A DNA stretch of 28,481 nt from a virus. A program made the position numbers and the translations under genes. Numbering within the stretch: the stretch's first letter is position 1; each line of letters begins with the position of its first letter. Below the pieces are notes generated by a model. The model was not told where the DNA came from. It worked only from the letters and a program-made list of their open reading frames with translations, and made no database searches. Location of the stretch: positions 1-28,481 of the IMG/VR virus record IMGVR_UViG_3300032087_001340. One strand, given 5' to 3'. Shown one piece after another: positions 1 to 28,481 of the stretch.

Positions 1-306
1 CATGATGGTTGATTTGCATCCTTTCACAATCAGTTCTGATCTGTTGTATTCGAACATTCCGGATGCGACTGTTGCACGTTCTAATTCATCGAAGACCTTC
101 TTGCTTTGTTTATATATCGGTGACACCCATGCAATTTGACTGCCTGGTTTATTTATCGCCCAGAATAACATTTGATTGATGCAGAGTAATGTCTTTCCGA
201 ACTGCCGACCAATATTCAACACATAATATTTCGCATCATCTTGATTGATGCTATTATGAATAATCCGTTGATTTGAATGTGGTTTATACCCCTTAATCGT
301 TGCCAT
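1..306 (-). CDS. terL: Terminase large subunit, N-terminal 102 residues (partial)
   Basis: ATPase/nuclease motor that packages DNA into the prohead. Only the N-terminal 102 codons are here; the frame is open to the window edge. A classical terminase Walker A variant, GRQFGKT, lies at residues 33-39, and the stretch WVSPIYKQSKKVFDEL after it fits the usual second strand and helix of the packaging ATPase. Walker B and the nuclease domain must lie beyond position 1. The ATG at 306 overlaps the end of the small terminase gene by 14 nt, the usual terS-terL coupling. Family assignment is firm because of the motif plus neighbour; the subfamily cannot be decided from this fragment. Confidence 0.9.
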   Translation of the reverse strand, partial: MATIKGYKPHSNQRIIHNSINQDDAKYYVLNIGRQFGKTLLCINQMLFWAINKPGSQIAWVSPIYKQSKKVFDELERATVASGMFEYNRSELIVKGCKSTIM

Positions 307-700
307 CGAAATCGAACTTGTCAACATTGCGTTGTTCGATGTGTTGCTTGTCGTGCATTCCTAACTTATTCTTTGCGTAGAATATTCCTTTGCCTTCGTT
401 TGCAACTATGTCACGTGCCAAAGCATTAAACACTTCGTTAATTCTTTTTATAGTGTTCGATTTTAGGCTATCATCAGAATTCAACCAGTCGTACCAAGTT
501 GTTCGTGCAATGAATGACATTCCTTTGGTTTTCGGCAACCATATGCGCAAGAAGAAGTCAATTGTCGGAATGTGTCTATCTGGCACGTTCACAACTTTAC
601 CAGAACCAGCCACGTGTGGTCTTGTATGATTCCAGCATTCTTCGATGTATTCATATGCGAATGTTTCAAGTTGTTCTATTTCTTCGTGAGAATATGCCAT
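293..700 (-). CDS. terS: Terminase small subunit
   Basis: Protein of 135 residues that should recognise the packaging site and recruit the large subunit. It has the layout of the gp3-like/Terminase small-subunit group: an N-terminal helical part, an HTH-like segment around residues 45-75 containing IPTIDFFLRIW and TTWYDWL, and the C-terminal signature KNKLGMHDKQ, which is close to the KNxFGWxDK motif common in that group. The 3' end overlaps the start of the large terminase gene. Start ATG at 700 follows an A/T-rich leader without a Shine-Dalgarno motif. Function is inferred from motif and position. Confidence 0.82.
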   Translation of the reverse strand: MAYSHEEIEQLETFAYEYIEECWNHTRPHVAGSGKVVNVPDRHIPTIDFFLRIWLPKTKGMSFIARTTWYDWLNSDDSLKSNTIKRINEVFNALARDIVANEGKGIFYAKNKLGMHDKQHIEQRNVDKFDFDGND

Positions 701-721
701 ATATATTGTGTTCGCTTGTAT

Positions 722-838
722 TTACACATCTTTTTTTTTATTGTATTCTATTTTCTTTTTTGTCGCTTTGATAACTTTATCACGAATCTCTGGTGTGATT
801 TCTTTCCGTATTTTGTTCAATAACTTATTTCTTTTCAT
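722..838 (-). CDS. Small basic protein, 38 aa
   Basis: Short reading frame that starts at 838, only 2 nt after the stop of the upstream gene, and ends 21 nt before the small terminase start, so it fills the gap in a tightly packed operon. The product is rich in Lys/Arg and probably one or two helices (KEITPEIRDKVIKATKKKI in the middle). I recognise no family. The strong basic character would fit nucleic-acid contact, but that is inference. It is supported only by frame, spacing and lack of another gene in this gap. Confidence 0.5.
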   Translation of the reverse strand: MKRNKLLNKIRKEITPEIRDKVIKATKKKIEYNKKKDV

Positions 839-840
839 AC

Positions 841-1035
841 TTACACAGATTTATCGAAATACTTCACCATGACCACGATGCACTTCTGAATGGTCTGATC
901 TTCATATAGTTCTTTCAGTCTGACGTTCAATTCTCGCTTTGTTTCGAACACTGGTGTTTGTGCATATTTAAGCATTTCATCTTCAATGAATGTATATTCA
1001 ATCCGATATCCTTTGTGTAATGTGTCGTAATGCAT
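841..1035 (-). CDS. Hypothetical protein, 64 aa
   Basis: Small soluble protein of unknown function. The start ATG at 1035 overlaps the stop of the upstream SAP-like gene, and its stop is 2 nt from the next ATG, so it is part of the same operon. No membrane segment, cysteine motif or known domain is visible. The N-terminal half (GYRIEYTFIEDEML) suggests a beta hairpin and the rest suggests a helix followed by a strand. Confidence 0.62.
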   Translation of the reverse strand: MHYDTLHKGYRIEYTFIEDEMLKYAQTPVFETKRELNVRLKELYEDQTIQKCIVVMVKYFDKSV

Positions 1036-1373
1036 TATGATAGTAATTTGATCAGATCAGCTTTCGTTGTTCCTTTTGTTGTTTTGATGCCTTTGTCTTT
1101 GACTGCTTTGCGCAGTTCTTGATATGTCATTGTTGCTGGATCTTTGACACCTTTGAATTGTAGCACTGGTCTTGATTCCATTTGTTGTTGATATGCACTG
1201 ACATCATACATTGCATTTCGAATGCACGTTCCGCAATCCAGGTTTATCAGTTCGGTGCATCCGATGTGTTTTGTCAGTTCAGCAAGTTCACGTTTTTCGG
1301 TCATGCTGATGCTGAACGAACCAGTCTGCATCAGTCGAATGATTTGTGCTTGAAGTTTATCGCTTACGTTCAT
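1035..1373 (-). CDS. SAP-like domain protein with CxxC motif
   Basis: Protein of 112 residues. The C-terminal 30 residues (about 82-112, beginning MTYQELRKAVKDKGI and ending in KADLIKLL) have the helix-extended-helix pattern of SAP/Rho-N-like DNA-binding motifs. A cysteine cluster (C39, C47, C50; the last two as CGTC) could bind a metal, although only three cysteines are close together. It sits between the sigma-like/membrane genes and the terminase genes, so a role in late transcription or DNA recognition during packaging is possible but inferred. The 5' end overlaps the membrane-protein gene by 17 nt. Confidence 0.66.
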   Translation of the reverse strand: MNVSDKLQAQIIRLMQTGSFSISMTEKRELAELTKHIGCTELINLDCGTCIRNAMYDVSAYQQQMESRPVLQFKGVKDPATMTYQELRKAVKDKGIKTTKGTTKADLIKLLS

Positions 1374-1569
1374 ATGTTAAAATTAAAGACATTAGAGAAT
1401 ATGCAATCGGTGCGCACCATATATGTTCGACATCGAATGTGAACAACAGAATTATTGCAATCCATGTTGATAGGCATGGTGCGCAGTTGAATGGTTTAAT
1501 GTTAGGAAGTGGAATTGTCATCAGAATCATTGCTGTTCCGATGCTTGTCATAATTATTTCGAACATCAT
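1357..1569 (-). CDS. Small integral membrane protein with CxxC
   Basis: Seventy residues with a hydrophobic N-terminal helix (about 4-20), the motif KPFNCAPCLSTW (CxxC at 29-32), a second hydrophobic helix from about 33 and a third from about 50 to 65, then a charged tail. Short proteins with a conserved Cys-x-x-Cys-Leu-Ser-x-Trp between membrane helices are common in phages of Bacteroidota; their function is unknown to me. It overlaps the sigma-like gene by 68 nt and the SAP-like gene by 17 nt. The long overlap makes an internal start (for example at 1551) possible. The coherent hydrophobic pattern argues that the frame is real. Confidence 0.6.
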   Translation of the reverse strand: MMFEIIMTSIGTAMILMTIPLPNIKPFNCAPCLSTWIAIILLFTFDVEHIWCAPIAYSLMSLILTYERKR

Positions 1570-1972
1570 CTTTGAATTGTTTAATAGTTTGTACGATTGA
1601 ATCTTTGTTTATTTTGGTATTCTTTTGAATCTCACGATATGACATACCACTGATATGTAGTTTTGCGATGTTTCTGCGATACCAGTCACTGATGTCATGT
1701 GGTTCACCATCGATATAGTCACGAAGGAATTTCTTGTATTCAGATTCTTCATACTCTGAATTGATCTCTGGTGTGATATTTTCGTTCAGTTCGTGGTGCA
1801 GTGATTTGTATTGTTGGTTGAACTCTGAATTGTGCCAGTTCCATTGTTGATAGCAACATCGTGCGAAGTATGCTGGAACATCATCGATTTGTTTCTTGTG
1901 CATGATCAGATATACATGATTGATCAGATCATATGTCAGCTTGTGTTCGTTTGTCACTTTCGATGCAATCAT
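1502..1972 (-). CDS. Sigma-70-like / HTH transcription factor
   Basis: Protein of 156 residues from the ATG at 1972 (a GTG at 2017 would overlap the upstream gene, so the ATG 17 nt after that stop is preferred). The N-terminal third (DLINHVYLIMHKK, then YFARCCYQQWNW) has the look of a divergent sigma region 2. The C-terminal part contains a region-4-like HTH: HISGMSYREIQKNTKINKDS then VQTIKQF. The last 15 residues are a low-complexity Asn/Ser/Asp tail. If it is a sigma factor it could redirect host polymerase to phage middle or late genes. It could instead be a simple HTH protein; the region 2 match is weak and judged by eye. Confidence 0.6.
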   Translation of the reverse strand: MIASKVTNEHKLTYDLINHVYLIMHKKQIDDVPAYFARCCYQQWNWHNSEFNQQYKSLHHELNENITPEINSEYEESEYKKFLRDYIDGEPHDISDWYRRNIAKLHISGMSYREIQKNTKINKDSIVQTIKQFKDDVRNNYDKHRNSNDSDDNSTS

Positions 1973-1988
1973 ATATGGTTCATTTGTA

Positions 1989-2228
1989 TTAAAGAAATGA
2001 TTTTGATTGTTGCACACCTTTTTTCAGATTGTCATATTCTGTGAGTAAATATAACAAATTTTGTTTAATGACTTTGCATTGTTCTGATCGTGATGGATTA
2101 GGATACGAATTGACCAGTTCGATATCGGTATAAACGAAACGATGCAGATCTTGAATAAATCCAAGTCTGCACCGAATAGAACAGTTTTTCTTTTGTAGCA
2201 GTTGTTCTGTTATTTCATCGAATGTCAT
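1989..2228 (-). CDS. Hypothetical protein, 79 aa
   Basis: Small, probably helical protein of unknown function. Its ATG overlaps the stop codon of the DUF3127 gene (TGATG), the usual translational coupling in this operon. It has two cysteines in NCSIRC near residue 17, and no membrane segment. Nothing in the sequence suggests a specific role beyond its place between recombination genes and the sigma-like gene. Confidence 0.62.
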   Translation of the reverse strand: MTFDEITEQLLQKKNCSIRCRLGFIQDLHRFVYTDIELVNSYPNPSRSEQCKVIKQNLLYLLTEYDNLKKGVQQSKSFL

Positions 2229-2524
2229 CAGAATGGTGTTTCATTCGATTCTGATGTTTCTTTGACTTCTTGATCGATCTTCCATCCATGCACGTTCACG
2301 AAATACTTTCCGTTCCATTCACGACCACGCAGATTGATGTGAATCGTTGCTTCTTGTCCTTCGATTATGTTGTTCAGCTTGTCAACATTATCTTGTATGA
2401 ATTCGACTGGTATATGTTGTTCATATTTGTCATCAGTTGTTGTGATGACCACTTGTCGCTTTCTGAATTTGTCGTTCACTTGTTCTGTGTCAAACACGTG
2501 CTTGATTGTTCCTTTTATTTCCAT
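2228..2524 (-). CDS. DUF3127 domain protein, OB-fold-like (possible ssDNA-binding protein)
   Basis: Protein of 98 residues that matches the DUF3127 pattern: start MEIKGTIKHVF, a central stretch with HIPVEFIQDNVDKLNNI, and a late strand pair with LRGREWNGKYF followed by GWKI. DUF3127 proteins are widespread in Bacteroidota and look like single-stranded-DNA-binding OB folds; the short acidic C-terminal end (ESNETPF) resembles the acidic tip of SSB proteins. It lies directly after the exonuclease gene, which supports a role in recombination or replication as an SSB substitute. The family call is from remembered pattern; the DNA-binding role is inferred. Confidence 0.78.
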   Translation of the reverse strand: MEIKGTIKHVFDTEQVNDKFRKRQVVITTTDDKYEQHIPVEFIQDNVDKLNNIIEGQEATIHINLRGREWNGKYFVNVHGWKIDQEVKETSESNETPF

Positions 2525-3150
2525 TATTTATTTTTATTATTTAACAGATTGATGTATTCAGTGTAATATTCAATCGATGCTTTACATCGTTCTTCACATT
2601 CTTGTTCCCATTCTTCTGATCGTTCAAACGATACTATTGTCACACGATGTTCTGGTGCTATGTGTTCGACTTTGTGAATATCCCAGTTATCCCATTCGTT
2701 TAATAGTTCATCTGGTGTTGATGACATACAGAATGCAACTTGTGCAGATTGCTTGTTGTATAGCATCATGTATCCTCTGACCTGGTGCTGATAGTCTTTG
2801 ACATCTGCATCTTCTGGAAGTGCTGGAAATGTTTCCAACGAAAAAGATGACTTTATATCGATGATAATGTCATCACCTACAATATCCGCTTCACCAGTCA
2901 AGAAGTCGTTTGTGATGCGCTCTGTGTTCTTGACATGATCAGTGAAGAATACTGAATTGTATAGTTGAATCGAATCGTTTTCCACTTGAATACCTTTGTC
3001 CAGATATTTGTTTTTCAGTTCCGTTTCGTATCCATAAAAGTCTTGTTTTGCGATGTCACGAATATATGACTTTGCTGTTTGTGACAAGAATTCTGACTTC
3101 GATCTTGGTCTTGTCATTATCTTTCCGAGTGCTGAACATCTGATCTTCAT
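2524..3150 (-). CDS. YqaJ/lambda-Exo-type PD-(D/E)XK exonuclease
   Basis: Protein of 208 residues with the layout of viral recombination exonucleases. Visible residues: E57 in KGIQVEN, D89 in LTGEADIV, then D98-I-K100 in IIIDIKSS, and the helix YQHQVRGYMML at 120-130 that carries the conserved Gln/Tyr. These make the PD-(D/E)XK core. It should resect double-strand ends to leave single strands for annealing. The ATG overlaps the stop of the upstream partner gene (ATGA), and a DUF3127 protein follows, forming a small recombination module. Functional family is well supported; exact subfamily (YqaJ or Cas4-like) is not certain. Confidence 0.8.
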   Translation of the reverse strand: MKIRCSALGKIMTRPRSKSEFLSQTAKSYIRDIAKQDFYGYETELKNKYLDKGIQVENDSIQLYNSVFFTDHVKNTERITNDFLTGEADIVGDDIIIDIKSSFSLETFPALPEDADVKDYQHQVRGYMMLYNKQSAQVAFCMSSTPDELLNEWDNWDIHKVEHIAPEHRVTIVSFERSEEWEQECEERCKASIEYYTEYINLLNNKNK

Positions 3151-3611
3151 ATCGCATCGATTTGTGACTGTTGTGCATCAGTCAGTTCATACTTCGTTGT
3201 TATAGATTCCTTTGTGACCTTTCCATCTTGCAGTGCTTTGATTGCTTTTGCGAATCGATCTGATGTCAGTGATGGAAGTGCTTTTGGTTTAACTGGTTCT
3301 ATTCTCAATGCTTCGACTGTTTGACCGAATGCAGACACCATGGTCACATATAGTGTGACGTTCAATCCGTTCCATTCTTCGATGTAATTCGTTCCATGTG
3401 CTTTTGCGATTGCTTTGCAGTTGGTCACGTTCAGAATCATCGGTTTTCCTTCTGTGAAATGTGCAACAATACAATCATCTGACTTGCCATCAGAACCTTG
3501 CACTTTTTCTTGAATCACTTCTTTGATTGTCACGATACGTTTTTCACCTTGCTGAAAGTCGTATGCACCGAGATAGTTCGGATTAGTTAATTTTTTCCAA
3601 TGTGTTTTCAT
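3147..3611 (-). CDS. Recombination-associated protein, exonuclease partner
   Basis: Protein of 154 residues. An upstream in-frame ATG exists at 3635, but it lies within the -7 promoter element; the ATG at 3611 (MKTHWKKLTNPNYLGAY) sits at the end of a conserved leader and is chosen. The pattern LGAYDFQQGEKRIVTIKEV, ILNVTNCKAI and EEWNGLNVTLYV is, as I remember, shared by many phage proteins encoded just before YqaJ-type exonucleases. By position it could be an ssDNA-binding or annealing partner, but I know of no proven activity. First gene after promoter P1. Confidence 0.66.
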   Translation of the reverse strand: MKTHWKKLTNPNYLGAYDFQQGEKRIVTIKEVIQEKVQGSDGKSDDCIVAHFTEGKPMILNVTNCKAIAKAHGTNYIEEWNGLNVTLYVTMVSAFGQTVEALRIEPVKPKALPSLTSDRFAKAIKALQDGKVTKESITTKYELTDAQQSQIDAI

Positions 3612-3664
3612 AAAAATTGATTTTTGTTTGAACAAATATAATCATTCAGAACAAATTATCAAAT
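3607..3664 (-). repeat. Promoter/leader repeat, copy 1
   Basis: About 58 bp that recurs with few differences at 11617-11673. The segment from the start codon back to the -7 element differs at only two positions over about 42 nt; the -33 half is less conserved but keeps AATTATCAAAT on the plus strand. Both copies end in the start codon of the first gene of an operon. Confidence 0.85.
3623..3663 (-). promoter_or_regulatory. Promoter P1 with palindromic operator candidate
   Basis: On the minus strand there is TTTG (3660-3663), a 19-nt spacer, then TATATTTG (3633-3640), which matches the Bacteroidota -33/-7 consensus (TTTG / TAnnTTTG). A palindrome with 6-nt arms (TTTGTT, 2-nt centre, AACAAA on the plus strand, 3623-3636) covers the end of the -7 element and the probable start point. 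The leader before the ATG at 3611 is only about 15-20 nt. It should drive the recombination, sigma-like and terminase genes. The -33 element overlaps the last bases of the upstream gene. Confidence 0.8.
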
Positions 3665-4024
3665 ATTTACACATTCAGATGAATAAAATTGTTCTGTTGC
3701 ATTGATAATCGATTTCAGTCGTTTTCGCAAGATATTGGAATTGTGACAGATTTCAAAATATTCTAATCGTTCAGCTTCTTCAATCAAGATATCAATCCAT
3801 TCAACCATTTCGATTGCATTCAGATACGATTGAACATCTTCCTTGCATGATTCATATATACGTTCAAAGATATCATCTTCATTGCCATTGATTAAGAAGT
3901 TGAAAATCTGATCAAGCGGAACATATTTGAATTCAAATTCATGCGCTTCAACAAACACTTCTTCAAACACGTGGAGCAATACATATGATTGCATCACTGG
4001 TAGATTCATTCGTTCATTGTCCAT
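3659..4024 (-). CDS. Hypothetical acidic helical protein, 121 aa
   Basis: Protein of unknown function, rich in Glu and aromatic residues and mostly helical by eye (for example MVEWIDILIEEAERLEYF). No catalytic motif is visible. It is the last gene of the operon that starts at promoter P2; its 3' end overlaps the -33 element of promoter P1. Its start overlaps the end of the VRR-NUC gene by 19 nt. Confidence 0.62.
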   Translation of the reverse strand: MDNERMNLPVMQSYVLLHVFEEVFVEAHEFEFKYVPLDQIFNFLINGNEDDIFERIYESCKEDVQSYLNAIEMVEWIDILIEEAERLEYFEICHNSNILRKRLKSIINATEQFYSSECVNI

Positions 4025-4254
4025 ACTTCAACGTTCATACCATACTTTTCACGAAGTTCTTTGATTCTGAAATCTTGCAGTTTCGATGTCACACCACCTT
4101 TCGCTTTGACTTCGATGAATATCGGTTCTTCACCTTTCTTGAATGCAACAATATCTGGAATGCCATTCACATTCGTTTTGATCAGTTTAATGACATACCA
4201 TCCATCAGATTTCAGTTTGTCCATTATCTGCTTTTGATATCGTTGTTCGTTCAT
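4006..4254 (-). CDS. VRR-NUC domain nuclease
   Basis: Stand-alone VRR-NUC protein of 82 residues, about the usual size for the phage form. The active-site pattern is complete: PD at 33-34 in NGIPDIVAF, E48-x-K50 in FIEVKAKGG, and Q60 further on. Members of this family cleave Holliday junctions or other branched DNA and are often found next to SNF2/DEAD-type helicases in phages, as here (the SF2 helicase is two genes upstream). Role: resolving branched intermediates before packaging, inferred. Confidence 0.85.
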   Translation of the reverse strand: MNEQRYQKQIMDKLKSDGWYVIKLIKTNVNGIPDIVAFKKGEEPIFIEVKAKGGVTSKLQDFRIKELREKYGMNVEVWTMNE

Positions 4255-4275
4255 ATTGTATTGTGTTGATTTGTA

Positions 4276-5130
4276 TTAAAGTCCGCAATATCCAGAATCA
4301 CATTCATTGAAATCATCATCGAACAATTCAAGTTGTGTTTTATGGTTTTTGATCTTGTCATATGTCACACCAGTCTTGAATGTTCCGTTTGACAAATATT
4401 CTTGTTTCACGAACCATTGAAATTGTTTTGGTGCTTTGTTTGACATATGCTTCAAAAATATTTCTGAACGATGGAAACAACCGACACAATTGTTCATGTA
4501 TGCAAATCGAACTGGTTTATCTTTCCAGTATTCTTCAATGTTATCTTTAAAAATACCATTTTCAATCAATGGAAAAGTGGCTTTTCTATATTTCAATTCT
4601 TTCCATTTGTTGTTCCCATTCTTATGTTTACCGATGTTAAATTTAAATGTTTCAATACCATCTTCATTTGCACGTTCAATCATATTCTTTGCTCTGCGCA
4701 TTTCGTTTGCTCTGAATCCGATTCGCATTTCAATCGGCAAATCAGTATTTTGATAACACCATTGAGCAATCGATTTTATTTTCATGTCAATGGTACAATA
4801 TCTTTGAACTTTATTTGGCAGATAAACATTTCCATTTTTCATTGTATATTTTGAAATAACTTCTTCAAAAGTTTGATTAGATATCCAGAATATTTCTTGA
4901 CCGATAAATTGTTCCAGATCAAGCATTGTGTATATAATATCATCCATTTCAAGTGTTCCGATGAATTCATGTCCTATTTTGTCAGAAACAATTTGTCTGA
5001 TTTTTTTATCTGGAAACATTACATCTGAATCATTTGTTCTTACAAGTGAAAAAATATTGTAATCAGCTGGATAATGAACCGCAATGAATGAAGATGTTTT
5101 TCCACCAGATAAACTGTTGATTGTTTTCAT
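4276..5130 (-). CDS. PAPS-reductase-like PP-loop protein (adenine nucleotide alpha hydrolase family)
   Basis: Protein of 284 residues. It opens with the PP-loop NSLSGGKTSS (residues 5-14), which binds ATP in PAPS reductases, DndC and related enzymes. Further family features are RYCTIDMK (110-117), a cysteine pair NNCVGC (C215, C218) and a cysteine-bearing tail CDSGYCGL at the extreme C-terminus; together these could hold a metal or an iron-sulfur cluster. It is common in phages beside methyltransferases, but the substrate is unknown. True sulfate assimilation is unlikely without the rest of that pathway; nucleotide, RNA or DNA modification is more plausible. Coupled to the SF2 helicase gene by ATGA. 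Confidence 0.82.
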   Translation of the reverse strand: MKTINSLSGGKTSSFIAVHYPADYNIFSLVRTNDSDVMFPDKKIRQIVSDKIGHEFIGTLEMDDIIYTMLDLEQFIGQEIFWISNQTFEEVISKYTMKNGNVYLPNKVQRYCTIDMKIKSIAQWCYQNTDLPIEMRIGFRANEMRRAKNMIERANEDGIETFKFNIGKHKNGNNKWKELKYRKATFPLIENGIFKDNIEEYWKDKPVRFAYMNNCVGCFHRSEIFLKHMSNKAPKQFQWFVKQEYLSNGTFKTGVTYDKIKNHKTQLELFDDDFNECDSGYCGL

Positions 5131-6356
5131 TTAATGCTTTTATTGAAGTGTTTCAATGTATAATCTTTTTTTGACATCACCGTTTTGTATATGTCATGTT
5201 CGATTCCGTTTTCAGAGAATATCCAGAATACATCATTCTTTTTTCTTTGCATTGTTGTCAATCGATCACGTGACTGCCAATATGATACTGCACTGAAATC
5301 GATATTCAGATAGACCAGGTAGTCAGCACTTGACAGATTCACACCTTCACGACCAGAGACAATCTGTAATGCAATCCACTTTGATTCGTCTGAATTGAAT
5401 TCATCGATGTCAGTTGTGATTCGTTGACCAAGAACATCACACAACATATCAAATTCAGCACGAAACTTGTAAAAGATAGCAATCTTCTTTGTGTAAAATT
5501 TGCCTTGTATGAATTCAGCTTTCGATTTGTCCAGCACCATTGATTGACCAGATTCGAATTTAATCGTGCCAGAATACATCTGATGACATTTCTGCATCAG
5601 TTTCACACCAGTATCTGCAAGAATCACTTCTGATTTTCCTTCGATCACAAGATGTTTCTTCAATCGATTGATGTATTCATATGTCTTGTCTTGCATTCGT
5701 ACATTCAGAATCGTTTCATTCACTTGTGTTTCGAATCCAGCACTTGATTGTGTGAAGTATATCATATAATCTTGAATCCATCCGTTGATTTTGTCTTGAT
5801 CAGCATCTGAATAGTCGTTCACTGGATTGCCATGCGCAACATATTTTTGCTTCTTGTTCACAAAGTCATTTGCCCATTTGTAAAAAGTTGACCATCGTTT
5901 GAATGGCGATCTGTTCGACACCCAGAATTGATGATATATCTGCGACCATGATTCTGGTGATGGTGTTCCAGAAAGAAATATCATCGGCAGATGTGCGAAT
6001 CGTTGCTTGAATAGTCGTGCAGATTTGTTCGGCTTTGGAAATGCTCCGAATCTGTGATGTTCATCGTGAATGACCAGATCGAATTGACCTTCAATCTTGT
6101 GCATCGATTCATCATTGATGCAAGTCAGTTTGAAATATTTATCATATTCGAAATCAGTATAGTCAGATTCAATTGAACTGATTGCTTTCTTTTTAGTTAG
6201 CAACAAAACAGATTGCGCACCATACAATCGTGCAGTTTCGAATGCTGTCAGTGTTTTTCCAGTGCGCACTTCCATCGCTAGATATACGATTCCGAACTTT
6301 GTCAATCTGACATCAGCATTTTGTGCAATCTGGATCTGGTAGTCACGCAGTTTCAT
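5127..6356 (-). CDS. SF2 (DEAD/SNF2-like) helicase
   Basis: Compact helicase of 409 residues. Motif I is MEVRTGKT (28-35), motif II is DEHH (98-101), motif III is LSGTP (128-132), motif V is GREGVNL (335-341) and motif VI is YWQSRDR (359-365). Both RecA-like domains are thus present, with an insertion of about 200 residues between them. This is the phage SNF2-like class that often accompanies VRR-NUC nucleases. It could remodel forks or branched DNA. It is coupled by overlapping stop/start codons to both neighbours (C5 methyltransferase upstream, PP-loop protein downstream). Confidence 0.87.
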   Translation of the reverse strand: MKLRDYQIQIAQNADVRLTKFGIVYLAMEVRTGKTLTAFETARLYGAQSVLLLTKKKAISSIESDYTDFEYDKYFKLTCINDESMHKIEGQFDLVIHDEHHRFGAFPKPNKSARLFKQRFAHLPMIFLSGTPSPESWSQIYHQFWVSNRSPFKRWSTFYKWANDFVNKKQKYVAHGNPVNDYSDADQDKINGWIQDYMIYFTQSSAGFETQVNETILNVRMQDKTYEYINRLKKHLVIEGKSEVILADTGVKLMQKCHQMYSGTIKFESGQSMVLDKSKAEFIQGKFYTKKIAIFYKFRAEFDMLCDVLGQRITTDIDEFNSDESKWIALQIVSGREGVNLSSADYLVYLNIDFSAVSYWQSRDRLTTMQRKKNDVFWIFSENGIEHDIYKTVMSKKDYTLKHFNKSIK

Positions 6357-7585
6357 AGTTTTAATTTTAGTAGTATTTTTTCAAGAACACGAACTGTGAT
6401 TGAATTTCCAGCTTGTTTATATGCTTGTGTATCTGATACGACACTAAAATCAAATGAATCTGGGAAGTCTTGCAGTCTGAAACATTCACGTGGTGTTAAA
6501 CGTCTTATTCTGTTGTAAAAAACAAATTGATCAGTATTTCCACCACTTCCAGTTGCAGTGTGTATCGTTTGTGATACAGTTTTTAATTTTCTTTTAACAA
6601 TCTTTCCATGTGAATCTCTTGTATATCCTATAATAGTACATTGATTGCACGATGTGTCAAGTGTTTGTGCGACTTTTTTACCTACACGACCTCGCCTTGT
6701 TTTTGAATTTGGAACACTCAAATTTATTGAATCACCTTCTTCTGCTTTTTCATAACCATTTGATGTTGCTGATTTTATTAGTATTTGATTCCCACTACCC
6801 TCCGATGCTTTTATTGTTGGGCTCAAGTCTTTATATCCTTCAAAACCTTTTAAATGGTGTCTGTAATTAGCATGATCCTTTTTAATAAGTATTTTTGAAC
6901 TAACTTCTTTTGAAAGAAAATATTTTTCATCAACATCATATTCGAGAACATCTTTCAATTTTTTTGTCAAATGTTCTTTTTTAGGAAACTGAAATATGTT
7001 ATCTTGATTATCACGAATTCCGATTAAAAAAACACGTTCACGATTTTGGGGTATACCATGTTCTTTTGTGTTTAAAACTTGCCAATATAAATGATATGGA
7101 ACAGAATCTTCATCTGGAAATAAAACTGATAAACCATTCACTGATTTACCACCTAACAACCGAATCCATTCACCGAATGTTTTTCCATTATCATCAGAAA
7201 GTAATCCTTTTACATTCTCAAATATGAAAAATCGTGGTTTATTAATTTTGATAAATTCATGTGAATTGAAAAATAATATTCCACGTTCATCATCTTTTCC
7301 CTTTCGTTTTCCAGCCAATGAAAAAGATTGACATGGTGGTGAAGTCATGTACACGTCAAGTGATTCTTTTGGTATTTCACGATCATAAACATCATGCGGA
7401 AAATAACCTGGTTCACCATGATTGTGTGCATATGTGATTCGTGCATATTTATCCCAATCACAAGCATAAATTCGTTCATGCTTAATTCCTTTTGATTCGC
7501 ATACTCTATTCATCGCATAATCAAATGCACCGACACCAGAAAAATCACTTCCAGTTGTTATTATTTTAGAATGGACATTCATCAT
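6353..7585 (-). CDS. DNA (cytosine-5) methyltransferase
   Basis: C5 methyltransferase of 410 residues from the ATG at 7585 (a farther ATG at 7663 would overlap the primase gene by almost 100 nt). Motif I DFSGVGAFDYA (14-24), motif IV SPPCQSFSLAGKR with the catalytic Cys85, motif VI ENVKG (123-127), motif VIII QNRERVFLIG (180-189), and motifs IX-X (RRLTPRECFRLQDFP, then QAGNSITV at 391-398). The target recognition part (about 250-355) holds three similar segments of the kind SPTIKAS, AQTLDTS and SQTIHTA. It probably masks phage DNA from host restriction. No matching nuclease is next to it. Base use looks more AT-rich than in the primase gene upstream. Confidence 0.93.
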   Translation of the reverse strand: MMNVHSKIITTGSDFSGVGAFDYAMNRVCESKGIKHERIYACDWDKYARITYAHNHGEPGYFPHDVYDREIPKESLDVYMTSPPCQSFSLAGKRKGKDDERGILFFNSHEFIKINKPRFFIFENVKGLLSDDNGKTFGEWIRLLGGKSVNGLSVLFPDEDSVPYHLYWQVLNTKEHGIPQNRERVFLIGIRDNQDNIFQFPKKEHLTKKLKDVLEYDVDEKYFLSKEVSSKILIKKDHANYRHHLKGFEGYKDLSPTIKASEGSGNQILIKSATSNGYEKAEEGDSINLSVPNSKTRRGRVGKKVAQTLDTSCNQCTIIGYTRDSHGKIVKRKLKTVSQTIHTATGSGGNTDQFVFYNRIRRLTPRECFRLQDFPDSFDFSVVSDTQAYKQAGNSITVRVLEKILLKLKL

Positions 7586-9920
7586 CTTCGGTTTTTGTTT
7601 CGTTTGTGTTAATTTCAAAATATCGACCAGAATGATCACGATCTTTATTGAAGTCGTATCCATTCAAGTCAGACCATCTCATCACCCATTTCACGAATGT
7701 ACGATGATTCAAATTGTGATATGATTTGTGTTCTTCTTTGAATTGATTCGCAATTTCTGTGATGTACACACGACAGTTTTTCTGAATGTTTCCTTCTTCA
7801 ACCCAATCGTAGAAATCTTTGTTTGTCTGCTGAATAAATCGTTTGACATCAGCATTGATTGATACTGGATTGGTTAAACCATTATTCAAATATTTCTGTG
7901 TGATATGAATGATATAATTGTCGAATGCAATCCAGTCTGCTTCATCCCATCCAGAGAAGAACATCTTGCCATAAACATCAATCGGTTGACGTTTAGCACT
8001 GAAATATTGAAAGAATTCTATTTCGTGCCTTCTACGATCATGCGAACCACCAGAACCATTGATCACATAATTCGTTGTGATGATGATTTTCGGTGATCGT
8101 TCATATGGCAAGAAGAATTCACCTTTGAATAATTGTCTGACTTGAATTCCTTCCGTTATCAAGCTGAACAGATTCTCAAAGTTGAAATTCTTGCGCACAT
8201 CATCAAATGCCAGAACTTGTGTATCAACATTGACACGTTGATAAACGAATTCTGAACGATTTGGATCAAATGTCTTTCCATCTATCTTTACCAGTTGCTT
8301 GAATTTCATGATTGCTTGTAGCATCAAAGACTTTCCAGAACCACCATTTGCATCATCTGTGATTTCTTGGTCATTCAGAATCACTGCTTTCTGTTCTTTT
8401 TCATCCTTGTGCGAATGAATCAGATATCCGATTGTATTTTCAAGTGCTTCAATTCGTTGTGGATCATCTGCTGATACCTTGTGAATGAAATCTTCAAAGT
8501 CATTTGTGTATTGTGTTGAATGCTGATAGTCACGATCAATTATCTGCTGTTGCCATACAAATCCATTCACATCTACATACGACTTGAATTCAACAGATTT
8601 CTTGTTGATGCATACCACACCATTCTGATAATACAGATAACATTTTTCTTTTGTGTCCATCAGCATATTCAATGCAATGGATTCAAGCATATTCAGATGT
8701 TCATCTGTAAAGATCTTTGTTGTTTTGGCGCAATAGTTCCACACCTGGTGATGTTCCTTTTGTTCTAAATAGTTCAGCACAAAATCTTTAATCTTTTCAG
8801 TCGATGTTGTTCGCACAATGTTTTCTTGATGTCGAACAAATAAAGGTGTGTTTGAATCCTCTGGATAGTATTTACAGAATCCATGTTCTTCAAGGAACAA
8901 TTTGTATTTCATTGGATCTATTGTCACACGTTCATGTCCATTATTTGACCTTGTGATGTTCCAGAATTCAATGTTGTTTCTTCTTATTTCATCAGATATC
9001 TGTTCGATCTGTTGTGCATCCATTCCAAGTGAACGGCTTATCTGATCAGCATTGTCACCTTTGCGCACTTTCATTTCAACACGTTTCAGTGTTTCCTTAT
9101 CTTCAAAGTATTTCGTTCCGAATGATGCACGTTTGTATGCTGAATTAATGCAGTTCCTTGTTTCTTGTTCTGTGAAGTCACCATTCACAACATTGCGCCA
9201 TATGTATTCAAATGCGAACTGATCTTCAATGCCATAATTACAGAATGCACAAGCCAATATATATAACACATTATTTCGATCACCTTCTGTAAATGAATAG
9301 TTTTCGTTCCACCACTTCATCAGTCGTGTGATGATTTCATTTTCATTCTTTAATGGAAGTATTGCTTCACGTTCAGTGACTGTATATCCAGATTCACTTG
9401 CTTTTACAATCCATTCTTCTGATTCTGAATTGATGTATATCTTTGGATCGTATGATTCGAAACATACACGTGATATGTTGCAATTCTTTTCATCGAAATA
9501 CTCTGAATCGAAATGCTTCTGCAATGATTTGAAGTACAACTTGTGATCATCTTTGTCACATTTCGGAATTTTGACCAATACTTTCAGACCATTTCCAGAT
9601 GGTGATGTGAACACACTGAACACAAACGGATCTGATTCAAGTTTTGATCGTTCAGCATTCATTGATTTCTTGTTTGGATATTTATCGAAGTCGAATATGC
9701 ACAATCCAGAATGTTCAATCAGTGAATTATCGTTTCTTGATGTGAATGTTCCATTGAAACAAATTGCTGGAAGTCGTTTCTTTGATTCTGAATCACCTTG
9801 TCGCACATCGTTGATGATGTCTTTTGATTTCCCTTCTTTGATTCTGTTTAATACATCATAAACGTCAAGTGTGAATGAAACTTGTTTTTCATACAAGTTT
9901 TTGAAGAACGATACTTTCAT
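7566..9920 (-). CDS. VirE_N (BT4734-like) / SF3 helicase fusion: primase-helicase
   Basis: Large replication protein of 784 residues. The N-terminal domain (about 45-170) is VirE_N/BT4734-like: GLCIFDFDK (DxD at 77-79), SPSGNGLKVLVKI (106-118) and ISRVCFESYDP. These resemble the three motifs of archaeo-eukaryotic primases, but the usual His of the second motif is replaced. A PriCT-like helical part follows (about 190-270). The C-terminal half is an SF3/D5-type helicase: Walker A NGGSGKS (about 525), Walker B LAFDDV (about 572) and a TTNY motif C (about 617). It should unwind the phage origin and may prime. It is the core of the replication operon. Confidence 0.87.
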   Translation of the reverse strand: MKVSFFKNLYEKQVSFTLDVYDVLNRIKEGKSKDIINDVRQGDSESKKRLPAICFNGTFTSRNDNSLIEHSGLCIFDFDKYPNKKSMNAERSKLESDPFVFSVFTSPSGNGLKVLVKIPKCDKDDHKLYFKSLQKHFDSEYFDEKNCNISRVCFESYDPKIYINSESEEWIVKASESGYTVTEREAILPLKNENEIITRLMKWWNENYSFTEGDRNNVLYILACAFCNYGIEDQFAFEYIWRNVVNGDFTEQETRNCINSAYKRASFGTKYFEDKETLKRVEMKVRKGDNADQISRSLGMDAQQIEQISDEIRRNNIEFWNITRSNNGHERVTIDPMKYKLFLEEHGFCKYYPEDSNTPLFVRHQENIVRTTSTEKIKDFVLNYLEQKEHHQVWNYCAKTTKIFTDEHLNMLESIALNMLMDTKEKCYLYYQNGVVCINKKSVEFKSYVDVNGFVWQQQIIDRDYQHSTQYTNDFEDFIHKVSADDPQRIEALENTIGYLIHSHKDEKEQKAVILNDQEITDDANGGSGKSLMLQAIMKFKQLVKIDGKTFDPNRSEFVYQRVNVDTQVLAFDDVRKNFNFENLFSLITEGIQVRQLFKGEFFLPYERSPKIIITTNYVINGSGGSHDRRRHEIEFFQYFSAKRQPIDVYGKMFFSGWDEADWIAFDNYIIHITQKYLNNGLTNPVSINADVKRFIQQTNKDFYDWVEEGNIQKNCRVYITEIANQFKEEHKSYHNLNHRTFVKWVMRWSDLNGYDFNKDRDHSGRYFEINTNETKTEDDECPF

Positions 9921-10600
9921 TAAAATAGACTTTGTTGACTTGTAATTTCTTTAAATCGTTTGTGACTTGCTTCATAATAGTCTTTATCTAATTCACAAGC
10001 TGTTAGTTCAAAACCTAAATTATGACAAGCAATAGCAATACTTCCACTCCCTAAATGTGTGTCGAGAATCTTATCTCCTTCTTTTGTGTAGTTCATCAAT
10101 AACCATTCGTATAGTTCCATTGGTTTCTCTGTTGCGTGTATTCGTTTACTTGGTTTACCGACACCCTTTATTTTGCCCTTGAAACCATATCTATTACCAC
10201 TCCAACAAAAAGAAAACATTTTTGCATTTCTGTCAAATGAAGTCCAAGCAAGTTCTCCGTCTGCGTGGTTGTCGCTACATTGTACCTTATCCCAAAAAAT
10301 AAAACCTCTATTCATTCCTTCATTCCAAATTTCACAAAAATAATTACCTCCCCAAATTATTTGATTCTTTGAAACTCTAAACAACTCTTCAAAGTATTCT
10401 TTACTCGGTTTTTTTGCATCCCATTTTTTTGACTCTAAATCGCTGTATATTTTATCATTTTTTGAAACTTTAACAACTTTATTGTTGCCGAAACCATATG
10501 GAGGATCAACAATAGCCAAATCAAAATAGTTATCTGGATAACGTTTCATCAACTCCATATTATCTTCATTCGTTATTGTTATTTTATCTGTCCAATTCAT
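9920..10600 (-). CDS. DNA adenine methyltransferase, N6/N4 beta-type
   Basis: Protein of 226 residues. The order of motifs is catalytic DPPYGFG (32-38), then HATEKP (155-160), then the AdoMet loop DTHLGSGS (180-187), which is the circularly permuted beta class (N6_N4_Mtase). Asp-Pro-Pro-Tyr implies amino-group methylation, most likely N6-adenine. The specificity cannot be read from sequence. The role is presumably protection from host restriction or control of replication timing. Base use differs from neighbouring genes by eye (more GAG, AGA and AGT codons), which suggests recent acquisition. Confidence 0.9.
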   Translation of the reverse strand: MNWTDKITITNEDNMELMKRYPDNYFDLAIVDPPYGFGNNKVVKVSKNDKIYSDLESKKWDAKKPSKEYFEELFRVSKNQIIWGGNYFCEIWNEGMNRGFIFWDKVQCSDNHADGELAWTSFDRNAKMFSFCWSGNRYGFKGKIKGVGKPSKRIHATEKPMELYEWLLMNYTKEGDKILDTHLGSGSIAIACHNLGFELTACELDKDYYEASHKRFKEITSQQSLF

Positions 10601-10986
10601 AGATTTTTTTCATTTTTTTTCATTTTTTTATTCATATATTTTTCCAGATTTGACATACTCTGAACAATGCGCATCTGCATTGATGGACACACTTGTTCAA
10701 TTTGCATCGGAAACAAGAAACGAACTTCTTCTGTCATTTCACGAACATCAGAATATCTTTTTAAATTGTTCCATGATTTTATTCCATGAATTATTGTCGC
10801 ATGATTCATATTAAATATATCAGCGATTTTCTGATAACCAAATCCACGCGAACGCAAATATTCAAAAAGATAGAATCGAACATATTTCTGTTCCATCTTT
10901 CTTGAATATGTTGATGTTCCTTTCTTGATGCCAGTCTGATCGATATATTGAATAATCGGTTCAATGCTGTCATTTAATATCATCAT
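10597..10986 (-). CDS. DnaA domain IV-like HTH protein
   Basis: Protein of 129 residues with a central HTH (about 38-72) that reads like the DnaA C-terminal domain: YLFEYLRSRGFGYQKIADIF then NMNHATIIHGIKSW, where DnaA has a GGRDHTTVxHA motif. It lacks any AAA+ ATPase. It lies in the replication operon upstream of the methyltransferase and primase-helicase, so it may recognise the phage origin or load the helicase; this is inferred. Two ATG codons (10986 and 10983) are both possible starts. Confidence 0.75.
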   Translation of the reverse strand: MMILNDSIEPIIQYIDQTGIKKGTSTYSRKMEQKYVRFYLFEYLRSRGFGYQKIADIFNMNHATIIHGIKSWNNLKRYSDVREMTEEVRFLFPMQIEQVCPSMQMRIVQSMSNLEKYMNKKMKKNEKNL

Positions 10987-11200
10987 TCTTTGTTAATATG
11001 TTGTAAACCGACACCCAATGCACCACACGCTTTTGATGCCAGTTCTGATTGAATTCATCTTCTGATTCGACAGAATAAATTGAATGCTCAACAATTTTAT
11101 TCTTTGCACATTCAATCGGTGTGCAAGTTACGGAAAAAGATCTGCACCATTCAACATCGGACAGAATTTCATCGATTTGTGATAATTTATTTTGATTCAT
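10970..11200 (-). CDS. Hypothetical protein, 76 aa
   Basis: Small protein of unknown function with four cysteine/tryptophan-rich stretches (VEWCRSF, TCTPIEC, NWHQKRVVHW). The three cysteines could bind a metal but no known finger pattern is seen. Its ATG overlaps the stop of the 57-aa gene upstream (ATGA) and its 3' end overlaps the DnaA-like gene by 17 nt. Confidence 0.6.
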   Translation of the reverse strand: MNQNKLSQIDEILSDVEWCRSFSVTCTPIECAKNKIVEHSIYSVESEDEFNQNWHQKRVVHWVSVYNILTKNDDIK

Positions 11201-11370
11201 TTCTTTAATTGTTTGTGAATGTACATGAATGTGTCATTGAATGACAACCTTTTATCTGGTTGAATCGTTTTTGTCTTGATGGGAATGTATATGTTTTCAT
11301 CCCATGATACTGATTCCAGCTTTCCAGTTCTTCTGAAAAATGCTCTGATTTTGTTTGTGTCAATTTTCAT
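11197..11370 (-). CDS. Small basic protein, 57 aa
   Basis: Short gene with ATGA overlaps at both ends (start at 11370 inside the stop of the previous gene, stop at 11197 over the next ATG). These double overlaps, and the lack of any other gene in a 166-nt gap, are the main support. The product is Lys-rich (SVSWDENIYIPIKTKTIQ in the centre) and has no recognisable domain. Confidence 0.62.
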   Translation of the reverse strand: MKIDTNKIRAFFRRTGKLESVSWDENIYIPIKTKTIQPDKRLSFNDTFMYIHKQLKK

Positions 11371-11621
11371 CTTTCTGATTTTAGTTTGTCATATGATCTT
11401 TCAAGTTGCTTCACCTTGCTTTCATAATATGCGATTTCTTCACCAAGTTGATCAGACAGATAAAAGTCATCATCATATAATGCTGTTTTTCTGCGATGTT
11501 TCAATCGAGAAATGTGCAGATTTGAATCTTTGATTTTGTCAAGAATTTCTTCAAGCGCAGAATAGCGTTGAAGATGTTGTGTGCGCACCTTTGCATGGTG
11601 CTGTTCATCGGAAAATTTCAT
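11367..11621 (-). CDS. Coiled-coil protein, 84 aa
   Basis: First gene after promoter P2. The ATG at 11621 at the end of the conserved leader is chosen; the in-frame ATG at 11645 lies inside the -7 element. The product is highly charged and helical with a heptad-like pattern (RYSALEEILDKIKDSNLHIS, then LGEEIAYYESKVKQLERSYD). No catalytic motif is visible. Its place as first gene of the replication operon suggests an early protein. Confidence 0.65.
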   Translation of the reverse strand: MKFSDEQHHAKVRTQHLQRYSALEEILDKIKDSNLHISRLKHRRKTALYDDDFYLSDQLGEEIAYYESKVKQLERSYDKLKSER

Positions 11622-11673
11622 AAAAATTGGTTTTTGTTTCAACAAATATAATTGTTCAAACGAATTATCAAAT
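11617..11673 (-). repeat. Promoter/leader repeat, copy 2
   Basis: Second copy of the repeat described at 3607-3664. It includes the start codon at 11619-11621, the leader, the -7 element, and the segment reaching the -33 element; spacing differs from copy 1 by one base. Confidence 0.85.
11633..11672 (-). promoter_or_regulatory. Promoter P2 with palindromic operator candidate
   Basis: Minus strand TTTG (11669-11672), an 18-nt spacer and TATATTTG (11643-11650), the Bacteroidota -33/-7 pattern. The same palindrome as in P1 (6-nt arms TTTGTT and AACAAA, 11633-11646) covers the -7 end. It should drive the replication and modification genes from 11621 down to 3659. Confidence 0.8.
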
Positions 11674-11692
11674 CAATTTATGAAAAAAGTTA

Positions 11693-12742
11693 TTAAAAAA
11701 GATGTGTTAATCTTGCGATTTGCCCATGTAATGGATGGAACAAATATGCTTCAATCGCTTTCGGTGAATGCTGATATCCATTTCTGTGATGCCAAGAATC
11801 CGTTCCAGATGGTGAACGCATCGATTCGATGCATACACTCAAATGATCTTTTGATTGCTTGTGATGTATGTGATGTGTGAAGATATATCTGTGTTTCGTT
11901 TTCGACCAGGTTTCAGATTCATGCGCCATCAACAATGGCAAGTCTTGCCATTTCGCACCATCGCCATGTGTCGTGCCAATCAGAACAGATCCGAATGTTG
12001 AGTATTTGCGATGTGCAATGCTGATGTCAAATGTCACATCAACACAATTCTTGAATCTTGCTTCGATCACTTGCGCCAAAAAGAACCCCGACATATAATC
12101 ATGATTTGATGGATTGTAAACAAAATGAACTGGTGCAATTTGCATCAATGTTTCAATCAATTCGATATACAACTTTTTCGCATTTATGAAGTTTTCGAAC
12201 CACATCCCATCTGTGTCTTGTGGTGTTCCAGATGTTGTCGTTCTTTTTGGCGAATCAATGTGCAGAATATCGTTTCCAGCAACAAAGAGAATCTTCTCAA
12301 TGTTCCATCCAGATGATTTGTTCAATAAACCATGCACACCATCACGAACACGATTGACTGCTATTTGTTGATCGTATTCTTCACCAGATTCCATTGCACT
12401 GCACAACTTGCCGATGTGAACATCTGCTGGATCGATCAACATCAGATGACCATCATCAGATTTCTTGCGTTTTATCTTTGGATATTTCGGTGCATATACA
12501 TCTTCAAGAATCGCTTGATGCAGATTAGATAATTGTTCCGCTTCGATTGATTTATATGCTGGATTTGTGAAGTACAAAGATGATGCATCTGACTTCAACC
12601 ATCCGCTTTTGATGTGCTTGTGATTAATACCAGCTTTTTCCGCTTCATCTTTTATCCTTCGATACTGCTGAACAACATCATATTCTTCATCATTCAACCA
12701 TTTGCGCAGTGGTCTTTTTCTCTGAACTGGTTTCTTTTTCAA
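11693..12742 (-). CDS. Calcineurin-like metallophosphoesterase
   Basis: Protein of 349 residues with all the metal-binding motifs of the calcineurin-like fold: DxH in DPADVHIGK (D107, H109), GND in VAGNDILH (156-158), NHD in NPSNHDY (213-215), GTTHGD (H259) and THHIHH (289-294). The basic N-terminal 95 residues are an extension (RKRPLRKWL and more). Phage members of this family are found at the border of late and early genes; the substrate (DNA ends, cyclic nucleotides or 2',3'-phosphates) is unknown. Its ATG overlaps the stop of the spanin-like gene. It is the last gene before promoter P2. Confidence 0.85.
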   Translation of the reverse strand: MKKKPVQRKRPLRKWLNDEEYDVVQQYRRIKDEAEKAGINHKHIKSGWLKSDASSLYFTNPAYKSIEAEQLSNLHQAILEDVYAPKYPKIKRKKSDDGHLMLIDPADVHIGKLCSAMESGEEYDQQIAVNRVRDGVHGLLNKSSGWNIEKILFVAGNDILHIDSPKRTTTSGTPQDTDGMWFENFINAKKLYIELIETLMQIAPVHFVYNPSNHDYMSGFFLAQVIEARFKNCVDVTFDISIAHRKYSTFGSVLIGTTHGDGAKWQDLPLLMAHESETWSKTKHRYIFTHHIHHKQSKDHLSVCIESMRSPSGTDSWHHRNGYQHSPKAIEAYLFHPLHGQIARLTHLF

Positions 12743-13173
12743 AATGGTCTGAATTTAATCATCAGAATCGCAAGTGCTAGTATTCCAGAACATATCAAAA
12801 TCAACCACATCATTCGAACAGATTTATTGTTCGCTTTGCGTTCTGTTTTATTTTCGATTCTAGTCGTTCTCAATGCGTTTTTAAGACTATCTGAATAAAC
12901 ACGTTGATAATGTTTTAAACTGTCTTTAAATCGCTTATAATCGTATTTATATTCGATTCTGGTTTTCCATCTTGTTTCTGGTACATATCGAACAATGGTG
13001 TGTTCATTGTGAATTGTGTCGATATGATAATAATGATCAGTGAAATATGTTGTATCATATTGCGTTTGTTTTATCTTTTCAAGTTCAACACCTTTTTTGA
13101 CTGCTTTGTTTAAATACCATTGCGCTGAACAAGATGAAATAAACCATATTAATATGACACAAACATATTTCAT
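12739..13173 (-). CDS. Probable unimolecular spanin (u-spanin)
   Basis: Protein of 144 residues with a lipoprotein signal at the N-terminus (hydrophobic VCVILIWF, then lipobox ISSC with Cys15) and a C-terminal membrane helix (about 121-140, MMWLILICSGILALAILM) followed by four residues. Between them is a charged periplasmic-type segment rich in beta and helix formers. An outer-membrane lipid anchor plus an inner-membrane C-terminal helix in one chain is the definition of a u-spanin, which fuses the two membranes in the last step of lysis. It sits directly after the amidase (overlap of 4 nt) and two genes after the holin. It could instead be a conventional Rz-like protein with an N-terminal helix. 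Confidence 0.7.
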   Translation of the reverse strand: MKYVCVILIWFISSCSAQWYLNKAVKKGVELEKIKQTQYDTTYFTDHYYHIDTIHNEHTIVRYVPETRWKTRIEYKYDYKRFKDSLKHYQRVYSDSLKNALRTTRIENKTERKANNKSVRMMWLILICSGILALAILMIKFRPF

Positions 13174-13805
13174 TTACCTTCCATTTTGAATGCCCATTCA
13201 ACGAATGCATTCACCACACTATTTCGCCATTCATCACTGTTGATTCGTTCAACTTCTTCTTGATTTGAATGAAATCCAAGTTCGCACAAAAAAGCTGGTG
13301 ATTTAGTATTCCTCAACACATAAAAATTCGCTTCTTTATCTGCATCGCCATCTGAATAATAGTCAGTGCGATATCGAACAGAATCACCGAATTCTTTCTT
13401 TATTTCATCCATCCACAATTCAGCGAATGCATCAGATCTTGTTTCACCTGGTGATGTGTACACACTGATTCCATGTGCTGGATGCCAGTCACGACCATCA
13501 CCAGCACCATTCGAATGAATGCTGATGAAGATTGTTTCTCTTTTATCTTGCAATTGATTCGCAATATCGACACGATTCTTCAATGATGTGTCCATCCATC
13601 CGCATCTGGTGTGTGTATTATCAAGTCGATGTTTTGTGAATGCTTCTTGTAGCATCACAACAAGTTTCAGATTATTCACACCTTCATAAAAGACTTCACC
13701 ATTTTTCATCGGCTTTGGTGATCGCTTTCCAGATGTCACATATTCTTGTGTGATTGGATTGATACCACCATGACCAGCATCGAAAATGTAGAGATATTTT
13801 GACAT
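13170..13805 (-). CDS. N-acetylmuramoyl-L-alanine amidase (Amidase_3 endolysin)
   Basis: Endolysin of 211 residues that should cut the amide bond between muramic acid and the stem peptide. Zinc ligands and catalytic residues are visible: H12 in FDAGHGG, E41 in FYEGVNN, H97 in SIHSNGAG and E175 in CELGFHSN. The single domain without a signal peptide is normal for a holin-dependent endolysin. An intrinsic terminator ends about 16 nt before the ATG, so expression must depend on read-through or on a promoter upstream of the hairpin. Confidence 0.92.
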   Translation of the reverse strand: MSKYLYIFDAGHGGINPITQEYVTSGKRSPKPMKNGEVFYEGVNNLKLVVMLQEAFTKHRLDNTHTRCGWMDTSLKNRVDIANQLQDKRETIFISIHSNGAGDGRDWHPAHGISVYTSPGETRSDAFAELWMDEIKKEFGDSVRYRTDYYSDGDADKEANFYVLRNTKSPAFLCELGFHSNQEEVERINSDEWRNSVVNAFVEWAFKMEGK

Positions 13806-13820
13806 ATTAAAATTTTAAAT

Positions 13821-13853
13821 AAAAAACCCTTACCGATTAGAATCGGCAAGGGT
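13821..13853 (-). terminator. Intrinsic terminator just before the amidase start
   Basis: Minus-strand RNA: stem ACCCTTGCCGA paired with TCGGTAAGGGT (11-12 bp with one G-U pair) and a small loop, followed directly by six U residues (13826-13821). The amidase ATG begins 16 nt later. On the plus strand the hairpin has no U run, so it acts on minus-strand transcripts only. Confidence 0.82.
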
Positions 13854-13890
13854 ACAAAAACCATCTTCTATGATGATAAAATTAACCATT

Positions 13891-13898
13891 CAAATATA
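13891..13898 (-). promoter_or_regulatory. Possible -7 element upstream of the lysis terminator
   Basis: Minus-strand TATATTTG, identical to the -7 elements of P1 and P2, lies in the only long gene-free gap (13806-13953). No TTTG is found at the expected -33 position. If used, its transcript would run about 35 nt and then enter the terminator hairpin. Confidence 0.4.
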
Positions 13899-13930
13899 AC
13901 CACTTGCATAATACCTTTGTGAAATACTTT

Positions 13931-13947
13931 TTGTGACTTATTCACAA
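13931..13947. promoter_or_regulatory. Palindrome TTGTGA-N5-TCACAA, candidate protein-binding site
   Basis: A perfect 6-nt inverted repeat with 5-nt centre, located about 33 nt upstream of the TATATTTG element and just after the holin stop codon. The position would suit an activator at a promoter lacking a -33 box. It resembles a CRP-type site but has one base less in the centre. It could also be a weak RNA hairpin. Confidence 0.35.
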
Positions 13948-13953
13948 CCGAAT

Positions 13954-14148
13954 CTATTTGATTCCGATGTGCTTGTCTTTAAGGAACAATAAACCAGTTC
14001 CGATTCCAGCGACAATTGCCACTTCTGATGCTGGTATATCATACACAATCCATCCGATGATGGAAGTGATAATCACTCCGACACCGATTGATGTTGTAAT
14101 GATTCCGCTTTTGAAAATTCTGTCAATTATATATTCAAATCTTTTCAT
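13954..14148 (-). CDS. Holin, two transmembrane segments
   Basis: Sixty-four residues with a short basic start (MKRFEYIIDRIFKS), two hydrophobic helices (about 14-35 and 41-56) separated by a short turn with acidic and polar residues, and a Lys-rich tail. This is the usual shape of class II-like phage holins, and the gene lies directly before the amidase. Its ATG overlaps the stop of the upstream coiled-coil gene. Role: timed permeabilisation of the inner membrane. No specific Pfam family is certain. Confidence 0.75.
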   Translation of the reverse strand: MKRFEYIIDRIFKSGIITTSIGVGVIITSIIGWIVYDIPASEVAIVAGIGTGLLFLKDKHIGIK

Positions 14149-14510
14149 CTTCTGTTCTTTTTTGGGCAGATTTCATTCTTGACATCGTTGATATCTGATT
14201 CAAGTGATTGAAATCGTTCCATGTTATATATTCTGCTTTTTGTGATGTCCGACTTCAAGAATGAAACATCATCCTTCACGTGCTTCAATTCATTGTTCTG
14301 GACATCAACCTTTCGATGTATTTCAGAAACTTCTTGTGACATTGTCATCGAACCTTCTGGTCTGTTGTTGACCGCTTGATCAACAACCTTCACATCATTA
14401 TGCACTTGATTCAGCTTGTGTTTGAACCAGACATATAATCCGATGACAAATATCACTGTCAACAGATCATATTTCTGCAATGCCGAATCAATCAATGCGA
14501 GTAATTCCAT
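14145..14510 (-). CDS. Membrane-anchored coiled-coil protein (lysis-associated)
   Basis: Protein of 121 residues with an N-terminal membrane helix (about 14-30, YDLLTVIFVIGLYVWF) and a long charged helical part with heptad-like spacing (MSQEVSEIHRKVDVQNNEL, then VKDDVSFLKSDI). It overlaps the holin gene by 4 nt. The shape resembles XhlA-type or holin-accessory proteins, so a role in lysis or lysis timing is likely but inferred. It could also be a virion-associated protein of the preceding fibre cluster. Confidence 0.6.
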   Translation of the reverse strand: MELLALIDSALQKYDLLTVIFVIGLYVWFKHKLNQVHNDVKVVDQAVNNRPEGSMTMSQEVSEIHRKVDVQNNELKHVKDDVSFLKSDITKSRIYNMERFQSLESDINDVKNEICPKKNRR

Positions 14511-14513
14511 TTT

Positions 14514-14915
14514 TTAAAATTGATTCAGATAAACATTCACCATTTCGATGTATTTATCTTTTCGTGCTTGTGTGAAAACTTCATCAATCGTGATGTTTGG
14601 CAAATGTGTTTGAATTGATTCAACCGAACCAGTTTGTGCAAATGCAAGAATGTCACGAAATTTAATCAACAATGCATCATTTTGTGCTTGTGTCGTTCCA
14701 GATTCTCTGTTGTCATGCACAAAAGTTTTCACTAATTCATTACCGAAATTGATATCTGAATCCAACCTTTCTTCAATTGTTGGTGCTGTATATGGTGCAA
14801 CATATTCGACATTGTATCCAGTTCCTAAATTATCAGCAAAAGTTTGTGCATCTTGCAATGTTGCAAATTTCTGTATTGTTGACCAATATTCTTTTGATAT
14901 TTCGTAATAGTCCAT
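14514..14915 (-). CDS. Hypothetical fibre-associated protein, 133 aa
   Basis: Soluble protein of unknown function directly downstream of a fibre-like gene (3 nt apart). The N-terminal part (FATLQDAQTFADN) and Pro/Tyr-rich middle (YVAPYTAPTIEERL) are followed by a helical C-terminal half. The layout resembles short tail-fibre assembly or chaperone-like proteins that follow fibre genes, but no motif proves this. Confidence 0.55.
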   Translation of the reverse strand: MDYYEISKEYWSTIQKFATLQDAQTFADNLGTGYNVEYVAPYTAPTIEERLDSDINFGNELVKTFVHDNRESGTTQAQNDALLIKFRDILAFAQTGSVESIQTHLPNITIDEVFTQARKDKYIEMVNVYLNQF

Positions 14916-14918
14916 TTT

Positions 14919-15758
14919 CTAATTTGTTAATCTGTAAAATACACCTTTTGCTACGGCATAACTTGCATTCGTGCCTTTCAATAAACCGCTAAACGTTATG
15001 CTTGTTGGTGTGCTTCCAAAATCATATGCAATACCCAATTCATAAAATCCATGTATCATACTGGTAGATGTTCCGACACCTTCAATTCCTAATGTATCGC
15101 CACCGTTCGATGTGTTTGTCGTTCCTATTTGAACTGTTGCCGATGTTTTATATCTACTAAAATATATGCCTGGTTCTAATGTTACAGATGAACCAAGATT
15201 GATGAAATTCCAACCAGTCACACCTGTTGCACTGTCAATATCAATTTCTGATGGCATAACTGCAACAAGATTTAAATTATCTGTATCAATGTCGTACTTA
15301 TATAATGCCGAGTATGCTTTTGCACCACTTGTGCCACTTAAAGATGCAATTCTGAAACCTATATTTTGAATTTTCGTTGTGCTTTCCAAACGAAAACTGT
15401 TATAGTATGTTTGACTACTATATGTACCAATTGAAGTGCTTGGTGTGTTCGTTGGACTTAAAAAATTCGTTATTGTTCCCACCATTGAAAAATTCGCCAA
15501 AGGTGTTGAACTCCCACCACCTTCACCACTTGTAACAGTCGCAAGATAATCAAGAACATCACGAAGTGTAGCACCACAAGATGAACCATCTTTCTTCTGT
15601 AATCTGTACCAGTAATCATTCCATACATTGTTGAATGATTCTTGATCCAAGATTGTGATTATTTCATTTTCTTCTTCGTAACTGAATGAAGATATTATCA
15701 CTTCCGTTCCATCATCGACAACTGCCGATGCACCTTCTTTATATATTTTGATTGCCAT
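14919..15758 (-). CDS. Putative tail fibre / receptor-binding protein
   Basis: Protein of 279 residues. The N-terminal 85 residues (MAIKIYKEGASAVVDDGTEV, WYRLQKKDGSSCGATLRDVL) look like an attachment domain, followed by the flexible linker GEGGGSS and a Ser/Thr/Gly-rich beta-sandwich-like domain to the C-terminus. This is typical of a receptor-binding tip. The distal part looks compositionally unlike its neighbours and may be exchanged between phages. It lies between connector genes and lysis genes, far from the other fibre genes at 25639-26993. Confidence 0.62.
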   Translation of the reverse strand: MAIKIYKEGASAVVDDGTEVIISSFSYEEENEIITILDQESFNNVWNDYWYRLQKKDGSSCGATLRDVLDYLATVTSGEGGGSSTPLANFSMVGTITNFLSPTNTPSTSIGTYSSQTYYNSFRLESTTKIQNIGFRIASLSGTSGAKAYSALYKYDIDTDNLNLVAVMPSEIDIDSATGVTGWNFINLGSSVTLEPGIYFSRYKTSATVQIGTTNTSNGGDTLGIEGVGTSTSMIHGFYELGIAYDFGSTPTSITFSGLLKGTNASYAVAKGVFYRLTN

Positions 15759-15781
15759 ACTTTAATGTGTTTGATTGTATA

Positions 15782-16243
15782 TTAATTCTGAAAATCATAA
15801 TTGTCATATGGTATTGCACACCAGTTTGCATCATCATACACACGAAGTGACATATCCATCGACCACCCAGCAGTGACATCTGCACCACGATTGATGAACG
15901 GTGTGGTTGAAACATCACCTTCAATATCCATATACTGATCAAGTCGATTTTGTTTGAATGTGATATATATGTCACGACAGATCTGCAAACAATCTGAATG
16001 CACTTCATCGATTTGTCGATATGAACCTTCATTATATTTGTCACAAATCACAATGTTCAGATTCACATCAATGAAATTTTCACCCATCGTACCAGGTTGA
16101 ATCGTTGCAACCATCAATGTGTAATCAACAGCATCACGTGAAATGGCATCGATGAAGTCACCGAAAAAGAATTCATTTATTTGCAGATGCTCTGTTGCGA
16201 TTTCGTTCAGTTCGCTTTTTATCTGATTCAGTGTTTTGTCCAT
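15782..16243 (-). CDS. Neck/tail-completion-like protein
   Basis: Protein of 153 residues: an N-terminal helix (LNQIKSELNEIATEHLQI) followed by strands with alternating hydrophobics (YTLMVATIQ, FIDVNLNIVICD, AGWSMDMSLRVYD). The shape is like tail terminator or head-closure proteins, and it follows the connector and portal genes. I cannot assign a family; the structural role is inferred from position and fold pattern. Confidence 0.55.
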   Translation of the reverse strand: MDKTLNQIKSELNEIATEHLQINEFFFGDFIDAISRDAVDYTLMVATIQPGTMGENFIDVNLNIVICDKYNEGSYRQIDEVHSDCLQICRDIYITFKQNRLDQYMDIEGDVSTTPFINRGADVTAGWSMDMSLRVYDDANWCAIPYDNYDFQN

Positions 16244-16272
16244 TCAAATATGTTTGAAGTTTTTTGATTGAT

Positions 16273-16845
16273 TTAGTCGAAACTTTCATCTGGTATGTTT
16301 GAACCTTTTAAACGTTTGTATGGTGTGTGCTTCTTTACAATCCATGGAACTTGATATCCAGTTTCATCTTTCTTCAAGTCGTGATTTGTTCGTGTGATTG
16401 CTTCTGTGTACTCTGTGTAAATTGTTCCACAATCATCTTTCAAGAATCCGATCAACCTTTCAGAATAGAATTCAGCATCTGATTTCAGTTCATCACGAAA
16501 TGCATCGATTTCAGCTTTCGATGAAGATGTGATGTTGTCATCGTTGATGTTACCAGTTGTCTTGTTCGTGATCTTTGTATGTGTCAATTTAGCAACTTTG
16601 AAATCAACCCATGCAACCATCGCTGGAACAACATAGTCATTCATCAATGTTCGATAATTCGCATCCCATGTGTTCGTTTCAACACGATTTAACAATGCAC
16701 GATACAAGATCGAACCGAGTGCTGGTTGAATCACACGATCTTGAATGCGTTTGATTGCTGTTGCAAGAATCTTTGTATCAGTATTCTGATGAATCAATCC
16801 TTTCTTTTTCAGATTCTCGACTGATATTAAATAATTTACTGCCAT
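16273..16845 (-). CDS. Head-tail connector-like protein
   Basis: Mostly helical protein of 190 residues encoded 3 nt after the portal gene. It begins with YLISVENLKKKGLIHQNTD, then ILATAIKRIQDRVIQPALGS, which resembles the start of gp6-like head-tail adaptors. This group in Bacteroidota phages is usually labelled DUF6712-like as I remember. It probably binds under the portal ring to make the connector. Assignment rests on helical pattern plus synteny. Confidence 0.62.
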   Translation of the reverse strand: MAVNYLISVENLKKKGLIHQNTDTKILATAIKRIQDRVIQPALGSILYRALLNRVETNTWDANYRTLMNDYVVPAMVAWVDFKVAKLTHTKITNKTTGNINDDNITSSSKAEIDAFRDELKSDAEFYSERLIGFLKDDCGTIYTEYTEAITRTNHDLKKDETGYQVPWIVKKHTPYKRLKGSNIPDESFD

Positions 16846-16848
16846 ATA

Positions 16849-18618
16849 TTATGCGTTTTTTCTTACAAGTGATTGTTTCCATTCATGTCGACAATATGGT
16901 GTTGTTCGTTGTGTCTTTGGATTGTGATAAAAACCACCTCTGTACTTCCATACATCACGACCAATTCTACCAGATATCAAATCAATCTCTGATCGCAGAT
17001 ACATCTTGTTTAAATCAATCAATTTTTCGCAGAATGGTCTTGTCGTTGGAATCTTTTTAGGACCAAGATCTGGTTTCACATCATACGAATATCTGACTTC
17101 ATATTGTTCGATGTCTATATCTTCACGATCAATGATGACTTGTCCGATTTCAGTTGTTCGACCATCGACCAACAGATTCAAATTTGTCAGTTTATCGATT
17201 GACTTTGCAACATCTGACAATGGTGCATCCAGTGCTGATGATATCGCACCACCATCTTCACCATCGATCAGCATCGAAAGAACATTCTTGTCAAGATCCG
17301 ACAATCCAGCGATGATGTCACCAATTGCATCGAACATCATCCCGAAATTGTTCTGTTCCATCTTTGCAACATCAGCAGATGTGAAGTCATTCGATACAGA
17401 TATTGAACGAACAACAGTGAAATTCTTCTTGTCTGCACCATATTCTGCGAACACCTTCAAATCTTTTTCTGCTGATCTGAATTGTTCTGATGTTTCAACT
17501 TGTGATGGTGTTTCTTGCACTTGCACTGGCTTCGCTTCTTTCAATCGAAGTTCACCTTGCAATCCAGACAACTTCACCATCTTGTTCATTACATATTCAA
17601 GACATTCTTGTCTTGATTGTACATATAACGATTTGAATATTTCGTATGATTCAAGCAGTTCAGTCGTACCGCCAAGCTGACCTTCTGTTTTGATTCCGAA
17701 AAGCAGTGGATTTGTCGCTGAATGTGCAACAAGAATGTTCTGTTGAACCGCTTTTTCAGTCAGATTGTATCTGTCTGCAAGATCATTGCCATTCAATGAC
17801 AATACAGATGGTGCATTTTCGTTTCCATCGCTGAATGTGATGATCACTTCATTCGCATCTTCAACAGAAACTGTGTCACCTTTGATCTGATCACGAATCG
17901 CATCCGCTTCTTCTCTGGTTTGTGGTTGACCATTTGCCAGGTTTATCAACGTACCACCTTTGAATCCGTTGCTGATTTCAAAAAGATGATATCTTGAAAT
18001 CAAATAGTCAGTATTTATTGCAGTCAGACCACCAGAATAATTCGGTTTCGGATACAATCCAAGTTCACCTTTTGATTTCTTTGATGCTGATTTGTAATAG
18101 ATCAGAAATTTTCCGCTTTTGCGCATCATGTTCAATGGTGCGATTTCACGAAAGTTCGTTTTCTCTGGTGTTTGTTTTCTTGCAGACCAGTCATCAGAAA
18201 GATAATACATCGATTCATCTTCATTCATTCTGATGTCATCGATATCTATGTGTTCCCATCGCACGACACGTGTACCTTCTTTGTTCCATGTTCCACACAC
18301 CGCAAACGCATCGAACATTTCAAAGTCGAATGCACACTTTTTCATCACTTCATCCAGTCTGAAATCTGAATATTTGTTTTCGAGCAGTTCTTCAAGTTGA
18401 CCAGAAACAACTTCGATACCACCACCAGCGATGTAGTATGTTTTCGTTTTCAAAATTCCTTGATGCCAGGCTGAACCGCCATACATATCAATCAAGAAAA
18501 ATGGATAGTCATTTTTAGAACCCCATTTGATATAATCTTGACCACGTTCAACTGCTTCAATCGGCTTCGGCAGTGCATGATTCGAATTGAATCCAGTGCT
18601 TATAATTGTCTTATTCAT
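16849..18618 (-). CDS. Portal protein
   Basis: Protein of 589 residues from the ATG at 18618, which overlaps the upstream stop; a more upstream ATG-like start at 18666 would overlap far more. The N-terminal part (YIKWGSKNDYPFFLIDMY, then GGSAWHQGILKTKTYYIAG) is the portal start common in Bacteroidota phages. The central part (VAHSATNPLLFGI, then LGGTTELLESYEIFKS) carries the typical wing/stem signature. The C-terminus (about 560-589) has a conserved-looking tail, YRGGFYHNPKTQRTTPYCRH, which may be an extra domain. It forms the dodecameric DNA channel and docks the terminase. It is unusual that it comes after capsid and tail tube genes in transcription order. Confidence 0.85.
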   Translation of the reverse strand: MNKTIISTGFNSNHALPKPIEAVERGQDYIKWGSKNDYPFFLIDMYGGSAWHQGILKTKTYYIAGGGIEVVSGQLEELLENKYSDFRLDEVMKKCAFDFEMFDAFAVCGTWNKEGTRVVRWEHIDIDDIRMNEDESMYYLSDDWSARKQTPEKTNFREIAPLNMMRKSGKFLIYYKSASKKSKGELGLYPKPNYSGGLTAINTDYLISRYHLFEISNGFKGGTLINLANGQPQTREEADAIRDQIKGDTVSVEDANEVIITFSDGNENAPSVLSLNGNDLADRYNLTEKAVQQNILVAHSATNPLLFGIKTEGQLGGTTELLESYEIFKSLYVQSRQECLEYVMNKMVKLSGLQGELRLKEAKPVQVQETPSQVETSEQFRSAEKDLKVFAEYGADKKNFTVVRSISVSNDFTSADVAKMEQNNFGMMFDAIGDIIAGLSDLDKNVLSMLIDGEDGGAISSALDAPLSDVAKSIDKLTNLNLLVDGRTTEIGQVIIDREDIDIEQYEVRYSYDVKPDLGPKKIPTTRPFCEKLIDLNKMYLRSEIDLISGRIGRDVWKYRGGFYHNPKTQRTTPYCRHEWKQSLVRKNA

Positions 18619-18943
18619 ATACTGAATCTGTTTCAGATGTATCTTCATATTCATTCGGTTCAGCATCTGTCACATAAACATATGCACGACCTTCTTCAAC
18701 CATTGTCAATCCAGATGGATCAAGATTTCCAGAACCATTCGCTTGTTCATACACTTTGTACGTGTAGAATCCATCGATGACAAAGTTCACATCAGAACCA
18801 TCGGTGATTGTGAACTGATTGTATCTATTTGAATGCAGTGATGTATCTGTCAAGATACAATATACACTTTCATCAGTTTGTTCTTCAACGAATTCAAACA
18901 GATATTCTGGATTACTGATTGTTGTCAGTTCCTTCAACGTCAT
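18611..18943 (-). CDS. Hypothetical structural protein, 110 aa
   Basis: The ATG at 18943 (MTLKELTTISNPEYLFEF) is chosen; a farther start at 19036 would overlap the upstream gene by more than 120 nt. The C-terminal half contains beta-strand-like segments (FTITDGSDVNFVIDGFYTYK) and an acidic tail. It lies between the tail tube and portal genes with overlaps on both sides. The role is likely in the neck or tail, but this is inferred only from location. Confidence 0.6.
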   Translation of the reverse strand: MTLKELTTISNPEYLFEFVEEQTDESVYCILTDTSLHSNRYNQFTITDGSDVNFVIDGFYTYKVYEQANGSGNLDPSGLTMVEEGRAYVYVTDAEPNEYEDTSETDSVYE

Positions 18944-19136
18944 TATCATTGTTGATGTTGCGCTTCTCTGAATCTTGATCATTTGATTTCTTTTGAAGTT
19001 TTGGTTTTCTTGCCTTGACAAATATATCAAGACCAAGTTTCAAGTATTTTTCTTCATTGCCGACTTCAATATCAATGTACTGATTCAAAATCGGATGCCA
19101 TACTTTCGCACCGATGTATTTCTTTTGAATTTTCAT
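18912..19136 (-). CDS. Hypothetical protein, 74 aa
   Basis: Small protein with a folded first half (KYIGAKVWHPILNQYIDIEV) and a low-complexity, highly charged Asn/Asp-rich tail. Found between tail tube and portal genes, so probably a minor structural or assembly protein. A strong terminator ends only about 14 nt before its ATG, which should keep its expression and that of the portal well below that of the tail tube. Confidence 0.6.
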   Translation of the reverse strand: MKIQKKYIGAKVWHPILNQYIDIEVGNEEKYLKLGLDIFVKARKPKLQKKSNDQDSEKRNINNDNDVEGTDNNQ

Positions 19137-19149
19137 GGTTCTAATTTAC

Positions 19150-19182
19150 AAAAAAATGGTGATGGACTATTCCACCACCATT
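19150..19182 (-). terminator. Intrinsic terminator after the tail tube gene
   Basis: Minus-strand RNA: AATGGTGGTGG pairs with CCATCACCATT (11 bp, one G-U pair), loop of 6 nt, followed by a run of seven U (19156-19150). The next start codon (19136) is 14 nt downstream. Confidence 0.85.
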
Positions 19183-19204
19183 CAAAAAATTGTTCAATGA
19201 ACGA

Positions 19205-19738
19205 TTATACTGCGTATGAAGATGATGCTATTAATGCTGATGCAACTGATGCTTCAACATCTGCGATTTCTTCATTTTCCATGCCCGACATCACGATGGT
19301 GTGACCATTACGATCACCTTTTGTGACACCAGATCCGTATTCGTTACCATCTGATACTTTCATTCCTTCATTCTCACCGAGAAGAACATATGTTCCATCA
19401 GCTTTTTCAACCATCGCACACAATTCATTTTGTGCAAGAAGATGAAGTGCTGAACGCAAATCTTTATTGTCTGAATTCAGAATCATTGTCAATGATTGTT
19501 CATAGTACAATGTTCCGTTTTCTTCTGATCTGATAATGTTCGCAGTGTATGAAGAAAGATTTGATTTCAATTTATAGTGAAAAGTTTCACCAGATGTTGT
19601 CATTGCAGTGATTTCATTTGCAACTTTTGTGATCGGTGTTACTTTTTCATCTAACGGAAAAAACAAGACTGACTTGATACCACCTTTTCCATTGGTACAA
19701 GTTCTGTCATTATATCCCGAAGTCATTACACAACTCAT
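19205..19738 (-). CDS. Major tail tube protein
   Basis: Protein of 177 residues. The centre (TLYYEQSLTMILNSDNKDLR, then SALHLLAQNELCAMVEKADG, then YVLLGENEGMKVS) fits the tail tube family of Bacteroidota siphophages, and the end GYGSGVTKGDRNGHTI-like strand pattern (here EYGSGVTKGDRNGHTIVMSG) is also typical. The Ala/Ser-rich C-terminus (ASVASALIASSS) is an extension. It lies alone between two terminators directly after the major capsid gene, as expected for a gene that needs high, separate expression. Confidence 0.75.
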   Translation of the reverse strand: MSCVMTSGYNDRTCTNGKGGIKSVLFFPLDEKVTPITKVANEITAMTTSGETFHYKLKSNLSSYTANIIRSEENGTLYYEQSLTMILNSDNKDLRSALHLLAQNELCAMVEKADGTYVLLGENEGMKVSDGNEYGSGVTKGDRNGHTIVMSGMENEEIADVEASVASALIASSSYAV

Positions 19739-19776
19739 ATTTCTTCTTTCTTAAATTTTTAACATTTAGTTAAATA

Positions 19777-19800
19777 AAGGGCAGATATTTCACTGCCCTT
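19777..19800 (-). terminator. Terminator-like hairpin after the major capsid gene
   Basis: Minus-strand RNA: AAGGGCAG, loop of 8 nt, CTGCCCTT, followed by UAUUUAAC, a weak, interrupted U tract. The 8-bp perfect stem lies 16 nt after the capsid stop and 38 nt before the tail tube start. It may be a partial terminator or an mRNA 3'-end stabiliser. Confidence 0.7.
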
Positions 19801-19816
19801 CATCAATTATTCAATT

Positions 19817-20788
19817 CTAGTTCGGTGAAGATGTTCCGTTCCACACACCGATCTGATCCAAGAAAGGAACTTGAACTCCCGCTCTGAATTTAGATCGTAG
19901 ATAGATTACATCATCATCTTGCGAATACCAAAGATCGAAGTTGTCAAGATCACCTTGTAAATCTGTACCGAATACAAAGTGACTTGCACGACCAGTGTAT
20001 ATGTTGTCAAGTGTGTTCAATCCAACAACTTTACGAACCACCATGTCAGTACCTGGAACAGTTACTGCATCAAGTTCAGCAATCTGATCAACTGAATAAT
20101 GGAAGAAATTCAAGTCAACCAAGTTCTTGATTAATTTGTTGAAGTTTTCACGACCAGTGAAACAAACGAAATCTGCTGATTCTGCAACCGCTTCTGGTGA
20201 ATTCACGAAACATTCGTAGAATACATCGTATGCATTTGAATTCGTTATCGATGCTGTTGCTGATGTGTTAAGATCAACACAACCACCACCAGTTGTCAAG
20301 AAACTTCTGAATCCGTTCATGAATGCAAGGTTTCCAGTTCCAGTTGATTTGTTTCCACGCCACATCAATTTGTCAAGTTCGTTTGAATGAAGTGACAATA
20401 GATAGTCAACAATCGCTTGTTCAAATGGAAGTTCTTTATCTTCATCCATTGCACCAGCACGTAGATTCAATTGTGTCCAGAATCCAGCAAGATCCTTCTG
20501 ACAAAACTTCTTCATGAATCCAAGTGTTTCAACGCTGATAGCACGATCAGTGAACACTGTGTCACCAGATGCTGTCATTGTACAATCACCAGCTTGATAC
20601 GTTAATGTATCATCCATCAATTTGATTTCTTCACTTCCCTTGATACCTTCTTGAATTGTGATGTAATCAAGTGTTTTTCCTCTTGTGACTTGTTTCACAA
20701 GAATTTCATCTCTTTGTTCGTCAACGTAGGCAGATAATCCAGAAACGTCAAAGTCAAAGTTCGATTTAATGTATTTTTTTAAAGACAT
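19817..20788 (-). CDS. Major capsid protein (HK97 fold)
   Basis: Protein of 323 residues. Family-like segments include CFTGRENFNKLIKNLVDLN, the insertion LDAVTVPGTDMVVRKVVGLN, and the C-terminal strand set FDLWYSQDDDVIYLRSKFRA then GVQVPF, all usual in major capsid proteins of Bacteroidota siphophages. Position after protease and scaffold genes supports it. No separate N-terminal delta domain is obvious, in agreement with a separate scaffold gene 1 nt upstream. A terminator-like hairpin follows the gene. Confidence 0.85.
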   Translation of the reverse strand: MSLKKYIKSNFDFDVSGLSAYVDEQRDEILVKQVTRGKTLDYITIQEGIKGSEEIKLMDDTLTYQAGDCTMTASGDTVFTDRAISVETLGFMKKFCQKDLAGFWTQLNLRAGAMDEDKELPFEQAIVDYLLSLHSNELDKLMWRGNKSTGTGNLAFMNGFRSFLTTGGGCVDLNTSATASITNSNAYDVFYECFVNSPEAVAESADFVCFTGRENFNKLIKNLVDLNFFHYSVDQIAELDAVTVPGTDMVVRKVVGLNTLDNIYTGRASHFVFGTDLQGDLDNFDLWYSQDDDVIYLRSKFRAGVQVPFLDQIGVWNGTSSPN

Positions 20789-20789
20789 T

Positions 20790-21443
20790 TTATCTGTTTT
20801 TTCTTAAATTAAGTAAATAATTCTCACGAACTGACCTTTTTTCGGCACGTGAAAATTTCGATTTTTCTTCAATTGCTGATGGAAGTTGTTTGAATTCGTT
20901 GAATTCAGATCTTAATCCTTCCAGTTCAGACTTCAATGCGTTGTTTTCAGAAACCAATGCTTCAAGACCTTCTGCGATTTTGTTGATTGGATCAACAAGT
21001 TCAGACATCTTTTCATCAATCACTTCTTCAACGTTCACATCAATTGACATTTCTTCTTCTTTTTCTTCTTCTTTGTCATCGGATGCTGTTTCCACACGTT
21101 CATCAATTACTTCTGTGATAATACCATCAGCATCAACAACAATTGAAAGACCTTCCAATTCCCCACCGATTGCGTGTGTGCCTTCTGGTGCTGGAACTTG
21201 ATCACCTTCTTCTGTAACGATATAGACCGCAGTACCTGGTGCAAGATCACCTTCGTATGAAACAACAGTACCATCAACAAGAACCGCTTCTGCAAACGAT
21301 TCAGTTGTTTCTTCTGTTATTTCCGCTTCCATCGTTTCAGAAACTTCATTGTTCGTTGAAACTTGATCAGTATTATCATCAGCAAATTGAGATGCAACCG
21401 CTTCTAATCTGTCAATGATTTTGTTAAATACTTCAAATTTCAT
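20790..21443 (-). CDS. Capsid scaffolding-like protein
   Basis: Acidic protein of 217 residues directly before the major capsid gene. Residues about 52-112 form a compact beta-type domain (VLVDGTVVSYEGDLAPGTAV, VPAPEGTHAIGG, GLSIVVDADGIITEV) that recurs in scaffold-like proteins of Bacteroidota phages. The middle is a very acidic stretch (DDKEEEKEEEM), then a coiled coil (about 145-185, LEALVSENNALKSELEGL) and a basic C-terminus that could bind the capsid lattice. The coiled coil plus basic tail is typical for scaffolds that the prohead protease removes. Confidence 0.72.
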   Translation of the reverse strand: MKFEVFNKIIDRLEAVASQFADDNTDQVSTNNEVSETMEAEITEETTESFAEAVLVDGTVVSYEGDLAPGTAVYIVTEEGDQVPAPEGTHAIGGELEGLSIVVDADGIITEVIDERVETASDDKEEEKEEEMSIDVNVEEVIDEKMSELVDPINKIAEGLEALVSENNALKSELEGLRSEFNEFKQLPSAIEEKSKFSRAEKRSVRENYLLNLRKNR

Positions 21444-21471
21444 TTGATAAAAAAATTTATGTTCAATGTAT

Positions 21472-21487
21472 TGTGTTAAAGTGTATG
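21472..21487. repeat. 16-bp exact repeat upstream of the scaffold gene
   Basis: TGTGTTAAAGTGTATG occurs here and at 22431-22446. Read on the minus strand it lies 29 nt before the scaffold ATG. It may be part of a shared transcription or translation signal. Confidence 0.5.
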
Positions 21488-21497
21488 TTTTTTCAAA

Positions 21498-21824
21498 TCA
21501 ATCTTCTTCATTTCTGATTTGTTTCAGCTTTCTTTGCGCCCATGCGATGCCTTCATCACCACCCCATGCCAACCACATCAATCGACCACAACCATCACCA
21601 AGTTTCTTCTTTGAATTCTGTCGATGCCTTTCGAACCCAGCCATCCTTGCAATGGTTTCTTCTGATATCGGTTCACCTTTGGCAAGTTGATTTGCTCTTT
21701 GTTTTCCGACTGCTGTACCACACGAACCCCATCCATTTTTTTCAGCATAATTCAATGCCACTTGTGCATTCTCTGATGCCTTTTTTGGATAGTCAGTGTA
21801 AGATTCGAATTTACTTATTGAAGT
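21498..21824 (-). CDS. C-terminal extension of protease in the -1 frame (WGG-type domain)
   Basis: This open frame has no ATG. Going upstream from the conserved part it is open through KFESYTDYPKK to the A10 run at 21833-21824, and meets a TGA shortly before it. A -1 shift on that run joins it to the protease, giving a chain of about 303 residues. The domain (NGWGSCGTAVGKQRANQLAK, then GEPISEETIARMAGFERHRQ, then a GCGRLMWLAWGG stretch and a closing helix) is, as I remember, a conserved module next to or fused with prohead proteases and other head proteins in many phages; its function is unknown to me. A GTG at 21761 is the only alternative start near the domain and would cut off the conserved first part. 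Confidence 0.72.
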   Translation of the reverse strand, partial: TSISKFESYTDYPKKASENAQVALNYAEKNGWGSCGTAVGKQRANQLAKGEPISEETIARMAGFERHRQNSKKKLGDGCGRLMWLAWGGDEGIAWAQRKLKQIRNEED

Positions 21825-22408
21825 TTTTTTTTTGACATCTTCAATTCAATCTGATCAAGAAGTTCAGAAATACGTTTAAATGCTCTGAATTCATCCATGA
21901 CAAATGTTCCTTCGATGCTGAATCCAGTCATTTCACCAGATTTCACACGTTGATACAATTCATCATTTTCGAATTTGTACGATGTAATCCATGAACCATC
22001 GTTTGCATCTTTGAATCTTTCCGGTGCAGTGAATCCTTTTGATTTGTCAATCTGATATGAATGAATCATGTACACACCTTCTGCAACATCTTTGTCATCA
22101 TGCTCGATGTTCAGATTGTTGAATCGATTGTTTCTCGCATAATCGTGAATGATATCTTTGATTGCATCCTTTGTGAACACAACATAATATTCATCGAATC
22201 CATCGTTCCGATATATCGGTGTGTCCGCAGAAATTGCCACACCAGAAACAACTTTTTCTTCATCGTTGAATTCATATCTTTGCACCTTCTTGAATGTCTG
22301 AAAGGATATCATATGCGCTGGATCGTGAACAAGACTGTTATATTCAACCCCAGTGTTTTCATCAGACAAATCAATCTTGATTTCGTATATCGGCAAATTT
22401 GTATCCAT
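21815..22408 (-). CDS. HK97-type prohead protease
   Basis: Serine protease of 197 residues from the ATG at 22408 (the frame is open up to 22510 but that would overlap the divergent gene). Catalytic motifs: NIEHD with His103 and GFSIEG with Ser164. The segment VAISADTPIYRNDGFDEYYV is the usual substrate-binding strand. It should remove the scaffold and mature the capsid; the scaffold and capsid genes follow. The last codons run over an A10 homopolymer and stop two codons later, a classical slippage arrangement (see the separate entry). Confidence 0.85.
   Translation of the reverse strand: MDTNLPIYEIKIDLSDENTGVEYNSLVHDPAHMISFQTFKKVQRYEFNDEEKVVSGVAISADTPIYRNDGFDEYYVVFTKDAIKDIIHDYARNNRFNNLNIEHDDKDVAEGVYMIHSYQIDKSKGFTAPERFKDANDGSWITSYKFENDELYQRVKSGEMTGFSIEGTFVMDEFRAFKRISELLDQIELKMSKKKLQ
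21824..21833 (-). other. A10 slippery run, probable -1 frameshift site
   Basis: Minus strand reads ATG TCA, then ten A, then CTTCAATAA: in frame 0 the protease ends after Lys-Lys-Lys-Leu-Gln. A -1 shift (or one extra A in the transcript) enters the long WGG-domain frame, which lacks its own ATG. A one-base error in the homopolymer would give the same picture. Confidence 0.65.
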
Positions 22409-22430
22409 TTGTGTATATTCGTTTTTATAA

Positions 22431-22446
22431 TGTGTTAAAGTGTATG
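22431..22446. repeat. 16-bp exact repeat upstream of the protease gene
   Basis: Second copy of TGTGTTAAAGTGTATG. On the minus strand it lies 23 nt before the protease ATG; on the plus strand its last three bases are the start codon of the divergent glycosyltransferase-like gene. Confidence 0.5.
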
Positions 22447-23103
22447 AAAACAAAAGTGTTCGTTTATCCTTATAAATTAAAAGGTGATAATTTCTGCATT
22501 GAACATTCAATCAGAATGGTTCGAAAATATTACTCTGATGCTGAAATTGTCACCATCGGTGATCGTTGTGGATTTGAAGATGTCAACATTCCATTCAAAG
22601 ATTCATTCAAAGATCGTGGTTCAAATGTCACTGCGAAATGTTTGCAATCTGCATTCATATACGATTCATTCATTTATATGAACGATGACTTCTTCATCAA
22701 TGATAGATATGATCTGAACATCACACATGGTTCATTGCATGACCTGGAAAGAAAAGATCGTGCATCAGCGAACTGGAACACTGCAACAACAAACACCATG
22801 CACTGGTTGAAATATAATGGTCACACGATTCGTTCATTCGAATGTCATCAACCAGTGGTGTTCGATTCAAAAAGATTGATTGATCTGATGTCACAAATCG
22901 AATGGAAAGAAAATCCACACTTCATCAAATCATTGTATTTCAATGTTCACGTTCCGATTCGATTTCAACCGATTGACAATACCAAGCTGATAAAGTTTGA
23001 CAAGAAACGTGCATCATCGTTGTTGTCCATTCATGGATGCTTGTCAATTGGTGGTGACTTTCTGAATGTCTCTGGTGCTGACTATATTAAAAAGTTGACC
23101 TAA
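22444..23103 (+). CDS. Stealth/glycosyltransferase-like protein, only plus-strand gene
   Basis: Protein of 219 residues (ATG at 22444 chosen; a start at 22399 would overlap the protease). It begins KVFVYPYKLKGDNFC like a glycosyltransferase strand, contains FIYMNDDFFINDRYD (NDD at 80-82), which resembles the CR2 motif of Stealth-type sugar-phosphate transferases, and later ECHQPVVFDSKRL, similar to their CR3 (His-x-Pro). It may modify a sugar on the virion or host surface. Its 3' end overlaps the convergent tape measure gene by 17 nt. It looks like an accessory gene inserted between tape measure and protease. No clear promoter is seen. Family call is by motif only. Confidence 0.68.
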   Translation: MKTKVFVYPYKLKGDNFCIEHSIRMVRKYYSDAEIVTIGDRCGFEDVNIPFKDSFKDRGSNVTAKCLQSAFIYDSFIYMNDDFFINDRYDLNITHGSLHDLERKDRASANWNTATTNTMHWLKYNGHTIRSFECHQPVVFDSKRLIDLMSQIEWKENPHFIKSLYFNVHVPIRFQPIDNTKLIKFDKKRASSLLSIHGCLSIGGDFLNVSGADYIKKLT

Positions 23104-25405
23104 CATCAATCTGTTGCACATTCTGTTGCACGTTTGAAATATCCGTTTCTGTGACGAACACTTGCACCGCTTGACCATTACCAGATTGTGATTGTGTTCC
23201 ATCTGAATTCAACAGCGTTTGTGCTGAACTTGTATCATCACCTATACTGAATGAAGATGCTGATGCACCTTGCACACCACCGCCACCACCAGCAGACACA
23301 GATCCGCCACCTTGAAATTTAGTCGCTTTTATTTTGGCGATATTCGATGCAGTTGCTGTTGCAACAACAGTTGCTTGTACTGCTTTCTGAATTGAACCGA
23401 ATGGTTCTGGTAATACAGATTGTGCAGTCAATGCATTGATCACACCTTGAATTCCTTGAATTGTTGCAAGTGCTATCTGTATCTTTTTGTTTCGTTCAAA
23501 CGACTTTTTCTGAATTGCTTCTTGCTTCGTTTCGTTCCCTTCTGCACGTTCCATCTGAATTGTTGTCACAAGATCATTCAGATTGTTCAACGATTCAAGA
23601 CCACCAGATAATGTTTCAAGATGTGCAGTGTACAATGCACCACGTTTTTTTAGTGATTCATTATCTTTTTGTTCTTGTTCCTTTCGGTATTTTTCTTCGA
23701 TTTCAGCTTCTTTCACTTTCTGTTCAGCAAGAAGTGCTTCTGTATCAAGACCATGCGTTTTTGCTCTTTCAATAAGATTGAAATAGTGTGTGTTCAGATC
23801 TTCAAGTTCTTGCGCTCTGTCTGCATTTTTACCTTCACGAATTCTGTTTTCTGCTTGTCGAATTATTTCATCAAGTTCTTCTTCTTCATTCAATCGCAAT
23901 TCATTCGCTTTGTCAATTGCATCTTGTGTCATCTTGCGATATTTTTCTTCAATCGCAAATACTTTCGCATCCCTTGCTTCTGTCAAGATTGTAACATCTT
24001 GACCATATTCTTCTGCTTTCGTAATCAGTTCAAAATAGTGATCTGTCACTGCATTGATTTCTTTCTGTCTTGCGCTGGTCTGATAATCTTCTTCTTCTTG
24101 TGCAATCTGATCAAGCAATGAATTCAATTGTTGTGCTTGTTGTTGTCTTAATTTCAACAAATCTTGTGCTTCTTTTTCTCTGCGCTTTCTTGCTTCTTCT
24201 GCATACTTCTTATCAGATTCACCTTTTATTCCATTCGCTTCTTCTGTTTCTTCGGCTTCTTTCAACTTGTCTTGACCAAGTTTCAAGATTGCTTCTGATT
24301 GTTCAGCACTTGATTTCTTGATTTCCTCTGTTGCATCAATTTGTTGTTGTGTCGCAACTTCATTTGCTTTGCTTACAAATCCATATGTTTTCAACAAAGA
24401 CGTTCCCCATTTTTGAATAAAACTTCTGTTATCTTCGAATTCAGCAGTCGCACCTTGTGCTGATATTTCAGCAGACTTTGCGAACAATGCATTCGCTTGT
24501 GCGCGTTTCGCCATCGCTTCCATGTATGCATCAGCTTTTTCGTTGAACAATCTTTCCGCTTCTTCAAGATCTTTCGTTTTTCCAAATGCATCACCCAGTG
24601 TTTCATTATATGTGTCAAGTGCTTCTTCTTTGGATATCACACCATCCTTTGCTAGTTTGAATGCAGTTTCAACTTTGTTGGTTTCCAAGATTGCATCTTC
24701 TGCACCTTTCTTGTAGTCTTCCATCGTTGCGTTCAATGCACGTTGATCATCAGATGAACCAGTGATCATGTCACGCAATTTGTCGAAGTTCTGAATCAGT
24801 GCAGTGATTCCAATGATGATTGCACCGATTCCAGTTGCCAACAATGCGCCACGAAACAACTTCATTGCTTTTGAACCATTTCCGATTGCGACATTCAACA
24901 ATCTTTGAACTGTTGTTTGTGCTTGTGTTAATTTTATTGCATTCTGTTGAAGTTGTTCACGAACAACCATCAGTGAATTCAACACTCCTTGTGCCGATTC
25001 CAGTTTGACAATCGTTTCAAGAAGTTCTTCATTTTCATCACCAAGCAATGCCGACACACCAGTGAATGCTTGAAATCCAGCAACTGTCGATTCAGCAATA
25101 CCAAGTGCTGTGGATAGTCCACGACCTTGTTCAGCAAGTTGATCGATCGATCGATCTGTTTCAATTACAATTTGCTTATATCGTGCAGTTTGCGCTTGTA
25201 AATCACGAAATTCTTTGGTGTTCTGTTGACCAGCCAATGCCAATTCATATAATCGATCTTCCATCGCACTGATTGAACCAGACACTTCAACACCGATTGT
25301 TTCGGCAAGATGTGTCATGTCCTGGTCAAGTTTGTTTATGTCCTTTACCGCATCTTTTGTGTCAGTGCGTAATTCAAAAACTGCTGTATTTCGTGATGTT
25401 GCCAT
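23087..25405 (-). CDS. Tape measure protein
   Basis: Protein of 772 residues, mostly helical. The N-terminal part (VFELRTDTKDAVKDINKLDQ) and the heptad-rich first 190 residues are typical. A hydrophobic helix at about 188-205 (LLATGIGAIIIGITALIQ) is the usual membrane-spanning segment. A long Lys/Glu/Gln-rich coiled coil (about 390-590) follows, then a Gly-rich C-terminus (GGGSVSAGGGGGVQG-like). It sets tail length; the length suggests a tail of the order of 100 nm by the usual helix rule, which is only a rough inference. It is found upstream of the capsid genes, which is unusual. Confidence 0.88.
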   Translation of the reverse strand: MATSRNTAVFELRTDTKDAVKDINKLDQDMTHLAETIGVEVSGSISAMEDRLYELALAGQQNTKEFRDLQAQTARYKQIVIETDRSIDQLAEQGRGLSTALGIAESTVAGFQAFTGVSALLGDENEELLETIVKLESAQGVLNSLMVVREQLQQNAIKLTQAQTTVQRLLNVAIGNGSKAMKLFRGALLATGIGAIIIGITALIQNFDKLRDMITGSSDDQRALNATMEDYKKGAEDAILETNKVETAFKLAKDGVISKEEALDTYNETLGDAFGKTKDLEEAERLFNEKADAYMEAMAKRAQANALFAKSAEISAQGATAEFEDNRSFIQKWGTSLLKTYGFVSKANEVATQQQIDATEEIKKSSAEQSEAILKLGQDKLKEAEETEEANGIKGESDKKYAEEARKRREKEAQDLLKLRQQQAQQLNSLLDQIAQEEEDYQTSARQKEINAVTDHYFELITKAEEYGQDVTILTEARDAKVFAIEEKYRKMTQDAIDKANELRLNEEEELDEIIRQAENRIREGKNADRAQELEDLNTHYFNLIERAKTHGLDTEALLAEQKVKEAEIEEKYRKEQEQKDNESLKKRGALYTAHLETLSGGLESLNNLNDLVTTIQMERAEGNETKQEAIQKKSFERNKKIQIALATIQGIQGVINALTAQSVLPEPFGSIQKAVQATVVATATASNIAKIKATKFQGGGSVSAGGGGGVQGASASSFSIGDDTSSAQTLLNSDGTQSQSGNGQAVQVFVTETDISNVQQNVQQIDVRSTF

Positions 25406-25408
25406 TTA

Positions 25409-25639
25409 TTAAATTTCTTCAATGTCTATATTAAACACAATAGGTGATCCGATTGCTTCTGTGTAATCACCAACAATATACCAGAACGATTCTGACTGAT
25501 ACGTTCCAGATTCAACCGACACCCATTCACGAGTCACATTGCCATCTGGAATTGTGTCACCTAAATAATACAATCGCAAATCTGTCTGCGCTTGTAATGC
25601 ATCCGCTTCAATCAAATATTTATATCCAGTTAATTCCAT
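25409..25639 (-). CDS. Hypothetical small structural protein, 76 aa
   Basis: Small beta-rich protein encoded 3 nt before the tape measure gene. Segments such as TDLRLYYLGDTIPDGNVTRE and YQSESFWYIVGDYTEAIGS alternate hydrophobic and polar residues. It sits between the lectin-like fibre and the tape measure, so it is probably part of the tail, but I recognise no family. Confidence 0.58.
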   Translation of the reverse strand: MELTGYKYLIEADALQAQTDLRLYYLGDTIPDGNVTREWVSVESGTYQSESFWYIVGDYTEAIGSPIVFNIDIEEI

Positions 25640-26499
25640 CAGTAAATTGAATAATATGTGTTGATGTCAGATTCAATAGATGTTCTGTTTGCTGATTCGT
25701 CTGTTGCAAATATGATAATTTCTGCAATCTTTCCTTTTAAATACACAGAAGAATCTCCTACTTTACCAATATAAAAATCATTACCCGTATAACTTCCTGT
25801 AAAAGTGTTCGTACCACCCGCACTCCCATTATCAAACTCTGATATGTTTTTAGATGCATCGCTAAAAGCAGAAATTAAATATTCTGTGTTTGCAGTTAAG
25901 TTTTTACTTGCAGAGATGTCGTAATTAGTACCGCTTGAATTTTTGTATCTAAACATTAATTGAGACATTCCGTCTGTGTCTAGCCTTAACTGAGCCTTTC
26001 CAGTACCGCCATTATTTAGGTTTTCACAGATAACCGCACCTTGACTTGGTTGATTATTTTGTGCAACCGCAAAGATGCTGAAAGATGCATCGTTCAATGC
26101 AGAAATAGAACTTCCAGTGTTCATATAATTATTTGATGCAATTGGGAATCCTAAACAGTTACCATTCCCGAAAGTTCTAACTATTCCACTACTAACAATT
26201 TCTGGTTGAATAGATGCAGTGCTTTGTGTCAAATTTATTCCATTGCCAGATTGATCATACCAGGTGGTGACAAAACCATCTTTACCAGCACCAATAAAAC
26301 TGGCAAGTGTTCCATCAGTGACTTCTGTTGCAGTGAAATCTTGTTCTTGATTTCCAGGTGATCTGCGAACACGAACCACACTGGTTACACCAGTTTTCAA
26401 TTGTCGCAGTGAATATGCAACAGATGCTGAATATGTGTCAAGCAAATAACCAGATACTGCACCAGCACCATGAACATATGGATTCACTAAAAATGCCAT
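25639..26499 (-). CDS. Tail fibre / LamG-like lectin domain protein
   Basis: Protein of 286 residues. The first 105 residues (AYSLRQLKTGVTSVVRVRRS, then GAGKDGFVTTWYDQSGNG) carry the motif seen in arabinofuranosidase-B-like/lectin domains of phage tails. From about 105 to the end it has a LamG/concanavalin-like beta sandwich (FSIFAVAQNN, FYIGKVGDSS, LKGKIAEIIIF). It probably binds a cell-surface glycan. The middle uses codons and G/C-rich words unlike its neighbours by eye, suggesting recent exchange. The ATG shares one base with the upstream stop. Confidence 0.72.
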   Translation of the reverse strand: MAFLVNPYVHGAGAVSGYLLDTYSASVAYSLRQLKTGVTSVVRVRRSPGNQEQDFTATEVTDGTLASFIGAGKDGFVTTWYDQSGNGINLTQSTASIQPEIVSSGIVRTFGNGNCLGFPIASNNYMNTGSSISALNDASFSIFAVAQNNQPSQGAVICENLNNGGTGKAQLRLDTDGMSQLMFRYKNSSGTNYDISASKNLTANTEYLISAFSDASKNISEFDNGSAGGTNTFTGSYTGNDFYIGKVGDSSVYLKGKIAEIIIFATDESANRTSIESDINTYYSIY

Positions 26500-26993
26500 T
26501 ATGCTTCTGTATATATGAACGTGACTTTCAATCCTTTTCCAGCAGTACCAGAACCGATCTGATCGATGTCGATTGTGATCTCTGCATCATCCGCAATCGA
26601 TGAATCTGATATCACTGCTGGTGTTAATGCTGTCGTACTTGTTTTCTCTGTTGGATCAATCGACAATGTTGTGCTAAATATCGACACACCAGAATCATTG
26701 ATGTCAACGATGATCTTTGTTGTTGTTGGTGCAGTGTTCACACTTGCACGAACTTCAATCAGTTCCATTGCCGATGGCGCGCGAAATGTCAGCTTTGATG
26801 TTCCAGTTGTCAAATCAGTTGTTTCATCAGACACCGCCACAACCAATGACTTTGGAATCGATTGATACAACTGTTGAAACGTTATCTTCTTTGATACATA
26901 TGATGATGCACCAGTATCATCTGATATTTCGAACAAATCAGTATTTGATGCATTCGTTGCAATCGCACTTAAATCTGAAATTTTTATACCCAT
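26499..26993 (-). CDS. Tail fibre-type beta-sandwich protein, 164 aa
   Basis: From the ATG at 26993, 4 nt after the upstream stop (a start at 27035 would overlap). The N-terminus (MGIKISDLSAIATNASNTDL) is the attachment motif often found in structural proteins of Bacteroidota phages; it is followed by SKKITFQQLYQSI. The C-terminal domain (LTFRAPSAMELIEVRASVNT, then IIVDINDSGVSI, then ITIDIDQIGSG) is a small beta-sandwich found in many phage fibres. Role: tail fibre or baseplate decoration. Confidence 0.66.
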   Translation of the reverse strand: MGIKISDLSAIATNASNTDLFEISDDTGASSYVSKKITFQQLYQSIPKSLVVAVSDETTDLTTGTSKLTFRAPSAMELIEVRASVNTAPTTTKIIVDINDSGVSIFSTTLSIDPTEKTSTTALTPAVISDSSIADDAEITIDIDQIGSGTAGKGLKVTFIYTEA

Positions 26994-26997
26994 ATTA

Positions 26998-28481
26998 TTA
27001 TATTCTTCTTGTGTCTGAATTATCTTCAATGTCACGAATCAAATTCCTTTCTGTTATTCTGGCTTTCTTTTCTGATGGTGGCAAATACACATCATCTGGT
27101 ACACTTGTTATTGTGTAATTCTGTATTTTGTCACCTTCGATCAAACGTATCAATTCGCACTTTGTCGGTTCGTTTGTTTTTGGATCATACGATTCAATCT
27201 TTTGTAATCGATAAACAACATTATCAATGCGCACCAGATTCGCAAAATCTAATCTGTTGATGATGTCTGCATTCAAATTGATGTAGCAAGTCAACATCTT
27301 ACCATTGCGATCAACAAGTTCTTTGATGAATCTTTCGTGATATAATGAAAACAAGTTCGCTGTCGTGTAATTGATACCAGCAGGAATGTCATAGAACACA
27401 TATGATGGTATTTCAAACATCAGATCAAACGATGGTGAATCGATATCATCAAGATGTCCGACATATGGATATGAAGTCAAGTTTTGTGCAACATTGAATT
27501 CATCGATCACTGACCATGTTCCAGATTGCAGTGTTCCGACATTGCCATCTTTGATCTGTACGATGAATGCTTTTCCACGTCTTTCAACAATTTCACTTGT
27601 TCCATTTTCTTCTGTTTTCACCTGGAAGTTTCGCGGAACGATCAGATCAGTTGTCGGAATCTGACCAAGCAATTTATTTGCAAATGGCAGTTCATTCTTT
27701 GTTTGACCAGTCGCAAATTGTGAACCAGATGTGATTGTCTTTGCACCATATTGTTTAACGACATCTGTGAAATATCGTGCATTCCAATAATCAGCATCTT
27801 CAACGAACTTGTACAAATATTCTTTTGATGCAAAGTTCACTGTTGGTGTGACCTTGAATTCACGTTCCCTTGCCACCAGATATGTCCAATCTTCTGCTGT
27901 GTCAGATCCATTATAAAAATCATCCAATGGTTCAATGACAATCTTCTTTGCATTGTCTGCATCTGGTTTCACAATAAGATTGAACATATTAATCAATCCT
28001 TTGAAGAATGTTCCGCAATCCATATCTGGCAAGAATGAACCGATATTCAGATTTGAACCTGGTTGAATCTGTTGCACATTATATGACAAATCATTCTGAC
28101 ACGATGTTGCAGTGACATCGATATCAACTGAACAAGCTGTTGCTGTTGCATCGACAACAGATGCATTTCCTATGTTGAACAACAACTTGAATTCAAGATC
28201 ATCATTCACATCAAGTGCAAGATCAAATGTTGCAGAAAACGATGCAGTGAACGAATTCGATAATGTTGATGAATTGATCTGATTGTTCCATATTTGTTCT
28301 GACTGATATACTGAACCATTCTTGATGATTGTGAATTCTGCTGATATATTAGCAAACACATCTGTCGAACCAGAACCATTTGTCAACGTCACATCATAAT
28401 TCACATCGTGATCACCAGAGTATGTCAGTGTGTATGTTCCTTCATTTGCGACAACAATACGCAATGGTTCATGTGTCTGAA
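26998..28481 (-). CDS. Tail/baseplate protein, N-terminus missing (partial)
   Basis: At least 494 residues. The frame is open to the window edge with no ATG in this frame here (only a TTG at 28464), so the true start lies beyond 28481. The N-terminal part is a beta-rich domain (YTLTYSGDHDVNYDVTLTNG, FTASFSATFDLALDVND), followed by a conserved-looking core (GTFFKGLINMFNLIVKPDAD, then VIEPLDDFYNG, then EREFKVTPTVNFASKEYLY). This resembles a large structural protein found with tape measure genes in Bacteroidota siphophages. It is probably a distal tail or baseplate hub protein; exact role unknown. Confidence 0.68.
   Translation of the reverse strand, partial: QTHEPLRIVVANEGTYTLTYSGDHDVNYDVTLTNGSGSTDVFANISAEFTIIKNGSVYQSEQIWNNQINSSTLSNSFTASFSATFDLALDVNDDLEFKLLFNIGNASVVDATATACSVDIDVTATSCQNDLSYNVQQIQPGSNLNIGSFLPDMDCGTFFKGLINMFNLIVKPDADNAKKIVIEPLDDFYNGSDTAEDWTYLVAREREFKVTPTVNFASKEYLYKFVEDADYWNARYFTDVVKQYGAKTITSGSQFATGQTKNELPFANKLLGQIPTTDLIVPRNFQVKTEENGTSEIVERRGKAFIVQIKDGNVGTLQSGTWSVIDEFNVAQNLTSYPYVGHLDDIDSPSFDLMFEIPSYVFYDIPAGINYTTANLFSLYHERFIKELVDRNGKMLTCYINLNADIINRLDFANLVRIDNVVYRLQKIESYDPKTNEPTKCELIRLIEGDKIQNYTITSVPDDVYLPPSEKKARITERNLIRDIEDNSDTRRI

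Follow-up and report, generated by a model that had tools for sequence, protein, structure and literature searches.

Ig-like domains occur on phage structural proteins either in frame or by way of a frameshift, as described for T3 and Lactobacillus phage A2 (Fraser et al. 2006, as summarized in PMC5009743). Likewise, a -1 shift in gene 10A/10B of phage T7 extends the C-terminus of some copies of a head protein (PMC5009743). Our literature searches, which had partial coverage, returned no paper that pairs programmed frameshifting with a prohead protease or XkdF with a frameshift. Here we describe a phage locus where a prohead protease gene meets the coding sequence of a small domain, called the WGG domain, at a run of ten A residues. 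We assign a probability of about 85% to the reading that this A10 run is a programmed slippage junction, through which one gene would yield both the protease alone and a protease-WGG fusion.

The window analyzed in this study is an entire IMG/VR virus record of 28,481 bases. Its XkdF-type prohead protease gene (21815..22408, minus strand) begins with an ATG at 22408 and is located between the tape-measure gene and genes for coiled-coil and capsid-like proteins. The zero-frame product has 197 residues with the C-terminus ...MSKKKLQ, and it significantly matches the profile for Peptidase_S78_2 (PF14550, XkdF-type phage protease; E=2e-13, 50.9 bits, cut-off 24). Invariant His and Ser columns are present in the protease alignment of the fused family, and proteolytic activity on head proteins is predicted. 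Beside the protease start is a 234-residue ORF (22399-23103, plus strand) that is opposite in strand to the neighboring genes, and a Pfam search with its main part gave no match. The window also encodes a primase-like protein with a BT4734-like N-terminal domain (7566-9920, minus strand). This domain, together with a protease match to Nonlabens phage P12024, hints at a Bacteroidota host.

The sequence-only reading of this locus had described a protease frame that enters the A10 run (21833-21824) and soon stops, and this description holds. The run (21824..21833, minus strand) is read in the zero frame as TCA AAA AAA AAA CTT, and the terminator CTT CAA TAA (21815..21823, minus strand) abuts it. 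The same run is present in two near relatives (L082 and L083), and relatives carry A9-A12 at the same junction. In the -1 frame of the minus strand, a TGA (21846..21848) is located 5' of the run, and the frame is then open up to a stop ending at 21498. This TGA prevents translation from any standard start further 5' in that frame from reaching the WGG domain. Between the TGA and the domain, the -1 frame has no ATG, GTG, or TTG in the window, L082, or L083. The first usable start in the window is the GTG at 21761, which is already inside the domain, so the earlier description of an open frame without an ATG was correct. A -1 shift at the A10 run gives a protein of 303 residues, as had been estimated. 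A10 is the longest homopolymer in the record, but a run of A10+ or T10+ anywhere in the window is not rare per se (a Markov model predicts 0.36 per window). What exceeds chance is the exact position of the run, its conservation, and its recurrence in relatives, not its mere presence.

The WGG domain and its stop (21498..21812, minus strand, -1 frame; KFESYTDYPKKASENA...WGGDEGIAWAQRKLKQIRNEED) include an invariant WGG, and the domain is conserved across 74 aligned sequences. Its sole family match is phrog_2859, a PHROG of unknown function, and searches against Pfam, NCBIfam, and PDB sequences gave nothing above cut-off. An AlphaFold model of the domain has five helices with a mean pLDDT of 94.6, unlike an immunoglobulin-like beta fold. 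When the modeled fold was compared to the PDB, there was no match at E<=0.001 and none with Z of at least 5, a result that does not imply a novel fold. The fold does match many predicted phage proteins, among them entries for XkdF, portal, and prohead protease proteins.

Comparison with homologous loci, which had been proposed as a check, revealed fused, -1, and stand-alone forms of the domain. The nearest fused homologue (L118) shares 59% identity with the window protease across 190 residues and reads in frame through an A11 run. Its model has two confident domains joined by a low-confidence linker (residues 178-203) that contains KKKK. Given the position of the Lys run in this linker, stopping there should leave the protease whole, as is also suggested by relatives such as L084 that naturally end near that point.

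The rival explanation named in the sequence-only reading was a homopolymer indel in the assembly, such that the real run length differs and the gene is a single frame. The standing of A10 as the longest homopolymer of the record would fit this explanation, as would the existence of fused relatives. However, L082 and L083 are distinct contigs from another dataset, and both retain the A10 run and the -1 relation despite nucleotide differences of 29-33 in the protease part and 13-26 past the A run. The three genomes keep A10 while dS among them is 0.18-0.38, and 19 distinct junctions in 8 clusters are all shifted one way and never +1 (among the matches listed). Therefore, an assembly error fails as an explanation and is the least credible of those considered.

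The same comparisons bear on whether the locus carries a true frameshift mutation, with the domain on its way to loss and the downstream frame decaying. Relatives that lack WGG, such as L084, manage with the protease alone, and the WGG dN/dS between the window and L083 is 0.25 (12.7 silent and 13.3 amino-acid changes in the WGG frame, and 28 silent and 1 amino-acid change in the protease). Against decay, the WGG frames of the window and L082 differ by 11 silent changes and 2 amino-acid changes (dN/dS 0.04), and their proteases by 33 silent changes with no amino-acid replacement. Across all pairs of the three genomes, the protease has 22-33 silent and 0-1 amino-acid changes, and dN/dS in the WGG frame is 0.04-0.29. 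None of the three copies has a stop or indel in the WGG domain and the A10 run is unchanged, although the zero-frame stop differs in L083 (CTT TAA). Moreover, the arrangement recurs in many lineages. Because both frames and the run have been kept while silent sites diverged, a sequencing slip or a dying gene is unlikely, and we give decay very little credence.

The distribution of the junction was then assessed with a pattern scan for A9+ runs shortly 5' of the YxDYP start of the domain, the counts from which are a sample (among the matches listed). Most loci recovered carry the WGG domain (among the matches listed), and a stricter A9+ pattern scan of genome contigs gave no match. Among the matches listed, there are 107 distinct A9+ junctions before WGG, including 88 that are fused in the zero frame, 19 that need a -1 shift, and 0 that need a +1 shift. 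Clustering at 70% identity (among the matches listed) yields 23 clusters with the fused form and 8 with the -1 form, and several contain both. The -1 relation thus occurs with A10-A12 in 8 separate clusters and never as +1 (among the matches listed). Every -1 type A-run junction has A10 or longer, and the zero-frame stop is within three codons in 16 of the 19 (among the matches listed). A tree of the WGG domain rests on few alignment columns and leaves many forks unresolved. On this tree, 11 changes account for the -1 state of 11 rows, and well-supported branches force at least 7 of them.

At the junction, A10 is the most frequent run length (among the matches listed). Elsewhere in ORFs, the number of A runs drops steeply with length (654 A7, 156 A8, 34 A9, and 12 A10). 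In-frame fusions join the WGG domain to XkdF proteases, to portal proteins (identified by PF04860 and PHROGs), and to other proteins. As judged from these sequences, the arrangement is widespread, occurring in many phages on protease and portal genes alike. Three portal proteins (L161, L135, and L203) have a small module (roughly EARARAxxMGGxGxHEHxxDGNTVYMPF) between portal and WGG, and a similar module is also present 3' of some proteases.

The mixture of fused and -1 forms within clusters and the A9-A12 range of run lengths could reflect phase variation, in which replication slippage in the A run would toggle the fusion between virions and not within one infection. This process would be expected to produce +1 forms too, but none were seen among the matches listed. 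We therefore regard phase variation as a very unlikely explanation for the junction, though it could coexist with slippage.

Fused relatives carry a distinct signature of a second product. At fused A9+ junctions, a -1 stop is present within one codon in 69% of cases and within four codons in 99% (among the matches listed). The corresponding values are 22% and 58% for run-free fused controls, and 11% and 41% for A7-8 loci. This early -1 stop signature is found in 17 of the 23 clusters of the fused form (among the matches listed). The stop arises from varied amino-acid codons via a third-position T before AA, AG, or GA. Such a T was observed in 69 of 77 codons compared to 34.3 expected from codon usage (among the matches listed), but these loci are related and not independent, and the cluster figure of 17/23 is safer. 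Both non-zero frames stop early in the fused relatives, with the +1-frame stops owing partly to a conserved Leu-Glu (TTA GAA) before the domain. Thus, either the fused or the -1 arrangement would give a short and a long product. The proposal that one gene makes two products is supported by the in-frame fusions in relatives and by the recurrent -1 relation, and production of both is predicted on this basis.

A different possibility is that the domain is translated independently, from a non-standard start (ATT/ATA) or by coupling to the protease stop. ATT and ATA codons are indeed present just 5' of the domain in the -1 frame, and stand-alone WGG genes that start with ATG exist elsewhere (L003, L016, and L019). 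An independent gene of this kind had been cited in advance as a finding that would count against frameshifting. However, these genes are absent from the lineage of the window and so do not contradict slippage where it matters. Independent translation must also contend with the lack of an ATG, GTG, or TTG before the domain in the window, L082, and L083, and it leaves unexplained the conserved long A run, the one-way frame relation, and the second-product stops of fused relatives. We consider it highly improbable.

The association between run and domain was also evaluated in a manner blind to the run, by using searches seeded only with the protease sequence. These searches recovered 72 WGG-bearing and 97 WGG-less genes, and A9+ runs are present in 35 of the former versus 1 of the latter (Fisher p 5e-15). 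When the genes are thinned at 85% identity, the counts are 10/20 and 1/33 (p 8e-5). Within the subfamily most closely related to the window, 13 genes carry WGG and every one has a run of A11-A12 (5 fused and 8 of the -1 type), and the 28 genes without WGG have no A9+ run ahead of the stop. These counts indicate that the run accompanies the domain in these lineages. The other 37 of the 72 WGG-bearing genes, which are of another lineage, have the fusion without a long run, and therefore two products are not required by every phage. Some relatives differ in other ways. A WGG-less protease (L277) has an A10 run at the usual junction and a second A10 run preceding a different C-terminal module. In L296, a small ATG ORF (MFKKKQTKTVSRTSPKGGKRGCLC...) containing A9 overlaps the protease stop. 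In L085-L090, a HAD-phosphatase-like segment (DxDETLSTSRGQ) is fused in frame after the protease core in place of WGG.

Which machine slips is a separate question. The sequence-only reading was correct in proposing a -1 product, given 8 clusters with this relation and none with +1 (among the matches listed), but the slipping agent may be RNA polymerase and not the ribosome. Runs of 9 A or T are reported to suffice for efficient transcriptional slippage in vivo (PMC5009743). The A10 run of the window and the A9-A12 runs of its relatives reach this length, and stops are near in the unused frames (the zero-frame TAA two codons on in the window, and both non-zero frames in fused relatives). Classical -1 programmed ribosomal frameshifting at A AAA AAA or A AAA AAG would give the same products from unaltered mRNA. 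The window has an in-phase slippery heptamer of the X XXY YYZ type (TC A AAA AAA, within TC A AAA AAA AAA CTT), L170 and L134 have A AAA AAG in phase, and one or the other heptamer lies in phase inside every such run. In addition, the short-product layout of fused relatives resembles that of E. coli dnaX, and recoding in phages is often ribosomal (PMC5009743). However, A7-8 runs fit the heptamer yet show no second-product signature, and all -1 type A-run junctions have A10 or more (among the matches listed). Furthermore, an analysis covering downstream stem-loops and upstream Shine-Dalgarno-like sites detected no excess compared to shuffles or run-free controls.

Because runs of at least 9 occur at the junction in every codon phase (among the matches listed), no stimulator was found, stops are near in both other frames, and A7-8 loci lack the second-product signature, we favor slippage by RNA polymerase, albeit by a narrow degree of confidence. 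Classical ribosomal frameshifting is possible but less probable. A mixture of mechanisms, or ribosome sliding, seems unlikely. Sliding on poly(A) in E. coli is robust at A11 with little at A9-A10 (PMC4363877), and it is not preferred here because the most common junction is A10 (among the matches listed).

Under programmed slippage, zero-frame expression would produce the 197-residue protease alone, and a -1 slip at A10 would make some copies the 303-residue fusion. If RNA polymerase adds or drops A residues in the run, part of the mRNA would carry the domain in frame. The run would be situated in a flexible linker joining two independently folded domains. Many phage proteases and portal proteins appear to employ the same pairing of an A9-A12 run with WGG. 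For most relatives, zero-frame translation would give the fusion and slippage the short form, whereas the window and some other loci would make the short form in the zero frame and the fusion by slippage. The domain may serve as an interaction module needed on only a subset of the copies of a head-assembly protein. It is an even bet whether the long A run and WGG constitute a mobile two-part cassette that sets the domain-bearing fraction of protease or portal, dosed by transcriptional slippage.

Several implications follow from this arrangement. For -1 forms, standard gene callers would annotate a truncated protease and overlook the domain, and for fused forms they would overlook the short product. 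The sequence signature of the junction is nevertheless strong enough for a simple scan to find. The junction also makes stoichiometry control during prohead assembly accessible to experiment, and it provides a handle on a widespread, uncharacterized phage domain.

Known examples of recoding in phage heads involve major capsid proteins and Ig-like domains, and here it would involve the maturation protease and portal in many lineages. As in T7 gene 10A/10B, some copies of a head protein would be lengthened at the C-terminus by a -1 shift, but the carrier there is the major capsid protein and here it is the protease or portal. Shigella spa13 and mxiE likewise yield a C-terminally extended fraction by slippage at a run (PMC5009743; references in PMC3711429), although these are type III secretion genes encoding unrelated proteins. 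Thermus thermophilus dnaX, an example of transcriptional slippage, shares a run of at least 9 A/T with stops near in both non-zero frames, and its long product is in the zero frame as in our fused relatives (PMC5009743). It differs in that the present genes are phage head genes, whose heterogeneous mRNA is a prediction, and the zero-frame product of the window is short. Many fused relatives resemble E. coli dnaX, with its -1 ribosomal frameshift, in having an in-phase A AAA AAG and an immediate -1 stop, but runs here are at least 9 long and not A6G, with no excess of Shine-Dalgarno or stem-loop elements found. The Ig-like systems, as summarized in PMC5009743, are similar in placing a mobile C-terminal domain on different structural proteins, in frame or frameshifted, with two products. 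In the present system, an all-helical, unnamed domain is carried by prohead protease and portal, and the junction is a long A run with no detected stimulator and one exclusive direction (among the matches listed). Because of the similarity to Ig-like domains, we consider this a known type of arrangement and not a categorically new one, with a domain, carriers, and junction that are different.
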